From assembly GCA_015231795.1 (NCBI GenBank), contig JADGAX010000001.1, positions 620,001-684,000 of the forward strand: DNA of 64,000 nucleotides, written 5' to 3'. Numbering within the stretch: position 1 is the first letter of the stretch; every line of letters begins with the position of its first letter. Below, in pieces: positions 1 through 64,000 of the stretch. The DNA is from Alphaproteobacteria bacterium (GTDB taxonomy: Bacteria > Pseudomonadota > Alphaproteobacteria > Rhodospirillales > WMHbin7). Position numbers and translations under genes: made by a program. Below the pieces are notes generated by a model that saw only the letters and a program-made list of their open reading frames with translations, was not told where the DNA came from and made no database searches.

Positions 1-138
1 GCCGGAACCGGATTCGCCCACCAGGGCCAACGTCTCGCCCTTGGCCAAGGAGAATGAAATGCCGCGCACGGCCTTCACCTCGGACTCGCCTCGCCCGAAA
101 GAGACCGACAAATTCTCAACCTCGATCAAAGTCGTCAT
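1..138 (-). CDS. yejF: Peptide ABC transporter ATP-binding protein (YejF-like), partial
   Basis: Only the first 46 codons are inside the window; the gene runs off the left edge. From the ATG at 138 the product has a beta-strand start of the ABC type and reaches the Walker A motif (GESGSG) at the edge. It would energise uptake of oligopeptides or microcin-C-like peptides at the inner membrane. Its ATG overlaps the TGA of the upstream permease gene (ATGA), so the two are translationally coupled. The YejF assignment rests on that neighbour; the visible fragment alone only proves an ABC ATPase. Confidence 0.75.
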   Translation of the reverse strand, partial: MTTLIEVENLSVSFGRGESEVKAVRGISFSLAKGETLALVGESGSG

Positions 139-1166
139 GTCTTCGATTTCCTGGGATCGAAGGCGTCGCGCGCCGCCTCGCCAACGAAGACCAGCAGGGT
201 CAAAAGCAGGGCCAGCAAAACGAACCCGGTAATGCCCAGCCAGGGAGCTTGCAGATTTTCCTTGCCCTGGCGCAGCAGATCGCCCAGCGAAGCCGAGCCG
301 GGCGGCAGGCCCAGCCCCAGAAAATCCAGCGCCGTCAGGGCCACGATGGAACTGGACAGGATGAAGGGCGTGAAGGTGAAGGTGGCGACCATGGCGTTGG
401 GCAGGACATGGCGGAACATGATGGCGAAATCGCCCACCCCCAGCGCCCTGGCCGCCCGCACGTAATCGAAATTGCGCCCGCGCAGAAACTCGGCCCGCAC
501 CACGCCGACCAGCGCCGTCCACGAGAACAGCAGCAGCACGGCCAGCAAGGTCCAGAATCCCGGCACCAGCACCGAGGTGACGATGATCAGGATGAACAGT
601 TGCGGCAAACTTCCCCAGATTTCCAGGAAACGCTGGAAGAACAGATCGACAAGGCCGCCAAAATAGCCCTGCACAGCCCCTGCCGCCACGCCGACCGCCG
701 AGGAAAGCGCCGTCAGCAGCAAGCCGAACAGAATGGAGACGCGCAGACCGTAGATCAGCCGCGCCAACACGTCGCGGCCCTGATCGTCGGTGCCCAGCCA
801 GTTCACGGACGAGGGCGGCGCTGGTGCCGGCACCGGCAGATCGCGGTTGATGGTGGCGTTGCCGAAACGGATCGGCGGCCAGACCGCCCAGCCGTTCGAC
901 GAAATGCGCTCGATGATGAAGGGATCGCGGTAATCGGCGCTGGTGGGAAAATCGCCCCCGAAGGCCGTTTCCGGATAGTCGAAGAGAACGGGAGCGTAAA
1001 ACGCCCCTTCATAGCGCACGACAAGCGGGCGGTCGTTGGCGATCAGTTCGGCGAATAGGGTGGACAGGAACAAGACCAGAAACAGCCAAAGCGACCAGTA
1101 GCCGCGCCGGTTGGCGGCAAACTGGCCCAGGCGCCGTTTCGTGATGGGGCTTAGCCTGATGCGCAT
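135..1166 (-). CDS. yejE: Peptide ABC transporter permease, YejE/OppC type
   Basis: Inner-membrane permease of an oligopeptide-class ABC importer, 343 aa from the ATG at 1166 (MRIRLSPITKRRL); a longer reading to 1226 adds 20 non-conserved residues. An N-terminal TM segment (WSLWLFLVLFLSTLFAELI) is followed by a periplasmic stretch and the NWLGTDDQGRDVLARL motif typical of OppC/YejE. Further TM helices and the cytoplasmic EAA-loop-like segment (YVRAARALGVGD) contact the ATPase. The ATGA overlap with the downstream ATPase gene supports an operon. OppC or DppC homologues would look similar; YejE is favoured by the long periplasmic loop after TM1. Confidence 0.82.
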   Translation of the reverse strand: MRIRLSPITKRRLGQFAANRRGYWSLWLFLVLFLSTLFAELIANDRPLVVRYEGAFYAPVLFDYPETAFGGDFPTSADYRDPFIIERISSNGWAVWPPIRFGNATINRDLPVPAPAPPSSVNWLGTDDQGRDVLARLIYGLRVSILFGLLLTALSSAVGVAAGAVQGYFGGLVDLFFQRFLEIWGSLPQLFILIIVTSVLVPGFWTLLAVLLLFSWTALVGVVRAEFLRGRNFDYVRAARALGVGDFAIMFRHVLPNAMVATFTFTPFILSSSIVALTALDFLGLGLPPGSASLGDLLRQGKENLQAPWLGITGFVLLALLLTLLVFVGEAARDAFDPRKSKT

Positions 1167-1284
1167 GAGACAGATGTACCCGAAGCCGACGCTTTGTGAA
1201 AGAGCGCAACGGCGGGGTCCGCGCAAAATGAAAGGGAGGCAAGGCTGCCGCGCCCCCTATGGGGAGGCGCGGCCTGCTTGGAAC

Positions 1285-1626
1285 TTACTCGCCCCGCTGC
1301 TTGCGGGTGTAGTCCTTCAACTGGCGCTCGGCGATCGAAAAGGCGTCGCGCAGGGCCACGCCGATGTCTTCATGGACATGCGGGTCCTTGGGGGCGCGCT
1401 TGACGACGATTTTGTCGCCCGGCACCGTGATGTCGATGTTGATGTGGTACGGTTCACCCTTGTGATGCAGGTTGGAGGTGTTGCGATGATGCATCTCGAC
1501 GGTGACCCGGCAGCCGGTGATCCGATCGCAAAACTGCTCCAGCTTGGCGACCTTCTCGCGAATGCGGGTTTCAACCGCGTCGGAATGATCAATGCCGTGA
1601 AATGAGATTTGCACGGAATTTGGCAT
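1285..1626 (-). CDS. hpf: Ribosome hibernation/modulation factor, HPF/RaiA family
   Basis: 113-aa short-form HPF/YfiA protein that binds the 30S A/P-site region and silences ribosomes in stationary phase or stress. The start at 1626 (MPNSVQISFHGID) is chosen because AAGGAG sits just upstream and a longer reading to 1800 has no homology-like content. The sequence shows the family beta-alpha-beta pattern, including VEMHHRNTSN, YHINIDITVPG and the basic segment GDKIVVKRAPKD. The C-terminal dimerisation domain of long HPF is absent. It is monocistronic between yejE and hldE. Regulation is not evident; a structured spacer lies upstream. Confidence 0.85.
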   Translation of the reverse strand: MPNSVQISFHGIDHSDAVETRIREKVAKLEQFCDRITGCRVTVEMHHRNTSNLHHKGEPYHINIDITVPGDKIVVKRAPKDPHVHEDIGVALRDAFSIAERQLKDYTRKQRGE

Positions 1627-1703
1627 CAACGTCTCCTTGGAATCTAAACCTGTCTTCCCGTTGGTCGGAAAGGGCGGAACTGAATACCCCATGCGCCAGA
1701 GGA

Positions 1704-1756
1704 AGGCAACGCCTCTCGAACGGAGGCTGCCTTTAATTATGTGCCCCTTGCGGGGC
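1704..1756. other. Two hairpins in the hldE-hpf spacer
   Basis: A double-arm hairpin (AGGCA..GCCTC / GAGGC.TGCCT, 1704-1732, followed on the plus strand by TTTAATT) and a perfect GCCCC-TTGC-GGGGC hairpin (1743-1756). On the plus strand the first resembles a terminator but no plus-strand gene precedes it. On the minus strand both lie ahead of hpf and could shape its leader. Function unknown. Confidence 0.3.
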
Positions 1757-1810
1757 GAAGTCATGATTAAATCGGGCTTGACGCCGAAAATCGTCGCCAA
1801 CCAACTGTTT

Positions 1811-3277
1811 TTATTCTGATTTCATCCTGGCGATGGTCGCCGTCGTGCTGTGCCCCTGGGCCAGATCGGCCAGCAGGACGCGCCCTCCCCAGCTCTGCAC
1901 CAGATCGGCGCCCACCACCTTGTCGACCGTATAATCCGATCCTTTGACCAGAAGCTCGGGTTTCAGGGACTCGATCAGCGCCAGCGGCGTGTCTTCTCCG
2001 AAAATCACCACCAGATCGACCGAGGCCAGCGAGGCCAGAACGGCGGCGCGGGAGGCTTCCGATTGCACAGGGCGCGTGGGTCCCTTCAGGCGCGATACCG
2101 AAGCGTCGCTGTTCAACCCCACCACCAATTTGTCGCAAGCCGCGCGGGCCTGGGCCAGCAACGACACATGGCCAGGATGCAACAGATCGAAGCAGCCGTT
2201 GGTAAAGCCGATCTTGCAGCCTTTCAGACGCCAAGCGCTCAGGCGCTCCTTGGCCTGTTCCAGCGAGGCCAGCTTGCTCTCAGCCTGCCACAAATCTTGA
2301 TGATGGAAGGCGGCCACCAGTTCCTCGGGATGCACGATGGCCGTGCCCACCTTGCCGACCACGATTCCGGCAGCGGCATTGGCCAGCCTGGCCGCCGACA
2401 CCAAGGGCAAGCCCGCCCCCAAGGCCGCCGAAAGCGTGGCGATCACGGTATCGCCAGCCCCCGAGACGTCGAACACCTCCCTGGCCTCGGCCTTCAGGTG
2501 ATGCACGGCGCCCGAGGATTCGACCAGCGTCATGCCATCCTGGCTGCGCGTGACCAGCACATTCAAGACGCCGCAGGCCGCCATCAGATGCTTGGCCGCC
2601 GCCACCACGTCCTCGTCGCTTTTCACCGGCATATGGGTCGCTTCGGCCAGTTCGCGCCGGTTGGGGGTCAGCAAGGTAGCACCCCGGTAGCGCGAGAAAT
2701 CGACGCCCTTGGGATCGGCCACCACGGGCCGTCCGGCACAGCGCGCCAGTTCGATCAGTTGCGGCAACAAGGCAGGCGACAACACGCCCTTGCCGTAATC
2801 CGACAGCAACAAGATGCGCGAGTCTTTCAGGCCCCTGGCGACGGCTTCCAGCACGTCGTCCTGGCCGCCCTTCGACAGCGGCCCCACGGTTTCGCGGTCG
2901 GCGCGCAGCAATTGCTGATTTCCAGCGCAAAAGCGGGTCTTGATCGAGGTCTTGCGCGCTGCTTCGACAGCCAGCCTGGGCGTAACCCCATTCTCCTGTT
3001 CCAGCAGATGGCGCACCTCGCGCCCGGACGCATCGTCGCCGATGGCGGTGACGAATTCAGCCCTGGCGCCGATGGCGGCCAGATTGCGCACCACATTGCC
3101 CGCCCCGCCCAGCATCGCGTTTTCATGATCGATGGACAGAACGGGAATGGGCGCTTCGGGCGAAATGCGCACGGCGTCGCCATAGACGTAACGGTCCAGC
3201 ATGACGTCGCCTACCACAAGCACGGGCACGTCCTTCAGATCGGCCACCTGCGCCGCCAGTTGCGATTGATCGGTCAT
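1811..3277 (-). CDS. hldE: Bifunctional heptose-7-phosphate kinase / heptose-1-phosphate adenylyltransferase
   Basis: Cytoplasmic enzyme of ADP-L-glycero-D-manno-heptose synthesis for the LPS inner core. 488 aa from the ATG at 3277 ([10 protein letters not shown]). The N-terminal ribokinase-fold domain (about 1-320) shows [12 protein letters not shown] and the kinase motif GAGDTV near residue 275. The C-terminal cytidylyltransferase-like domain (about 345-488) shows [15 protein letters not shown] with the HxGH nucleotide-binding motif and a [11 protein letters not shown] segment. Full length for the fused HldE form. The ATG overlaps the gmhA TGA by one base (TGATG), so isomerase and kinase/adenylyltransferase are made from one transcript, two consecutive branches of the same pathway. 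Confidence 0.95.
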
Positions 3278-3852
3278 CAGGACAAGGCCTCGCGCTCGAG
3301 CGCTTCGCACAGCATATGGCCGATCAGGATGTGCATTTCTTGAATGCGCGCCGTTTCATGGACCGGCACGATCAACAAGGGATCGGCCAACCCCACCAGC
3401 TTTCCGCCGTCGCGCCCGGACAGACCGGCGGCGACGCAACCCATCGCCTTGGCCGCTTCCAGCGCCAACGTGACATTGGCGCTGTTGCCCGATGTGGTGA
3501 TGCCGATCGCCACGTCCCCAGGCCGGGCCAAGGCTTCGATCTGGCGGGCGAAGATCAGTTCGAACCCCAGATCGTTGGCGCAGGCGGTCAGGCAAGATGT
3601 GTCGGTGGTCAGCGCCAGGGCGGCGATGGCCTTGCGGTTGCGCATATAGCGGATGGTCAGTTCGGTGGCCAAGTGCTGCGCATCGGCGGCACTACCGCCA
3701 TTGCCGAAAAACATCAGCTTGCCGCCATTGTCCAAGGACTTCCGGCAGACCGCCACCAGCGCTGAGAACGGCTCGGACAGGGAATCGCGAACCGCCGCCA
3801 GCGCGTGGGCGTGGCGTTCGATCTCGTCGTAGAACAGGGTATCGCCGCTCAT
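3277..3852 (-). CDS. gmhA: Sedoheptulose-7-phosphate isomerase
   Basis: 191-aa SIS-domain enzyme converting sedoheptulose 7-phosphate to D-glycero-D-manno-heptose 7-phosphate, the first step of LPS heptose synthesis. Visible motifs: [17 protein letters not shown] (phosphosugar binding), [16 protein letters not shown] and a C-terminal [19 protein letters not shown] helix with the metal/active-site His residues. Normal length. It is the first gene of the gmhA-hldE pair; the pentapeptide-repeat gene ends only nine bases upstream and may share the transcript. Confidence 0.95.
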
Positions 3853-3861
3853 GTCGCCAAA

Positions 3862-4269
3862 TCAGTTCCGGCAGCGCAAAACGGCATGCAGAACTTCCGC
3901 CCGGATGCGGCAACCATTCAGATTGGCCCGCCAGAAATCGGCCCCGGTCAACTGCGCCCCCAACAGATCGGCCATGCGCAAGTCGGCGTTCGACAGATCG
4001 GCCCCTTCAAGCAGGGCACCCCTCAACGAGGCGTTGCGCAACAGTACGCCGGTCAGATTGCATCCCGACAGAATGGCCCGGTCGAGCTTGCAATTGGACA
4101 AGTCGGCCTCGCGGAAATCGGCATGACGCAGGTCCGTCCCCGTCATGTCTAGTCCGCGCAGGTCCTGACCGGCAAAATCGGCGCGCTTTCCATAGCTCTG
4201 CCCCGTATCGCCGCCCCTGAGCCATTGCGTATGCTCTTCAAGAATGTCCTTCAGTTCGGCGGCGTTCAT
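3862..4269 (-). CDS. Pentapeptide-repeat protein
   Basis: 135 aa with about 13 consecutive A(D/N)LXX-type pentapeptides between residues 30 and 120 (for example ADFAG QDLRG LDMTG TDLRH ADFRE ADLSN), predicted to form a right-handed quadrilateral beta-helix. No signal peptide or TM, so probably cytoplasmic. The N-terminal helix (MNAAELKDILEEHTQWLRG) is a common capping sequence in alphaproteobacterial members. The substrate or partner cannot be deduced; some members mimic DNA and act on gyrase, most have no known role. It lies between the cytidylate-kinase-like gene and gmhA, all on the minus strand. Confidence 0.8.
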   Translation of the reverse strand: MNAAELKDILEEHTQWLRGGDTGQSYGKRADFAGQDLRGLDMTGTDLRHADFREADLSNCKLDRAILSGCNLTGVLLRNASLRGALLEGADLSNADLRMADLLGAQLTGADFWRANLNGCRIRAEVLHAVLRCRN

Positions 4270-4281
4270 CAGCGGGTCCTT

Positions 4282-4962
4282 TCAGATGTTTTCACCCTCG
4301 GTCACCGCTTTGACCGCATCGGCCAACATAGCGGTAACGTGGTCGATGTCGCCCAGACGATCGACATTCACCACCAGATCGAAGGCGGCCGGATCGTTCA
4401 GGCGCGAATGGAACATTTCCCACACGTATTTGCCGCGCTGGGCGTTGTGTTCCTGAATGAGCTTCTTGGCGTCTTCGACGCCGATGCCGTCTTCATGGGC
4501 GACGCGCTCGGCGCACTTGTCCAGGGCGCCGATCAGGCGCACGCGAAGCGCCTTGGTGTGGCCCAGAATGACATGGCCGCCGCGCCCCATGATGACGCCG
4601 CCGACGCGGCTTAGCGACAGCATGATGTTGACCATGTGGCGCTTATAGGTGTCGGCGCTGGCGTCCTGGCCGGTGAACAGCGAGTACAGCCACAGATCGC
4701 GCGCCTTATGGACCTTTTCCTCCAGCGTCTTCACGACATGGGGGTCCATATGCGTGCGTTCGATGATCTTCTCAAGGACTTCCTTCGAGAAGTAGCGCAC
4801 GCCCAGGCTCTCGGCCAGCTTCTTGCCGATCAACTCGCCGCGGCAACCGTAATCTCTGGAAATGCAGATGACATAGCGTTGCCCTTCCTTGGCCTCCTGC
4901 CCGCCGCCGGGAATGGCGACCGAGGAGACGATGGCCTGGAGGGCGCTTTGGAAATTAGGCAT
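4282..4962 (-). CDS. Cytidylate-kinase-like family protein
   Basis: 226-aa P-loop-kinase-like protein of the family annotated 'cytidylate kinase-like'. The early core VICISRDYGCRGELIGKKLAESLGV replaces the canonical Walker A with a Cys/Gly-rich turn, followed by a segment (VIMGRGGHVIL) and RVRLIGALDKCAERVA resembling the NMP-kinase lid region. No TM. Nucleotide substrate is unproven; family members are not shown to be CMP kinases. It is followed after 12 bases by the pentapeptide-repeat gene. The only upstream SD (AAGGAA) is distant, so initiation may be weak. Confidence 0.75.
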   Translation of the reverse strand: MPNFQSALQAIVSSVAIPGGGQEAKEGQRYVICISRDYGCRGELIGKKLAESLGVRYFSKEVLEKIIERTHMDPHVVKTLEEKVHKARDLWLYSLFTGQDASADTYKRHMVNIMLSLSRVGGVIMGRGGHVILGHTKALRVRLIGALDKCAERVAHEDGIGVEDAKKLIQEHNAQRGKYVWEMFHSRLNDPAAFDLVVNVDRLGDIDHVTAMLADAVKAVTEGENI

Positions 4963-5038
4963 GGTGCGGGAATTCCTTTTTTTGTGACCGTTCAGGTCTT
5001 GGTGGACGGCCTATCCTAACATGCAAGAATGCCTCCGG

Positions 5039-5653
5039 CTAGGCCGCCTTCGCACCTGCAGCAGCAGCCGCGCGCCCCGCTTCGAACGCCTGGGCATTCA
5101 ACACGCCAAGCTCGGGTTTTTTGGCCGAGAAGCGTTTGACCAGACATTCCTTCACCGAATCGGGTGCAAAGGGCAACGCTCCGGCCACCGCCCCCAGCAT
5201 GACCGAATTGACCAAGCGGGCATTGCCCAATTCCTTGGCGATTCCGCCAGCATCGATGGGCACCATGCGCGTCCCCGAGGCCCGGATGTCGGCCAGTGGA
5301 TCGACCGGATAGCTGAACAGGCCGGTCGACACCACGGGGGGGATGACGCGCATCGTATTCACAAGGGCGATTCCCGATGGTTTCAGATGTGAAATCCAGC
5401 GCAGCCCTTCGGCCAGTTCGAAGGCCAGCAGCACATCGGCCTGACCGGGCGGAATGGCGGGCGAGAAGATCTTGGGGCCGAAGCGAAGATGCGACGTGAC
5501 GACGCCGCCTCGCTGGGCCATGCCCGCCACTTCGGTTTTCTTGACGTCGTGACCGGCGGCGATCGCCGCCTCGGCCAGGATCTCGGAAGCCGTCAAAACG
5601 CCCTGTCCGCCGATGCCGCAGAGCAAGACGTTGGTGATTGCGCTCTCAGCCAT
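5039..5653 (-). CDS. iorB: Indolepyruvate:ferredoxin oxidoreductase beta subunit
   Basis: 204-aa gamma-type subunit of 2-oxoacid:ferredoxin oxidoreductases, pairing with IorA for oxidative decarboxylation of aryl-pyruvates to aryl-acetyl-CoA. The N-terminus VLLCGIGGQGVLTASEILAEAA contains the family GxGGQGV motif, followed by AGMAQRGGVVTSHLRFG and an ADVLLAFELAEGLR segment. The gene overlaps the 3' end of iorA by 8 bases, so the two subunits are co-translated. The Ala-rich C-terminus (GRAAAAAGAKAA) is low complexity. Cytoplasmic. Confidence 0.92.
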   Translation of the reverse strand: MAESAITNVLLCGIGGQGVLTASEILAEAAIAAGHDVKKTEVAGMAQRGGVVTSHLRFGPKIFSPAIPPGQADVLLAFELAEGLRWISHLKPSGIALVNTMRVIPPVVSTGLFSYPVDPLADIRASGTRMVPIDAGGIAKELGNARLVNSVMLGAVAGALPFAPDSVKECLVKRFSAKKPELGVLNAQAFEAGRAAAAAGAKAA

Positions 5654-7523
5654 GGGCCTGGGCCTCCTTGGACGTCTTGGTGGGCGGCATCATCCGCTTG
5701 ATGGCGTCGGGTCCGCAGGTTTCCGTGCACAAGCCGCAGCCCGTGCAGCCCGAGATGTCGATATCGACGAAGGCCAGTTCCTGATCCTTGCCGTTCTTCG
5801 CCACCGTCTCGCGCTTACGCACCAGAATGGCCGGACAGCCGGTTTTCAAACAATTGCCGCAGCCCGTGCAGGCCTCTTCGATCACCGTATAGGGCGCGAA
5901 ACGCTGATGATCCTCGATCAGCACGCATGGCTGGTCGGTGATGATCACCGACACTTCGGGGATGGCCATCTCGTCCTTCAGTGTCTTGAAAAGGACCGGC
6001 ATCATATAGGGATTGATCTTGTGGATGCGTTCGGGTTTCACGCCCAGCGCTTCGATCAGCTTGATGAAATCCACCTTGGGGGCGGGCATGCCATAGGCAT
6101 CCTTGCCGGTGCCGGGATGATCCTGCCCGCCGGTCATGCCGACGGTTTGGTTGTCGAGGATCAGAACCGTGGCGTTGCCCTTGTTGTAGACCAGATTGAG
6201 CAGGCCCTGAATGCCCATATGCAGGAAGGTGGAATCGCCGATGACGGCGACCACCGACTTGTCGGCGTCCTTGGGCAGGCGGCCCTTGTCGAGGCCCAGC
6301 GCCATGGTCAGGGAAGCGCCCATGCAGGTGGTGGTGTCCAGGGCTTTCCAAGGATGAAGAGCTCCCAGCGTATAACAGCCGATGTCGCCGGAAATGGTGA
6401 CCTGACGGCGCAGCTTGGACAACGTGTAATAAACGCCCAGATGCGGACAACCCACGCACATGGTGGGCGGGCGCGGAAAGACCAGCGAGGAATCATGCGC
6501 CAGCTTGCGCACCGGCACCGGCTCGCCCAGGAACTTGGCAATCGCCGGGATAAGAATTTCAGGCGCCAACTCGCCGTTCGAAGGCAGGATGTCCTTGCCC
6601 GTGCAGCCGATGCCCTCGGCCTTGAGCTCGGTCTCCAGCAGCTTCTCGGTTTCCTCGACCACCACCAGACGTTCCACCGTGCCCGCAAAGGCGCGGATGA
6701 TTTCGAAAGGGGCCGGATGCGACAGGCCCAGCTTCAACACCGGGGCGTCGGGGAAGGATTCCTTCACATGCAGATAGCCTGGGCCAGAGGTCACGAAGCC
6801 GACGCGCTTGTCGCTCCCCTGCTCGACGACGTTCAGGGGGCTGCTTTCGCTTTCGGCCTTCAGGGCCTTTTCGCGTTCGGCCTGCAAGGGAAGACGGCGC
6901 TTGGCGGTAGAGGGGACCAGCACCCAGCGATTGGGGTCATAGGTAAATCCGCCCTCGCTGTTGGGTGGACGCCGCTCGCCCACCGTGACCAGCGACTTCA
7001 CATGGCAAACCCGGGTGGTCAGGCGCAAGATGACGATGGTCTCGAATTTTTCGGACAGATCGAAGGCGGCCTTCGTCATCTCGAAGGCTTCCTGGGCGTC
7101 GGCGGGTTCCATCACGGGAATATGAGCGAAACGGCCCCAGAAGCGCGTGTCCTGCTCGTTCTGCGAGGATGAAAGGCCCACATCGTCGGCGACCACGAGA
7201 ACCAAACCGCCCACCACGCCCGCCAGCGACTGGCTCATCAAGGGATCGGCCGCCACATTGACGCCCACCTGCTTCATGGCGGCCAGCGAGCGCGACCCGG
7301 CCACCGCCGCGCCGATGGCCACTTCCAGCGCCACCTTTTCGTTGACCGCCCATTGGGCGTTCAAATCGGGATATTGGGTCAGTTCTTCCAGAATTTCCGT
7401 CGAAGGGGTGCCGGGATAGGCGGAAGCCAGGGCTAGTCCGGACTCCCAGGCGGCACGCGCGACGGCTTCGTTGCCGGACATCATCAGACGTGTTCCGGCG
7501 GGGGGCAGGGCTTTCTTCTTCAC
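5646..7523 (-). CDS. iorA: Indolepyruvate:ferredoxin oxidoreductase alpha subunit
   Basis: 625-aa TPP- and Fe-S-containing subunit acting in catabolism of aromatic amino acids through aryl-pyruvates. It begins with GTG at 7523 preceded by AAGGAG seven bases away. Order: pyrimidine-binding domain (about 10-200), middle domain, TPP-binding domain with GDIGCYTLGA, GDSTFLHMGIQGL and NQTVGMTGGQDHPGTG, then two C-terminal 4Fe-4S motifs (CTGCGNCLKTGCP and CTGCGLCTETCGP). All eight cluster cysteines are present. Full length. Electrons would go to ferredoxin, a possible link to the ferredoxin demand of nitrogen fixation (inference). Confidence 0.95.
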   Translation of the reverse strand: MKKKALPPAGTRLMMSGNEAVARAAWESGLALASAYPGTPSTEILEELTQYPDLNAQWAVNEKVALEVAIGAAVAGSRSLAAMKQVGVNVAADPLMSQSLAGVVGGLVLVVADDVGLSSSQNEQDTRFWGRFAHIPVMEPADAQEAFEMTKAAFDLSEKFETIVILRLTTRVCHVKSLVTVGERRPPNSEGGFTYDPNRWVLVPSTAKRRLPLQAEREKALKAESESSPLNVVEQGSDKRVGFVTSGPGYLHVKESFPDAPVLKLGLSHPAPFEIIRAFAGTVERLVVVEETEKLLETELKAEGIGCTGKDILPSNGELAPEILIPAIAKFLGEPVPVRKLAHDSSLVFPRPPTMCVGCPHLGVYYTLSKLRRQVTISGDIGCYTLGALHPWKALDTTTCMGASLTMALGLDKGRLPKDADKSVVAVIGDSTFLHMGIQGLLNLVYNKGNATVLILDNQTVGMTGGQDHPGTGKDAYGMPAPKVDFIKLIEALGVKPERIHKINPYMMPVLFKTLKDEMAIPEVSVIITDQPCVLIEDHQRFAPYTVIEEACTGCGNCLKTGCPAILVRKRETVAKNGKDQELAFVDIDISGCTGCGLCTETCGPDAIKRMMPPTKTSKEAQAHG

Positions 7524-7576
7524 AAAATCACTCCTTGTATCCCAGGTGCGTCACGCCCGATTTCAGGCGATTGTTG

Positions 7577-8350
7577 TTATCCGAACAGTTTGTCGATGTC
7601 GTCCTGGCTGATGCCCCTACCTTCAAGAGCCGGACCGGAAACCAGATGATCGTCGGCGTGAATCTGATCGGGAGAAGCCGAAGGCGCCATCTCCGAGAAA
7701 CTGTCGTCGCCCCAGATCTCGATCATGGCGTTCACGCGCGTTTCGATGAATTTCAGCGTGTTCACCACCTTGGTGATGCGCTGGCCTGTAATGTCTTGGA
7801 AGTTGCACGCCTCGTAGATGCCCACCACGTGGTCGGAAATCTGGTCGGCCAAATTCCGCCCGTGATTGTCTTGCACATGGGCCAGCAGATTATGCACGAC
7901 GCCGTCGATCTGCTCGGCCTTTTCCAAAATGCCCTGCGTGGCGTTCTCGGTCGCCTCGACCACGGCGTCCAGTTCGTTGGTCACCGCCACGATATGATCG
8001 TCGCCGGTCGTCGCCGGGCGAAGGGCCGCGATCTCGGCCTTGGTCTGCTGGATGCTGCGGCCAAGTGCCCGCACCTCGGTGCGCAGCAAATCCATTTCGG
8101 CCTTTTCGTTCTGAAGCGCTTCCTTCTCGCCCGCCAACTTGGCGCGCGCCTCGGGATCGGCATGCGCCCCCGACAGCAAAAGCTCCTTCATGTCGTTGCG
8201 CAGTTGCGCAATGGCTTCCAGGATCTGGACCGTGTCGCCGCCAGACAGGCCCGCGGAAGCAGCGGCGGGCACAGACTGCCCTTCGCGCTTCAGGCGCTGG
8301 ATTTCAGCGGTAAACAGTTTCCGTCCCGCGCCGTTCGGACTCATTGCCAT
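7577..8350 (-). CDS. cheZ: Chemotaxis phosphatase CheZ
   Basis: 257-aa CheZ family protein, dephosphorylating CheY-P at the chemoreceptor array. A long alpha-helical hairpin is followed by the catalytic motif NFQDITGQRI, whose Asp and Gln match the E. coli CheZ active-site pair, and by the C-terminal CheY-tethering peptide SQDDIDKLFG. Start at 8350 (ATG with GGGGGATGGAAAG upstream); an in-frame ATG at 8344 is equally placed. It stands alone, not in a che operon, as often seen in alphaproteobacteria. The Pro/Ala-rich linker before the tail is typical. Confidence 0.85.
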   Translation of the reverse strand: MAMSPNGAGRKLFTAEIQRLKREGQSVPAAASAGLSGGDTVQILEAIAQLRNDMKELLLSGAHADPEARAKLAGEKEALQNEKAEMDLLRTEVRALGRSIQQTKAEIAALRPATTGDDHIVAVTNELDAVVEATENATQGILEKAEQIDGVVHNLLAHVQDNHGRNLADQISDHVVGIYEACNFQDITGQRITKVVNTLKFIETRVNAMIEIWGDDSFSEMAPSASPDQIHADDHLVSGPALEGRGISQDDIDKLFG

Positions 8351-8536
8351 CTTTCCATCCCCCACGCACCCACACACTTCTCTCTGTCGGCGGCCCGTCC
8401 CGAACCGCCAAACCTGGAACTTCTATCGATACATCACCATTTGCAAATACGGCAAGTATCTTCGCCGCATTGCAGGCTTGAAAGAGGTTTCCAATCGCCT
8501 CACTATTCCGCCAAAGCCCCATAGAGGCAATGGTTA

Positions 8537-10102
8537 ATGAGCCAGAGGGAAATCCAGGGAATGACAAAGCCGAACAAGAAGGCTACCCAGTCGGCTGCTC
8601 GGCGCCATGTTCCTGTAACAGACACCGAATGTATTCTTGATGTTCTTCCTGATCCGGTCGTATTGATCGACGGCTCAGGCCTGGTCAGGCTTGCCAACGC
8701 CGTCTTCGAGCAATTGTTCGGCTGGACGAAATCGGAAATATTGGGGCTGCCTCTTTCCTTGCTGATGGCCCATTCGGAAGCGGCGGCCCGCGAAATCGCG
8801 CCAAGCGGCTATGTTCATAAGGAGCACGGCCACTGTTTGATGCGTTCCAGACCCATCCTGGCGGCGCGCAAAAGCGGGCAGTTGTTTCCTGCCGAACTGA
8901 CGATCAGCGAATTTCACCAGGGTGGCAAAACCGGATTCATCGGCGTTTTCCATGATATGCGCCGGATTGACGAGGCCAGAAAAGCCCTGAACGACAATCA
9001 AGAGCGTTTCGCCCTGGCCCTGTCTGGCACCAATGAGGGAATTTGGGACTGGGATCTGCAAAGCGGACTTGTCTTTTACTCCGAGCGCGTGCGCGACCTT
9101 TTCGGTCTTGAGCGCAGCGTCGGCACAACGAACGACTGGCTGGCTTGCGTTCATGCCGATGACCAGGTTCATTATCTTGCCGCCGTCAGGACCCACCTGA
9201 AGGGCGAAACGCAATTCCTGAACATCGACTACCGCTTGGCGGGCAACGAGCGGCGCTGGGTTCGCCATCGCGGCCTGGGGCTGCGCGACGGGAGCGGACG
9301 CGTGTTCCGCATGGCGGGATCGGTGGGCGACATCACGGAAACCAAGCTGGCCGAAGTCAAACTTCGCGACACATTGGCCCAGGTCGAGGCGGCCAACCGG
9401 GCCAAGGCGGATTTCCTGGCCGCCATGAGTCATGAATTGCGCACCCCCCTTAACGCCATCATTGGCTTTTCCGAGATGATTCACGGCCAAATTCTGGGGC
9501 CGGTCGGCACCCAAAAATACGTCGAATATGCAAGCGACATCATGGTTTCGGCCCGCCATCTGCTGGAAATCATCAACGACATTCTGGAAATGGCCCGCCT
9601 GGAGGCCGGACAGACGGAATTCCGACCGACTCTGATCGACATGACGACGGTCATCGAAACTTCCCTGCGCCTGTTGCACCAGCGGATTTCGCATTCAGGC
9701 CTGACGCTGGCCGCGAAGATCGCGCCAAATCTGCCGCCGATCCTGGGCGATGAGCGGCGCTTAAAGCAGGTGATGATCAATCTGTTGGGCAATGCCATCA
9801 AATTCACACCCAAGGAAGGGCTGATCGTCGTCGAGGCCAAGCCCGTGCTGGACGGCAGGCTGATGGTGCGCGTCATCGATTCCGGGGTCGGCATCGCCGA
9901 GCGCGACATTCCAAGGGCGCTGGCCCCCTTCACCCAGGTCGACAGCGTCGTGGCGAGACGCTACCAAGGATCGGGCCTTGGCCTGCCGCTTGCCAAGGCC
10001 TTCGTCGAATTGCATGGCGGGAATCTGGAATTGTCCAGTATTCTGGGCAAGGGGACGACGGTCACCCTGTATTTCCCGGCGCAACCACAACACCCGCAAT
10101 GA
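8537..10102 (+). CDS. PAS-PAS sensor histidine kinase (soluble)
   Basis: 521 aa without TM segments, so a cytoplasmic sensor. PAS domain 1 (about 30-145) and PAS domain 2 with a PAC extension (about 155-270, GIWDWDLQSG, YRLAGNERRWVRHRG) precede a coiled linker, a HisKA helix with the phospho-acceptor His in [15 protein letters not shown] (about residue 297) and a HATPase domain with DERRLKQVMINLLGNAIKF, DSGVGIAERD and GSGLGLPLAKAFVELHGG. No receiver domain and no adjacent response regulator, so an orphan kinase. Its TGA overlaps the ATG of the next gene, coupling them. Signal unknown; no haem or flavin motif can be asserted. Confidence 0.9.
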   Translation: MSQREIQGMTKPNKKATQSAARRHVPVTDTECILDVLPDPVVLIDGSGLVRLANAVFEQLFGWTKSEILGLPLSLLMAHSEAAAREIAPSGYVHKEHGHCLMRSRPILAARKSGQLFPAELTISEFHQGGKTGFIGVFHDMRRIDEARKALNDNQERFALALSGTNEGIWDWDLQSGLVFYSERVRDLFGLERSVGTTNDWLACVHADDQVHYLAAVRTHLKGETQFLNIDYRLAGNERRWVRHRGLGLRDGSGRVFRMAGSVGDITETKLAEVKLRDTLAQVEAANRAKADFLAAMSHELRTPLNAIIGFSEMIHGQILGPVGTQKYVEYASDIMVSARHLLEIINDILEMARLEAGQTEFRPTLIDMTTVIETSLRLLHQRISHSGLTLAAKIAPNLPPILGDERRLKQVMINLLGNAIKFTPKEGLIVVEAKPVLDGRLMVRVIDSGVGIAERDIPRALAPFTQVDSVVARRYQGSGLGLPLAKAFVELHGGNLELSSILGKGTTVTLYFPAQPQHPQ

Positions 10103-11100
10103 ATTCAGCCTTTCGACTTGCCACATTCAACCTTGAAAATCTGGACGCGCGCCCAGAGCATGCGGGCGGCGCAAGCCTGGATGAACGGCTTTGCCTTTTG
10201 CGTCCGCAACTGGAACGCCTGAGCGCCGACATCTTGTGCCTTCAGGAAGTGAATGCCGAGGAAATCGTCAAGAATGGCGAGCGCCGGGCGCTCGCACTCA
10301 CCCGCCTGATCGACGGCACGCGATACCAAGCCTATCACCTGGCGTTCAGCCGAAACCGGGCGGGAATCCGCATGGCCGACCGGCACAATTTGGCCATTCT
10401 GTCTCGCTTTCCCATCTTGGAAGAGCGCCAGATTTGGCACCATCTGGTCGCCCCCTTGCGCCATTTCGCGCCCCATGCTCCCGACGCCCCGCTGCCGGTC
10501 GAGTGGGACCGCCCGCTTTTGCATGTCAGGCTGGATCTGGGAAGCGGCGCCAATCTGCACGTCCTTAACCTGCACTTGAAAGCGCCCAGGGCTTCCTTTG
10601 TCGAGGGAGCCAAGGAGAACCCGGACCGCTGGAAGAATGTGCAGGGCTGGGCGGAAGGATTTCATCTGGCGTCGGTCAAACGTTCGGGCCAGGCCCTGGA
10701 AGCGCGCCTTGTCGTCGATGCCCTGCAAGACGCCGACCCGCAAGCCCTGATCGCGGTGGCGGGCGATTTCAACGCCCAGGACAACGAAACCCCTTTGCGG
10801 CTTTTGCGCGCCGAGGCCGACGACACCGGCAACGCGCATCTGGCCGCCAGATCGCTGGTTTCCCTGGAGCGCGGCTTGGCGGAAAGCCAGCGCTTCTCGG
10901 TCATCCATCACGGCAGGCCCGCCATGCTGGACCATATCCTGGTTTCCAGACCCTTGCTGGGCTGGGCCAGGGACATTGCCGTCCATAACGAGGCCTTGGG
11001 CGACGAGGCCATTTCGCCCGCTCTGATTCCGGCGACCGGCGAAAGCTATCACGCCCCCTTGGTCGCCACTTTTCAAGCGCCCGAAAAAGCCAAGGCGTGA
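10099..11100 (+). CDS. Endonuclease/exonuclease/phosphatase-family protein
   Basis: 333 aa with the EEP fold signatures in order: TFNLENLD (Asn), LQEVNAEEI (catalytic Glu), GDFNAQDNETPL (Asp/Asn) and the terminal LDHILVS (Asp-His). It could hydrolyse phosphodiester or phosphomonoester bonds in nucleic acid, lipid headgroup or inositol phosphate; the substrate cannot be read from sequence. No signal peptide, so cytoplasmic. The start overlaps the histidine kinase stop by four bases (ATGA). The methyltransferase gene follows after 12 bases, so the three may be one operon. Confidence 0.82.
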   Translation: MNSAFRLATFNLENLDARPEHAGGASLDERLCLLRPQLERLSADILCLQEVNAEEIVKNGERRALALTRLIDGTRYQAYHLAFSRNRAGIRMADRHNLAILSRFPILEERQIWHHLVAPLRHFAPHAPDAPLPVEWDRPLLHVRLDLGSGANLHVLNLHLKAPRASFVEGAKENPDRWKNVQGWAEGFHLASVKRSGQALEARLVVDALQDADPQALIAVAGDFNAQDNETPLRLLRAEADDTGNAHLAARSLVSLERGLAESQRFSVIHHGRPAMLDHILVSRPLLGWARDIAVHNEALGDEAISPALIPATGESYHAPLVATFQAPEKAKA

Positions 11101-11112
11101 TAGGCTGGCCCC

Positions 11113-11886
11113 ATGTGGACCGACATCGTCGACCTTCGCGATTTTTACGCTTCGGGCCTGGGCCAAATGACGGCCCGGCTGTTGCGACGGCGCATTCGCG
11201 AAGTCTGGCCCAACCTGACCGGCGAGGCCGTGCTGGGCGTCGGCTTCGCGCCGCCTCTGCTGCGCGCCGGACTTGACGAGGCCCATAGGGTCGCCGCCGT
11301 CATGCCGCCGCCCATGGGCGTGTTGCGCTGGCCTGCCGAAGGGCCATGCAACTCGGTGCTGGCCGACGAATTGTCCCTGCCCTTCCCTGATCTGATGTTC
11401 GACCGCGTGCTGATCGTTCACGCGCTGGAATCGACCTATCATCCGCGCAGCCTGCTGCGCGAGGCCTGGCGGGTGCTGAAGGATTCCGGCCGCTTGCTGG
11501 TGGTCGTGCCCAATCGCCTGGGCGTGTGGTCCAGGCTGGAACGCTCGCCCTTCGCTGTCGGTCGCCCCTATTCGCCGATGCAATTGCAAAGCCTGCTGCG
11601 CGACGCTTTGTTCACCCCCACCCAATCGACCGGCGCTCTTTATCTGCCGCCGTTCAAATCGCGCATGCTGCTGGCCTCGGCCTCGGCGGCGGAGGAAGCG
11701 GGACGGCGCTGGTTCAGAGGATTCTCGGGCGTGCTGATGGTGGAAGCCGCCAAGCAGGTCTATGCCGCCGGGTTGGCGCGCGAAACCGCGCCCAGAAAAC
11801 GCACGACCGTCCTGGCCCTGCCTCAGGCTCCATTGAGCGGGTCGTCTTTGATCGAGGCCGGAAACCGGCCCGGATCAAAGACGTGA
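11113..11886 (+). CDS. SAM-dependent methyltransferase, type-11-like
   Basis: 257 aa with a Rossmann-like methyltransferase core: the motif I region is degenerate (GEAVLGVGFAPPLLRA), followed by SLPFPDLMFDRVLIVHALE (motif II/III) and LREAWRVLKDSGRLLVVVPNR (motif post-III), the common UbiE/type-11 arrangement. The weak GxGxG may still bind SAM. This alphaproteobacterial family usually sits beside gloB, which is not visible here. Substrate unknown. Possible operon with the upstream EEP hydrolase (12-base gap); a bidirectional terminator overlaps its stop codon. Confidence 0.75.
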   Translation: MWTDIVDLRDFYASGLGQMTARLLRRRIREVWPNLTGEAVLGVGFAPPLLRAGLDEAHRVAAVMPPPMGVLRWPAEGPCNSVLADELSLPFPDLMFDRVLIVHALESTYHPRSLLREAWRVLKDSGRLLVVVPNRLGVWSRLERSPFAVGRPYSPMQLQSLLRDALFTPTQSTGALYLPPFKSRMLLASASAAEEAGRRWFRGFSGVLMVEAAKQVYAAGLARETAPRKRTTVLALPQAPLSGSSLIEAGNRPGSKT

Positions 11887-11927
11887 ATCCGCTCAACGGA
11901 TATATCTAAGGGAACGATTCACGTTTT
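11881..11927. terminator. Bidirectional terminator between methyltransferase and mogA
   Basis: Perfect 9-bp inverted repeat ACGTGAATC (11881-11889) / GATTCACGT (11916-11924) followed on the plus strand by TTT. It overlaps the stop codons of two convergent genes, the position expected for a shared terminator. The loop is long (26 nt), which lowers certainty. Confidence 0.45.
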
Positions 11928-12495
11928 ACCCAGTTCGCGTAGGCGATCCGGGTAAAGCGATCGTGCCCTTTGGGCGAAAAGCGACGCAGATGGATGGGTC
12001 GGTTTCCAGCCTGGGGCCGCCCACCAAATCGATGCAGTAGGGAATGGCTGGAAAGACCGCCTTCAGGCAATCGGCGATGGCCGATGGCTTGCCCGGCAAA
12101 TTCAAGATCAGGCTTTTGCCTCGAATGCCCGCCGTCTGGCGCGACAAGATGGCGGTAGGCACCACCTTGAGACTCTCCAGCCGCATCAGTTCGCCAAAGC
12201 CCGGCATCATCTTTTCGCACACCGCCTCGGTGGCTTCAGGCGTGACGTCGCGAAGCGCAGGCCCCGTGCCGCCGGTGGTGACGATCAACGAACATCCAGC
12301 CACGTCGGCCAGCTCGATCAACGTGGCTTCAATGGTGGCCTGAACATCGGGGATCAGGCGCGTTTCGGCCCGCCAGGGGATGGACAAATACCGCCCCAAC
12401 TCGGCCAGAATGGCCGGGCCGCCCTTATCTTCGTAAACGCCTGAACTGGCGCGGTCGGAAACCGTCACCACGCCGATGGGGATTTCTTGGGACAC
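11926..12495 (-). CDS. mogA: Molybdopterin adenylyltransferase (MogA/MoaB family)
   Basis: 189-aa enzyme adenylating molybdopterin before molybdenum insertion. Motifs: VVTVSDRASSGVYEDKGGP, LIVTTGGTGPALRDVTPEAT (the MPT-binding TTGGTG loop) and LNLPGKPSAI. The start chosen is GTG at 12495 because AAGGAG lies seven bases upstream; an ATG nine codons earlier (12522) has no SD. Moco would serve molybdoenzymes other than nitrogenase, which uses FeMo-co. Monocistronic, convergent with the methyltransferase gene. Confidence 0.88.
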   Translation of the reverse strand: MSQEIPIGVVTVSDRASSGVYEDKGGPAILAELGRYLSIPWRAETRLIPDVQATIEATLIELADVAGCSLIVTTGGTGPALRDVTPEATEAVCEKMMPGFGELMRLESLKVVPTAILSRQTAGIRGKSLILNLPGKPSAIADCLKAVFPAIPYCIDLVGGPRLETDPSICVAFRPKGTIALPGSPTRTG

Positions 12496-12553
12496 GCCAA
12501 CACTCCTTAGCCGGTTTCCCACAAGCTAAGGACTGAACGGCCAACGGTCAATC

Positions 12554-12775
12554 TCAGTGCCAAGGCGTATCGACATCCTCGAAATTGGCGCCTTTGTCGT
12601 GCAGGTGGCCGGACCTAGCGTTCTCGACGAAATCGAACCAAGCCAGCAGCGCCGCCTTCACGTCGTCCCTACCCGCATGCAGCGGCAAAAGGCCCTCGCG
12701 GTTCATCACTTCCATAACCCGGCTCAACAGCGCCTGATGGCAGGCAAGCTCCAAATGCGTCTCAAGCGGTTTCAT
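12554..12775 (-). CDS. Small conserved-looking hypothetical protein
   Basis: 73 aa from the ATG at 12775, which has a strong SD (GGGAGGTGACG). Largely helical and acidic, with a HLELACHQALLSRVMEVMNREGLLPLHAG segment and a C-terminus ending VDTPWH. No TM, signal or known motif recognised. It lies 58 bases upstream of mogA on the same strand and could be co-transcribed with it. Codon use matches the neighbours, so it is probably real. Confidence 0.6.
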   Translation of the reverse strand: MKPLETHLELACHQALLSRVMEVMNREGLLPLHAGRDDVKAALLAWFDFVENARSGHLHDKGANFEDVDTPWH

Positions 12776-13093
12776 CGTCACCTCCCAAAGCACCGGGACG
12801 GATCCCCCACCCCATCCGCCAAGGGATCATCATGAAGAAAATGTTAACACCGCTGGCGCGCGGAGGGCATGCTGGTTGCGCATGGCTGGGACATGTCAGG
12901 GGCGGGGGTGGGGCGACGAGCGCGCGGCCAGTGCCCGGGAGCCGCCGGCAATCCGCTCCTCCTCCCCCTTGCAATCCTTGAAAACTCTGCTATAAACCCC
13001 GCTCTTATCCGGTCGCCGGGCGGATGGAGCGCTTTTGCGTTCCTCGGGCATTGCCTAGGCGGCCTCGTGCAACCTTTTGAAAAGGATGGAAAA
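12776..13093. other. Gene-free 318-base region ahead of rpmI
   Basis: No convincing ORF. The left part is G/C-rich low complexity; the right part holds the rpmI promoter and an approximately 90-nt leader with a GC-rich inverted stretch near 13011-13030. infC, the usual upstream gene, is not present here. Confidence 0.6.
12969..12996 (+). promoter_or_regulatory. Sigma-70-type promoter for rpmI-rplT
   Basis: TTGCAA (12969-12974), 16-base spacer, TATAAA (12991-12996). The AT-rich box pair stands out in GC-rich DNA and is the only good candidate ahead of rpmI; transcription would begin near 13003, leaving a leader of about 90 nt. Confidence 0.65.
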
Positions 13094-13294
13094 ATGCCCA
13101 AGATGAAGACCAAAAGCGCGGTCAAGAAGCGCTTTAAAGTGACGGCTTCCGGCAAGTTGAAGGCCGGTGTGGCCAACAAGCGCCACGGCCTGTCCAAGCG
13201 CCCGCAGAAGATGAAGCGTCAGGCCCGCGGCACGTTCGTGCTGTTCGAGGGCGACGAGCGCATCGTCAAGACCTTCATGCCCTACGCCCGCTAA
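13094..13294 (+). CDS. rpmI: 50S ribosomal protein L35
   Basis: 66 aa, highly basic, [20 protein letters not shown] start and [19 protein letters not shown] core, the standard L35 pattern and length. The start at 13094 is chosen because a longer reading includes non-conserved leader sequence; AAAGGATGG precedes it. First gene of rpmI-rplT. A leader of about 90 nt could carry L20-type autoregulation, but no pseudoknot can be asserted by eye. Confidence 0.97.
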
Positions 13295-13306
13295 GGAGTA
13301 TCCGTC

Positions 13307-13666
13307 ATGGCACATGTCAAGCGCGGCGTTACCACGCATGCTCGTCACAAGAAAATTCTGAAGCTGGCCAAGGGCTATCGCGGCCGTTCCAGCACCTGCT
13401 ACCGCATCGCCATCGAGAAGGTCGAGAAGGGGCTGCAATACGCCTATCGCGACCGTAGGGCCAAGAAGCGCAATTTCCGCGCCCTGTGGATCCAGCGCAT
13501 CAATGCCGGCGTGCGCGAATGCGGCATGACCTACAGCCGATTTATGAACGGTCTGAAGAGGGCCGGGATCGAGTTGGACCGCAAGGTGCTGTCCGACATG
13601 GCGATCAAAGAACCCGCAGCCTTCAAGGATCTGGTCACCCAGGCCCAGGCCGCCTTGGCCGCGTAA
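13307..13666 (+). CDS. rplT: 50S ribosomal protein L20
   Basis: 119-aa 23S-rRNA-binding assembly protein. Start [29 protein letters not shown] and the conserved [22 protein letters not shown] and [24 protein letters not shown] segments match L20 throughout; normal length. A GGAGT SD lies in the 12-base gap after rpmI. A terminator follows. Confidence 0.97.
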
Positions 13667-13697
13667 GATAAGCGAGAGATCGCTTCAAGTTTGCGAA

Positions 13698-13726
13698 GGG
13701 GGCCTGATCCAATCGGGTCCCCTTTT
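13698..13726 (+). terminator. Rho-independent terminator after rplT
   Basis: An 11-bp stem GGGGGCCTGAT / ATCGGGTCCCC (two G-U pairs as RNA) closes a CCA loop and is followed directly by TTTT. Separates rpmI-rplT from pheST. Confidence 0.75.
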
Positions 13727-13741
13727 CATTTGGAAAGCCGG

Positions 13742-13822
13742 GCGTCTGCAAGGACGCTCGGCGCAAGCGCCCAAGGGGCGCCGCGCCTGGTGGCGCGGGA
13801 GCCAAGCGACACGGAGTGTCGC
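13742..13822 (+). other. Hairpin-rich pheS leader
   Basis: Four adjacent perfect hairpins: GCGTC/GACGC (13742-13757), GGCGC-AA-GCGCC (13760-13771), CCGCGCC-TGGT-GGCGCGG (13781-13798) and GCGACAC-GGA-GTGTCGC (13806-13822). They fill the spacer between the rplT terminator and pheS. They could be a regulatory leader or an inserted intergenic repeat; no Phe-rich leader peptide is visible. Confidence 0.5.
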
Positions 13823-13852
13823 GCCCGGCGCTTGAGGGCAGGAGAAAGAAGC

Positions 13853-14920
13853 ATGGATGAACTGAAATCGTCGGCCTTGGCGGAAATCGCCGCCGCCTCG
13901 AACCTGGAAGCCCTGGAAGCCGTGCGCGTCAAAGCGCTGGGCAAGAAAGGCGCTCTGACCGAAGAGATGAAGAAGCTGGGAGGCCTGGCTCCCGACGAGC
14001 GCAAGGCCTTCGGCGCCAAAATCAACGAGGTGAAGGCCGCCCTTGAAACGGCGCTGGCCGAGCGCAAGGGCTTGCTGGAAAACGCCGCCATCGACGCGCG
14101 CCTAGCTGCCGAGAAAATCGACATCACCCTGCCCTGCCGCCCCGAGATCGAGGGACGCATCCATCCGATCAGCCAGACCATCGACGAAGTGACGGCCATC
14201 TTCGCCGAAATGGGATTCGCGGTCGCAGAAGGCCCCGACATCGAAGACGACTTTCACAATTTCACGGCGCTCAACTTCCCGCCCGACCATCCGGCGCGCC
14301 AGATGCACGACACCTTCTTTTTCGGCGAGCATGCGCCCGGCGAACGCCTGTTGCTGCGCACGCACACCTCGCCGGTGCAGGTGCGCACCATGCTAAACCA
14401 GAAGCCGCCCATCCGCGTCATTATTCCCGGACGCACCTTCCGCTGCGATTCCGACATGACCCACACGCCGATGTTTCATCAGGTGGAAGGGCTGCTGATC
14501 GACGAAAGCACGCATTTTGGACATTTGAAAGGCTGCCTGATCGATTTCGTGCGCGCCTTCTTCGAAGTCGACGACGTGCCGGTGCGTTTCCGCCCATCGT
14601 TCTTTCCCTTCACGGAACCGTCGGCCGAGGTTGATATCGGCTGCTCGCGCGAGGGCGGCGAGTTGCGCATTGGCCGGGGTGCCGGCTGGCTGGAAATTCT
14701 GGGCTGCGGCATGGTGCATCCCAACGTGCTGAAGAATTGCGGCATCGATCCAGACAAATATCAGGGCTTCGCCTTCGGCATGGGCGTTGAACGTCTGGCC
14801 ATGCTGAAATACGGCATTCCCGATCTGCGCACCTTCTTCGACGGCGATTTGCGCTGGCTGAAACATTACGGCTTCTCGCCCCAGGATGTGCCCACGTTGG
14901 CCGGAGGATTGGCCCGATGA
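13853..14920 (+). CDS. pheS: Phenylalanyl-tRNA synthetase alpha subunit
   Basis: 355-aa catalytic subunit of the (alpha-beta)2 enzyme charging tRNA-Phe. The start at 13853 follows GGAGAAAGAAGC; a longer reading through the hairpin region is rejected. An N-terminal coiled-coil arm (1-90) precedes the class II core with motif 1 ([22 protein letters not shown]), motif 2 ([19 protein letters not shown]) and motif 3 ([14 protein letters not shown]). Its TGA overlaps the pheT ATG (ATGA). Confidence 0.97.
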
Positions 14921-17304
14921 AATTCACCCTTTCCTGGTTGAAGGACCATCTCGACACCAAGGCCTCGCTTGGCGAAATCCTTGAGCGCCTGACCATGCTG
15001 GGCCTGGAGGTCGAAAGCGTGGAAGACCCGGCATCCGCCCTGTCCGGCATCATCGTCGGCCATGTGCTGGAAGCCAATCAGCACCCCAATGCCGACCGTT
15101 TGCGCGTGTGCAAGGTCGATACAGGCAAGGGCGCTATCCAGGTGGTGTGCGGCGCGCCCAATGCGCGGGCGGGCCTGAAAGTGGCGCTTGCCCTGCCCGG
15201 CACCGTCATTCCCGCCAGCGGCGAAACGCTGAAGAAGGGGGCCATTCGAGGCCAGGAAAGCCAGGGCATGATGTGCTCGACCCGCGAATTGAAGCTGGGC
15301 GAGGATCATGACGGCATCATCGAACTGGATGCCGCCACGCCTGTCGGCGCACCGCTGACCGACGTGCTGTCGCTTGATCCCGTCATCGACATCGCCATCA
15401 CGCCCAACCGCGCCGATTGCTTGGGCGTGCGCGGCGTTGCCCGCGACCTAGCAGCCGCTGGCCTTGGCCAGCTTAAGCCCCTGGATACCGTGCATGTGCC
15501 GGGCAAATTCAAAAGCCCGATCCAGGTGCGCATCGAGGCCAGCCATGCCTGCCCGCTTTTCGTGGGCCGTTATATCCGCGGCGTGAAGAACGGCGAGAGT
15601 CCGAAATGGCTGAAGGATCGCCTGACCGCCATCGGGCTGCGTCCCATCTCGGCGCTGGTCGACGTCACCAACTACATCACCTTCGATCTGGCTCGCCCGC
15701 TGCACGTCTTCGATGCCGCCAAGGTCAAGGGCGCCATCCATCCCCGTTTGGCCAAGGCGGGCGAAAGGCTGGCGGCGCTGAACGGCAAAACCTATGAACT
15801 CGACGATCAGATGACCGTGATCGCCGACGACGAGGGGCCGGAAGCCCTGGGCGGCGTGATCGGCGGCGAACGGTCGGGCTGCACCGAAACCACCACCGAC
15901 GTCTTTGTGGAATCGGCTCTGTTCGATTCCATCCGCACCGCCAACACCGGGCGCAGGCTGCAAGTGGATTCCGACGCCCGCTATCGCTTCGAGCGCCATG
16001 TCGATCCCGAATTCGCGCAAGTCGGCATGGAAATCGCCACCCGCATGATCCTTGATCTGTGTGGCGGCGAGGCGTCCGAACTGGTGATCGCGGGCGCCGT
16101 GCCCGATTGGAAGAAAAGTTTCGTGCTGCGCCCCGAGCGCGTGGCCCAGCATGGCGGCATCCATATTTCCAAGACCGAGATCGAGCGCATCTTGATGGGG
16201 CTGGGCTGCACGGTGGCCGAGCATGGCGATGGCATTCTGGTGTCGCCGCCCTCGTGGCGCGCCGATATCGGAGCCGAGCACGATCTGGTGGAAGAAGTGA
16301 TCCGCGTCTATGGCTATGATCACGTGCCAGCCGCTTCGGTGCCCAAACTGTCGGCCATCACCAGCCCTGTGCTGACGGCCTTGCAAAAGCGCCGCTCGCT
16401 CATTCGCCGCACCCTGGCGGCAAGGGGCATGAACGAAACCGTCTCCTGGTCCTTCATGCCCAAGGACCTGTCGCGCCTGTTCGGCGGCGGGGCCGATGCG
16501 CTGACCTTGGCCAATCCCATCAGTTCCGATCTGGACCAGATGCGCCCCAGCATTCTTGGCAATCTGATCCAGGCGGTGGGCCGCAACGCCGACCGGGGTT
16601 TCGCCGATCACGGCCTGTTCGAACTGGGGCCGCAATATGCCGGAACCAAGCCCGGGGATCAGTCCTCGATGGCGTCGGGCGTGCGCGCGGGCCAGATGAT
16701 CGAACGCAACTGGGCGGGGGCTTCCCGTGCCGTCGATGCCTTCGACGCCAAGGCCGATGCCCTGGCCGCCCTGTCCATCGCGCAAGTGCCGACCGACAAT
16801 CTGCAAATCGAAGCCGACGCGCCCGGCTGGTATCATCCGGGCCGCTCTGGCTCGCTGAAGCTGGGCGCCAAGGCGCTGGCTTGGTTCGGCGAGATTCATC
16901 CCCGCGTGCTGAAAGCGCTGGACGTCAAAGGGCCTGTCGTGGGCTTTGAAATCTTCCTGGACGCCCTGCCGCCGGTGAAAGTGCGCCCCAGCAAAACCAA
17001 GCCCGCCCTGAAGGCATCGCCCTTCCAGGCGGTGGTGCGCGATTTCGCCTTCCTGGTCGATAAATCCGTCACCGCCCAGGCCGTGCTGCGCGCCGCCAAA
17101 TCGGCCGACAAGACGCTGATCGTTACAGCCTCGGTCTTCGATCTTTACGAAGGCAAGGGCGTCGAGGAAGGCAAGAAGTCGCTGGCCATCGCGGTCACGC
17201 TGCAACCCACCGAACGCACGCTGACCGACCCCGAGATCGAAGCCGTGGCCGCCAAGGTGGTGGAAGCGGTCTCAAAGGCGACGGGGGCCAGCTTGCGGGG
17301 GTGA
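14917..17304 (+). CDS. pheT: Phenylalanyl-tRNA synthetase beta subunit
   Basis: 795 aa, full length. Domain order: tRNA-binding EMAP-like domain (about 40-150, [15 protein letters not shown]), B3/B4 editing domain (about 200-390), B5 domain, catalytic-like core ([17 protein letters not shown]) and C-terminal ferredoxin-fold anticodon-binding domain ([16 protein letters not shown]). Together with PheS it forms the tetramer. Four-base overlap with pheS indicates coupled translation. The 3' end abuts the convergent toxin gene (two bases between stops). Confidence 0.97.
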
Positions 17305-17306
17305 AC

Positions 17307-17723
17307 CTACGCGCTGGGATCGATGACCGTGACCGGCACGTCTTGGAAATGGCGGACATTGCGTGTGGCCAGGACAGCTTGACGCGCCAGGACGATGCCG
17401 GCGATTTGCGTGTCCCTGAATTCGACGGTCAGACCGGCATTCCTGCGACGCGCCGCCAGCATGGCCGCCTCTTCCGCCGCCCGGAAATCGAAGGGCAGAA
17501 TGCGGCGCTGAAAATCTTCTTCAAGCGCCTGAGCAAAGGCTTTCTCCAACGCTTGGCGCTTGTGGCTGCCAGGCAAAAGTTCCAGACCGAAGCGTATCTC
17601 GAAGACGGTGATTGTCGTGATCCACAAGGATTCCGAAGGTTGACGATCTAGCCAAGACACAATGGCCGGATCGGCATCACGGCGCATCACGGCAGACAAC
17701 ACATTCGTATCGAGAATGATCAT
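17307..17723 (-). CDS. PIN-domain toxin, VapC/FitB type
   Basis: 138-aa PIN-domain ribonuclease of a type II toxin-antitoxin pair. Acidic residues of the PIN active site are seen in MIILDTNVLSAVM (first Asp), TVFEIRFGLELL (Glu) and EFRDTQIAGIVLA (Asp), followed by LATRNVRHFQ. Length and the IILDTNVLS start match the FitB subgroup. Toxicity would come from tRNA or mRNA cleavage. The ATG overlaps the antitoxin stop by 4 bases. Confidence 0.9.
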   Translation of the reverse strand: MIILDTNVLSAVMRRDADPAIVSWLDRQPSESLWITTITVFEIRFGLELLPGSHKRQALEKAFAQALEEDFQRRILPFDFRAAEEAAMLAARRRNAGLTVEFRDTQIAGIVLARQAVLATRNVRHFQDVPVTVIDPSA

Positions 17724-17968
17724 TCAGTGAACGAGGCGGGAATTGCCGCCGTTCCCCGCACTTCCGGAATGTCTTCTTCCAGGCCGATGGCGGAAAAGCG
17801 CTGGCTTAAGCGGCTGCCCAGGCGCTGCAACGGCTCGCCTTCGTCTTTCACGGCGTTCCTTAGGATGTCGCGCACCTCTTCTTCCATGCTGCGCGCATGC
17901 GAGGCCGCGCGATGCTGGAGCAGCGTTTTGACTTCTTCCTCGATATTGCGAACCACCAACTGCGCCAT
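17720..17968 (-). CDS. Antitoxin, FitA/VapB type (ribbon-helix-helix)
   Basis: 82 aa from the ATG at 17968, which has GGAGG five bases upstream. The N-terminal strand and helices (MAQLVVRNIEEEVKTLLQHRAASHARSMEEEVRDIL) are a classical FitA-like RHH DNA-binding domain; the C-terminal part (GLEEDIPEVRGTAAIP) would wrap the toxin active site. It is encoded upstream of its toxin with a four-base overlap. A perfect 24-bp palindrome overlapping the promoter is its probable operator, giving autorepression. Confidence 0.88.
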   Translation of the reverse strand: MAQLVVRNIEEEVKTLLQHRAASHARSMEEEVRDILRNAVKDEGEPLQRLGSRLSQRFSAIGLEEDIPEVRGTAAIPASFTE

Positions 17969-17978
17969 AAAATCCTCC

Positions 17979-18002
17979 AATTTGATATCATGATATCAAA
18001 TT
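17979..18002. promoter_or_regulatory. 24-bp perfect palindrome, probable FitA operator
   Basis: Every base of 17979-18002 is self-complementary around the centre TCATGA (core TTTGATATCATGATATCAAA). It lies 11-34 bases upstream of the antitoxin ATG and covers the -10 box, the expected site for binding by an RHH antitoxin/toxin complex. Confidence 0.7.
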
Positions 18003-18018
18003 AAAGATCGTCTTACAA
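17990..18018 (-). promoter_or_regulatory. Promoter of the FitAB-type operon
   Basis: Minus-strand TTGTAA (18018-18013), 17-base spacer, TATCAT (17995-17990). The -10 hexamer lies inside the palindrome, which is compatible with repression by occlusion. Confidence 0.6.
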
Positions 18019-18044
18019 TCTCGCTGTAATTAGACGTTAAGCGA

Positions 18045-18554
18045 CTAAAGCGGATCGAAAAAATGCCCGCGAAGCTCTTTCAATTTGCTGCCACTCGATT
18101 GCTTTCCACACTCGCCAAGGGCTTCTTCGAGTACGAAAAGGCAGGCATTCAAAAGTGCTTTGTCTCGTGATGGTTCTTCGACCGGGCCAGTTTGGAACTT
18201 TCCACCGTGAAACAAATTGTTGCGGACACATCGAACCGCGAGGAAGAGTTCCTTTATGTCTATTATGTCCCTCCCGACTTTCCAATCAATGGAATTCCCT
18301 TGGACGATCTGCTTCTTCGGAGGCTTATCAAACAGCACCTTGGCAGAATCAGATTCTTTAACCGTTTGGAAAAACGTATCCGTCAAATTGCGTGCAAAGC
18401 AATCCCACCCTGGTTCTGCATTTTTACCGTCGACATGACTCTCAAGGTATCCAGCCTGCTTCAGAGCAAACTCAAATCTGGAAAATACGGCAAAAAATTT
18501 GGTCGCTTCGTCCGGAAGGTCCCTCAACAAGACATTTTCATAATCAGAGCACAT
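18045..18554 (-). CDS. HEPN-like protein with RNNLFHG motif
   Basis: 169 aa from the ATG at 18554 (GGGAGGAAAG SD). All-helical in appearance: FFAVFSRFEFALKQAGYL, then LFLAVRCVRNNLFHGGKF, then DKALLNACLFVLEEALGECGK. The RNNLFH segment is an R-x4-H motif, the catalytic signature of HEPN ribonucleases. No TM or DNA-binding motif. Less GC-rich than the flanking housekeeping genes and beside a PIN toxin-antitoxin pair, suggesting acquired DNA. It may be a lone HEPN toxin or a defence component; no MNT-type nucleotidyltransferase partner is adjacent. Confidence 0.6.
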   Translation of the reverse strand: MCSDYENVLLRDLPDEATKFFAVFSRFEFALKQAGYLESHVDGKNAEPGWDCFARNLTDTFFQTVKESDSAKVLFDKPPKKQIVQGNSIDWKVGRDIIDIKELFLAVRCVRNNLFHGGKFQTGPVEEPSRDKALLNACLFVLEEALGECGKQSSGSKLKELRGHFFDPL

Positions 18555-18583
18555 TCGCTTTCCTCCCTCCCACATCCATGCGA

Positions 18584-19399
18584 TCAAAGGCGACGGGGGC
18601 TTCCTTGCGCGGCTAGGAAGGCCAAAATCGCCGCCGTCGCCGCCACATTCAACGACTGCACATGGCCGGAACCGGGGATCACGGCCAGCGCGTCGCATTC
18701 GGCTTGGCTGTGTTTGGGCAAGCCGGTTTCCTCATTGCCCAGCACGAAGGCGATGGGCCGTTTGCGCGCCCAGGGCAGAACCTCGGACAAGGGTTTCGAC
18801 TTTTCGTCCAGCGCCGTGCCGATGACGAAGAATCCCGCTTCCTTCAGGCGTTTCAGGGGCAGCGGAAAGCGCTCGGCCTTGATGATCTCCAGCCATTCCA
18901 GCCCGCCCTCGGCGATGCGATAGGCGGCGTCCGAAGGCTGGGCCTGACCTGGATGGTCCGACAGCAACAGGCGTTCGATGCCGAAGAAGGCCAGCGTGCG
19001 GGCGATGGCGCCCAGATTGTGCGGATTGCCCACCCCATCCAGCACCACGATATTCTTGCCTTCTTTCGCCCAATCCTTGGCGGCATGGGCGTCGAAAACG
19101 CCCACCGTTCTGGGCTTGGCCAGGGCCAGAATGCCGCCATGCATCGGCGTGCCCGCCAGTTTCGTCAATTCCTCGCCGTCGATGGCGCGGTAGGGCTTAT
19201 GGCCCTCGGCCAGCTTGGCGCACAGCGTGGTCGCCTTCTTGGCCGTGCGTTCGTCCATGAACAGGCGCATCACGCGGGCCGGGTCGCGCTCGACCAAGGC
19301 GGTTACCGCCGACAGGCCCGAGATGCGCAACAAGTCGCGCTCGGCCTCGGGCACCAGGGGGCGGTGTTTCTGCTGGGGCGTTCTGGGTCTCTGTGCCAT
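18584..19399 (-). CDS. TrmH/SpoU-family RNA 2'-O-methyltransferase
   Basis: 271-aa SPOUT methyltransferase modifying ribose in rRNA or tRNA. An N-terminal substrate-binding domain (about 20-100, [23 protein letters not shown]) precedes the knotted catalytic domain with motif 1 [23 protein letters not shown], motif 2 [11 protein letters not shown] and motif 3 [19 protein letters not shown]. The start at 19399 has AGAAGGA upstream. Only 13 bases separate this start from the divergent rluE-like gene, so both promoters lie inside the opposite gene or overlap. Target nucleotide unknown. Confidence 0.88.
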
Positions 19400-19412
19400 A
19401 GTTCCTTCTATC

Positions 19413-19973
19413 ATGACTCTCATCCTTCTCAATAAGCCCTTTAACGTGCTGTGCCAGTTCACCGACCCCGAAGGGCGGGCGACCCTGGCCGACTATGTCA
19501 AGGTAAAGGGCGTTTACGCGGCAGGGCGGCTTGATTTCGACAGCGAGGGCCTGCTGGCGCTGACCGACGATGGCAAGCTGAACAAGCGGCTCGCCGATCC
19601 CAAGAACAAGACGCCCAAAACCTATTGGGCGCAGGTGGAAGGCATCCCCGACCAGGACGCGCTGCAAAAACTTTGCCGGGGCGTCGAGTTGAAGGACGGC
19701 AAGACCTTGCCCGCCAAGGCCTGGATCATTCCCGAGCCACCTAATCTGTGGCCGCGCGAGCCTCCCATCCGTTACCGCGCCGCCATTCCCACCAGTTGGA
19801 TCGAGCTGACCATCACCGAAGGCAAGAACCGCCAGGTGCGGCGCATGACGGCGGCGGTGGGCCTGCCCACCCTGCGCTTGATCAGAGCCGCCATCGGCGA
19901 TTGGAAATTGGATGGATTGCCGCCCGGCGAATGGCGGGAAGTGGAACCAGCTAGACGGCAAAAGCCTTTTTAA
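19413..19973 (+). CDS. rluE: rRNA pseudouridine synthase, RluE/RsuA family
   Basis: 186 aa without an S4 domain, starting [25 protein letters not shown]. Catalytic motif [18 protein letters not shown] with the nucleophilic Asp, then KTYWAQVEG and the C-terminal motif [26 protein letters not shown]. Absence of S4 and the length fit RluE (E. coli 23S U2457). It starts 13 bases from the divergent trmH-like gene; no good SD is seen upstream of the ATG. Confidence 0.85.
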
Positions 19974-20004
19974 TTAGAATAGGGGCCAGAAAACGGAGGT
20001 TTTC

Positions 20005-20196
20005 TTGAGCAAGCCCTTGTCCCCCATCGTTTCGGAATTCGAAAGCGAAGAACAGGAAGCCAGCTATGATCGCTGGTTCCGGGCCAAGATTCAGACTGCC
20101 CTCGACAGCAAGCAGCCCCGCCTTGCGCACGATCAGGCTACAGCGGAAATTCAAGATCGTCTCAACAAAAAGCGTCTGATCCGCAATGCTGGTTGA
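20005..20196 (+). CDS. Antitoxin, stability-determinant type
   Basis: 63 aa beginning at TTG 20005, preceded by GGAGG five bases away; no ATG is available. Sequence MSKPLSPIVSEFESEEQEASYDRWFRAKIQTALDS plus RLAHDQATAEIQDRLNKK resembles the small 'stability determinant' antitoxins that partner RelE/ParE toxins. It overlaps the toxin gene by 11 bases. Antitoxin identity follows from size, motif pattern and position. Confidence 0.75.
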   Translation: MSKPLSPIVSEFESEEQEASYDRWFRAKIQTALDSKQPRLAHDQATAEIQDRLNKKRLIRNAG

Positions 20197-20455
20197 GTGG
20201 CGTAGGGAAGCGCTGGCCGATCTCTGGGCGATTCTCGACTATATCGACGAACGCAATCCATCCGCCGCCGACAGATTGTTTCAGGCTATCGAGACGGCCA
20301 TTCAATCCTTGCCCGAGCATCCCTATCTCTATCGCCAAGGCCGGGTGGCGGGAACCCGAGAAATCGTCGTCCATCCCAACTATCTGATCGTCTACCGGGT
20401 CACGCAGTTGATCGAAATATTGGGCATCCTGCATGCTAGGCAGGAATATCCCTGA
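20186..20455 (+). CDS. RelE/ParE-family toxin
   Basis: 89 aa with the typical ParE/RelE layout: WRREALADLWAILDYIDERNP helix, SAADRLFQAIETAIQSL helix, then strands REIVVHPNYLIVYRV and IEILGILHARQEYP with the terminal Arg region. As a ParE-type toxin it would inhibit gyrase, as a RelE-type it would cut mRNA; sequence does not decide. Its ATG lies within the antitoxin gene, indicating coupled translation. Its stop is four bases from the convergent hrpB stop. Confidence 0.88.
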   Translation: MLVEWRREALADLWAILDYIDERNPSAADRLFQAIETAIQSLPEHPYLYRQGRVAGTREIVVHPNYLIVYRVTQLIEILGILHARQEYP

Positions 20456-20458
20456 AAT

Positions 20459-22951
20459 TCACATCCGCTTCTTCGTCTTCGCGGTCGCCTGGGCGGCAAG
20501 CGGGTCGTCCGGCCAAGGGTGGCGGGGATAGCGGCCACGCATCTCGCTTTTCACCGAAGGGTAAGCGTTCGCCCAAAAACTTTTAAGATCTTGCGTCACC
20601 GCCAAGGGGCGTTGACCGGGCGACAACAGATGCAAGGTCACCGCCACATGACCGTCCAGCAAGCGAGGACCATCTTCGGCGCCGAACATTTCTTGCAGCT
20701 TGACCGCCAGCACCGGCGCTTCGGCGGAATAATCGATGGCATGCGTGTTGCCCGACGGCGCTTGAACCCGTTCAGGCGCCAGCGAGTCCGCCTTGCGTTG
20801 CATCTCCCAGGGAATTTGCGCCTTCAAGATTTCCAATAGATCAAGCCTTGCCAGATCGGCGCGGCGCGTCATGCCCGACAAATAAGGCCCCAGCCAGCCG
20901 GTTAAATTCCCCAGCAAGAAATCGTCCGAGAAATCCGGCCAGCCGTCATTGGGCCGATGACGGGCAAGAAAGCGCACGCGGCTTCGAAAGCGCTCGGCTT
21001 CTTTCGTCCAGGGCAGGGCTTGCAACCCCAGCCTGCGAAGGCCATCCGTCATCGCCGCCAGAACCAAGGCAGGGTCCGGATTTGGCAAGGGCTTGTCGGA
21101 CAGAATCAACGCGCCCAATCGGCGCTGACGCCTGGCCTTGACCGCTTCTTCGCGCCCATCCCATTCCACGAAGGCGCGCTCGGTCAACTCCGCCTCGAAA
21201 TCCTGTTCCAGCTCGGCCAAGGAAATGGGCGCCGCCAGAAAGATGCGCCCATCCGCCCCGGCCCCATCCAGATGCGCCACCGCCAGGAAGTCATCTCCAG
21301 CCAGGGGATCGGCCTCATCCAACTTGCCGCCGCGCCCGCCAGACAGGCGGTAAAGACCGCGCCCGCCTCGGCGCTGCGCGATGCGGTCGGGATAGGCGAA
21401 AGCGATCAGACTGCCGCAAGCCTGGGAATTCACGACCCCATCGCCAATTCCCGCCTGGCGCTTCAATTGTTGGGCCGCCGCTCGCACGCGCTCCAACGCC
21501 CCGCGATGCAAACGAAAACCGGAAGGCGGATGCGCCTTGCGGTCGCTCGCCAGATCAAGACGCAAGCGCATGTCCGCGTCGCGTCCGCCCGACAGAATGT
21601 CGCGCTCGCCCATCAGCGCCGCCAGCAAACAGGCCGTGGCCCCCTCGCCCATTTTGTCGGCGCGCAGAACCATATGGGCCAATCTGGGATGCGCAGGCAG
21701 GCGGGCCATGCTTTTGCCCAATGCGGTGATGCGCCTTTGTGCATCCAAGGCTTCCAGGCTTTGCAGCAGCGACAAGGCCTGGGCATAAGCCGCTGCGGGC
21801 GGCGGATCAAGCCAGGAAAGCTGGGCGGGATCGTCAACGCCCCATTCGGCCAGCGCCAAAGCCAGCGGCGCCAGATCGGCTTGCAGAATTTCCGGCGCGT
21901 CGAAGGCGGCCAGGGCGCGATCTTCGGCTTCCGGCCATAAGCGATAGCAAACGCCAGGCCCCAAGCGACCCGCCCGCCCCTTGCGCTGCTCGGCCGAGGC
22001 TTTGGAAACACGCACGGTTTCAAGCCGGGACATGCCCGAAGCCGGATCAAAGCGAAGGGCGCGCTTCAAGCCGCCGTCGATGACGATGCGCACCCCTTCG
22101 ATGGTCAGGCTGGTTTCGGCAATCGTGGTCGCCAGCACCAATTTGCGATGGCCGGGCGGGCTGGGCGACAGGGCGCGGTCCTGCGCTTCGGGCGACAAGG
22201 CGCCATACAGCGGCAACACCTCGGCCTGCATGCCGTCCAGACGCTCGGCCACCCGCTTGATTTCCGCCTCGCCGGGCAGAAAGGCCAGCCCGTCGCCCTC
22301 GCCCTCCTCGCTCATCGCCCGGCGGATCAGGCGCGCCATTTCGTCTTCGAAGCGTTCCTTGATGGGACGATCAAGATAGCGCAGCGCCACGGGATACATC
22401 CGGCCTTCAGATCGCACCACCGGCGCATCGCCCAGCAAACCGGCAATTCTCTCGCCGTCCAGCGTGGCCGACATGACCAGGATTTTCAGATCGGGCCGAA
22501 GGGCCGATTGCGCTTCCAGACATAGCGCCAACCCCAGATCGGCATCCAATGATCTTTCGTGGAATTCGTCGAAAATGATCAGTCCCACGCCGGAAAGTTC
22601 GGGATCGGACTGCATGCGCCTGGTCAGGATGCCTTCCGTCACCACCTCGATGCGCGTCGCTTTCGATATTTTGCTTTCCAGCCGCACGCGATAGCCGACC
22701 GTGCCGCCGACCGCCTCGCCCAAACTGGCGCTCATGCGCGACGCCACGGCCCTGGCCGCCAAGCGTCTGGGTTCCAGCATCAAGATGGTTTTGCCGCCAA
22801 GCCAGGATGCATCCAGCAGGGCCAGGGGAACGCGCGTACTTTTGCCCGCCCCCGGCGGCGCTTCCAGAACGGCGGCGGATGCGCCTTCCAAAGCCTGGGC
22901 CAAGTCGGAAAGAACGGCATCAATGGGCAGGGCGGGAAGCCAAGCCCTCAT
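20459..22951 (-). CDS. hrpB: ATP-dependent helicase HrpB
   Basis: 830-aa DEAH-box helicase. Walker A APPGAGKSTRVPLALL, motif II DEFHERSLDADL, motif III SATLDG and motif VI EQRKGRAGRLGPG are present, followed by winged-helix and ratchet domains and the C-terminal HrpB-specific region. Start at ATG 22951, overlapping the upstream stop by one base (TGATG). RNA target unknown; E. coli hrpB is non-essential. Full length. Confidence 0.93.
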   Translation of the reverse strand: MRAWLPALPIDAVLSDLAQALEGASAAVLEAPPGAGKSTRVPLALLDASWLGGKTILMLEPRRLAARAVASRMSASLGEAVGGTVGYRVRLESKISKATRIEVVTEGILTRRMQSDPELSGVGLIIFDEFHERSLDADLGLALCLEAQSALRPDLKILVMSATLDGERIAGLLGDAPVVRSEGRMYPVALRYLDRPIKERFEDEMARLIRRAMSEEGEGDGLAFLPGEAEIKRVAERLDGMQAEVLPLYGALSPEAQDRALSPSPPGHRKLVLATTIAETSLTIEGVRIVIDGGLKRALRFDPASGMSRLETVRVSKASAEQRKGRAGRLGPGVCYRLWPEAEDRALAAFDAPEILQADLAPLALALAEWGVDDPAQLSWLDPPPAAAYAQALSLLQSLEALDAQRRITALGKSMARLPAHPRLAHMVLRADKMGEGATACLLAALMGERDILSGGRDADMRLRLDLASDRKAHPPSGFRLHRGALERVRAAAQQLKRQAGIGDGVVNSQACGSLIAFAYPDRIAQRRGGRGLYRLSGGRGGKLDEADPLAGDDFLAVAHLDGAGADGRIFLAAPISLAELEQDFEAELTERAFVEWDGREEAVKARRQRRLGALILSDKPLPNPDPALVLAAMTDGLRRLGLQALPWTKEAERFRSRVRFLARHRPNDGWPDFSDDFLLGNLTGWLGPYLSGMTRRADLARLDLLEILKAQIPWEMQRKADSLAPERVQAPSGNTHAIDYSAEAPVLAVKLQEMFGAEDGPRLLDGHVAVTLHLLSPGQRPLAVTQDLKSFWANAYPSVKSEMRGRYPRHPWPDDPLAAQATAKTKKRM

Positions 22952-23811
22952 CAAGGGATGACCTGCTCGCGCCGATAGCCGTCAATGATGGGCAGTTCGG
23001 CCAGGGGCCTTTTCTCGCCGACGATCACCTTGACCCCGCCATCGCTGGTGCGAAACGAGCGCACGCGCAAAGGAACGTCCAGGCGATAGATCGCCGTCGC
23101 CTTCATCACCGGCACGATCTTGCCATTGATCTTGGGTGGGCCGAAAGTGACGGTGATGGGCGTGATCTGCGATTCGTCGGTCAGCTTGTCGTAGATTTCG
23201 ACGAAGGAATACATGCGGTCGCGCAAGGCCGCCTTGGGATTGGGAAAGGCCAAGTCTCCCGCTTTGCCGCAACTATTCTCGAACTTCAGACAGACCTGGA
23301 AGGAAACCCAGCGCTCGCCGTCGGGCGCGGTCGGATTGGGTTCCGATTGCAGCTTGGCGGTGTACTGCCCTGCCGTCCAGGGCATGCCATGGCGCACGCT
23401 GATGAAATCGCCCTCATAGCCAGCGCTTTCATAAACGCCGCCGGGGGCCACTTTCAGCTTGTCGGTTCGTCGTTCGCCGAAACGCGAGAAGATGATGCCC
23501 GGTCCACGATTGCCTGCGGAATCGTGCTTCAACCAAGTCTGCAACCCGGCATAGGCCTTGGCCTCGCCCAGCCAGAACAGACCCAAGGGCGCTATGTAAA
23601 GGGGTGGGCTGGCCTTGGGATCACCCTCGATGGTGACGTCCATGGACAGATCCTGGAAAGTCTGGCTTTGGACATTGGGATCAAGCCGCCAATAGACATC
23701 CACCAGATGCCAGGGCATGGCGCGATACGGCCCCTCGGCCCGGGCCAGGGCGGGCAGGAGGACGACAAGCAGAGCCAGAATGGCTGAAATGCGCATGAAA
23801 CGCTTCATCAT
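22951..23811 (-). CDS. Secreted hypothetical protein
   Basis: 286 aa with an N-terminal signal peptide ([27 protein letters not shown], cleavage likely after ARA), so periplasmic or exported. Beta-rich content: [51 protein letters not shown], then [17 protein letters not shown], which holds two Cys that could form a disulphide. No known family recognised. It is translationally coupled to hrpB (TGATG) and starts 29 bases from the divergent rimO. Confidence 0.7.
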
Positions 23812-23840
23812 GTCGCTATTTTTGCCCTATAAAGACCCCC

Positions 23841-25253
23841 ATGAGCAAGACGTCTTCCAAAAAATCCGCACGCATCGGCATCATCAGCCTGGGCTGCGCC
23901 AAGGCGCTGGTCGATTCCGAACGCATTCTGACCCTGTTGAAAGCCGAGGGCTACGAGATCGCGCCCGATTACCAGGGAGCGCAAGCGGTGATCGTCAACA
24001 CCTGCGGCTTTCTGGACAGCGCCAAGGCCGAAAGCTATCAGGCCATCGCCGAGGCCTTGGAGGAAAACGGCAAGGTCATCGTCACTGGCTGCATGGGCGC
24101 CGACCCGGAAGTTCTGAAACGCTTTCCAAAGCTGCTGTCGGCCAGCGGCCCCATGCAGTTCGAACGCGTGATCGAGGCGGTTCATGCCGCAGTTCCGCCG
24201 CCGCACGCGCCCTATCTTGATCTGGTGCCGCCGCAGGGATTGCGCCTGACCCCCAAACATTACGCCTATCTCAAGATTTCGGAAGGCTGCGACCATGCTT
24301 GCAGTTTTTGCATCATCCCGCATTTGCGAGGCAAGCAAGTCAGCCGCCCGGCCAACGACATTCTGGGCGAAGCCGAAGCGCTGGTCAAAGCGGGCGTGCG
24401 CGAATTGCTGGTCATCGCCCAGGACCTGACCGCCTATGGCATCGACCTCAAACATGCCGCCAGCGATTGGAAGGGCAGGCAGGTCAAGGCACGCCTGCCC
24501 GAACTGGTCCGCGAGCTTGGCAGGCTGGGGGCTTGGATACGTCTTCATTACGTCTATCCGCACCCCATCGCCGACGAACTGCTCCCCCTGATGCAAGAAG
24601 GACTGGTCCTGCCCTATCTGGATATTCCCTTCCAGCATGCCAGCCCCCAAGTGCTGAAAGCCATGCGCAGGCCCAGCTTCCAAGACCGCACGCTGGAGCG
24701 CATCCGGCGCTGGCGCGAGCGCGTGCCCGAACTGGCGCTGCGTTCGACCTTCATCGTGGGCTTTCCCGGCGAAACCGAGGAAGATTTCCGTTTCCTGCTG
24801 GAATGGCTGGAAGCGGCCAGGCTGGACCGCGTCGGCTGCTTCACCTATGAAGCGGTCGAGGGCGCGCCCGCCAACCAGCTTGCGAACCAGGTGCCCGAGA
24901 AGATCAAGCAGGAACGCTGGGAACGCCTGATGGCGGCGCAAAAGCGCATCAGCGCCTTGAAGCTGAAAGACAAGGTGGGCAGGCGCATCGAAGTGCTGGT
25001 CGATGAGGTCGACAATTGGGGCGGCATCGGGCGATCAATCGGCGATTCGCCCGAAGTGGACGGCGTGGTGCATCTGGCGGGCGATCTTGTCATGCATCCC
25101 GGCGACCTGATCGACGCCCAAGTGACCAAGGCCGAGGATTACGATCTGATCGCCACGCCGATTCAGTGTTTGAGAAGCTGGAGCAACAGTTGGCCGCCGC
25201 CGGCAAACCACAAGCCGATGAGTGCGGCGATGATGAATCCCAAGGAAAGATAA
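23841..25253 (+). CDS. rimO: Ribosomal protein S12 methylthiotransferase
   Basis: 470-aa radical-SAM enzyme that methylthiolates the conserved Asp of ribosomal protein S12. An N-terminal MTTase domain has three cluster Cys ([31 protein letters not shown]); the radical-SAM motif CDHACSFC is near residue 150; a C-terminal TRAM domain follows. The family sequence appears to end near [11 protein letters not shown], leaving about 24 extra residues ([12 protein letters not shown]...) that are read antisense to the next gene over 91 bases, suggesting loss of the ancestral stop. Confidence 0.93.
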
Positions 25254-27364
25254 AGTTTCCAGGGCGGCTGCTTTTCGGCATAGGGATCGGAAAGGCCGCG
25301 CTCGGCGCCGTCGGGCAACTTGGCCAGATGGGTGAGCGAGGTGCCGAAGGGAATGTTGATCTTGGCCCTGGAATTCACCGCCCAGCCATTGGCGTCCAGA
25401 ATCGGACCCAGATTGCGCTGACGCAGCTTCATGAAGGCGATCAGGATCGAAGGTCCGCTGAACAGCATGACCACGCCGAACAGCGCCAGCGGCATCTGCC
25501 ACCAGGTCAAATTCAGGAAACTGGAAACCACCGTGGCGATGGCGGTGCCAATGGCGCCGATGGCCAAACCGATGGCGGCGAAGATGCCCGCAAAGCGACC
25601 GGCGTCGAAAGCGCCGGGGGCCGCAGCCACAGGCGCAGGCGCGCCGACCGCTGTCGGAGCGGCGGCGGTCGCTGGCTTGGCCCCCGCCAGCGGATTCGAC
25701 GACACCACCACGACGCGCTGATGCTGGGCGGCGGCCCTGGCCGCAGCCGCTTTTTCGATCTGCGATCCGATGGCCTGGCCCACCTTGCGGTAGGGCAGCC
25801 AGAAGGCTTGGCGCAGGCTGATCGGGTGATCGATGATCTTGACCACCGTGGCTTCCCAATCGCGGCCTGCATGATCGTAGAAAACGCCGTTGCGCCCCAC
25901 CACGATCTGATCGGCGTCGCCCGAGGTGAAGGCGGCTGCGATGGTCAGGCGCTCGTCGGTTTGCGGGCGGTGGCAGTCGCAATAGACCAGACAGATGCGG
26001 CTTAACGACGCCAGTTTGGCGTGCTTCTCCGGATCGTCGCCTCTAACCACCAGATCGCAGCTGCGGCCATCCAGATACAAAGTGCCGATCTGGAAAATGG
26101 CCCGTTTGTGCCCGGTGTAGAAGTCGCGGAAGGTCACGAAATTGTTCAGCAGCGTCAGCAGATCGCGCCGGTAATGCGTCAGCCGATTGACTTCGGCGAT
26201 GGCGTCGGCTTCGCCCTGCACGGCTTCGTCCTCGGCGACCAAGGCGCCGATCTTTGCTGCGATCCCGTGTTCGATGAAGGCCCTGACGCGATCAATTCCC
26301 AAAGGCTCGACCAGCGCGCCGCATTTCGCGGCCTGCCAGGATTCAAAAGCGGCGAACCTGTTCTTGATCTCCTGCCAACCTGCCTCGTCCAACTGGCTGG
26401 TCTTGCCCAGCAAAGGCAAGACGACCTGGACGGCGAAGGCATCCATGCGCGACGCCCAGGCGGGGTTGACGCATTCCTTCAAGGGCAAGGGCCGCCCCGC
26501 CCCGGCATGCGCCAACGGAAACTCGGCCACTTGGCATGTGTCCGCCGCCAACAATTGCGGAGCCAGAGCCTTGAAATCATCCTCCGAACGGTTCAGAACG
26601 CCCTCGGCCCTGGGATCGTAGGCCGCCAATTTGCAGCGGGTGAAATAATCCTCGATCTTGTCTTGAACGGCGGCAAAAGCGCCATAGGCGGCAATCGTTT
26701 CGTCGCCCAAGGGAAGGACCGTTGCATCGCCCTTGGCCAGATTCCACCAAGCGACATAGGCCTCGGTCTCGGCTTTCATCTTTTCCAGGGCTTCGCGGTT
26801 CATGCCCTGGCCGCCCGAACGATCAGGCTGGCTTCCGCACAGGTCCATGATGACGCGGATGAAGTCGGCGACCTCCTCGTCTTGGGCGGCCTCGGGCGGC
26901 AACACCCCGTCGCCGTTGAAATGGGTGTGGGTGAAGATGCGCACGGTATCTAGCGTATCTTCGGGCGAAATGCAGTCGGCGCCCGGCTTGTCCAGATTGG
27001 ACAGAATGCGCTTGGCCGAGGCCAAAAGGCGCGCCCCTTCCGGCTTGGAGGCATCGATGGCGGCCAAGGGCAGGCAATCGCCCTCCTTGAACAGAATTTC
27101 GGGATCGGCCAACCGGTCCAGCGTCCAGGAAACGGCGGACAGGATCTCGCCCGCCCGAATGCGCCCGTCATGGTCAAGATCGATCATGTCCAGCGTGCGC
27201 GCATCGAATTCGACGCCGCGCGTGGGACAGCTTAGGGCCACCCACAATTTCCGATCCAAACTGGACAACGCCTTCAAATCGGCGCCGCTTTCGATCCTGG
27301 CCTGATCGAAGCCGCCCGCCCTGAAGAAACGCCAGACATGTGCATTGGATTCAGCGGTCGCCAT
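25163..27364 (-). CDS. Large membrane protein with N-terminal EF-hand
   Basis: 733 aa of unknown function. A canonical EF-hand loop [12 protein letters not shown] occupies residues 62-73 and a second, degenerate one ([11 protein letters not shown]) follows near 155, suggesting Ca2+ binding. The middle 350 residues are soluble, including [32 protein letters not shown]. An Ala/Pro-rich linker (near 590-610) leads to three C-terminal TM segments ([58 protein letters not shown]). No signal peptide. Single gene; its 3' end overlaps rimO antisense. Confidence 0.65.
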
Positions 27365-27507
27365 GACATCCCCCTTGACGATAGGCCCCTATCATCCAAG
27401 AGAACCCGTTTGGGGGCAAGAGCGACAAAATTGCCGGAATTCACCAGCATCAAGGCGAACAGTGGGATGGAATGCTAATTTTCTCCCGAACGGATCAGGA
27501 AAAACCC

Positions 27508-27828
27508 ATGCCCGCCCCCCCATCTCGCGACAGCCTGCTGCAAGCCCTGAAAGCCCAGGTCATGGACCCGGAACTGGGCGTCAACATCGTCGATCTGGGC
27601 CTGGTCGAACGGCTTGAAGCGATGCCGGACAGGCTTGAAATCGACCTGATCATGACCACGCCCACCTGTCCGCAAGGCCATGGCCTGACCGATGAGGCCA
27701 AGCGGGTTCTGGAACAAGCCGCCCCTGGATTTCCCGTCGCCGCCAGATTGCTATCCGAGCCGTTCTGGTCGCCCGACCGCATGTCCGAGGCGGCGCGCCG
27801 CCATCTGGGCTGGGCAGCCAAGCCATGA
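27508..27828 (+). CDS. MIP18/DUF59-family iron-sulphur-assembly-like protein
   Basis: 106 aa from the ATG at 27508 (AGGA upstream). The MIP18/DUF59 pattern is complete: MDPELGVNIVDLGLVERLEAM, EIDLIMTTPTCPQGHGLTDEAKR with the reactive Cys, and a helical tail. Members (SufT, PaaD, Mrp N-domain) assist Fe-S cluster assembly or metallo-oxygenase maturation. Its stop overlaps the following membrane protein ATG by four bases, so the pair is co-translated. Confidence 0.8.
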   Translation: MPAPPSRDSLLQALKAQVMDPELGVNIVDLGLVERLEAMPDRLEIDLIMTTPTCPQGHGLTDEAKRVLEQAAPGFPVAARLLSEPFWSPDRMSEAARRHLGWAAKP

Positions 27829-28904
27829 ATCTCAACAAATTGCCCCGCATCTTGTTTCTGGCGCCGGGCGCCGTGGCCCTGATCGCCGGTCTGCTGGCCG
27901 GGCTGGATCGCATGGACATCGCCCTGCCCATCCCCACCATCGACCTAGCCATGAAACACGGTCCTTTGATGGTGGCGGGATTCCTGGCCACCGTGATCGG
28001 GCTGGAGCGCGCCGTGGCTTTGCAATCCGGCTGGGCCTTTCTAGCACCCGCCTTCAGCGGCATCGGCGCGCTGCTTTTCCTGGCAGGATTTTCCCAAGCC
28101 CCCATCTTGATGGCTTTGGGCGGGTTGGTTCTGGCCTTGTCGGGCCTGGAAGGTGTGCGCCGCCAGCCAGCCCTTTATTCCGTCATCATGGCGCTGGGCG
28201 GCATGGCGGGAGCGGCCGCCACGGTTTTCTGGGCCTTCGGCGCGTCGGTTCCCGATGCGGTAGGGTCTTGGATGGCTTTTCTAGCCCTGACGATCGCGGG
28301 CGAGCGCCTGGAACTGACCCGCTTTCTGCCCCCCGCCAAGGGCCGCACGCCCAGCTTGATCTTGCTGATCGCCTTGATCTTGCTGGGCAGCGCCACATCG
28401 CTGATCGATTCCAACGCGGCGCCGCGCGTCATGGGAGCCGGTTTCCTGGGGCTGGCCGTCTGGCTGATGGTTTTCGATATCGCTAGGCGCAACCTGCGTC
28501 AACCCGGCCTGCCCCGCTTCATCGGGTTGGCCTTGCTGCTGGGCTATGTCTGGCTGGGCATTGGCGGCGGCGCTCTGATCGATCACGGCATGCCTCAGGG
28601 CGGCTTCGAATACGACGCCGTGCTGCATCTGATTTTCGTGGGCTTCGTCTTCTCGATGATCTTCGGCCACGCGCCGGTGATTTTGCCCGCCGTCTTAAAG
28701 GTGCAAACGCCTTATCATCCGATCCTGATGGTTTGGCTGGCGCTTTTGCATGGCGGGTTGTTGTTGCGCCTGATCGGCGATCACAACGCAATCGTGGCGC
28801 TGCGCCAATGGGGCGGCGTCCTCAACGAGGCGGCGATCATTCTGCTGATCGTCACCCTGGCATTTCGAACGATCCGGGCGAAACGCCGTCCTCAGTCCAC
28901 CTGA
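27825..28904 (+). CDS. NnrS-like polytopic membrane protein
   Basis: 359 aa, about ten to eleven TM helices covering almost the whole length. Conserved-looking His motifs lie in or near TM segments: AMKHGPLMVAGFLATVIGLERAVAL, ALIDHG, YDAVLHLIFVGFVFSMIFGHAPVILPA and LLHGG. These resemble the haem/copper-binding NnrS proteins linked to nitric-oxide response, though the match is partial. Co-translated with the DUF59 gene. Alternative: an uncharacterised membrane family. Confidence 0.55.
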   Translation: MNLNKLPRILFLAPGAVALIAGLLAGLDRMDIALPIPTIDLAMKHGPLMVAGFLATVIGLERAVALQSGWAFLAPAFSGIGALLFLAGFSQAPILMALGGLVLALSGLEGVRRQPALYSVIMALGGMAGAAATVFWAFGASVPDAVGSWMAFLALTIAGERLELTRFLPPAKGRTPSLILLIALILLGSATSLIDSNAAPRVMGAGFLGLAVWLMVFDIARRNLRQPGLPRFIGLALLLGYVWLGIGGGALIDHGMPQGGFEYDAVLHLIFVGFVFSMIFGHAPVILPAVLKVQTPYHPILMVWLALLHGGLLLRLIGDHNAIVALRQWGGVLNEAAIILLIVTLAFRTIRAKRRPQST

Positions 28905-29587
28905 ACCGGGGCTGAGAAGACATAGCCCACCGAATGCACGGTCTGGATGGGCAGCAACTGCTCGGTTTCCTCTTCCACCTTGCGCCGCAAACGGCGCACC
29001 AAGGCGTCAAGGTTGCGGTTGCCGGGATCGGCGTCTTCATAGCCGACGGCGGCCAGCAATTCGACGCGGCCCACCGGCTCGCCCGCTTCCGAGGTCAGGC
29101 GCTTCATCAGTTGCAATTCCTTGGGCGTCAGCTTCACCGCCTTGCCCGACGGCGTTAGCAAGCGCCATTCGAACCCGTCCAAGCGCCAAGATTGCTGCGG
29201 CGGCGGGCGATGGGTGGTGGTGGGCGTTTCCAACCGGCGCGACAGATTGGCCACCGCGGCGGCCAATTCGCGGCAACTGACGGGTTTGACCAGATAGACG
29301 TCGGCCCCCATCTCGAAGCCCTGGATGCGGTCCTCGGCCTGACCTCGGGCGGTCAGCATGATGATGCCCATCGACGTTTCGCGGCGCAGATGAGCGGCGA
29401 TGGAAAAGCCGTCCTCGTCAGGCAGGCCAATATCCAGGACCACGATATCCTGCGGCGCCACGGCCAGCTTGCGCCACATTTCGCTGCCGCTGCCTACCCC
29501 CAGCGCTTCATGGCCGGACAGATGCAGGCAGTTGAGAACCGTCTCTCGCAAGTCGGCATCGTCTTCGACGACGATCACCTTCGACAT
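28892..29587 (-). CDS. OmpR/PhoB-family response regulator
   Basis: 231 aa. Receiver domain: acidic pair VVEDDADLRE, phospho-acceptor Asp in IVVLDIGLPDEDG, switch Thr in IIMLTARG and Lys in VYLVKPVS. The C-terminal winged-helix DNA-binding domain (about 135-228) has the typical KAVKLTPKELQLMKRLTSEAGEPVGR and NLDALVRRLRRKVEEE segments. Divergently placed from a histidine kinase 187 bases away, its likely partner. The stop overlaps the NnrS-like gene by 13 bases convergently. Confidence 0.9.
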   Translation of the reverse strand: MSKVIVVEDDADLRETVLNCLHLSGHEALGVGSGSEMWRKLAVAPQDIVVLDIGLPDEDGFSIAAHLRRETSMGIIMLTARGQAEDRIQGFEMGADVYLVKPVSCRELAAAVANLSRRLETPTTTHRPPPQQSWRLDGFEWRLLTPSGKAVKLTPKELQLMKRLTSEAGEPVGRVELLAAVGYEDADPGNRNLDALVRRLRRKVEEETEQLLPIQTVHSVGYVFSAPVQVD

Positions 29588-29774
29588 GATTCAATCCCCT
29601 CGATCGGCTTGGAGCCGTAAATCCGGCCCCTTGTCTAAAAGCATCACAAGTGAGATATCATGGCCGCCCCCGCCAATCCAGTCACGGGAATTGACTAGTT
29701 TCGACCCGTTTCGACAGTCAAACCGAGTCGCGATCCGCCCCAACCCTAAGATTGGACATGGAATTCATCGTTCC

Positions 29775-31541
29775 ATGCCGTATTCTGACATGACCATGCA
29801 GCAAGCGGCACAAAACACCCCAGATCTGCAAACGTCTCTTTCCGGGAAAGAGGGGCGGGAACTTGCCTTGAATGAGCGCATCGACCAGGTTTTCCATGCA
29901 ACCCGCCAGTTGGCGGGCGGACATTTCCTGCTTTGCTTGCTTCTTCTGCCCACGCTCTCCAGCCAAGTCGCCCTATCCACCAAGCTGTTGTTTATCGCCG
30001 CCAGCGCTATCGTCGGCGCGGCCCATTTCGGGCTGCGCCATGCCTTCAAGATGGGCTGGAAAGGCCTGCCCCCGCTCTATTTCGGATGGGGGGCCGCCCT
30101 TCTCAATTTTCTGGCGGGCCTGATTTGGATTTTGCCGCTTGGCGACGCCGCCCTGTCCATGCAGGGCTGGGACCGGGCGGCGATCCTGCTGGGGCTGGGG
30201 TTGGCGCTATTCCCATCCCCTTTGCTGCTGGGGGCTTGGCAGCCCGCCGTCCTGGCTTTTCCCGCCTCGGCCAGCCTGGGAGCCTGCCTTGTCTTTGCCT
30301 TCCATTGGACCCCGCAGGCGCTTGGCCTGATGGTGCTGGTCTGGGCGGGTTTTGGCGCCGCCTTGCTCTTGGCACGCCATTTGGCGATCCCGGCCAGGGG
30401 CGAAACGACCGCCTCCAAGCTCGTCCAATCCAGCCTTTTTCAATTCGCCGAAGCCAATCCCGTTCCCTCGGCGGTGCTGCGCCGCCAAGACGGCGCCATC
30501 CAGTTCGCCAATTCGCGTCTGACAACGCTGCTGGGACTTTCGCAAGAAGACCTGTCTTGCCGCAGCCTATGGGACATCGTGGCTAGGCGCGAAGAACGCC
30601 AAGCCTTGTTGAGCCAACTGCATGAGGAAAGCCGGATCGAGGACAGGGAAACCGTGCTGGCGCCCAGGCCCGGAAGGCACTTGGTGACGCATCTGTCGCT
30701 CATTCCGCTGGCCGTCGGCGGCGAAGACCTGCTGATGCTGAGCTTGAGGGACGTCACCCAGGACAGCGAATTGCGCAAGGCCCAGGTGGCGGCGCGCATG
30801 GCCGCCGAATCGGCGCTGGCCACGGAACGGCGCGCCGTCGAGGAACAGCGACATTTCCTGGCCATGGTGGCGCACGAATTCAGAACGCCGCTTTCGATCA
30901 TTTCGACCACCATGGACATTCTGGAGATGACGCCGGGAACGATGCGCCCGGAAACGACGACGGCTTTCGACCGCATCCGCAGGGCCACCGAGCGTCTGGT
31001 CCGCCTGATCGAAACCTGCCTGAACGAAGACCGGCTGGTCGATATCGGAACGCTGACGCGCGAACCTTGCGATCTGACCCAGATCATGAGATCGGTCGTG
31101 CGCGACAGCCGGGCGGGCACCAACGCCGCCCGCATCGAAGCCAGCCTGCCCGACACGCCGCTGACGGTGATCGGCGACAAGGCCTTGCTCAAGATCGCCA
31201 TGGCCAATCTGATCGACAATGCCGAGAAATACACCAAGGCCGACGGGCGGATCGCGGCGCGCCTGACCCCTTACGGCGACCAAGCGGTGGTGCAGGTCTC
31301 GGACACCGGGATCGGCATTCCCACCGCCGAACTGCCCCGCATCTTCGACAAATATTACCGCGCCCCCGGCGCCAAGGGCATTGCCGGAGCGGGTCTTGGC
31401 CTGCATCTGGTGAAAAGAATTGTCGAGTTGCATGGCGGACATATCGAGGCGGCCAGCATGCAGGGCCAAGGTTCCACCTTCACCGTGCGCCTGCCCATCG
31501 TTCCCAACCCTTCCGAAGAACCGGCGCAACCGGAAAGTTAG
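29775..31541 (+). CDS. Membrane sensor histidine kinase
   Basis: 588 aa from ATG 29775; in-frame ATGs at 29790 and 29796 are alternatives and no strong SD distinguishes them. About six N-terminal TM helices (residues 45-215) form a membrane sensor, then a PAS domain (EANPVPSAVLRRQDGAIQFANS), HisKA with His in MVAHEFRTPLSII, and HATPase with ANLIDNAEKY, DTGIGIPTAELP and GAGLGLHLVKRIVELHGG. Probably phosphorylates the divergent OmpR-type regulator. The stop overlaps the convergent transporter stop by four bases. Confidence 0.9.
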   Translation: MPYSDMTMQQAAQNTPDLQTSLSGKEGRELALNERIDQVFHATRQLAGGHFLLCLLLLPTLSSQVALSTKLLFIAASAIVGAAHFGLRHAFKMGWKGLPPLYFGWGAALLNFLAGLIWILPLGDAALSMQGWDRAAILLGLGLALFPSPLLLGAWQPAVLAFPASASLGACLVFAFHWTPQALGLMVLVWAGFGAALLLARHLAIPARGETTASKLVQSSLFQFAEANPVPSAVLRRQDGAIQFANSRLTTLLGLSQEDLSCRSLWDIVARREERQALLSQLHEESRIEDRETVLAPRPGRHLVTHLSLIPLAVGGEDLLMLSLRDVTQDSELRKAQVAARMAAESALATERRAVEEQRHFLAMVAHEFRTPLSIISTTMDILEMTPGTMRPETTTAFDRIRRATERLVRLIETCLNEDRLVDIGTLTREPCDLTQIMRSVVRDSRAGTNAARIEASLPDTPLTVIGDKALLKIAMANLIDNAEKYTKADGRIAARLTPYGDQAVVQVSDTGIGIPTAELPRIFDKYYRAPGAKGIAGAGLGLHLVKRIVELHGGHIEAASMQGQGSTFTVRLPIVPNPSEEPAQPES

Positions 31542-32416
31542 GCGGGCTTGTCCAACGCGTGTCCCGACGCTTTGGCGCGCTGGCGCAACCAAGCGATCAC
31601 GGCCAGCGCCGTAACATTCATCGCCAACGCATAGATGATGCTGGGCGCCATCATGGCGTCGTTGCGCAACAGGGTCAGCGCCACGAAAATGCCCAGCGCG
31701 CTGTTCTGAAGACCGTTTTCCATGATCACGGCGATCGTGTCGCCGCGCGAAAGCCCCATGCCGACGCCGATCGCGCCAGCCCCCGCCATGGCGGCCAGGT
31801 TGAGCAGCAGGGCGGGCGCCAGCAGTTGCGCTCCATGCGTCAGCATGGTTTGCGCCTGACTGGCAAAAGCGCCGACCACGATCAGGGCGAACAGTAAGGT
31901 GGCGATGGGGCGCGCGAAACGGCCCAGAAGGGCCGCAAGCTCGGGCTTCCATTTCTGAAGCCCCAGCCCCAGCGCCAGCGGCAACGTATCGACCAGAAAG
32001 ATGCCGAAAATCATCCGCCCCACCGGCAAATCGACGGATTGACCGTAGCCCGCGTAAAGCTGCAGCCCTAGATTGGCGATCAAAGGCAGGGTCAGCGCCG
32101 CGGCCAGACTGGAAATTGCGGTTACCATCGCGGCCAAGGCGATGCGCCCGCCAGCGTGATGGGTCAACAGGCTTGAAGTGACGCCCGCCGGGCAAGCGGC
32201 CAGGATCAGCATGCCGACCGCGAAATCTGGTTCCATCATGAACAGGGAAACCACCAGCACGCCCAGCAGCGGCACCAGAAACAGCTTGGCGGCCAGACCG
32301 GTCAGCAGCGCCTTCGGTTTGGTGAAGACTTGTTTGACGTCGCCCATCGTCATGGTCAGCCCCATGGCGAACATGATGAAAGCCAGCGCCAAAGGCAGCA
32401 GAATTTGCGAGATCAT
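31538..32416 (-). CDS. Bile acid:sodium symporter (BASS) family transporter
   Basis: 292 aa with about nine TM helices. BASS features include the MFAMGLTMTMGDV start region, ILAACPAGVTSSLLTHHAGG and the C-terminal crossover IMENGLQNSALGIFVALTLL (ExNxxL-type motif). It would import an organic anion with Na+ at the inner membrane; bacterial substrates include 2-keto acids and pantoate, so the name should not be taken literally. Overlaps the menA-like gene by four bases and may be co-transcribed with it. Confidence 0.88.
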   Translation of the reverse strand: MISQILLPLALAFIMFAMGLTMTMGDVKQVFTKPKALLTGLAAKLFLVPLLGVLVVSLFMMEPDFAVGMLILAACPAGVTSSLLTHHAGGRIALAAMVTAISSLAAALTLPLIANLGLQLYAGYGQSVDLPVGRMIFGIFLVDTLPLALGLGLQKWKPELAALLGRFARPIATLLFALIVVGAFASQAQTMLTHGAQLLAPALLLNLAAMAGAGAIGVGMGLSRGDTIAVIMENGLQNSALGIFVALTLLRNDAMMAPSIIYALAMNVTALAVIAWLRQRAKASGHALDKPA

Positions 32417-33360
32417 AACAACGCCCCCAGCGCCAGCAGGCAGGCGAACGCCATTTGATAGGCGGCCGTGGCGGCCAGGATGCTGTTGAAGGCGGGGCCG
32501 CGCGGCAGCATCAGGAAATCGCGCAGCAGCTTATAGGCCAAAGGGGCCAGCAACAGGACCAACCACCCACCCGACGGCCCCAAGGGTGGCATCACCAGAA
32601 CGAATGGCAGGACGATGAATAAGGCATAGAGAACCTTCGACAGTTCCGGCCCGGCTAGAATGGCCAAAGTGCGCCGCCCCGCCAAACGATCAGGCTCCAG
32701 ATCGCGGTAGTTGTTGGCCATCAGCACGCCTGCCGCGATGAATCCCAGCGCCAGCCCCGCCATCAGAACCGGACGGGTCAAGGATTGGGCCAGCAGATAG
32801 TAACTGCCGCCCGCCGCCCCCAGTCCAAAAAAGCCGATGACGAACAACTCGCCCAACGGCGTATAGGCGATTGGCCTGGGGCCGCTGGAATAGGCCCAGC
32901 CCGCCAGCAGCGAGGCAAGGCCCAGCGCAAGAATCGGCCAGCCGCCCGCCAGAATCAAAAACAAGCCGGTCAGCGCCGCCAACAAGAAACACAGGAAGGC
33001 CGCCCGCTTGACCTGGCTGGGAGACGCCCATCCCATGGCGGTGACGCGGGCCGGACCCTGACGCAAGGGCTGGTCGCCGCCCTTCAGATAATCGCCCGCA
33101 TCGTTGTAGAGATTGGTGCCCGCCTGGATGGAAAGCGCCCCCAGCAGCGCCGCCGCCGCCAGCAGGGGATCGATGCCGCCCTGATCGGCATAGGCCAAGG
33201 CCGCCCCCGCCAAAACGGGAGAGACGGCGATGGTCAGGGTGCGAGGCCTGATGGCCTGCCACCACAGTTTAAGCCCGTGGGGTCGAACGCGAACGGGGCT
33301 GACGGGCACTGCCTCCGCCAAAGGCGGAGGCGACGCTTGAAGTCCGGTTTCGCTTTTCAC
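32413..33360 (-). CDS. menA: UbiA-family prenyltransferase, MenA-like
   Basis: 315-aa membrane prenyltransferase of the UbiA fold with about eight TM helices. The first Asp-rich motif is NLYNDAGDYLKGGD, the second NNYRDLEPDRLAGRRTLA, both of the MenA subtype (1,4-dihydroxy-2-naphthoate octaprenyltransferase, menaquinone synthesis). Starts at GTG 33360, only three bases after the ssb stop, without a clear SD. A perfect hairpin (CCTCCGCC-AAA-GGCGGAGG, 33312-33330) lies just inside the coding start. No other men gene is in the window. Confidence 0.8.
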   Translation of the reverse strand: MKSETGLQASPPPLAEAVPVSPVRVRPHGLKLWWQAIRPRTLTIAVSPVLAGAALAYADQGGIDPLLAAAALLGALSIQAGTNLYNDAGDYLKGGDQPLRQGPARVTAMGWASPSQVKRAAFLCFLLAALTGLFLILAGGWPILALGLASLLAGWAYSSGPRPIAYTPLGELFVIGFFGLGAAGGSYYLLAQSLTRPVLMAGLALGFIAAGVLMANNYRDLEPDRLAGRRTLAILAGPELSKVLYALFIVLPFVLVMPPLGPSGGWLVLLLAPLAYKLLRDFLMLPRGPAFNSILAATAAYQMAFACLLALGALL

Positions 33361-33363
33361 CGG

Positions 33364-33885
33364 TTAGAAGGGAATCTCGTCGTCGAGATCGCCGCCGCCC
33401 GGAGGAGGACGATCCCAGCCCGCAGAACCCGATCCGCCGCGCGCCCCGCCCGCCGACGACGGCTGCGAGGGCTGGCCGTAGGAACCTTCATCGAAATCGT
33501 CGCCACCCGCAGAAGCGCCGCCGCCACCGCCGCCACGCGCATCCAACAGGCCCAACTCGCCCTTGAAACGGCCGATCACGACCTCGGTCGTGTATTTCTC
33601 GTTGCCGTCCTTGTCGGTCCATTTGCGGGTTTGAAGCGCCCCTTCGACATAGACCTTCGAACCCTTCTTGCAATAGCGCTCGGCGATGTCGGCCAGATTC
33701 GGGTTGAAGATGACGACGCGATGCCACTCGGTCTTTTCCTTGCGCTCGCCCGACTGGCGATCCTTCCAAGATTCCGAGGTGGCGATGTTCAACGTGACGA
33801 TCTTGTCGCCGCTTTGGGCGTTGCGCACCTCGGGGTCGCGCCCCAGATTGCCGATCAACATCACCTTGTTCACGCTGCCCGCCAT
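33364..33885 (-). CDS. ssb: Single-stranded DNA-binding protein
   Basis: 173 aa. OB fold (1-112) starts [21 protein letters not shown] and contains [19 protein letters not shown] and [15 protein letters not shown]; then a Gly-rich disordered linker and the invariant acidic tip DLDDEIPF that recruits repair and replication partners. The start has a GGGGAGAGAAAG SD. In many proteobacteria ssb adjoins uvrA; here a two-gene cassette separates them. Confidence 0.97.
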
Positions 33886-34062
33886 CTTTCTCTCCCCTTC
33901 CTGGCCGGTTGTTTGAAGGCGGCACTATAACTTGTAACCGCCACCTCGGCGAGAGGTCTCTCCCCCCTTGCGGTTACCACCCATGTCTGAATAGAATGTA
34001 GTTACGCGCTACTTTTGGGGTATGCCGGGCCTAAACGGCCCAATGCATTCGGGGGCAAGGAA

Positions 34063-35523
34063 ATGACGGAAGAAGCAGAAAAAAAAGACTATATATCGGA
34101 AACAAAGTTCTTTCGAATCGGCAATGCTCCAAAACTTATATTTTTAGCTTTCGTAATAACTGGCTGTTCTATAAGTTTACTCTTTACATATAAGGTAATA
34201 GTTCCGCCAAACGAGTACATACTAATTATTCTTCTATCGGTATTTGTTGCTTTCCAGGCCGCAATTTCTTTTATAATACACCGCCGTCATCGGAAAAAGA
34301 ATCCCCAGGACCATATCAACACCCCCTTCAATCCCTATCTGGCGGCAGACGAAAGCTATTATCTGGGCTTCATGTTCACGATGACTTCCCTGGCCATAAC
34401 GGCCCTTTGGGGGATCGGGAACAACGGTCTAAACCCCACAACGCTCGCCCAAACGCTGATCCAATCGACCGTGGCGCTGACCACGACGATCACAGGCCTG
34501 ATTGCCAGACACATTTTTCTTGCCTTCCTGCCCGAGCCGAACACGGCCATGGAGGAATGCTGCGACAAGATCGTCCAGGCGCTGGGCGTGGGTCCCGATG
34601 AAGTGGTCAAGGCCAGCCAAGCGGCGGCAGCGGCCATTCAAAAGACAACCGGCCAGATGGCCGTGAATTTCGAGGCGGTTACCACATCCGCCCTGGAATT
34701 GAACACGCAATTCGGGACATTGAAGGCGTCTGTTGGAAACCTTGAGACCAGCGTCAATCAAAGTGCTGCGAACACGGTCAAACGGCTTTCCGAGGCCACC
34801 GGCGATCTAGACCGCACGATGGAAAGCGCCAAGATCAAAATCACCAAATTCGAAAGCGAGATCGGCGACACATTGGCCGGGAAGCTGACCGAAGCCCTGG
34901 ATGTGAAATTGTCCGACTTCTCGGCGCTAGTCACCCGTTTCGAAAAAGAAATCAATGACCTGCCCAATCAGATCGGCAAGCATCTGACCGCTACCGACCG
35001 CGGCCTTGCCGAATATGTCGCAGGCCTTAAGGATCAAGTGGCGGCCTTTGTCTTGCAGGAAAAATCCAAGGTCCTCACGCCAATCACGGAACTGGCGAAA
35101 GAACTGAAGAAGAAAATGAAGGAATTCAGCGACACGTCCGAAAGATCGCAAACCGAATTTTCCGAACAGATCAAAGCGATCACCGATATCTGCCGCAACC
35201 GCGCCGAGGCCGTCTTCGCTTCGAACGAAAAGCAGATCAACGCATCGACGGACAGCCTAAGGGGCATTCTGACAGCGCTTGACGCCGATATGCGGACACG
35301 CATCAACGAAGCGATTCTGGCCCTTAAAAGCGTCTCCGACACTTATGCCGGAGCGGTCGCCGAAAACGCCAGTTCGAAGAACGAGGAGCTTAGGAAGCTC
35401 AAAGACGCCGCTGCCGAAATCGACGACAAGGTCAAAGGACTTTATGAGGTCTATAGCCTTCTTTACGATAAGAGCACGCCGGAGAAGAGACCTCCGCCCC
35501 ACAGCAGGGGCGATAAAACGTGA
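34063..35523 (+). CDS. MotA/TolQ/ExbB-like membrane protein with long coiled-coil tail (ZorA-like)
   Basis: 486 aa from ATG 34063 (GGGGGCAAGGAA upstream). Four TM helices: about 24-44, 52-72, 100-118 and 129-156. TM3/TM4 (LGFMFTMTSLAITALWG, then PTTLAQTLIQSTVALTTTITGLIARH) follow the MotA/TolQ/ExbB pattern LGxxxTxxxLxxxL...ALxTTxxGLxxA. Residues 160-486 are a heptad-rich helical tail (ATGDLDRTMESAKIKITKFE, KELKKKMKEFSDTSERSQTE), as in ZorA. The first 240 bases are AT-rich, unlike flanking ssb and uvrA. The GTGA overlap with the next gene indicates a coupled pair, probably an ion-driven stator-like complex. Family match is by eye. Confidence 0.7.
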   Translation: MTEEAEKKDYISETKFFRIGNAPKLIFLAFVITGCSISLLFTYKVIVPPNEYILIILLSVFVAFQAAISFIIHRRHRKKNPQDHINTPFNPYLAADESYYLGFMFTMTSLAITALWGIGNNGLNPTTLAQTLIQSTVALTTTITGLIARHIFLAFLPEPNTAMEECCDKIVQALGVGPDEVVKASQAAAAAIQKTTGQMAVNFEAVTTSALELNTQFGTLKASVGNLETSVNQSAANTVKRLSEATGDLDRTMESAKIKITKFESEIGDTLAGKLTEALDVKLSDFSALVTRFEKEINDLPNQIGKHLTATDRGLAEYVAGLKDQVAAFVLQEKSKVLTPITELAKELKKKMKEFSDTSERSQTEFSEQIKAITDICRNRAEAVFASNEKQINASTDSLRGILTALDADMRTRINEAILALKSVSDTYAGAVAENASSKNEELRKLKDAAAEIDDKVKGLYEVYSLLYDKSTPEKRPPPHSRGDKT

Positions 35524-36623
35524 GCGACGCCCTCGTCCGTTCGAAATCGCTGCTCGACAATACGCTGATGGAGATTCTGGTCTTTCTGCTTTTCATCAGC
35601 TATGTGGCCTATTCCAACGACGACAAATCCGTCCGCGCCATTCCGGTTACCGGGCCGCTCAAGCCATCCTGCCTCGTGCGCGACAACACGACATACGAGC
35701 CTGTTCCGCTCGTCGAAATCGAAGCCGTCGAGAAAGGTTTGCTCATCAAGAAAATCAATCTCCCGCCATCCGGCGGCGGCTATCAAAGCCACCCCCTGTT
35801 CAAGGACATCCCCACCAACATTGCGCTTCGCGAAGGGGACTTCATCACGCCGGACCTTGCGAAAAAGATCGCCGTGTTGGCTGAGAACACATCTCTGAAC
35901 ATATCTGATCCAAAAGTATCATCACCGGCCACGCCCACCCAATGCGCCTTCTATTCAAGGATATTTAAAGAAGAGAATTCTTCAAAAAAGGATAAGCCTG
36001 ATTCCAAAAAGGATATGTCTGATCAAGAGCGCTTTCTGCTTCAGCATTTCGAGACCTTGAAGCAGATTGACGAGGCCTTGCCCTTCACCAGCCCCCACAT
36101 GAAGGACGATGCCGTCGTCACGGCGCTCATCAAATTCATCCAGAGCGCCGACGACGGCACGACCGCCTGCCTGCAACTACGGGACAATAAAGAAGGGATT
36201 GGATGGGTTGGCACCGCTGAGTACGCCCCCAAGGAAAAGTCAATGTGGCGTCTCAAGCCTGAGAAGATCGATTTGAAACAATGGGCAGTCAACCCGAAAC
36301 TGATGACAGGTGAAATCACGATAGAAAACAGTGTGATCAATCTTTCCGAACTGCCAGCATATCTTCATAGGGTCGGACTGAAAGAATGCGTTCTCCATGT
36401 GGAATTCGTGCCAAAGCTCTCAACCGTCTTGAAGAGCAGCCCAGAGATTGCGCTAAACGTTCTAGCAGCGCGCTACAATATTGGCATCCAAGACCCCAAC
36501 AACCAAGATTTCCCCCGCTTCAAACCCACTTCCCAGGGCATCAAAGCCAAGCCTCCGCGTGATAATAAGGCAAAAAGCAAGAACGCCCAGACCAGCGACA
36601 AGAGCAAGCAGAGCAAGGGATAA
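35520..36623 (+). CDS. Single-TM partner of the motor-like protein (ZorB/ExbD-like N-terminus)
   Basis: 367 aa beginning at GTG 35520, overlapping the upstream stop (GTGA). The N-terminus SLLDNTLMEILVFLLFISYV places an Asp (residue 13) at the cytoplasmic entrance of one TM helix (14-31), as in MotB, ExbD, TolR and ZorB where this Asp carries the proton or sodium ion. The remaining 330 residues would be periplasmic. They include two Cys (SCLVRDN, TQCAFYS), a Lys/Ser-rich insert (EENSSKKDKPDSKKDMS) and a Lys-rich disordered tail. A canonical OmpA peptidoglycan-binding domain is not evident. Partner assignment follows from order, overlap and the TM Asp. Confidence 0.65.
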   Translation: MSDALVRSKSLLDNTLMEILVFLLFISYVAYSNDDKSVRAIPVTGPLKPSCLVRDNTTYEPVPLVEIEAVEKGLLIKKINLPPSGGGYQSHPLFKDIPTNIALREGDFITPDLAKKIAVLAENTSLNISDPKVSSPATPTQCAFYSRIFKEENSSKKDKPDSKKDMSDQERFLLQHFETLKQIDEALPFTSPHMKDDAVVTALIKFIQSADDGTTACLQLRDNKEGIGWVGTAEYAPKEKSMWRLKPEKIDLKQWAVNPKLMTGEITIENSVINLSELPAYLHRVGLKECVLHVEFVPKLSTVLKSSPEIALNVLAARYNIGIQDPNNQDFPRFKPTSQGIKAKPPRDNKAKSKNAQTSDKSKQSKG

Positions 36624-36719
36624 GGACAGAGCAAGATACGGAACATAACATGAACATGTGGGCTTTTCAATAAGTCATTTCACTTTATGCCGCCTCTAAA
36701 AAGGGCTATCCAATTGGCC

Positions 36720-39546
<2,827 letters not shown>

Positions 39547-39548
<2 letters not shown>

Positions 39549-39565
39549 AACGCGGCAATGCCGCG
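39547..39565 (-). terminator. Possible terminator for minus-strand DUF4170 transcript
   Basis: On the minus strand CGCGGC-ATT-GCCGCG is followed by TTTT. Short 6-bp stem, so efficiency is uncertain; it lies 146 bases past the DUF4170 stop and just after uvrA on the plus strand. Confidence 0.35.
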
Positions 39566-39570
39566 AATCG

Positions 39571-39696
39571 ACAATCAAGATCATCGAAATCGACGCCAAC
39601 TGGCAAGGCATCGGTCACGCGCTGATTTTCCGCTGGAACGACGAAGGCACGTATGTTTTTGCCCCCGAGCGCGGGATGGCGGCTACCCTTCACTGA
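39571..39696 (+). pseudogene. Remnant of a small protein-coding gene
   Basis: A 41-codon stretch with strongly coding-like composition reads TIKIIEIDANWQGIGHALI, then FRWNDEGTYVFAPERGMAATLH and TGA. No ATG, GTG or TTG lies in frame between the uvrA stop and this segment, so it cannot be translated normally. It looks like the 3' part of a gene truncated next to uvrA. The family is not recognised. Confidence 0.35.
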
Positions 39697-39710
39697 AAAA
39701 GCCCGGATAT

Positions 39711-40133
39711 TCAGCCCCCGGCCAGCCTGCGCAAATCCATCTCGCCCGCATGTTCGACGGTGTAGCGCGTTAAGGCGCTATCGACCGTGCGCCCGGTGAT
39801 CGAGCGCCAACGCTCGACGGCGGTCTTGTTGTCGAAGGGGCCGTAGATTTCCAAAGGCTTGCCCTCGGCCATGCGCGAGAAGGCGGAATCGGCGAACTCG
39901 CCGCCCACCACGTACCAGACATTCATCTCGGCGTCGGTTCTCATTTCGATGGTATAGCGCACCAGCGCGTTGTCCACCGTGCGCCCCGTAATCGAGCGCC
40001 AGAATTCGAAGGCTTCCTTCTCGCCGAAGGGGCCGTGCGTCTCCAGGCTTTTGCCCGGCGCGATCTTGGAAAAGCTGGTGTCGGCATACTCGCCGCCCAC
40101 CACGTAATGGGGCTTGTCGTTGCTGTTGGTCAT
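39711..40133 (-). CDS. Tandem DUF4170 protein
   Basis: 140 aa made of two copies of one roughly 60-residue unit. Copy 1 (9-63): HYVVGGEYADTSFSKIAPGK...SITGRTVDNALVRYTIE; copy 2 (73-127): WYVVGGEFADSAFSRMAEGK...SITGRTVDSALTRYTVE. Each fits DUF4170, a small alphaproteobacterial family of unknown function that normally occurs as a single domain. No TM or signal; cytoplasmic. Immediately upstream of the rhodanese gene's stop on the same strand (16 bases between), so possibly co-transcribed. Confidence 0.75.
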   Translation of the reverse strand: MTNSNDKPHYVVGGEYADTSFSKIAPGKSLETHGPFGEKEAFEFWRSITGRTVDNALVRYTIEMRTDAEMNVWYVVGGEFADSAFSRMAEGKPLEIYGPFDNKTAVERWRSITGRTVDSALTRYTVEHAGEMDLRRLAGG

Positions 40134-40149
40134 GATCGTTTCTGACTTT

Positions 40150-40590
40150 TCAGTTGCGAACGATGGGATGCTTGTCCTTGTTCCAGCCCACCATGCCGCC
40201 CGACAACACGGACAGATTGGCGAAACCGGCCTTTTTCAGAATTCCGGCGGCGCGGCTGGAACGGTTCTCGGTTCGGCAGGTCACCACCACGGGCGTTGCC
40301 TTATAAGCCTCAAGTTCCTGACCCAACTGGCCGATGCGCTCTGAAAGATCGGGCAAGGGCAGATTGACCGCCCCCTTGATATGGCCCAGTTCGCCGATGA
40401 ATTCCTCGGGCGAGCGCACATCCAGCACCAGCACGTCCTCGCCGCCCTCAAGCCGCGATTTCAAGGCGCTTCCCGTCACCATGGAGGCCTGCGGGTTCAG
40501 GCGGCGCATCAGGCGCGGCAGCATGAGGGCCAGCATGAAAACGCCAGCCAGCAACAGGTTTTCCGTGGTGAAGATTTTTTGTATGTCCAT
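40150..40590 (-). CDS. Membrane-anchored rhodanese-domain protein
   Basis: 146 aa from ATG 40590. One N-terminal TM (LLLAGVFMLALMLPRLM, about 12-28) anchors a single rhodanese domain facing the cytoplasm: VLDVRSPEEFIGELGHIKGAVNLPL, then the active-site loop CRTENRSSRAAGIL (Cys thiol acceptor; Glu where Gly is common) and LSGGMVGWNK. Likely sulphur carrier or transferase. This layout resembles E. coli YibN. TrmFO is divergently transcribed 74 bases away. Confidence 0.85.
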   Translation of the reverse strand: MDIQKIFTTENLLLAGVFMLALMLPRLMRRLNPQASMVTGSALKSRLEGGEDVLVLDVRSPEEFIGELGHIKGAVNLPLPDLSERIGQLGQELEAYKATPVVVTCRTENRSSRAAGILKKAGFANLSVLSGGMVGWNKDKHPIVRN

Positions 40591-40664
40591 AGGCAAGGGG
40601 ATACCTGTCCGAAGGGGTGGCGTCAACCCTGGACATGAGGCGGCAAAGGGCCTATCACCTGCCC

Positions 40665-41993
40665 ATGGAACGGATTCTACACATCGTGGGCGGTGGATTG
40701 GCGGGCTGCGAGGCGGCCTGGCAGGCGGCAAAGCGTGACATTCCAGTGGTCTTGCATGAAATGCGCCCTGTCCGCGCCACCCCCGCCCATCACACAAGCG
40801 GACTGGCAGAACTGGTCTGTTCCAATTCGCTGCGCAACGACGATGTGGGCAGCGGCATCGGCCTGCTGCACGAGGAAATGCGCCGATGCGGCTCGTTGAT
40901 TCTGTCGGTGGCCGACGCGGTCAAGGTGCCGGCGGGCGGAGCCTTGGCGGTGGACCGCGAGGCTTTCTCGGCCGAAGTGGAACAGCGTCTGCTGGCCCTG
41001 CCCAATCTCACCTTGCTGCGCGAAGAAGTAACGGCCTTGCCGGATGGTCCGGCCATCGTTTCGTCTGGCCCGCTGACCTCGGATGCGCTGGCCGCTGAAT
41101 TGGCGCATGCCACCGGCTCGGACCATCTGCATTTCTTCGACGCCATTGCGCCCATTGTCACGCTAGACAGCGTCGATTTCTCCAAGGCCTGGTTCCAGTC
41201 GCGCTGGGACAAGGGAACCGGCAAGGACTACATCAACTGCCCCCTGTCCAAGGACGAATATTTCGCCTTCGTCGAAGCCCTGATCGCCGCCGACACGGTG
41301 GAATTCCACGACTGGGAAAAGAACACGCCCTATTTCGAAGGCTGCCTGCCCATCGAGGTGATGGCTAGGCGAGGCGCCCAAACCCTGGCCTTCGGCCCCA
41401 TGAAGCCGGTGGGGCTGACCAACCCGCATGGACCCAATCCCAAATCCTATGCCGTCATCCAACTGCGCCAAGACAATGCCCTGGGCACGCTGTTCAACAT
41501 GGTGGGCTTTCAGACCAAGCTGAAACATGGCGAGCAGATGCGTCTGTTTCGCACCATTCCCGGCCTGGAAAACGCCGAATTCGTGCGCCTCGGCGGACTG
41601 CACCGCAACACCTTCTTGCGCTCGCCGGTGGTGCTGGATGCAAGCCTGCGCCTGAAGGCCAGGCCCAACATCCGCATGGCGGGCCAGATCACCGGCTGCG
41701 AGGGCTATGTCGAAAGTGCGGCCATTGGCCTGCTGGCCGGGCGTTTCTGGGCCGAGGAAATGGCGAACCAGTCACCCAGCCTGCCGCCCATCGAAACCGC
41801 GCTGGGCGCTTTGCTTAACCACATCACGACGGGTGCGGGGGCCGAGACTTTCCAGCCCATGAACATCAATTTCGGCTTGTTTCCGCCCCTGCCGCCGCCC
41901 GAAGGAAAGCGCCGCAAACTGGGCGCCAAGGAACGCCGGGCCGCCTATGCCGAACGGGCGCTGGCGAAGCTGGGGGAGTGGATTAGCCCCTAA
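40665..41993 (+). CDS. trmFO: Folate/FAD-dependent tRNA (uracil-54 C5) methyltransferase
   Basis: 442 aa from ATG 40665 ([20 protein letters not shown]); an ATG at 40635 is possible. FAD-binding [11 protein letters not shown], then [35 protein letters not shown] and [18 protein letters not shown], all TrmFO hallmarks including the catalytic Cys residues. It makes m5U54 in the tRNA T-loop using methylene-THF and FADH2. Typical of alphaproteobacteria, which often lack TrmA. Confidence 0.95.
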
Positions 41994-42086
41994 GTCTTGC
42001 CCACGGAAAAGAGATTGACCCCTAGACACGCCGCAACCATATGTAGCACAATCCATGCACTGCCTCCATAGATTTAGGCTTGCGAC

Positions 42087-42266
42087 ATGAAATACCTATC
42101 TAATGAGTAGCGCGAGCAGCTCATTCGGCACGCAAAACTTTCATTAAGGCACAGAAAACTAAGAAAAATAAGCCGTGAGGAACGACTTATAAGACGGAAT
42201 AAATTAGCGCTCCATTACGGCAAGGGAGCGCCCAGTAGTCTGCTCTGGCATAGAAAGGAAGTTCCT
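42087..42266 (+). pseudogene. 5' part of the GHKL-ATPase gene, split by an in-frame amber codon
   Basis: ATG at 42087 reads MKYLSNE, then TAG (42108-42110), then 52 open codons (REQLIRHAKLSLRHRKLRKI... up to HRKEVPL) in frame with the downstream ATPase. The natural reading NEQREQL would need only CAG instead of TAG. The segment is basic and helical, like a real N-terminal region. Either the gene is a recent nonsense mutant, the base is a sequencing error, or translation now starts at TTG 42267. Confidence 0.5.
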
Positions 42267-43196
42267 TTGGTTGTTCCTGAATGCCTTTCTCTTACTGATA
42301 ACTATGAAGAAACATGCGAATTGCTTACAGCACTTCCTAATTTAGTATTTAAAGAAAAGATGAAAGTTTTCTTGCACTTTTCCAAGTTACGAGTTCTCGA
42401 ACCAATGGCAACACTACTACTTACTGGCGAGATATATCGCTGCCATCATGTTCTACAAGATTTTCGTTTTAAGGGTATTAACGGAAATTACCCTACAGAT
42501 CCCAACACTTTTAAACAACTTGACGATTTTGGATTTTATAGCTTATTGAATATCCCCTCACCTCCGCCAGCAGCAACAGGAAGCGGCAGCACTCATTTTA
42601 TCAGGTACTTTTCTCATAATAAAGTTCTAGCTGAAAAAGCTTCTATTTTACTTGGGTCAATAATTAGTAAAGCATTCGATGTCGAAGAAGCATCTCAACG
42701 TTACCTGGGCAGCGCCCTAGTTGAAGCAATGAACAATACCGTTGAACACGCTTATAAAAAAAGGCCTAGTTTGCCAGTAATGCCTAAGAGGTGGTGGTTT
42801 GGAGGCGCAGTTGATTCGGTTAACAAAGAGTTTAATATTCTTTTGCACGACCAAGGAATTGGGATTCCTGAAACTATTGAGCCAAGTTTATTGCAGCAGG
42901 CAAGAATATTGATGGGTTCCGTTTTTTCTGGAAAAGATGGAGCCAAGATTGCTCTAGCAACAAAACTTGGGGAGTCTTCTACCAAACAGCCAGGAAGGGG
43001 AAAGGGGTTTGAGACGATGAAAAAGGCAGTAAGGAGCTGCGATGACGGCGAACTTACGGTCTTGAGCAATTCAGGGATTTATCGCTATAATAGCCAGGGC
43101 ATTGAAACCCACGATGACCACACCATATCAATCAACGGGACGATTCTTCAATGGCGAGTTCGGCACGCCTCCTCGATGATGAGGTTGGAAGCATGA
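42267..43196 (+). CDS. GHKL/HATPase-domain protein with STAS-like N-terminal half
   Basis: 309 aa from TTG 42267, which has AAGGAA six bases upstream; an older start may be ATG 42087 (see the split 5' part). Residues 30-65 (KMKVFLHFSKLRVLEPMATL) look like a STAS-type strand-helix; the C-terminal half is a GHKL ATPase: N box ALVEAMNNTVEHAY (150-163), G1 box LLHDQGIGIPE (192-202), G2 box PGRGKGFETM (242-251). This is the anti-sigma-kinase type rather than a histidine kinase, as no HisKA domain precedes it. AT-rich, foreign composition. Its stop overlaps the DUF4325 gene (ATGA). Confidence 0.7.
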   Translation: MVVPECLSLTDNYEETCELLTALPNLVFKEKMKVFLHFSKLRVLEPMATLLLTGEIYRCHHVLQDFRFKGINGNYPTDPNTFKQLDDFGFYSLLNIPSPPPAATGSGSTHFIRYFSHNKVLAEKASILLGSIISKAFDVEEASQRYLGSALVEAMNNTVEHAYKKRPSLPVMPKRWWFGGAVDSVNKEFNILLHDQGIGIPETIEPSLLQQARILMGSVFSGKDGAKIALATKLGESSTKQPGRGKGFETMKKAVRSCDDGELTVLSNSGIYRYNSQGIETHDDHTISINGTILQWRVRHASSMMRLEA

Positions 43197-43522
43197 CCAC
43201 AAGGGTCATTTCTGTATCTCGGGATTTTTCACCGTTTCCTGGCCCCCGTTATATTCGGCAGGGAGAGAACAGTGGTGAGAAATTTAGGCGTTTGCTTGTC
43301 AGTGCATTAGACCAGAGTCCCATTGTCGTTGTTGACCTGGACGGGACGAGAGGCTTTGGCTCATCTTTCTTAGATGAAGCATTCGGCGGCCTCGTTCGCG
43401 CGGAGGGCATGAGCACAGCCGATGTCCTTCGCCGAGTAGAAATTCGATCAGAGCAGGATCAAAGCTACCGTGAAGAGGCTATTCAGTCGATAAAAGATGC
43501 CAAGCGCAGTGAGAGCTTGTGA
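43193..43522 (+). CDS. STAS-like DUF4325 protein
   Basis: 109 aa from ATG 43193. Matches the STAS-like DUF4325 pattern: GPRYIRQGENSGEKFRRLLV, IVVVDLDGTRGFGSSFLDEAFGGLVR. STAS proteins oppose GHKL anti-sigma kinases in partner-switching, so this is probably the binding partner of the upstream ATPase (inference). Four-base overlaps join it to the gene on each side (ATGA, GTGA). No TM. Less GC-rich than neighbours. Confidence 0.75.
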   Translation: MTTRVISVSRDFSPFPGPRYIRQGENSGEKFRRLLVSALDQSPIVVVDLDGTRGFGSSFLDEAFGGLVRAEGMSTADVLRRVEIRSEQDQSYREEAIQSIKDAKRSESL

Positions 43523-43980
43523 CCGCTTGCGAAGAGTCTACGGTCGATAAATTTTTGCCCGCGTTGCCCGCGGCAATCGTAGGGGCTTTCGGATTCTGGA
43601 TAGTTCATCATCTTAGTTCTCGTCGCCAGAGGCGAGATGAGATTTTCAAGACATGCGAAAAGCTTAACGATTTTATACGTCAGGCGTCTTCAGATGGAAT
43701 CTTATCCTGGAACCATCCATCTATTGATGATCCGCCGGAGAAAGTGTCGGAGATTAAGTCAAAACTATCACGGGTTGGAACACTATCAACTTCCCTTTGG
43801 AAACGCGATCCGAGATTCGATCTGACGAAAGAGGTTGTTGAATTAAGAAAGGCAATAACCGATGATCCCTTCGATGAAATCGGAAGACCGGCAGACCCTG
43901 GTCGGGCAGATTTGATCTCGCTTAAAGAAAATAATCTTCTAAAGAAGATCGATGATTGTTTCCTGTCGATTTACGGCTAA
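43519..43980 (+). CDS. Small single-TM protein, third gene of the ATPase/DUF4325 operon
   Basis: 153 aa starting at GTG 43519 (GTGA overlap with DUF4325). An N-terminal TM (ALPAAIVGAFGFWIVHHL, about 14-31) is followed by a basic stop-transfer (SSRRQRRDE) and a helical cytoplasmic domain (IFKTCEKLNDFIRQASSDG; LTKEVVELRKAITDDP). No known family. Its position as last gene of a tight operon suggests a membrane effector or anchor. Its 3' end is antisense to the DUF433 gene tail by 42 bases. Confidence 0.65.
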   Translation: MTACEESTVDKFLPALPAAIVGAFGFWIVHHLSSRRQRRDEIFKTCEKLNDFIRQASSDGILSWNHPSIDDPPEKVSEIKSKLSRVGTLSTSLWKRDPRFDLTKEVVELRKAITDDPFDEIGRPADPGRADLISLKENNLLKKIDDCFLSIYG

Positions 43981-44220
43981 CTGGCAATGCCCCAACGGCA
44001 GAGGCATGATGCGTTCGCGCGACATTTCAGCGCCGTAAGCCAGCGCGGCCAAAATATCCTGACGGGTTAACTGCGGATACTCTTCCAGCAACTGGGCCTC
44101 GGTCATGCCGTCTGCAAGGAAGTCCAAGATCAAGGCGACCCAGATGCGGGTTCCCTTAATGCAGGGCTTGCCCCCGCAAACGCCCGGATCTATCGAAATT
44201 CGGTCCAGCAACGCATTCAT
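43939..44220 (-). CDS. DUF433 antitoxin-like protein with altered C-terminus
   Basis: 93 aa. The DUF433 core (LLDRISIDPGVCGGKPCIKGTRIWV, TEAQLLEEYPQLTRQDILAALAYGAE) is complete; DUF433 proteins are antitoxins to DUF5615 PIN-like toxins (VapB45/VapC45 type). Normal members end near the Ala-Tyr-Gly-Ala-Glu helix, whereas here about 22 extra residues (PLPLGHCQLAVNRQETIIDLL) read into DNA antisense to the neighbouring operon. No DUF5615 gene follows, so this is an orphan, probably cut by arrival of the AT-rich island. Confidence 0.7.
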   Translation of the reverse strand: MNALLDRISIDPGVCGGKPCIKGTRIWVALILDFLADGMTEAQLLEEYPQLTRQDILAALAYGAEMSRERIMPLPLGHCQLAVNRQETIIDLL

Positions 44221-44272
44221 ATCCGCACCCTGACGTTAATTCCGGCCAATATACCACTTCAGAGGGCAATGG

Positions 44273-45055
44273 TCATTTGTCAATCATCCCCCACCACAGC
44301 GCCAGCGGGCGGGTGGCGGGGATGGAAAGCCTGGGATCGAAGGGATTGAACCCGACGCGTTGCAGGCGCTTCAGATGCGTCTTGGCCTGCAGGGCGCACA
44401 AGCCCGCCACCCGCTGAGATCGGGGCAAAGAAGACAGGCGCACCTTGCCCAAATGGCTCGCCGCCAGATCGGCCACCTTTTCAACGGCGGCGCTTAAAGA
44501 CGGCGACGGACCCGAGATCGCGTCCGGCATTAGGTCTTGCGGCAGATGTCGTCGCCCCACCCTGGCATGGAACGGAAGGGCGCGCATCAGGCCCAGCAGC
44601 GCATAGGCTGTACCCGCCAGCCTTGGCGTTTCGCAAGCCTTGTCGTCTCCGCCCAGCCACTTGGCGCAAAGGTCCTGCAACGCGCCGCCCGTCGCCTGGG
44701 CATAGTTTTCCAAATCCGCCAGTCGCTGGGGCGGATCGGACGACAAATCGGCCTCGCGGGCATCGATCAGGCTCTGCAAGTCGGCAATATCCAGCTTCAA
44801 CGCCAGCAGCGCCTCGGCCAGCGCCACGCCGCCTCCGCCCGACTGCAAGGCGTCGCGCCACCATTGCAGGCGGATATGGCCCGCCATCGGCTCGCGCACC
44901 GCCCGCTCGCGCACGCTGCCCAGTTCCAGATTGAAAGCGTACAGGGCCGCCAGCCCGCCCTGTTTCTCCTTGGACGCAAACAGCAGGCTGGTGAAACGCT
45001 CGGGGTCCTTGCGCTTTAAGTCTGCAAACAGAGGATCGGTTGTTGCGAACGGCAT
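44273..45055 (-). CDS. Squalene/phytoene-synthase-like protein, NDUFAF6 type
   Basis: 260 aa from ATG 45055; a TTG three codons earlier is the only alternative. SQS/PSY fold helices are recognisable (ALYAFNLELGSVRERAVREPMAGHIRLQWWRDAL; AGTAYALLGLMRALPFHA), but the DxxxD metal-binding motifs of true synthases are missing at the expected places. This pattern resembles NDUFAF6, a complex I assembly factor, rather than an active prenyl coupling enzyme. Divergent from hpnC, 41 bases apart. Whether it helps squalene formation is unknown. Confidence 0.72.
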   Translation of the reverse strand: MPFATTDPLFADLKRKDPERFTSLLFASKEKQGGLAALYAFNLELGSVRERAVREPMAGHIRLQWWRDALQSGGGGVALAEALLALKLDIADLQSLIDAREADLSSDPPQRLADLENYAQATGGALQDLCAKWLGGDDKACETPRLAGTAYALLGLMRALPFHARVGRRHLPQDLMPDAISGPSPSLSAAVEKVADLAASHLGKVRLSSLPRSQRVAGLCALQAKTHLKRLQRVGFNPFDPRLSIPATRPLALWWGMIDK

Positions 45056-45096
45056 TTCATGCAATATAGGCCCAGATTTCTCAAGCAGCCAGAGCC

Positions 45097-45942
45097 ATGA
45101 ACCAGAACCAAGCCACCCTTGGCAAGACAGCCAAAGAAGAGAATTTCCCTGTCGGCTCCTTCCTGATCGCCAAGCCGCTGCGCCCGCATGTGGCGGCCTA
45201 TTACCGCTTCGCCAGAACCGCCGACGACATTTCCGATCATCCCTCGCTGCCCTCCGATGAAAAGGTGGCGGGGCTGAAGGCGATGGGCCGCGCCCTGGTC
45301 AGCGGCAAGGCCGAAACGCCCGAGGCCCAAGCATCGCTGCCCTTGAAACGCTCGCTGGAAGAAACCGGCGTCGATCCCAAACATGCGCTGGATCTTCTCA
45401 TCGCCTTCGAGCGCGATTCGGTACGCGCGCGCTGCCGCGACTGGGACGATCTGATCGACTATTGCCGCTTTTCCGCCATGCCGGTGGGCCGTTTCTTGCT
45501 GGAACTACACGGCGAAACCGACGTGCGCGCCTGGCAAGGCTCGGACGCGCTATGCACGGCGCTGCAAATCCTTAACCATCTTCAAGACATGAAGAATGAT
45601 TATCTGTTCTTGGACCGCGCCTATACGCCCGAAGACTGGATGGCCGAGGCAGGCGCAGAATTCGTCGATCTGGAAGGCAGGGCGCTGACGCCGGGTCTGG
45701 AAGCGGTGATGGGGCGCATGCTGGACGGCACCAAAGCGTTGATCGACACGGCGCGTCTGCTGCCGCCCGCCGTCAACAGCCGCGGCCTTCGCATGGAAAG
45801 CGCTGTCATCGTGCGCTTGGCGCAAAGGCTGTATGATCGCTTGCGCGTTGGCGATCCCTTGGCCACAAGGGTCAAGCTGACGGGCTGGGACTTCCTGGCC
45901 GCCACCTTGTCTGGCGCGGCATCGGGATATTTCCGGCCATGA
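45097..45942 (+). CDS. hpnC: Hydroxysqualene/squalene synthase HpnC
   Basis: 281-aa member of the hopanoid squalene pathway (HpnC/D/E), acting on farnesyl diphosphate products. Motifs: FARTADDISDHP (first DxxxD region), FERDSVRARCRDWDDLIDYCRFSAMPVGRFLLELHGE and NHLQDMKNDYLFLDRAY (second DxxxD). Active-site residues appear intact. The stop overlaps hpnE by four bases. HpnD, usually between them, is absent here. Confidence 0.9.
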   Translation: MNQNQATLGKTAKEENFPVGSFLIAKPLRPHVAAYYRFARTADDISDHPSLPSDEKVAGLKAMGRALVSGKAETPEAQASLPLKRSLEETGVDPKHALDLLIAFERDSVRARCRDWDDLIDYCRFSAMPVGRFLLELHGETDVRAWQGSDALCTALQILNHLQDMKNDYLFLDRAYTPEDWMAEAGAEFVDLEGRALTPGLEAVMGRMLDGTKALIDTARLLPPAVNSRGLRMESAVIVRLAQRLYDRLRVGDPLATRVKLTGWDFLAATLSGAASGYFRP

Positions 45943-47168
45943 CCGCTACCCATGTCGTGGGAGCCGGAATAGCAGGCCTAGCTGCCGCCGTTCACCTGAC
46001 CAAGGCGGGGCGCAAGGTGGCGCTGCACGAGTCCGCCAATCAAGCGGGCGGGCGTTGCCGCTCGTTCTTGGATGCCAAACTGGACCGCCAGATCGACAAC
46101 GGCACCCATCTGATCCTGGGCGCCAATCCGTCGTTGTTCGCCCTTCTGAATGCGGTTGGCGGCAAGCTGGAGGCCCAGGCCCCAGCCGCCTTTCCCTTCT
46201 TCGACCGCAAGGCCTGCAAAGGTTGGACGATCAGGCCCAGCAAAGGATCGATCCCCTGGTGGGTCTTGAATCCCGGGGCGCGCCTGCCCGGCACCAGCGC
46301 GCTCGATTACATCGGCGGCTGGCGGCTGATGACGGCCAAGGCGCATGAAAGCGTGGCCCAGGCGGTGGGCAATGGCGAGATGCTGGAACGTTTGTGGGGG
46401 CCTTTGTGCGAGGCCATATTGAATAGTTCTCCGCAGGAAGGACAAGCCCGTTTGCTGGGCGAGGTGCTGAAGCGCAGCTTGCTGAAGGGCGAAGCGGCAT
46501 GTCGGCCCTATACCGCCCCCGAAGGATTGTCGCTGTCCCTGATCGATCCCGCCATCGCCTGGCTGAAGGATCATGGCTGCATCATCCGATTCAATCACCG
46601 GCTGACAGCCATTCAAAACAGCGTCTTGTCGTTCGATGACAATGAACGGATCGACATATCGCCCATGGCGCCCGCCATTCTGGCCGTGCCGCCCTGGATC
46701 GCCGCCGATCTATTGCCCGCCCTGCCCCGATTCGAAACGCGCCCCATCGTCTGCGCCCATTTTCTGCTGACCAAACCCGAAGCAAAACTGCCCGGCGGGC
46801 GACATTATCTGGGCATCGTGCGCGGCCTGGGTCAGTGGTGGAGCTTAAGGGGCGACGTGCTGTCGGTCACGGTCAGCGCCGCCACCGGATTGGCCGTGGA
46901 ATCAGCTGAAGAAATCGCCTCGAAATTATGGGCCGAATGCGCGCTGATGCTGGGCCATTCGACCGAGCTTCCGCCCTATCGCGTCATGAAGGAACAGCGG
47001 GCCACCATCGCCCATACGCCCGAAGCCGAAGGTTTACGCCCCGGCCCTTTCGATGGCCCGCCGGGACTGTTGCTGGCCGGAGATTGGACCAGCACCGGCC
47101 TGCCCTGCACGCTGGAAGGCGCAGCGCTCTCGGGGCAAAGGGCGGCAGGGCACATCTTGCTTTCATAA
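45939..47168 (+). CDS. hpnE: Squalene-associated FAD-dependent desaturase HpnE
   Basis: 409 aa. N-terminal FAD-binding Rossmann motif VVGAGIAGLAAAVHLTKAGRKVALHE with the following GGRCRSF, and the C-terminal FAD motif LLLAGDWTSTGLPCTLEGAALSGQRAA. HpnE reduces hydroxysqualene to squalene for hopanoids. Joined to hpnC by an ATGA overlap. No hopene cyclase (shc) is in this window, so the pathway continues elsewhere. Confidence 0.9.
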   Translation: MTATHVVGAGIAGLAAAVHLTKAGRKVALHESANQAGGRCRSFLDAKLDRQIDNGTHLILGANPSLFALLNAVGGKLEAQAPAAFPFFDRKACKGWTIRPSKGSIPWWVLNPGARLPGTSALDYIGGWRLMTAKAHESVAQAVGNGEMLERLWGPLCEAILNSSPQEGQARLLGEVLKRSLLKGEAACRPYTAPEGLSLSLIDPAIAWLKDHGCIIRFNHRLTAIQNSVLSFDDNERIDISPMAPAILAVPPWIAADLLPALPRFETRPIVCAHFLLTKPEAKLPGGRHYLGIVRGLGQWWSLRGDVLSVTVSAATGLAVESAEEIASKLWAECALMLGHSTELPPYRVMKEQRATIAHTPEAEGLRPGPFDGPPGLLLAGDWTSTGLPCTLEGAALSGQRAAGHILLS

Positions 47169-47183
47169 TTCCTTCGAATACCC

Positions 47184-47203
47184 CCCCTTCACAAAGGGGC
47201 TTT
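47184..47203 (+). terminator. Weak terminator after hpnE
   Basis: CCCCTT-CACA-AAGGGG hairpin (47184-47199) followed by CTTT, 15 bases past the hpnE stop and 54 bases before sodB. Six-base stem with a short U run. Confidence 0.35.
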
Positions 47204-47257
47204 GGCTGCCTATCTTCTGTTCATCCGTTAATCCCTTTAAAAATCAGAGAGGTTCTC

Positions 47258-47854
47258 ATGGCTTTCGAGCTTCCCCCCCTGCCCTATGCCGCCAATGCGC
47301 TTGAGCCGCACATGTCGGCCAACACGTTTTCCTTCCACCATGCCAAGCATCACAACGCCTATGTCACCAACCTGAACAACCTGATCAAGGACACCGACCT
47401 TGCGTCGAAAAGTCTGGAAGAGATCATCATGGCGGTGGCGGGCGAAGGCGCCAAAGCGGGCGTGTTCAACAACGCCGCCCAGGTCTGGAACCACACTTTC
47501 TTCTGGTCGTCGATGAAGCCGGGCGGCGGCGGTAAGCCTTCGGGCGATCTTCTGGCCCGCATCGAAAAGGATCTCGGCGGCTTCGACAAGTTCAAGGAAG
47601 ATTTCAAGAACGCCGCCGTCACTCAATTCGGCAGCGGCTGGGCTTGGCTGGTCGAAGAGAAGGGCACGCTCAAGATCACGAAGACCGGCAATGCCGACAC
47701 GCCCATGGCGCACGGCCAAAAGGCCCTGCTGACCGTCGATGTCTGGGAACATGCCTATTACCTGGATTACCAGAACCGCAGGCCCGACTATGTCCAGACC
47801 TTCCTGGACCATCTGGCCAACTGGGACTTCGCAGCCGCCAACCTCAAGGGCTGA
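47258..47854 (+). CDS. sodB: Superoxide dismutase (Fe type)
   Basis: 198 aa, cytoplasmic Fe/Mn SOD. Metal ligands: His in SFHHAKHHNAYV, His in QVWNHTFFW, and DVWEHAYYLDYQN. The GGGGKPSGDL and AVTQFGSGWAWLV segments (Gln at the Fe-SOD position) point to the iron form. GAGAGGTT SD upstream of ATG 47258. Convergent with copA; both protect against metal and oxygen stress. Confidence 0.95.
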   Translation: MAFELPPLPYAANALEPHMSANTFSFHHAKHHNAYVTNLNNLIKDTDLASKSLEEIIMAVAGEGAKAGVFNNAAQVWNHTFFWSSMKPGGGGKPSGDLLARIEKDLGGFDKFKEDFKNAAVTQFGSGWAWLVEEKGTLKITKTGNADTPMAHGQKALLTVDVWEHAYYLDYQNRRPDYVQTFLDHLANWDFAAANLKG

Positions 47855-47878
47855 TCCGCAAAAGGCCTTCTCGGCGCG

Positions 47879-50266
47879 TCAGGGTTTCCAACGTTTCAAA
47901 AGCAGGGCGTTCGAAACCACGCTGACCGACGAGAAGGCCATCGCGGCGCCGGCCACCACCGGCGACAATTCGCCCATCGCCGCCAGCGGCAGCGCCACCA
48001 CATTGTACGCGAAGGCCCAGAACAGGTTCTGGCGGATCTTGCCGTAAGTGGCGCGCGAGATCGACAAGGCGGCGGGAATCAACGAAGGATCGCCGCGCAT
48101 CAAGGTCAGACCCGCCGTATGCATGGCGACGTCGGTGCCGGTGCCCATGGCGATGCCGACATCCGCCGCCGCCAGGGCAGGCGCGTCATTCACGCCGTCG
48201 CCCACCATCGCCACCACATGGCCCTCGGCTTTCAGCTTCATGATCTCATCGGCCTTGCCTTCGGGCAGAACCTCGGCCACCACGCGTTCGATTCCCACTT
48301 GCCCTGCCACGAAGGCGGCGGCCCTGGCATTGTCGCCGGTCAGCATGACGGGCGTAATGCCCAGGCGCTTCAGCCGCTCGATCACCAAACCAACCTTCGG
48401 CTTCGGCTTGTCGCCCGCCGCCACCAATCCGGCCAGCGATCCATCGATGGCGGCCCACATCAAGCTGTTGCCGCGCTCTTCCAGAATGCGCGCCTGGCTG
48501 GCGAACAAGGACAGGTCGATGCCCCGCTCTTCCATCAGCCGGGTGCTGCCGATCAGCATCGCATGGCCTTCGACCATCGCCTCTAGGCCGCGCCCGGAAA
48601 GCGCCTTGAAGTCCCTCACCGGATACAGGCTCATCCCCTGGGCCGCCTGCACCACCGCCTTGGCCAATGGATGTTCGCTGCCTTGCTGGGCCGATGCGAC
48701 ATATTTCAGGAATTCCAACCGCTCGGTGTTGATGGCGGTCAGAACCTCGGTCACTTCGGGACGTCCCTCGGTCAGGGTGCCGGTCTTGTCGAAGACGACA
48801 GCGGTCAGGCGGTGGGCGCGCTCCAGCGCCTCGGCGTCCTTGATCAGAACGCCATGTTTGGCGGCAACCCCCGTGCCCACCATGATGGCGGCTGGCGTGG
48901 CCAAGCCCAAGGCGCAGGGGCAGGCGATGACCAGCACGGAAACGGCTGCCGCGAATCCCAAGCTGGGGTCCTGACCGATCAGCCACCAGCCCAGGAACGA
49001 CAGCAGGGCGATGGCGACCACGGCGGGAACGAAGATGGCCGATATTTGATCGACCAGCTTTTGCACCGGCGCCCGGCTGGCTTGCGCGGTTTCGACCAGG
49101 CGGATGATTCTGGACAGCGTCGATTCGGCGCCCACCGCGACGGCGCGCACCTTTAAGGCGCCATCGCCATTGATGGCCCCGCTGACCACGCCATCGCCCA
49201 TGACCTTGGCTACCGGCAGGCTTTCGCCGGTGATCAGGGATTCGTCGGCTTGGCTTTCGCCTTCCTCGACGACGCCATCTACGGGAAAACGCTCGCCCGG
49301 GCGCACCAGAACGATGTCGCCCTTCAGCACGGCATCGACGGAAATTTCGACCGGTTGGCCCACGCGCATCACCCGCGCCGTCTCGGGCTTCAGCTTCATC
49401 AAGGCCTTGATGGCGCCAGCCGCTCCTCGCTTGGCCTTGGCTTCCAGCGTCTTGCCCAGCAACACCAGCGTGATCACCACCGCCGAGGCTTCGAAATACA
49501 GCCCATGCTCCTCGCCTTGCATCAGATAGCGAAAGGCCGACAGGCCCCAGGCGGCAGTGGTGCCCATCGCCACCAGCACATCCATATTGCCAGCCCCGGC
49601 GCTGAGCGATTTCCAGGCCCCGCGATAAAAGCGCCAGCCGATCCAGAATTGAACCGGCGTCGCCAGGGCCATTTGCGCCCATCCGGGCAACATCAGCATG
49701 ACGCCGAACAGATCGAACAGCATCGGCACCGCCAGCGGCAAGGAAAGACCCGCCGCCACCATCAGATGCAAACGATCCCGCGCCGCCTCTTTCCTTGCAT
49801 CCGCCTCGATGGCGGCTTGGCGTTCGGCGGAACTGCTGGCGGGCGTTGCCTTGAAACCTGCCTTGTCCACTGCGGCCAGCAAGGTTTCTTGCGCCACGAC
49901 TCCCGCCGGAGCCTCGACCCTGGCCCGTTCGGTCGCCAGATTGACGCTGGCCAGGGAAACGCCTTGCACCTTGGAGAGCACCTTTTCCAGCCGTGCCGAG
50001 CAGGCGGCGCAAGTCATGCCCGTTATATTCAGGTCGAACACCTCGCTTGGAACTGAAAACCCTGCCTTGCCAATGGCTTCAACCGCGCGGGCGGCAGACA
50101 GTTGGGCCGCGTCGAAGCGCAGTTCCGCCGTTTCCCCGGCCAAATTGACGGCAGCCGCCTCCATGCCCGGAAGACGGTTCAGGACGCGCTCAAGGCGCGT
50201 CGAGCAGGCGGCGCAGGTCATGCCCCGCACAGGCAAGTTAAGTTGACAAATGTTAACATCAGCCAT
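47879..50266 (-). CDS. copA: Copper-exporting P1B-type ATPase
   Basis: 795 aa from ATG 50266. Two N-terminal HMA domains each with MTCAACS (near residues 16 and 85), eight TM helices, actuator TGES ([11 protein letters not shown]), CPC copper motif ([13 protein letters not shown]), phosphorylation DKTGT, HP locus SEHPLAKA and hinge [20 protein letters not shown]. These define a Cu+-exporting CopA/ActP. A longer reading to 50311 is not supported by an SD. No CueR gene or obvious CueR operator is seen next to it. Confidence 0.95.
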
Positions 50267-50355
50267 GGCGGATGAAATGTGGCGTTCTGCCTCTCCCAAG
50301 GCAAGCCCCAATAAGGTAGGATGTCGAAAAATGAAGCAAAAAAGGGATTGAGTGA

Positions 50356-52401
50356 GTGCCCGGTTTCAAGCACAGCCTGCAAAGGCTGGTTGTCAGTTTC
50401 GGCCCTGTCCGCACCGCCACCACGATGGGGGTCTTGGTGTTGTCGTCGATTCTGTTCAGCATCAGCAACGTCGAACGGCACGAGCGGCAGTCCTTCGAGG
50501 AAGCCAAGCGTCAGGCGGCCAGCTATGCCGCCGCCTTTGCCGAGTACGGCGAACTGGCGATTTTCGGAGCGGACCAAGTGCTGCAAACGGGCATCGCCCG
50601 TTTTGGCGAAACGCAGACGCCCAGCCGGGAAGCGTTGCTGGACGTGGAAGACTGGATGCGCAACAAACTGTCCGAGAGCAGCATCGTCGCCGGACTGAGC
50701 ATCGTCGACGCCAGGGGATATCTGCTAAAGGAAATGCCATCGGCGAAGGGATCGCAAGACCGCAGGCTTTCTCCTGGCTTCCGCTTCCACAAGGACAGCA
50801 CTGACGGCAGGCTGCAATTCTGGGGGCGCGTCTACAATCCGGCGATGGGCCGCGAAACCATCGAGATCAGCCGCAGGCTTGCCTCGCCATCAGGCGACTT
50901 CCTGGGCGTCGTCAGCGCCAGCATCGATACCAGCAGCTTTTCGACTTTCTTCAAGAACGCCTATCTGCCCGAGGGATCGGTGATCGGACTGTTCGCCGCC
51001 GATGGCCGCCTGCTGCTGCGCTTTCCGCACGCCAACGACGACATCCGCCCGCCCACGCATAAATCGCAAGTCAGCCCGCAGGAAGGCAGCGGCAAGCGCA
51101 TCGAGGCCGCGCAGGACTTTTTTCGCTATCCCCTGCAGGTCAGGGTTGAATTGCCCTCGACCCCCATCATGCGGCAAAGCCAGGCCCTTGGGCTAAGCTA
51201 TACGGGCTTTATCCTGGTTCTGACCCTGATGGCGGTTCTGATCGTGACGCTGGTCAGGACCTTGTCCAAACGTCTGATGGCCGAGGAACAAATCCGCGTC
51301 CTGTCTCGCGCCGTCGAGAACAGTCCTATGTCGGTCATCATCACCGACGCAAAGGGCAGAATCGAATACGTCAATCCCTTCTTCACCAGCCTGACCGGAT
51401 TTTCCCAGGAAGAGGCGATTGGGCAGAATCCCAACCTCCTCAAGTCCGGCAACATGGCGAGCGAAGATTACGAGCGGATGTGGAACACCATTTCCAGCGG
51501 CCAAATTTGGCATGGGGAATTCCACAATTTGCGCAAGGATGGAACATCCTATTGGGAACTGGCCGCCATCGCCCCCATCAAGGACGAAAGCGGGCAGATC
51601 AGCCATTTCGTGGCCGTGAAGGAAGACATCAGCCTTCGGAAGAAAGCCGAACAGGAATTGCTGGCCGCCAAGGAAATGGCGGAAGAGGCCAACCGGGCGA
51701 AATCGTCCTTCCTGGCCAATATGAGCCATGAGTTGAGAACCCCCTTGAATGCCGTGATCGGCTTTGCCGACATGCTGAAGGAGGGCATTTACGGCCCCTT
51801 GAACGACAGGCAACAAGAAGCGCTGCAAGACATTCACCGCGGCGGCACCCACTTGTTGGACATCATCAACGACGTTCTCGACATGTCGCGCATCGAAGCC
51901 GGCCGCTACGAGATTTCCGAGAACGACGTCGATCTCAAATCGATCATCCAAGACTGCGTGAAAATGGTCCTGCCCCGCGCCCAGCAAAACGCCGTCGCCA
52001 TCAACAGACAGGTGCCCGAACATCTTGCCAATGTCTGGGGCGATGAGCGGGCGGTGCGCCAGATCGTTCTCAATCTCTTGTCCAACGCCGTCAAATTCTC
52101 GCAAAGGCGGGGGCATGTGAGCATTTCGGCTGGCGGCGACACGCAAGGCGGGGTGTGGATCAGCGTCGCCGACGACGGACCCGGCATTCCCTCGGACGAT
52201 CTAGAGCGTCTGTTCCAGCCCTTTCAGCAGGGCGAGCAGTGGCTGACCCGCCAGCATGAGGGAACGGGGCTTGGCCTTGCCATCAGCAAGCGGCTGATGG
52301 AATTGCATGGCGGCACGATCCATCTGGAAAGCACGCTGGGCCAAGGCACCACGGTCTGGCTGCATTTCCCCGCCACGCGCACGCATGCCAATGCCGCCTG
52401 A
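50356..52401 (+). CDS. Membrane histidine kinase with periplasmic sensor
   Basis: 681 aa starting at GTG 50356 (AAGGGAT upstream). TM1 about 20-37, a roughly 240-residue periplasmic dCache-like sensor region, TM2 about 280-302, a PAS domain ([21 protein letters not shown] to [15 protein letters not shown]), HisKA with His in [15 protein letters not shown] and HATPase with [31 protein letters not shown] and [18 protein letters not shown]. No receiver domain. Its 3' end overlaps the glycosyltransferase start by 11-17 bases, so the two proteins are made together. Confidence 0.9.
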
Positions 52402-54439
52402 AGCCGATCTTGAAACGCAGATGCTGCAAAATCTGCTGGCGACCGGCCATCCGATGGCCGTTCCCAAAGGCCTGATGCTGGCCGCCGCCGCCCTGCATGG
52501 CGGCGATGGCATGGCTTGTTCGTCCCTGCTTGGCCTTTTGAGCGACCATCCAATGCCAGCCGAACAGGCCCAGGCCTTTGGCGAGCTGGCCTCAGACCTG
52601 GGGGCTTGGCATCTCGCCCAGGACAGGCCCTTGCAAGCGCTGGACTGGTTCGAGCGCGCCCAAAAGGCAGCGCCCATGCAGGGGCGGATTCACGCCAATG
52701 CGGCAGCCGCCTTGATGCGGCTTGGCCGTTTCGATCAGGCCGAAGAAGCGCTGGCCAGGGCGCAGTCTTGTCAGTCGCCGCAGGCATTCGCCCTTAGTCT
52801 GCTTGGCAATCTGAAACATGCCCAGGGCGATCTTGCGCAGGCGCGTCAAGCGCTTGAGGAAGCCCTGGCGCTTGACTCAGCAGATAAAGCCATCCGCATT
52901 GATCTTGCCGAAGTCTTGAAGGATATGGGGCTGTTCGAGGCCGCCCTTGCCCTGATGGAAGGAAATAACGATGCCGCCTGCTTGTGCGCCCTTGGCAATA
53001 TCCAAAAGGCGATGGGCGAAACTTTGGGCGCCAAGGCCGCCTATGGCGCGGCCCTGATCCAAAAAGCCGACGCGTCGATCCAGGCCAAACGGGCCTTGCT
53101 GCTGCCGGTCATCGCACAAAGCCAGGATCATATTTTGCAGACCCGCGCCGATCTTCAACGCCAGCTTGAGGAAATGATCGCCGACAAAGTGCGGATCGCC
53201 GACCCCGAGCGCGACGTAGGCTCTACCTTGTTTCATCTGGCCTATCACGGCTTGAACGACCGGGCGTTGATGGAACTGGCGGCAAAATTCTGGAGACAGG
53301 CCAGCCCCTCATTGAACTTCCAGGCCGCGCATGTCCAGCGCTGGCAGCCGGGAAAACGCCTAAAGATAGGTTTCGTCTCGCGCCATTTGCACGCCCACAC
53401 GATGGCCAAGCTCAATCGCGGCATCATTGCCGATCTCGACCGCAAGCGCTTCGAGGTTTTCGTCTTTCAGATCGGCAGGCAAGACGACACGGCGCGCGAA
53501 ATCGCCGCCACGGCGGATCATTGCATCAGCCTGTCCGGGCCATTGGACAGCATCCGCCAGACCATCGCCGACGCTAGGCTGGATATCATCTATTATCCCG
53601 ACATCGGCATGGAACCCACCACCTATTTCCTGGCCTTCGCCCGGCTGGCCCCGGTTCAAATCGTGGCCTGCGGACATCCCGACACCACGGGCCTGTCCAC
53701 GTTGGACGCCTTTATATCCGGCGATCCCTTGGATGAAGCCTGCGCGCAAGCCCATTACACCGAACCCCTGATCCGCTTGGCGGGTTTTCCCTTCTATATG
53801 CGAAAGCCCGCCATCGACAATCTGATGCCCGACCGCGACAAGCTGGGCCTGCCCGAGAACAAGCGGCTTTACGTCTGTCCGCAATCTCTGTTCAAATTCC
53901 ACCCTGAATTCGACGCCATGCTGGCCGACATCCTGGCTCGCGACCCCAGGGGCCAGTTGGTGCTGATCGAGCAGTTGCATCCCATGATCACCGCCCAACT
54001 AAAGGCGCGTCTGAAGAAATCGATCCCCGATCTCGAGGCGCGCCTGATCGTGCTGGGCCGTCTCTCGCCGCAAGATTTCATGACCTTGCTGGTTTCGGCA
54101 GACGCCGTGCTGGACCCCTGGCGCTTCGGCGGCGGCTCCAGCAGCCTGGAGGCCTTCGCCCAGGGCGTGCCGGTGGTGACCAGACCTGGCGAATTCCTGC
54201 GCGAACGCGTGACCATGGCGGCCTATCGCAAAATGGGCATCGACGATTTGATCGCCGACAGCGCCGACAGCTATGCCGACATCGCCGTGCGCCTGGCCAA
54301 GGATTTCGCCTGGAGCGCTTCGCTGGCCGCCCGTTTGCAACAAGCAGCGCCCGCCTTGTATCTGGACCGGGGGGAGTTGAAGCGAATGGAAGAGGCGATG
54401 ATCTCTCTGGCCGAAACGAAACTTACGTCCCAAACCTGA
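52385..54439 (+). CDS. TPR-containing O-GlcNAc-transferase-like (SPINDLY-type) glycosyltransferase
   Basis: 684 aa from ATG 52385 (ATG 52391 also in frame). The N-terminal half has TPR-like helix pairs (AWHLAQDRPLQALDWFERAQ; GRFDQAEEALARAQ; AQGDLAQARQALEEALALD). The C-terminal half is glycosyltransferase family 41: KRLKIGFVSRHLHAHTMAKL, DIIYYPDIGMEPTTYFLAFARLAPVQIVACGHPDTTG, LDPWRFGGGSSSLEAFAQGVPVVTRPG. Bacterial members glycosylate proteins such as flagellin or surface proteins. Translationally coupled to a histidine kinase; the last 17 bases overlap nifQ on the other strand. Confidence 0.88.
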   Translation: MPMPPEADLETQMLQNLLATGHPMAVPKGLMLAAAALHGGDGMACSSLLGLLSDHPMPAEQAQAFGELASDLGAWHLAQDRPLQALDWFERAQKAAPMQGRIHANAAAALMRLGRFDQAEEALARAQSCQSPQAFALSLLGNLKHAQGDLAQARQALEEALALDSADKAIRIDLAEVLKDMGLFEAALALMEGNNDAACLCALGNIQKAMGETLGAKAAYGAALIQKADASIQAKRALLLPVIAQSQDHILQTRADLQRQLEEMIADKVRIADPERDVGSTLFHLAYHGLNDRALMELAAKFWRQASPSLNFQAAHVQRWQPGKRLKIGFVSRHLHAHTMAKLNRGIIADLDRKRFEVFVFQIGRQDDTAREIAATADHCISLSGPLDSIRQTIADARLDIIYYPDIGMEPTTYFLAFARLAPVQIVACGHPDTTGLSTLDAFISGDPLDEACAQAHYTEPLIRLAGFPFYMRKPAIDNLMPDRDKLGLPENKRLYVCPQSLFKFHPEFDAMLADILARDPRGQLVLIEQLHPMITAQLKARLKKSIPDLEARLIVLGRLSPQDFMTLLVSADAVLDPWRFGGGSSSLEAFAQGVPVVTRPGEFLRERVTMAAYRKMGIDDLIADSADSYADIAVRLAKDFAWSASLAARLQQAAPALYLDRGELKRMEEAMISLAETKLTSQT

Positions 54440-55064
54440 CCAGCGGATGCGCGTCTTCGGCGCCGAAGCAGACGGCAAAATCGGCGCAGGCGTCGCAGAC
54501 CGGCGATTTGCAGATGACCACGCCCTCGGCCTGACAAAGCTGGCGGTAGAAGAATTTCTTCCACTTCATGTCGCGCAGATTCTGTTTGGCCAACCCCGGG
54601 AAATGCCGGTTCAAAAGCTGCGACAGCTCGCCCCGGTTCCTAAGCCCCAAATCCTGCCACAGATGATTGGGCCGCTGGCAGGCCCGGGCCACGATGGCGG
54701 CCATCCATTCCTCGGCCATCCGGTTCTTGGCCCTTCCCGACAGCAACAGAGCGCGCAAATCCCCCTCTTCGACGGCGTCCTCGCCAGCGCTTAGGACCGG
54801 ATCGGCATGAATGCCCGAACCGGGAAAGACGGCATCCAGCAAGCGATGAAGCGCCTGCGACGGCAATCCCAGCCCCCTGCCCGGCGCATCAGGGGGCAAT
54901 AGATGGGCCAGCGCGATATTGGAGGCAAAGACATGGGCGTCGAAAGCGTCGCCCGCCGCCAGCGCCATCAGATGATCATAGATGACGGCGGGGTCATGTC
55001 TTGATTGTTTCCCATTCTCAAGACCTGAGGAATCCAGCCGGATGGTGGGATAGGAAATATTCAA
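54423..55064 (-). CDS. nifQ: NifQ, molybdenum delivery for FeMo-co
   Basis: 213 aa, with start at TTG 55064 (GGGG seven bases upstream) or a later codon. The C-terminal cluster motif CKSPVCDACADFAVCFG has the NifQ spacing Cx4C-x2-Cx5C that holds a Mo-Fe-S cluster. The core DAFDAHVFASNIALAHLL and KWKKFFYRQLCQAEG match NifQ. It donates Mo for FeMo-co assembly on NifEN/NifH. Last gene of the nifEN operon. Cytoplasmic. Confidence 0.9.
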   Translation of the reverse strand: MNISYPTIRLDSSGLENGKQSRHDPAVIYDHLMALAAGDAFDAHVFASNIALAHLLPPDAPGRGLGLPSQALHRLLDAVFPGSGIHADPVLSAGEDAVEEGDLRALLLSGRAKNRMAEEWMAAIVARACQRPNHLWQDLGLRNRGELSQLLNRHFPGLAKQNLRDMKWKKFFYRQLCQAEGVVICKSPVCDACADFAVCFGAEDAHPLVRFGT

Positions 55065-55088
55065 GATATGACCCCGCCTTTTGCGTTG

Positions 55089-55406
55089 CTATGCCAACAT
55101 CACCTGCGCCGTGACATGCGTTTGCGCGCCCTTGGTGCAGACCTTGGAACATGCCCGGCATCCGATGCAGTTCTCGGGATATTTGACCGTCATCACCTTG
55201 CGGTCGATCTCGCCGTCGTCATCGTCGTCGTCCTCGGCCACGGCGACCAGTTCGCCATCTTCGGTAACACCCATGATCGACAGCACATCCATGCCGCACA
55301 CTTTGTAACAGCGTCCGCAGCCGATGCATTTTTCATGGTTGACGGCTTCCACATACAACGGCTCCCAAGGTTGACCGCCACGGGTCAGGGCAACATAAAC
55401 GCTCAT
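55089..55406 (-). CDS. fdxB: Nif-specific ferredoxin III
   Basis: 105 aa with two 4Fe-4S motifs, CIGCGRCYKVCG and CIGCRACSKVCTKG, separated by an acidic insert (AEDDDDDDGEID). Organisation and position after nifX/DUF269 match the FdxB/ferredoxin III family, which supplies electrons during nitrogenase cofactor assembly. The poly-Asp run is an odd charge patch in a small ferredoxin. AGGAGCC SD upstream. Confidence 0.88.
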   Translation of the reverse strand: MSVYVALTRGGQPWEPLYVEAVNHEKCIGCGRCYKVCGMDVLSIMGVTEDGELVAVAEDDDDDDGEIDRKVMTVKYPENCIGCRACSKVCTKGAQTHVTAQVMLA

Positions 55407-55425
55407 CTTCGGCTCCTTTTTTGAA

Positions 55426-55869
55426 TTACAGCTTCGCCACTTCGGGAAAACGCTCGATCATTTCGACGGCCTTGCCGGTCAGCTTCGACCCTTCCTCTTC
55501 CAGCTTCTCAAGGGTCTCGAAGCCGAAGCGATGCACGTCGCGCAGATGTTTGGACAGCACGACCAGATTGCCGGCGAGCAGCACCACGCGCCCGAATCCC
55601 TCGTGATTGATTTTCAAGATGGGGCTGGCGATCAAGCCTGTGCGCTTCTCGACCGCCAATCCGATGGCGCGATAGAACATCTCGACCCGGTCGATGACGT
55701 CGGGATCTGGATCGCTGATGATCGGGATCGATTTTCGCTTTTCCTTGTCGACGATATAGGGTTCCAGAAGGTCGGCTTCGCTTTTCCTGGCCCAGGCTCC
55801 GAAAGCGTCCTGCGCTCTGATCTGGCGGATCAGTTCGGCTACGAATCCGGTGGGGGAAATGGCGTTCAT
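55426..55869 (-). CDS. NifX-associated protein (DUF269)
   Basis: 147 aa. DUF269 signature: [54 protein letters not shown] and a Gly-containing [26 protein letters not shown]. The family is found only beside nifX in diazotrophs; its biochemical role in cofactor synthesis is unproven. GGAGG SD. Three bases separate it from nifX, so they are clearly co-expressed. Confidence 0.88.
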
Positions 55870-55872
55870 CTC

Positions 55873-56325
55873 TCAATCCTCCATGAAGCTGGAATCGGAA
55901 TGATCGGCCATGATGCGGCGCATCCAGGGCGGCGGCGTTCCCGCCAGCGTGGTTTGCAATCTGGCGATCACCTCGGCGATGGGTTCCGGCCTGGGCAGTT
56001 TCACGGGATGAATCTTCTTCGCCACCACGCGGGCGGCGGCAGGGCCGCCAATGGCCAGCGTGAACAACATGGCGCAGCCGGAAAGAGCGTCGATCTTGAT
56101 GCCCAGCTTGTCCACCGAATCGTCATGATTGCCCTCTTCGTCGCTGACCAGATCGAATTGCAGGGCTTCGACGAATTTGGAACTGTCTTTCGAAACGTCG
56201 TAGATGGCGATGTTTTTAGCGCCACCGAAATGGGCGTCGACCGCCGTCATGTCGTGTGTCGCGAAGGCTATCTTCATATGTCCTCCTTCAGAGGATGGCT
56301 CCTCGATCAACTTAAGCCGCCGCAT
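55873..56325 (-). CDS. nifX: NifX, FeMo-cofactor precursor carrier
   Basis: 150 aa: MRRLKLIEEPSSEGGHMKIAFATHDMTAVDAHFGGAKNIAIYDV, with the GCAMLFTLAIGGPAAARVVAKKIHPVK C-terminal core of the NifX/NifB C-terminal dinitrogenase cofactor-binding fold. It binds NifB-co/VK-cluster en route to NifEN. Start at 56325 overlaps the nifN stop by 14 bases. Full length. Confidence 0.93.
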   Translation of the reverse strand: MRRLKLIEEPSSEGGHMKIAFATHDMTAVDAHFGGAKNIAIYDVSKDSSKFVEALQFDLVSDEEGNHDDSVDKLGIKIDALSGCAMLFTLAIGGPAAARVVAKKIHPVKLPRPEPIAEVIARLQTTLAGTPPPWMRRIMADHSDSSFMED

Positions 56326-57661
56326 GGATCAATTTCCTGGATTCGGCCACCGGCACATGATCGTGCCCATGTTCCATCAGCAGGTTGCCGACGGAAAAGA
56401 TCAGGTCGCGGGTGCCGCGATAACCGACCATGGTCTGGTGCTGCGCTCCCAGCCGGTCGAATTGCGGGAAGCCCGCGCGAAAGAAAGGAATGTCCAACCT
56501 TTCCGCCATGCCGCGTCCGTGCGAATGGGTGATCAGAAGATCGCAGCCCGCTGCCATGCGCTCCAGGTCGTCAAGGTCGCCGACATGCACATCGCTGGCT
56601 GGCAAGGCTTCCAGCCTGTGCTCGGGCGTGGTGGTGACGCAGACGGACAGTTCGGCCCCCATCTCGCTCAACCAAGTGCCCAGCGCCAGCATCAGATCGG
56701 GTTCGGCGCCCAGGGCCACGCGCTTGGCTCCGAAGAAGAAGTGGCCATCCAGCATGGCGTCGACCAGTTGGCTGCGGCTGCGCTTCAGCTTCTCGGGCAC
56801 CGGACGGCCGGAATATTCGCTTAGGGTCTGCACCAGATGATCCACCGGCCCCAGGCCGGTCAGACGGTCGAACACCACATAGGGCACATTGGCGATGGCG
56901 TTCAATTTCTCGGCGGCTTCGCGCATATGGCCGCCCACGGCGATGGTCAGCCCGGCGCTGCCCATGGCGGCGATGTCGTCCACCGTCGTGCCGCCGAAGG
57001 TGGTGGCGATGTACTGGTCCGGCACATGTCCATCCAACGACCCGGAAATGTCGGGCAGCACGGTGGCGCTCAAGCCGAAGGCTTCGATGATGTCCTTCAG
57101 TTCCTCGAGATCGCCCGGCGTCAGATGGCATCCCGCCAGCAGATTGATGCGCCCCCGCTGAGATTTGCCGCGCGCGCGCCTGGGCGTCACCAAGGCTTCG
57201 ATCATCGCCGCGACTGCGCTTGCCCAGCCTTCTTCCATGCCGCCCACGTAATCGGGCGTCTGGGCGAAAACCAGCGCGGTGTCGTCCAGTTCCGGATGGC
57301 GGGCGCGGATCAGCTTCAAGTCGCTTGGAATGTCCTCGCCCCTTGTTTCCACCAAGCCGGTCGAACAGATGCCGATCACCTTGGGCTTGGCCCTGGAAGC
57401 GATGTTCAAGATGGCCTGTTCCAGATTGTCCAGCCCGCCCATGATGGTGGTCACTTCATTCATGGCCGTGGTCTGGAAAGGAATGCCCTCGCGATAATGG
57501 CGAACCAGCAGCACCAAGCCGAAAGCCGTGCAGCCTTGCGATCCGTGCAGCAGGGGCAGACAGCCGTCCAGCCCCATGAAGGCCATGGCGCCGCCCAGGG
57601 GCGCGCTCATTTTCAAGGGATTGGCGGCGCAGGCCTTGCGGGTATGGACAAGTCTTGCCAT
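56312..57661 (-). CDS. nifN: Nitrogenase cofactor scaffold protein NifN
   Basis: 449 aa, NifK-like partner of NifE in the scaffold where the FeMo-cofactor is built. Cys and motif landmarks: PLKMSAPLGGAMAFMGLDGCLPLLHGSQGCTAF (cluster ligands), IGICSTGLVETRGEDIPSD, LLAGCHLTPGDLEELKDI and ALGTWLSEMGAE. It starts one base after the nifE stop, so it is co-translated with nifE. Full length for NifN. Confidence 0.96.
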   Translation of the reverse strand: MARLVHTRKACAANPLKMSAPLGGAMAFMGLDGCLPLLHGSQGCTAFGLVLLVRHYREGIPFQTTAMNEVTTIMGGLDNLEQAILNIASRAKPKVIGICSTGLVETRGEDIPSDLKLIRARHPELDDTALVFAQTPDYVGGMEEGWASAVAAMIEALVTPRRARGKSQRGRINLLAGCHLTPGDLEELKDIIEAFGLSATVLPDISGSLDGHVPDQYIATTFGGTTVDDIAAMGSAGLTIAVGGHMREAAEKLNAIANVPYVVFDRLTGLGPVDHLVQTLSEYSGRPVPEKLKRSRSQLVDAMLDGHFFFGAKRVALGAEPDLMLALGTWLSEMGAELSVCVTTTPEHRLEALPASDVHVGDLDDLERMAAGCDLLITHSHGRGMAERLDIPFFRAGFPQFDRLGAQHQTMVGYRGTRDLIFSVGNLLMEHGHDHVPVAESRKLIHAAA

Positions 57662-59107
57662 CTATTTCACTCCCCTCGATATATCCCCATCCTTCGAGAC
57701 GCTTCGCTCCTCAGGATGAGGAATTCTTGCCGTTTCCCAGGGCGCAGGCTTGCGCACCTGTTCGAAAACGGGATTGGTCAGCGCCAGCGCCAGACGTTCG
57801 ACCAAACGCAGCGTGCCGTCATAACCGGCATAGGCGTGGTGGCGTTCCTGATTGATGTCCAGCCAAGGGCGCTTGGCCTTCAGGGCCACGAATTGGGTGC
57901 GGCCGCCCGACAGCATGATGTCGGCCTCGCCTTCCTTCAGCATGCGGTACATTTCGCGAGGTGGGATGGCGTCCACCATCGGCGCGTCGTCGCCCATCAG
58001 GTCCTTGATGCGTTCCTTGTCGCCCTCGGTCGCCTTGCGCACCGATGTCTTGATGATGGTCATCCCCAATTCCTGCAGCGCCGAAACCACCGACCAGGAT
58101 TTATGGCCGCCGGTGTACAGCAGCACCTTCTTGCCCGACAGAACGGGGCGGAATTTCTCGAGCGCCACCCACAGCCTTGCTTCTTCTTCCGCGATCAGCG
58201 CCTCGGCGCGCGCCAGCAAGTCTTCCGGCGCGCCCTGGCGCACCAACAGCCCCGCCATGCCGCGCAACACGTTCGACGTGTCGGTGATGCCGTAGAACGA
58301 GCCTTCCATAAAGGGAATGGCGTAGCGTTCCTCCATCTTGCGGGCCAGGCTGATCAGGGCTTGCGAGCAGACCAGCAGATTGGCCTTGGCCCGATGCGCA
58401 GAAGCCACTTCGGCAAAGCGGGCGTCGCCGGTGATGGAGGCGCGCAGGCGAATGCCCAGGCGCTCGAACAGGGGCAGCACCTGCCACAACTCGCCCACCA
58501 GATTGAAATCGCCGATGATGTTGATGTCGAAGGGCGAGGCGTCATCGGGTTCGCGCGTGCCGATCACGTAGTCAAGCAGCGTTTCGCCAGCCAGCTTGTT
58601 GCCCAGATTCTTCGATCCCGCAAAGCCCGGCGCATCGACCGGAATCACCGGCAGGCCCAGCTTCTCGCCCGCCGCCATGCAGACTTTCACCACATCGTCG
58701 CCGATCATGGCGGGCACGCAGGTCTGATAGACGAAGATGGCGGGCGGATTGTGCGCCGCCGCCACTTCGTGAATGGCCTTCCACAGCTTCTTTTCGCCGC
58801 CATGGATGACGTCCAACTCGGTCAGGTCGGTGGTGAAGCCGGTCCGGTAAAGGGCTGGCCCCGAACTGGCGGAATGGCGGTTGTCCCAGGCATTGCCCTC
58901 GCAGCCGATGGGGCCATGCACGATATGGGCGGCGTCGGTGATCGGCTGCAGGGCGATCTTGGCGCCATCAAAGGCGCAGCCGCCAGCCGCCGCCCCGGGC
59001 GTTAAGGGCTTCGAACAGCCCTTCTTGCGGGCCGTCTCGGTCTTGGCCTGATTGGTTGCGCAACCCGGCTCGTTGAACAGATCGGCGATTTTGGCCTTTA
59101 AAGACAT
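57662..59107 (-). CDS. nifE: Nitrogenase cofactor scaffold protein NifE, with repeat-derived C-terminus
   Basis: 481 aa from ATG 59107. NifD-like: cluster ligands in KPLTPGAAAGGCAFDGAKIALQP and AAHIVHGPIGCEGNAWDN, then FVYQTCVPAMIGDDV and YTGGHKSWSVVSALQELG. Forms the NifEN scaffold for FeMo-co. The last 20 codons (about PHPEERSVSKDGDISRGVK) come from a palindromic repeat element inserted in the 3' end; the conserved sequence appears to end near PWETA. A sigma-54 promoter and two NifA sites lie upstream. First gene of nifE-N-X-DUF269-fdxB-nifQ. Confidence 0.95.
   Translation of the reverse strand: MSLKAKIADLFNEPGCATNQAKTETARKKGCSKPLTPGAAAGGCAFDGAKIALQPITDAAHIVHGPIGCEGNAWDNRHSASSGPALYRTGFTTDLTELDVIHGGEKKLWKAIHEVAAAHNPPAIFVYQTCVPAMIGDDVVKVCMAAGEKLGLPVIPVDAPGFAGSKNLGNKLAGETLLDYVIGTREPDDASPFDINIIGDFNLVGELWQVLPLFERLGIRLRASITGDARFAEVASAHRAKANLLVCSQALISLARKMEERYAIPFMEGSFYGITDTSNVLRGMAGLLVRQGAPEDLLARAEALIAEEEARLWVALEKFRPVLSGKKVLLYTGGHKSWSVVSALQELGMTIIKTSVRKATEGDKERIKDLMGDDAPMVDAIPPREMYRMLKEGEADIMLSGGRTQFVALKAKRPWLDINQERHHAYAGYDGTLRLVERLALALTNPVFEQVRKPAPWETARIPHPEERSVSKDGDISRGVK
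57688..57721. repeat. Palindromic intergenic-type repeat within the nifE 3' end
   Basis: The sequence runs CATCCTTCGAGACGCTTC then GCTCCTCAGGATGAGG: two imperfect inverted arms (CATCCT..GAG / CTC..AGGATG) around a GC-rich centre. It matches my memory of a dispersed palindromic repeat in alphaproteobacterial genomes. Here it is translated as part of NifE. Confidence 0.6.
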
Positions 59108-59132
59108 GGGCACCTCCAGCCAGATGAAGCAA

Positions 59133-59148
59133 TGCAAGGCGCGTGCCT
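59133..59148 (-). promoter_or_regulatory. Sigma-54 promoter of the nifE operon
   Basis: Minus-strand AGGCACGCGCCTTGCA fits the -24/-12 consensus TGGCACG-N4-TTGCA: GGCACG at 59147-59142, CGCC spacer, TTGCA at 59137-59133. It lies 26-41 bases upstream of the nifE ATG, which leaves a short leader. Confidence 0.85.
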
Positions 59149-59191
59149 GATAAGATTTGATATAAATCAGTAGGTTAACGAATAGCCGCCC

Positions 59192-59207
59192 TGTCCGATT
59201 TCCGACA
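59192..59207. promoter_or_regulatory. NifA upstream activator site 1
   Basis: TGTCCGATTTCCGACA is an exact TGT-N10-ACA NifA box, 44 bases upstream of the sigma-54 promoter. Its near-palindromic symmetry makes strand assignment ambiguous. Confidence 0.8.
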
Positions 59208-59211
59208 GTCT

Positions 59212-59227
59212 TGTCACAGGCAAGACA
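59212..59227. promoter_or_regulatory. NifA upstream activator site 2
   Basis: TGTCACAGGCAAGACA is a second exact TGT-N10-ACA box, centre-to-centre 20 bases from site 1, about two helical turns, so both bind on the same DNA face. Confidence 0.75.
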
Positions 59228-59318
59228 CCCACCCACTTGGCCCAGGTGCCAAGGCGGGCATGACGTGATATGTTATCGGTCGAAAAACCGTGGCTTCGGA
59301 CCGGCAAAGGAGCTGAAG

Positions 59319-61025
59319 TTGGCCAAGACATCCGCCCAAGACGAGCGAGTTCACCCAGGCCGCGAGCAAGGGGCGGCGCTGTTGATCATTGTGGCCATCC
59401 TGGCTATCGTCGCCGCTATGGCGGTGGGCATGAGCTATTACGGCAGCCCCACCCAGCATCTTGATCAGTCTCGCCAAAGTGCGACCGACCTGGAACGCAT
59501 CAAGACGGCCATCTCGTCCTTCGTGATCGGCAACTCGCGCCTGCCCTGCCCCGCCAACGCCGCCAATACAAGCTGGACCGAGGATTGCGCCACCCCCAGC
59601 GCCAATGCCGTGGTGCCCTGGAAAACGCTGGGGCTTCAGGAAAGCGACAGCGTCGACCAGTGGGGACACCGCATCGCCTATTACCCCAGCAGCGCTTTGA
59701 CCAGCGGCACGCCGTTCGCCGCCGCCATTCCGTCCGACGGACTTTCCGTTTACAGCGACTATGACGTCAGCGGCAATCCCATTGGGTCGGCGCAATCTGC
59801 CGCCTATGTCCTGGTCAGTGCTGGCGAGAATGGAGCGGGCGGCTGGATGATGTCGGGGCTGCGCAAGACGGTTCCGGTTTCTCCCACCGCCGAGGCGGAC
59901 AATGCCGATGGCGACGCCAGCTTCATCAAGGCCGGTCACGATACAGGAACCACCTATTTCGACGATCTGCTGGTTTTCGACACGGCTTCCAATATCTGTG
60001 CCGAAAATTCGATCTGCACATCGGCCCCGCAAGCCGAAGCCTTCTTCAACTCCACCGACAATCCCACCTCCTTCGTCTCGACGAACAGCAATTACGGAAA
60101 GCTGGTCAGGGCCAGCAACGGCAAAACCGCCGCTGCGGGCCAGGACAACGTCATCCATTTCAGCGAAGACCCCGAGGTGAAGGACGGCAAGGCGATGGAC
60201 AGCGTGCCCGAGCACAAGGCTGTCTGCGTCTGGCTGAACCAAAAGCTGACTTTCCAGACCCAATCGATTCGCGCCTATTTCACCTTCAACTGGTGGCCGG
60301 GCGAGGAAAGCAACACCCAGCACGGCTTCGCCGATGGCTTCACCATGACCGTGGTGCCTTGGGGCACGGCGACCTCAAGCTGCGGCTATGACGGCAGCAG
60401 CCTGGGCTACAAGGACATGTCGCTGCAAAACGTGAAGCGCATGGCGGTCGAGTTCGACACTTACCAATATTCCGGCACGGATGGATCTTACGACCAGACC
60501 ACCAACGATCCCGACCGCAACCATGTTTCGGTGCTGTTCAACAACTCTATCAATCACAACGGAACGCCGGGAAGCGCTGGCGGCTGGGCGGGTTCTTGCA
60601 GCGCCAATTCCACCAATGGCTCGGCGGGGGGCTGCACCTATAAGACCAGCGGCACCAACTGGCGCGCTTGGCTGGAAGAAAAGTCGCGGGTCGAATTCCC
60701 GCATATCCAGCCCTACAACGTGCGCATCGAATTGCAACGCGGCTGCGACGCCACCTGCACCAGCTGCGGCGCGGGCGGCGGCTATGTTCAGACGCGGGCC
60801 TGGATCGATTGCACCCACGGCTCCTGCTCGACCCTGACCGGCACGTCGCCGCGCGCGACCCTCGATACCGCCACGACGCGCACCATCAATTACTGCACGC
60901 CGCAGCCTTCGAATTGGGGAAGCGAGATGAATGACGTGATGCTGGGCTTCACCTTCGCCACCGGCGGCGCCACCTCGGCCCTGTCGATCCGGGAAATCAA
61001 TATGGGCAACGCAGGCATCCAGTAA
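59319..61025 (+). CDS. Pseudopilin-like protein with C-terminal L-type-lectin-like domain
   Basis: 568 aa starting at TTG 59319, with AAAGGAG six bases upstream. Residues 15-40 (EQGAALLIIVAILAIVAAMAVG) form a prepilin-like N-terminus of GspK/PilX type with no Glu at +5. A shared module follows: LPCPA, VVPWKTLGL, DQWGHRIAY, AAYVLVSAGENGAGG and NADGDASFIKAG...FDDLLVF. Residues about 290-568 resemble an L-type lectin (FADGFTMTVVPWG; MAVEFDTYQYSGTDGS; DPDRNHVSVLFNN), with many Cys (TCTSCGAGGG) that may form disulphides. Likely an exported surface adhesin. Assignments are by motif only. Confidence 0.7.
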   Translation: MAKTSAQDERVHPGREQGAALLIIVAILAIVAAMAVGMSYYGSPTQHLDQSRQSATDLERIKTAISSFVIGNSRLPCPANAANTSWTEDCATPSANAVVPWKTLGLQESDSVDQWGHRIAYYPSSALTSGTPFAAAIPSDGLSVYSDYDVSGNPIGSAQSAAYVLVSAGENGAGGWMMSGLRKTVPVSPTAEADNADGDASFIKAGHDTGTTYFDDLLVFDTASNICAENSICTSAPQAEAFFNSTDNPTSFVSTNSNYGKLVRASNGKTAAAGQDNVIHFSEDPEVKDGKAMDSVPEHKAVCVWLNQKLTFQTQSIRAYFTFNWWPGEESNTQHGFADGFTMTVVPWGTATSSCGYDGSSLGYKDMSLQNVKRMAVEFDTYQYSGTDGSYDQTTNDPDRNHVSVLFNNSINHNGTPGSAGGWAGSCSANSTNGSAGGCTYKTSGTNWRAWLEEKSRVEFPHIQPYNVRIELQRGCDATCTSCGAGGGYVQTRAWIDCTHGSCSTLTGTSPRATLDTATTRTINYCTPQPSNWGSEMNDVMLGFTFATGGATSALSIREINMGNAGIQ

Positions 61026-61163
61026 GGTTATAGTACCATCATCACATTGATTTGATGCACGTTTTCCAGACAACCCTACCACACCGGCGGGTTCCGTTGC
61101 GGGCGGCGATAGGCCATGTTACTGTAGCGTCACTAGAAAAAGATAGTAATTGGCGGGAACTTC

Positions 61164-61823
61164 ATGTCCGAGCGTAACGTCAGCTCTAACCCCGAGGCGG
61201 GTGCTGCGCTGCTGATTTTGGTGGCCATTCTGGCCGTGATCGCCGCCCTGGCCGTCGGCACGCGCCATTTCAGCGGTTCGACTCAGCGGCTGGCGCAGAC
61301 CGAGAACGCGCAGATGGAAGTCGTTCGGTTCGAGGATGCCGTGGCAGCCTTCTGGGAGGCCAATTCCCGTCTGCCCTGCCCGGCTGACGTGACGGCCAAT
61401 GACGGAGTGGCCCTGCCCAACGACGGCACGGCATGCACCGCCCCCTTCCAGCGCCAAGTGATCCCCTGGAAAACGCTGGGGCTGCCCGCCAGCGTCGCCC
61501 GCGATTCCTGGGGCAATTATTTCGCCTATCATGTCTACGCCCCTTTAGTGCTGACTGGTGCCAAAACTGGCGCAGCGTCGATCACTACCGCGATTACGGT
61601 CAAGGAGACTGCTGCCAGCGGCAGCAACATCACCCAGGCGGCTTGGTTCGTGGTGAACAGCTACGGAAAGAACGGCAAGGGTGCTTATACTGGCAATCGA
61701 GTTCAGATCGCCGTCTCCACCAACGCGGATGAGGCTGAAAACACGGATAGCGACGACACCTACGTCAAGGGCGGCACCCCGGGCGGCAGTTTCGACGACA
61801 TTCTCACCTATTGGCTGCCTTGA
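61164..61823 (+). CDS. Pseudopilin-like protein of the pilin/lectin cluster
   Basis: 219 aa from ATG 61164. N-terminus EAGAALLILVAILAVIAALAVG is a prepilin-type helix of the same kind as the preceding protein, followed by the same module: RLPCPADVTANDG, VIPWKTLGL, RDSWGNYFAYH, AAWFVVNSYGKNGKGAYTGN and the end motif EAENTDSDDTYVKGG...FDDILTYWLP. No lectin domain; the protein ends after the shared module. Probably a minor pseudopilin of the same structure. 138 bases separate it from the upstream gene, so it may have its own promoter. Confidence 0.7.
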   Translation: MSERNVSSNPEAGAALLILVAILAVIAALAVGTRHFSGSTQRLAQTENAQMEVVRFEDAVAAFWEANSRLPCPADVTANDGVALPNDGTACTAPFQRQVIPWKTLGLPASVARDSWGNYFAYHVYAPLVLTGAKTGAASITTAITVKETAASGSNITQAAWFVVNSYGKNGKGAYTGNRVQIAVSTNADEAENTDSDDTYVKGGTPGGSFDDILTYWLP

Positions 61824-61843
61824 ACGCAGAAAAGGACGAACCC

Positions 61844-63019
61844 ATGAACAGGCTATTCTCCCTTATCGTCAACGGCGCCGTTTTCGCGGCCCTCGTCGCC
61901 CTGTTCCTGGGCTGGAACCCACCCGACGCCAGCGCCCAGCGCCATCTGTGCCAGAAGGCGGGCAGTGGCTGCAGCGTCGCCGCAGTGGAGGAAGAGGAAG
62001 AGGAAGAGGAAGAAGTCGAGGAAGAAGTTCCGACCACGCCGACGGCGGGCAATGTCGCTTGGTCCTTTGCTGGCAATCTGACCAATTCTTCGGCCCTCAC
62101 CACCACCAGCAGCAGTTCTTCAAGCAAAACCGACAAGCCCGACGTCAACCTGACGACGACGAAAAAGAAAAAATGGGGGGGATCGTCTTATACAAAAACC
62201 GGCTCGCTGCAATTCGACGACATCGAAGACAACCGGCGCAGTTGCGCTTGGATTCCCACCGAAATCCCGCTTTACCGCAAGATCATCCGCGCCTATTACA
62301 CCATAAAATTCGATAGCGATTCCGATGACGAAAACGGCGAAGGCACGGTTTTGGCCTTCCTGCCCGGCAGCACCTCGGTCAGCAGCACGCTATGCGGCGG
62401 CTATGGCGAATATCTGGGTTACGCCGATCAATCCGGCTACACCGCCATGCCCGAACCCCGCTTCGGCATCGAATTCGACACCGACAAAACGACGTCCATG
62501 AGCGATCCCAACAACAACCATGTCGCCATCGTCGCGGACAAGATCAAGCATGACGGCACTGATTCCCCGACCTGCCCGGCCACGTCGGCGGCCAACGACA
62601 GCAGCTCGCCCTACGGCAATTGCTGGACCGGGGCCAACACCACGAAAACCAAGAAGTCAAAAACTTACTCCTATCCCTGGCTGGAAAGCAGCCAGACCCA
62701 TAAATTCAGGGTCGAGATGTTGGCCTGCGCCGGTAGCGGCACGACCAACAACTGCGCCAGCCAAGGCTGCGCCACCACCGACGTTTACGTCAAAACCTGG
62801 GTGTGTCCTTACAAGGATTCGTCTTGCTACAACAGTTCGTCGTTCCAAAGCGTGGAAAGCGCCTATGCGGGCAGCGCGCCCACAGTCATCGAACGTTGCG
62901 TGCCCTTCAATCAGACCACCTATGACAGTCTGATCGTGGGCTTCACCTACGGCGCCAAAGACCATAGTTCCGACACCACCTATGGAAGTTTCGCCATCAA
63001 GACCTTCGACGGGCCATAA
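61844..63019 (+). CDS. Secreted L-type-lectin-like protein with Glu-rich linker
   Basis: 391 aa from ATG 61844 (AAAGGACG SD). Signal peptide MNRLFSLIVNGAVFAALVAL to ...DASAQR; no pilin helix. Next come a Glu-rich run (nine consecutive Glu, Val, then three more), a Ser/Thr-rich stretch and KKKKWGGSS. The domain about 120-391 resembles the lectin part of the 59319-61025 protein: IRAYYTIKFDSDSDDENGEGTVLAF, RFGIEFDTDKTTSMSDP, NNNHVAIVADKIKHDGT. Many Cys suggest oxidised export. Likely a secreted sugar-binding or adhesin subunit encoded with the pseudopilins. Confidence 0.65.
   Translation: MNRLFSLIVNGAVFAALVALFLGWNPPDASAQRHLCQKAGSGCSVAAVEEEEEEEEEVEEEVPTTPTAGNVAWSFAGNLTNSSALTTTSSSSSSKTDKPDVNLTTTKKKKWGGSSYTKTGSLQFDDIEDNRRSCAWIPTEIPLYRKIIRAYYTIKFDSDSDDENGEGTVLAFLPGSTSVSSTLCGGYGEYLGYADQSGYTAMPEPRFGIEFDTDKTTSMSDPNNNHVAIVADKIKHDGTDSPTCPATSAANDSSSPYGNCWTGANTTKTKKSKTYSYPWLESSQTHKFRVEMLACAGSGTTNNCASQGCATTDVYVKTWVCPYKDSSCYNSSSFQSVESAYAGSAPTVIERCVPFNQTTYDSLIVGFTYGAKDHSSDTTYGSFAIKTFDGP
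61988..62026 (+). repeat. GAGGAA hexamer tandem repeat encoding the Glu run
   Basis: Four exact GAGGAA units (61988-62011) followed by GAA, GTC and further GAG/GAA codons. Six-base units keep the reading frame, so copy-number change would only alter the length of the acidic linker in the secreted lectin-like protein. Confidence 0.6.
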
Positions 63020-63091
63020 GGCAGTTCCCTCTATTGAAGGCGTTGCATTCCTGCTAGAATAACCCCTGTCCCTAGTGGGATGGGGGTTGGA

Positions 63092-63973
63092 ATGCGCAAG
63101 CGGTTGAGCAGATGGACTCTGGAATCTTTCAAACGCCTTGATTCTGGCGAGGCGCAGGGTTTTACCCTGATCGAGATCGCCATCGTGCTGGCCGTGGTTG
63201 GCCTGTTGCTGGGTATGGGCCTGATGTCGGGCGCCCAGATGCTTGAGAACGCCAAGCGCAAAACGACCGGCGAACGCATGGACAAGATCGAAGACGCCAT
63301 CACCCTGTTCGCCATCCAGAACAATTTCCTGCCCTGCCCCGCCGATGGATCGCTGAACAGCGCCAACGCCAATTTCGGTCGCTCGCAACCCGCCACCGGC
63401 TTGGCCGCCTGCACGGCGATTGCCAACGGCGCCCATGTCGTGCCCTGGATCACCCTGGGGCTGGACGAGCTTTATTCCCGCGACGGCTGGGGCAACCGCA
63501 TCACTTACTACGTGGCGGGAAGAAGTCAGGGGGGTACCGCCAACGGCATCGTTCTGCATACCAACCCCAACACGAACGACGGCATCCAACGCGTCGATAC
63601 TTCATATCCCTATGGTGAGGTTCTTGTTTACGCCCTTGCAGGCGTTCCAGGCCTGACCACCAACCAATTGACCAACAGCAGCAACAATACGGCGGCGGGC
63701 TGCAGCGCAACGAATGTCTGCGCCGCCTATGCGCTGGTCAGCCACGGGGCGCACGCCAGCGGCGCCTATACGGGCAGCAACAATCCGACACGGATTGCCA
63801 CCACCGATGCCAGCGCCGGCGAGGCGGAAAACAACGATGGGGACGCGTTCTTCGTGCAGAACGACCCCACCGAGCGGGCATCAAGCAGCGGCATCTTCGA
63901 CGACATGGTGCGCTGGCGCTCGGCGCAAAGCATCGTCTCGTCCTGCGGACAGAGTGCATGCGGCAACCCATGA
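63092..63973 (+). CDS. Type IV prepilin-like protein
   Basis: 293 aa from ATG 63092 (GGGGTTGG upstream; ATG 63080 also in frame). The classic prepilin peptidase site GFTLIEIAIVLAVVGLLLG is present at about residues 23-41, with Glu at +5. The shared module follows: FLPCPADGSLNSANA, VVPWITLGL, SRDGWGNRITYYV, AAYALVSHGAHASGAYTG and EAENNDGDAFFVQN...FDDMVRW. Probably the major or initiating pseudopilin of the cluster. The TGA overlaps the next ATG (63970). Confidence 0.75.
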   Translation: MRKRLSRWTLESFKRLDSGEAQGFTLIEIAIVLAVVGLLLGMGLMSGAQMLENAKRKTTGERMDKIEDAITLFAIQNNFLPCPADGSLNSANANFGRSQPATGLAACTAIANGAHVVPWITLGLDELYSRDGWGNRITYYVAGRSQGGTANGIVLHTNPNTNDGIQRVDTSYPYGEVLVYALAGVPGLTTNQLTNSSNNTAAGCSATNVCAAYALVSHGAHASGAYTGSNNPTRIATTDASAGEAENNDGDAFFVQNDPTERASSSGIFDDMVRWRSAQSIVSSCGQSACGNP

Positions 63974-64000
63974 TGCGTGGAATCGCCGTCCTGCCGGGCC
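63970..64000 (+). CDS. Start of another gene of the pilin/lectin cluster, partial
   Basis: ATG at 63970 overlaps the preceding stop by four bases (ATGA) and reads MMRGIAVLPG before the window ends. Only ten residues are visible, so nothing about function can be said beyond likely co-translation with the prepilin gene. Confidence 0.35.
   Translation, partial: MMRGIAVLPG

What the first reader, a model, noticed from the sequence alone, without database searches (positions are those of the whole stretch)
34063..36623. Ion-motor-like gene pair (ZorAB-like) inserted between ssb and uvrA
Gene 1 shows a MotA/TolQ/ExbB-like TM3-TM4 with a helical tail of about 325 residues; gene 2 has one TM with an entrance Asp and a long extracytoplasmic domain. 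The GTGA overlap couples them. This is the ZorA/ZorB plan of the Zorya anti-phage motor, but no ZorC, ZorD or ZorE follows and no OmpA-type domain is obvious, so it may be a distinct two-component 5:2 motor. The AT-rich 5' end and interruption of the usual ssb-uvrA neighbourhood point to acquisition.
Basis: partly seen in the sequence, partly recalled or inferred. Interest (0 to 1): 0.8.

Follow-up and report, generated by a model that had tools for sequence, protein, structure and literature searches.

The report
Split ZorAB-like membrane motor gene pair
Two fast-changing genes wedged between two housekeeping genes look like the moving half of an unnamed ion-driven membrane machine, related to but distinct from the Zorya anti-phage motor, whose other two parts appear to lie elsewhere in the same genome.

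Summary
The pair is real: gene 1 (34063-35523, 486 aa; about four TM helices, long helical tail) and gene 2 (35520-36623, 367 aa; one TM, extracytoplasmic part) share GTGA. Library hits to ZorA lie in the tail only. The TM core of gene 1 is homologous (hold-out HMM, E 1.8e-11) to the third gene of an unnamed alphaproteobacterial operon: a (4-TM), b (VWA-like), c, d (1 TM, OmpA-like or Cys domain), often with a thermonuclease beside or fused to d (20 of 31 loci tallied). Profiles of the core exceed all 60 block shuffles against ZorA; the three slot copies match ZorA and the TolQ/ExbB set equally. The ssb-uvrA slot is empty in one congener and holds three divergent pairs in three others; between two of them synonymous divergence is four times that of the flanks. 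Divergent a and b genes sit together elsewhere in those three genomes. Best reading: the motor half of a split four-part envelope machine, perhaps anti-phage or anti-plasmid. Motor kinship is fairly well supported; rotation, stoichiometry and defence are inferred.

The parts
34063..35523 (+). gene 1: motor-type membrane protein with long cytoplasmic helical tail (the 'c' component)
   Evidence: ORF; hold-out HMM of c proteins E 1.8e-11; profile similarity to ZorA and PF01618 proteins
34126..34299 (+). TM1 and TM2 (about residues 22-45 and 52-79)
   Evidence: hydropathy; low-confidence AF2 helices
34333..34419 (+). TM3 with DESYYLGFMFTMTSLA; T106 (34378-34380) invariant in 14 of 14 rows
   Evidence: alignment A10
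34444..34524 (+). TM4 with VALTTTITGLIARHI; T142 (34486-34488), G145 and R149 invariant in 14 of 14 rows
   Evidence: alignment A10
34540..35520 (+). long amphipathic helical tail of gene 1 (about residues 160-486)
   Evidence: periodicity 3.63; coiled-coil type library hits
35520..36623 (+). gene 2: single-TM partner (the 'd' component); GTGA overlap with gene 1
   Evidence: ORF; partner position and TM register
35550..35612 (+). TM helix of gene 2 (about residues 11-31): LLDNTLMEILVFLLFISYVAY
35571..35573 (+). E18, in the Glu column of d proteins (15 of 15 rows) and kept in all three slot pairs; proposed ion-carrying acid
35556..35558 (+).
35655..35966 (+). Cys-bounded domain 1 (C51...C142), resembling the SCW...CRF domain of some d proteins
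   Evidence: hhalign score 25.1, P 7e-4, 0 of 200 column shuffles, but hhalign probability only 26% and plain HMM E 0.14
36153..36410 (+). second Cys-bounded stretch (C217...C290); no detectable similarity to domain 1 or to the SCW domain
   Evidence: 35 of 200 shuffles
33364..33885 (-). ssb, left neighbour (not part of the system)
   Evidence: 98.8% identical in G003
36640..36686 (.). uvrA-proximal intergenic block shared with the empty site of G001 (compared by eye); right limit of the insert
36687..39548 (+). uvrA, right neighbour (not part of the system)
   Evidence: 97.0% identical in G003

Best explanation
Gene 1 and gene 2 are the ring (c) and axle (d) subunits of an ion-driven inner-membrane motor of the ZorA/MotA/ExbB kind. 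They belong to an unnamed four-component family (a, b, c, d) of Alphaproteobacteria. Homology of gene 1 to c, and of the second-locus genes to a and b, is shown by sequence. That gene 2 is a d protein rests on position, TM register and a weak domain match. Inferred: several copies of gene 1 (five, by analogy) surround a dimer of gene 2; ions pass a ring of threonines (T106, T142) and are carried by Glu18 of gene 2; the motor starts or gates when the Cys domains of gene 2, with the VWA-like b protein, sense an envelope disturbance; the tail of about 330 residues carries the signal or torque into the cytoplasm. In 20 of 31 relatives tallied a thermonuclease lies beside the operon (with what looks by eye like a signal peptide) or is fused to the far end of d; in this genus none was found at either locus. 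The most likely role is defence against phage or other incoming DNA at the envelope, which would fit alleles being replaced at a fixed slot.
For: c homology: HMM from 11 non-slot c proteins hits gene 1 at E 1.8e-11 and the other two slot copies at 2.7e-10 and 2.6e-6, scaled to a whole genome. Motor-type core: three slot copies against ZorA 25.3 and against the PF01618 set 25.7, 0 of 60 block shuffles each; 14-row family against ZorA 33.5, 0 of 60. Thr in TM3 and TM4 invariant in 14 of 14. In 31 loci found through c: a in 29, b in 29, d in 30, SNase in 20, of which 5 fused. MotB- or OmpA-like matches in d of relatives, all below curated cut-offs; RefSeq names 'OmpA family protein' at L068, L069, L070, L073. 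Glu in 15 of 15 rows of an unforced alignment and in 6 more plasmid d proteins. a and b side by side on one strand with a 4-base overlap in the three genomes with the pair. Allele exchange: dS 1.50/1.52 for the pair against 0.36-0.40 for ssb, uvrA and ubiA; a and b 0.81 and 0.95 against 0.33-0.36. Neighbours: TerY, PP2C, STK_OB and an HNH enzyme at L041, OLD at L040. Matches in 24 plasmid records.
Against: No experiment. No MotA_ExbB match for gene 1 at E up to 1; a PF01618 scan of this genome lists four other loci but not gene 1. The hhalign probabilities are low (30% for the family against ZorA, 5-6% for the slot copies). The 11 c proteins without the slot copies score 23.7 against ZorA (2 of 60 shuffles reach it) and 19.5 against PF01618 (7 of 60), and reversed profiles reached up to 22.0. 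The hold-out TM profile of d is not significant on gene 2, and the Cys-domain HMM gives E 0.14. AF2 models are of low confidence (pLDDT 49 and 36), so assembly and the place of E18 were not tested. The partner acids I recall from MotB, ExbD, TolR and ZorB are Asp, so Glu is unusual. No nuclease or known effector at either locus here. Defence neighbours: 5 of 10 proteins chosen by eye matched, no background rate. a and b were not detected in the pair-less G001, but that search also missed G003's b and G002's a, and G001 is 87% complete.
Confidence: 0.55

Rival explanations
1. An envelope-maintenance or transport motor of the Tol/Exb kind (or a stress-response motor), not defence: it transmits ion-motive force to a periplasmic or cell-wall partner.
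For: the slot copies match the PF01618 set as well as ZorA; OmpA-like d proteins in relatives; no effector at the window locus; the SNase could be a scavenging enzyme; a PBP1A gene lies near the operon on pRL11.
Against: Patchy presence (12 strong of 385 class genomes counting this one; 8 of 398 phylum genomes counting this one), plasmid carriage, allele replacement at a fixed slot and an empty congener do not suit housekeeping.
Confidence: 0.25
2. An orphan or degenerate Zorya system: ZorA and ZorB that lost ZorC/D/E.
For: 14-row family profile nearest to ZorA; long tail; A/B gene order.
Against: Its sequence-level relatives form a separate operon with different partners; NCBIfam ZorA 25.1 bits against cut-off 190; Glu instead of Asp; slot copies no nearer to ZorA than to PF01618 proteins; G229 carries a ZorA over its cut-off (with neighbours in the frame) as well as this family.
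Confidence: 0.07
3. Not a motor: a membrane-anchored coiled-coil scaffold or mechanosensor that passes no ions.
For: No accepted Pfam motor match; weak structure models; low hhalign probabilities; the d link of gene 2 is indirect.
Against: Invariant Thr in TM3 and TM4, a conserved Glu in the partner TM, profile scores above all shuffles, a sub-cut-off MotB-family match of one relative's d (NF006508, E 1.2e-5).
Confidence: 0.12

Closest known systems
Zorya ZorA/ZorB
   Same: A/B pair; multi-TM ring subunit with similar TM3-TM4 and long helical cytoplasmic tail; single-TM partner with an extracytoplasmic part (ZorAB features from passages of PMC11890865)
   Different: partner genes a, b (and SNase in many relatives) instead of ZorC/D/E; Glu in place of the conserved ZorB Asp; no OmpA-type match in gene 2; below the ZorA cut-off
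MotA/MotB, TolQ/TolR, ExbB/ExbD
   Same: plan of ring subunit and one-TM partner; slot copies score 25.7 against a PF01618 set, 0 of 60 shuffles
   Different: no PF01618 library match; tail; Glu acid; operon partners
Unnamed alphaproteobacterial operon, e.g. RL_RS31080-RL_RS31100 on Rhizobium johnstonii 3841 plasmid pRL11
   Same: gene 1 is homologous to its third gene (RL_RS31090); gene 2 matches the position and TM register of its fourth (RL_RS31095); a and b homologues occur elsewhere in the genome
   Different: here split over two loci, no SNase found at either, and gene 2 has Cys domains without OmpA domain

Membership tests
Zorya | ZorA family score above curated cut-off | tested here: not met
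   NF033914 25.1 bits, cut-off 190, match in tail only; PADLOC ZorA hits also in the tail, residues 160-465
Zorya | ZorA-type TM core with long cytoplasmic tail | tested here: inconclusive
   family against 5 ZorA proteins 33.5, 0 of 60; slot copies 25.3, 0 of 60, but equally near PF01618 (25.7); other c proteins 2 of 60; tail present
Zorya | conserved Asp in ZorB TM | tested here: not met
   column is Glu in 15 of 15 rows; D13 aligns with Gly or Ser and is Asn in G002; by alignment, not structure
Zorya | peptidoglycan-binding (OmpA-type) domain in ZorB | tested here: not met
   no Pfam OmpA match in gene 2 at E up to 1; own OmpA HMM no match
Zorya | ZorC/ZorD or ZorE beside ZorAB | tested here: not met
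   only two genes between ssb and uvrA; the rest of the genome was not searched for ZorC/D/E
Zorya | 5:2 assembly; extra beta-sheet in the ZorA cytoplasmic domain | not testable with these tools
   AF2 monomers pLDDT 49 and 36; no complex prediction offered
MotA_ExbB (PF01618) | gathering-score match | tested here: not met
   no match at E up to 1; genome scan lists four other loci, not gene 1
unnamed a-b-c-d operon family | c protein | tested here: met
   hold-out HMM E 1.8e-11
unnamed a-b-c-d operon family | d protein: one TM with Glu, and OmpA-like or Cys domain | tested here: inconclusive
   Glu in register and partner position; hold-out TM profile not significant; Cys domain 0 of 200 shuffles but HMM E 0.14
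unnamed a-b-c-d operon family | a and b genes | tested here: met
   at a second locus in G000, G003, G002: a E 2.3e-10, 1.2e-8, 3.2e-5; b E 1.5e-7, 6.3e-4, 9.9e-13; not next to c and d as in the operon
unnamed a-b-c-d operon family | associated thermonuclease (20 of 31 loci, so not strictly defining) | tested here: not met
   no SNase match in the window or in the 16 kb around the second locus of G000; SNase genes exist elsewhere in all four congeners, also in pair-less G001

The most novel reading that the evidence does not exclude
A separate class of envelope defence motor: a Glu-driven ZorA-like ring-and-axle complex, sensing through a periplasmic VWA-like protein and Cys domains, that in many relatives controls a periplasmic thermonuclease to cut DNA while it crosses the envelope. 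The window holds a nuclease-free split form whose motor alleles are swapped at a fixed chromosomal slot while the a and b partners sit at a second locus.
Probability: 0.32. Interest if true: 0.88.

Novelty: new variant of a known kind. Interest (0 to 1): 0.7.

Why it matters
Zorya is the one motor-type anti-phage system I know of. A second family with such a core, a different ion acid, other partners and a nuclease apparently on the periplasmic side would show that these motors were recruited more than once, and would make a clear prediction: action on DNA in the periplasm. It occurs on plasmids of studied rhizobia, so it can be tested genetically. Searches of the held library listed no paper that I recognised as describing this operon; of those listings I saw titles and starts of abstracts only, apart from passages of two papers.

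Tried and rejected
Direct family scans (Pfam, PADLOC, NCBIfam, PHROGs): only coiled-coil type matches in the tail; rejected as evidence of ZorA. AF2 of gene 2 (pLDDT 36) and of gene 1 residues 1-270 (pLDDT 49): too weak, so no fold search was made. Gene 2 against plasmids and viral contigs, gene 1 against phages, one relative's c against phages, the Cys domain against plasmids: nothing. Gene 1 in genome contigs: LM-1 only (44 stretches matched the pattern, 1 confirmed). Stretch 2 of gene 2 as a repeat of domain 1: not detected. A link between this genus's SNase genes and the pair: rejected, since the pair-less congener also has them. 'Nearer to ZorA than to TolQ/ExbB' holds for the 14-row profile but not for the three slot copies alone. 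Promoter and terminator scan: no more sites than in shuffles.

Counting. Of the weak hits I looked at nine loci; three show the GLxGTV motif of MotA/ExbB proteins, six were not resolved. Of the 28 genomes with a match, 16 are weak (E above 1e-4) and were not examined. Dropped before the tally of 31: the slot copies, L065 (same printed genes as L064), and L047 (G343, a 103-residue c fragment). From the 24 plasmid records 8 were fetched. L038 and L039 are near copies and both counted. The SNase fragment match at L040 was not counted. The HMM seeds came from the same loci (a 9, b 8, SNase 8 of 31), so those match by construction; independent names: RefSeq 'thermonuclease' in L007, L008, L068, L069, L072, L073 and Pfam SNase over its cut-off in L008 and L037. 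The d TM segments were picked by a script that looks for Glu, so the Glu count is taken from the unforced alignment. L046 starts at a contig end and L045 stops at one, so missing genes there say little. In one search the values for the opposite-strand gene of G000 are void (wrong frame).
Full report
What is there. Gene 1 (34063-35523, 486 aa) and gene 2 (35520-36623, 367 aa) are co-oriented and overlap by GTGA. They lie between ssb (minus strand) and uvrA (plus strand). GC drops to 0.46 at the 5' end against about 0.62 outside. Hydropathy flags three TM segments in gene 1 at the usual threshold and four at a lower one, and one in gene 2. The window is part of a 3.6 Mb genome, G000; the congener G003 is 'Rhodospirillaceae bacterium LM-1', by record title and equal contig length.

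Name by direct search. Pfam gives no MotA_ExbB match at E up to 1. PADLOC and NCBIfam ZorA hits (best E 1.4e-6; 25.1 bits against a cut-off of 190) cover residues 160-465, the helical tail, where coiled coils of many kinds match. Gene 2 has no match in PADLOC, NCBIfam or PHROGs and one chance-level Pfam match (E 0.068).

What gene 1 is. Its TM core led to relatives: 4 of 100 relatives with the single protein, 28 of 385 class genomes with a 6-row profile (12 at E below 2e-6), 8 of 398 phylum genomes, all of the same class, 16 of 199 relatives at E up to 1e-4, each count including G000; and 24 plasmid records of Rhizobium, Paracoccus, Sinorhizobium, Microvirga and Tistrella with one relative's c as query. 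These sit in a conserved operon: a, about 480 aa with four TM; b, about 280 aa, one TM, VWA-like (the name is my recollection of the D-x-T/S-D motif; no significant library match for the three scanned); c, the gene 1 relative; d, one TM plus an OmpA-like domain (Pfam matches below cut-off, E 2e-4 to 6e-3; RefSeq 'OmpA family protein' in four of the eight plasmid loci fetched) or a Cys-bounded 'SCW...CRF' domain. In 31 loci found through c, my HMMs find a in 29, b in 29, d in 30, and a thermonuclease (SNase) beside the operon in 15 or fused to d in 5 (see the counting notes for seeds and dropped loci). A profile of 11 c proteins without any slot member finds gene 1 at E 1.8e-11, the LM-1 copy at 2.7e-10 and the G002 copy at 2.6e-6, scaled to a genome. 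T106 in TM3 and T142 in TM4 are invariant in 14 of 14.

Motor kinship. I compared profiles with 5 ZorA proteins and 29 PF01618 proteins of this genome and its relatives, with 60 block shuffles that roughly keep the hydrophobic pattern, and with protein a as an unrelated 4-TM control. The 14-row family scores 33.5 against ZorA (0 of 60), 22.1 against PF01618 (2 of 60) and 19.2 against a (8 of 60). The three slot copies alone score 25.3 against ZorA (0 of 60), 25.7 against PF01618 (0 of 60) and 17.9 against a (4 of 60); the 11 other c proteins alone 23.7 (2 of 60), 19.5 (7 of 60) and 17.5 (13 of 60). hhalign's own probabilities are low (30% at best), and reversed profiles reached up to 22.0. So gene 1 has a core of the ZorA/MotA/ExbB kind; a special nearness to ZorA is only seen with the combined profile.

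What gene 2 is. In an unforced alignment its TM (LLDNTLMEILVFLLFIS) lines up with the TM of d proteins (GLTMAEIMLLLVF), placing E18 in a column that is Glu in 15 of 15 rows; six further plasmid d proteins also have the Glu. D13 lines up with Gly in 12 and Ser in 1 of 13 non-slot rows and is Asn in G002, where E18 is kept. The hold-out TM profile is too short to be significant on gene 2. The stretch C51-C142 resembles the Cys domain of d proteins over its full length (hhalign 25.1, P 7e-4, probability 26%; 0 of 200 column shuffles), but the plain HMM is not significant (E 0.14). The second Cys-bounded stretch shows no similarity (35 of 200).

The slot. Among four genomes of the genus (G000-G003), G001 has an ssb-uvrA junction of 165 bp without the pair; G000, G003 and G002 carry three different pairs in the same place and orientation. 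Between G000 and G003 the pair is 58.9/52.5% identical with dS 1.50/1.52, while ubiA, ssb and uvrA have dS 0.36-0.40; against G002 the pair is 21.5/24.1% identical (dS near saturation) while uvrA is 95.7%. Fast amino-acid change alone would not raise dS, so I read this as alleles exchanged or acquired anew at the site. dN/dS of 0.22 and 0.28 shows that the genes are maintained.

The missing partners. Profile searches found a and b in G000 (contig C3, 207.2-209.2 kb), a in G003 and b in G002, and neither in G001. A more sensitive scan of the fetched stretches then found G003's b (E 6.3e-4) and G002's a (E 3.2e-5), so in all three genomes a and b lie side by side on one strand with a 4-base overlap, between an Hsp20-like gene and a 5-aminolevulinate synthase gene, with other genes in between (these two named by eye). 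G001 had no stretch fetched there and was not scanned that way; as the first search missed two of the six genes present and G001 is 87% complete, its lack of a and b is weak evidence. The b alignment is collinear over the whole protein. a and b are also more divergent than their flanks (89.3%, dS 0.81 and 69.7%, dS 0.95, against 98%, dS 0.33-0.36).

Mechanism. Shown by sequence: homology of gene 1 to c, motor-type core, a/b genes at a second locus, raised dS at the slot. Inferred: ring and axle, ion passage by T106/T142 and E18, sensing by the Cys domains and b, signal through the tail, membrane orientation. Defence is inferred from patchiness, plasmids, allele exchange, the nuclease link and neighbours: of ten neighbours scanned, five matched PADLOC families (OLD beside L040; an HNH enzyme, STK_OB, PP2C and TerY beside L041) and five did not, with no background rate.

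Known systems. From passages of PMC11890865: ZorAB is 5:2, has a bundled ZorA tail and critically conserved Asp, and its ZorB binds peptidoglycan; tail, ion flow and binding matter for defence. From passages of PMC12505986: generic ion transporters vary widely in added domains, and ZorAB is a remote relative. The Nature paper on Zorya is not held. The other papers were seen only as listings with starts of abstracts.

Verdict. Observation confirmed; interpretation partly supported. The pair is best filed as a divergent member of an unnamed ZorAB-like motor family, a new variant of a known kind. On checking I lowered the main confidence from 0.58 to 0.55 and the novel case from 0.33 to 0.32, and raised the non-motor rival from 0.10 to 0.12, because the slot copies are no nearer to ZorA than to PF01618 proteins, the G001 absence is weaker than first written, and the OmpA matches are below cut-off.

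Noticed in passing
L177 9161-10150 (G000 contig C3), L178 9282-10100, L179 9509-10651: A third, opposite-strand multi-TM gene beside the a/b pair in all three genomes, poorly conserved between G002 and the others; it may be a fifth component. No Pfam match for the G000 and G002 copies.
   Followed up: partly
L079, L080, L081, L082: The SCW...CRF Cys domain also occurs in proteins outside the motor operon; in L079, L081 and L082 a multi-TM protein gene lies nearby.
   Followed up: partly
L037 9341-10807; L042, L043, L049, L066: The d protein is fused at its C-terminal end to a thermonuclease domain; in L037 the order is TM, OmpA-like, SNase.
   Followed up: partly
L041 14241-17547 and 1500-2465; L040 13259-15301: Four-gene operons near a TerY/PP2C/STK_OB set plus an HNH enzyme, and near an OLD-type gene (PADLOC matches).
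   Followed up: partly
L048 and L129 (both genome G062): One genome holds two different copies of the family; at the second (L129) my a and b models found nothing.
   Followed up: no
L052, L053 (IMG/VR contigs): The four-gene operon with a thermonuclease lies on two contigs listed as viral; L053 also carries genes that look by eye like umuDC.
   Followed up: no
L166 and L044 (both genome G229): A ZorA over the NCBIfam cut-off (counted with its neighbours in the frame) and a member of this family occur in the same genome.
   Followed up: no
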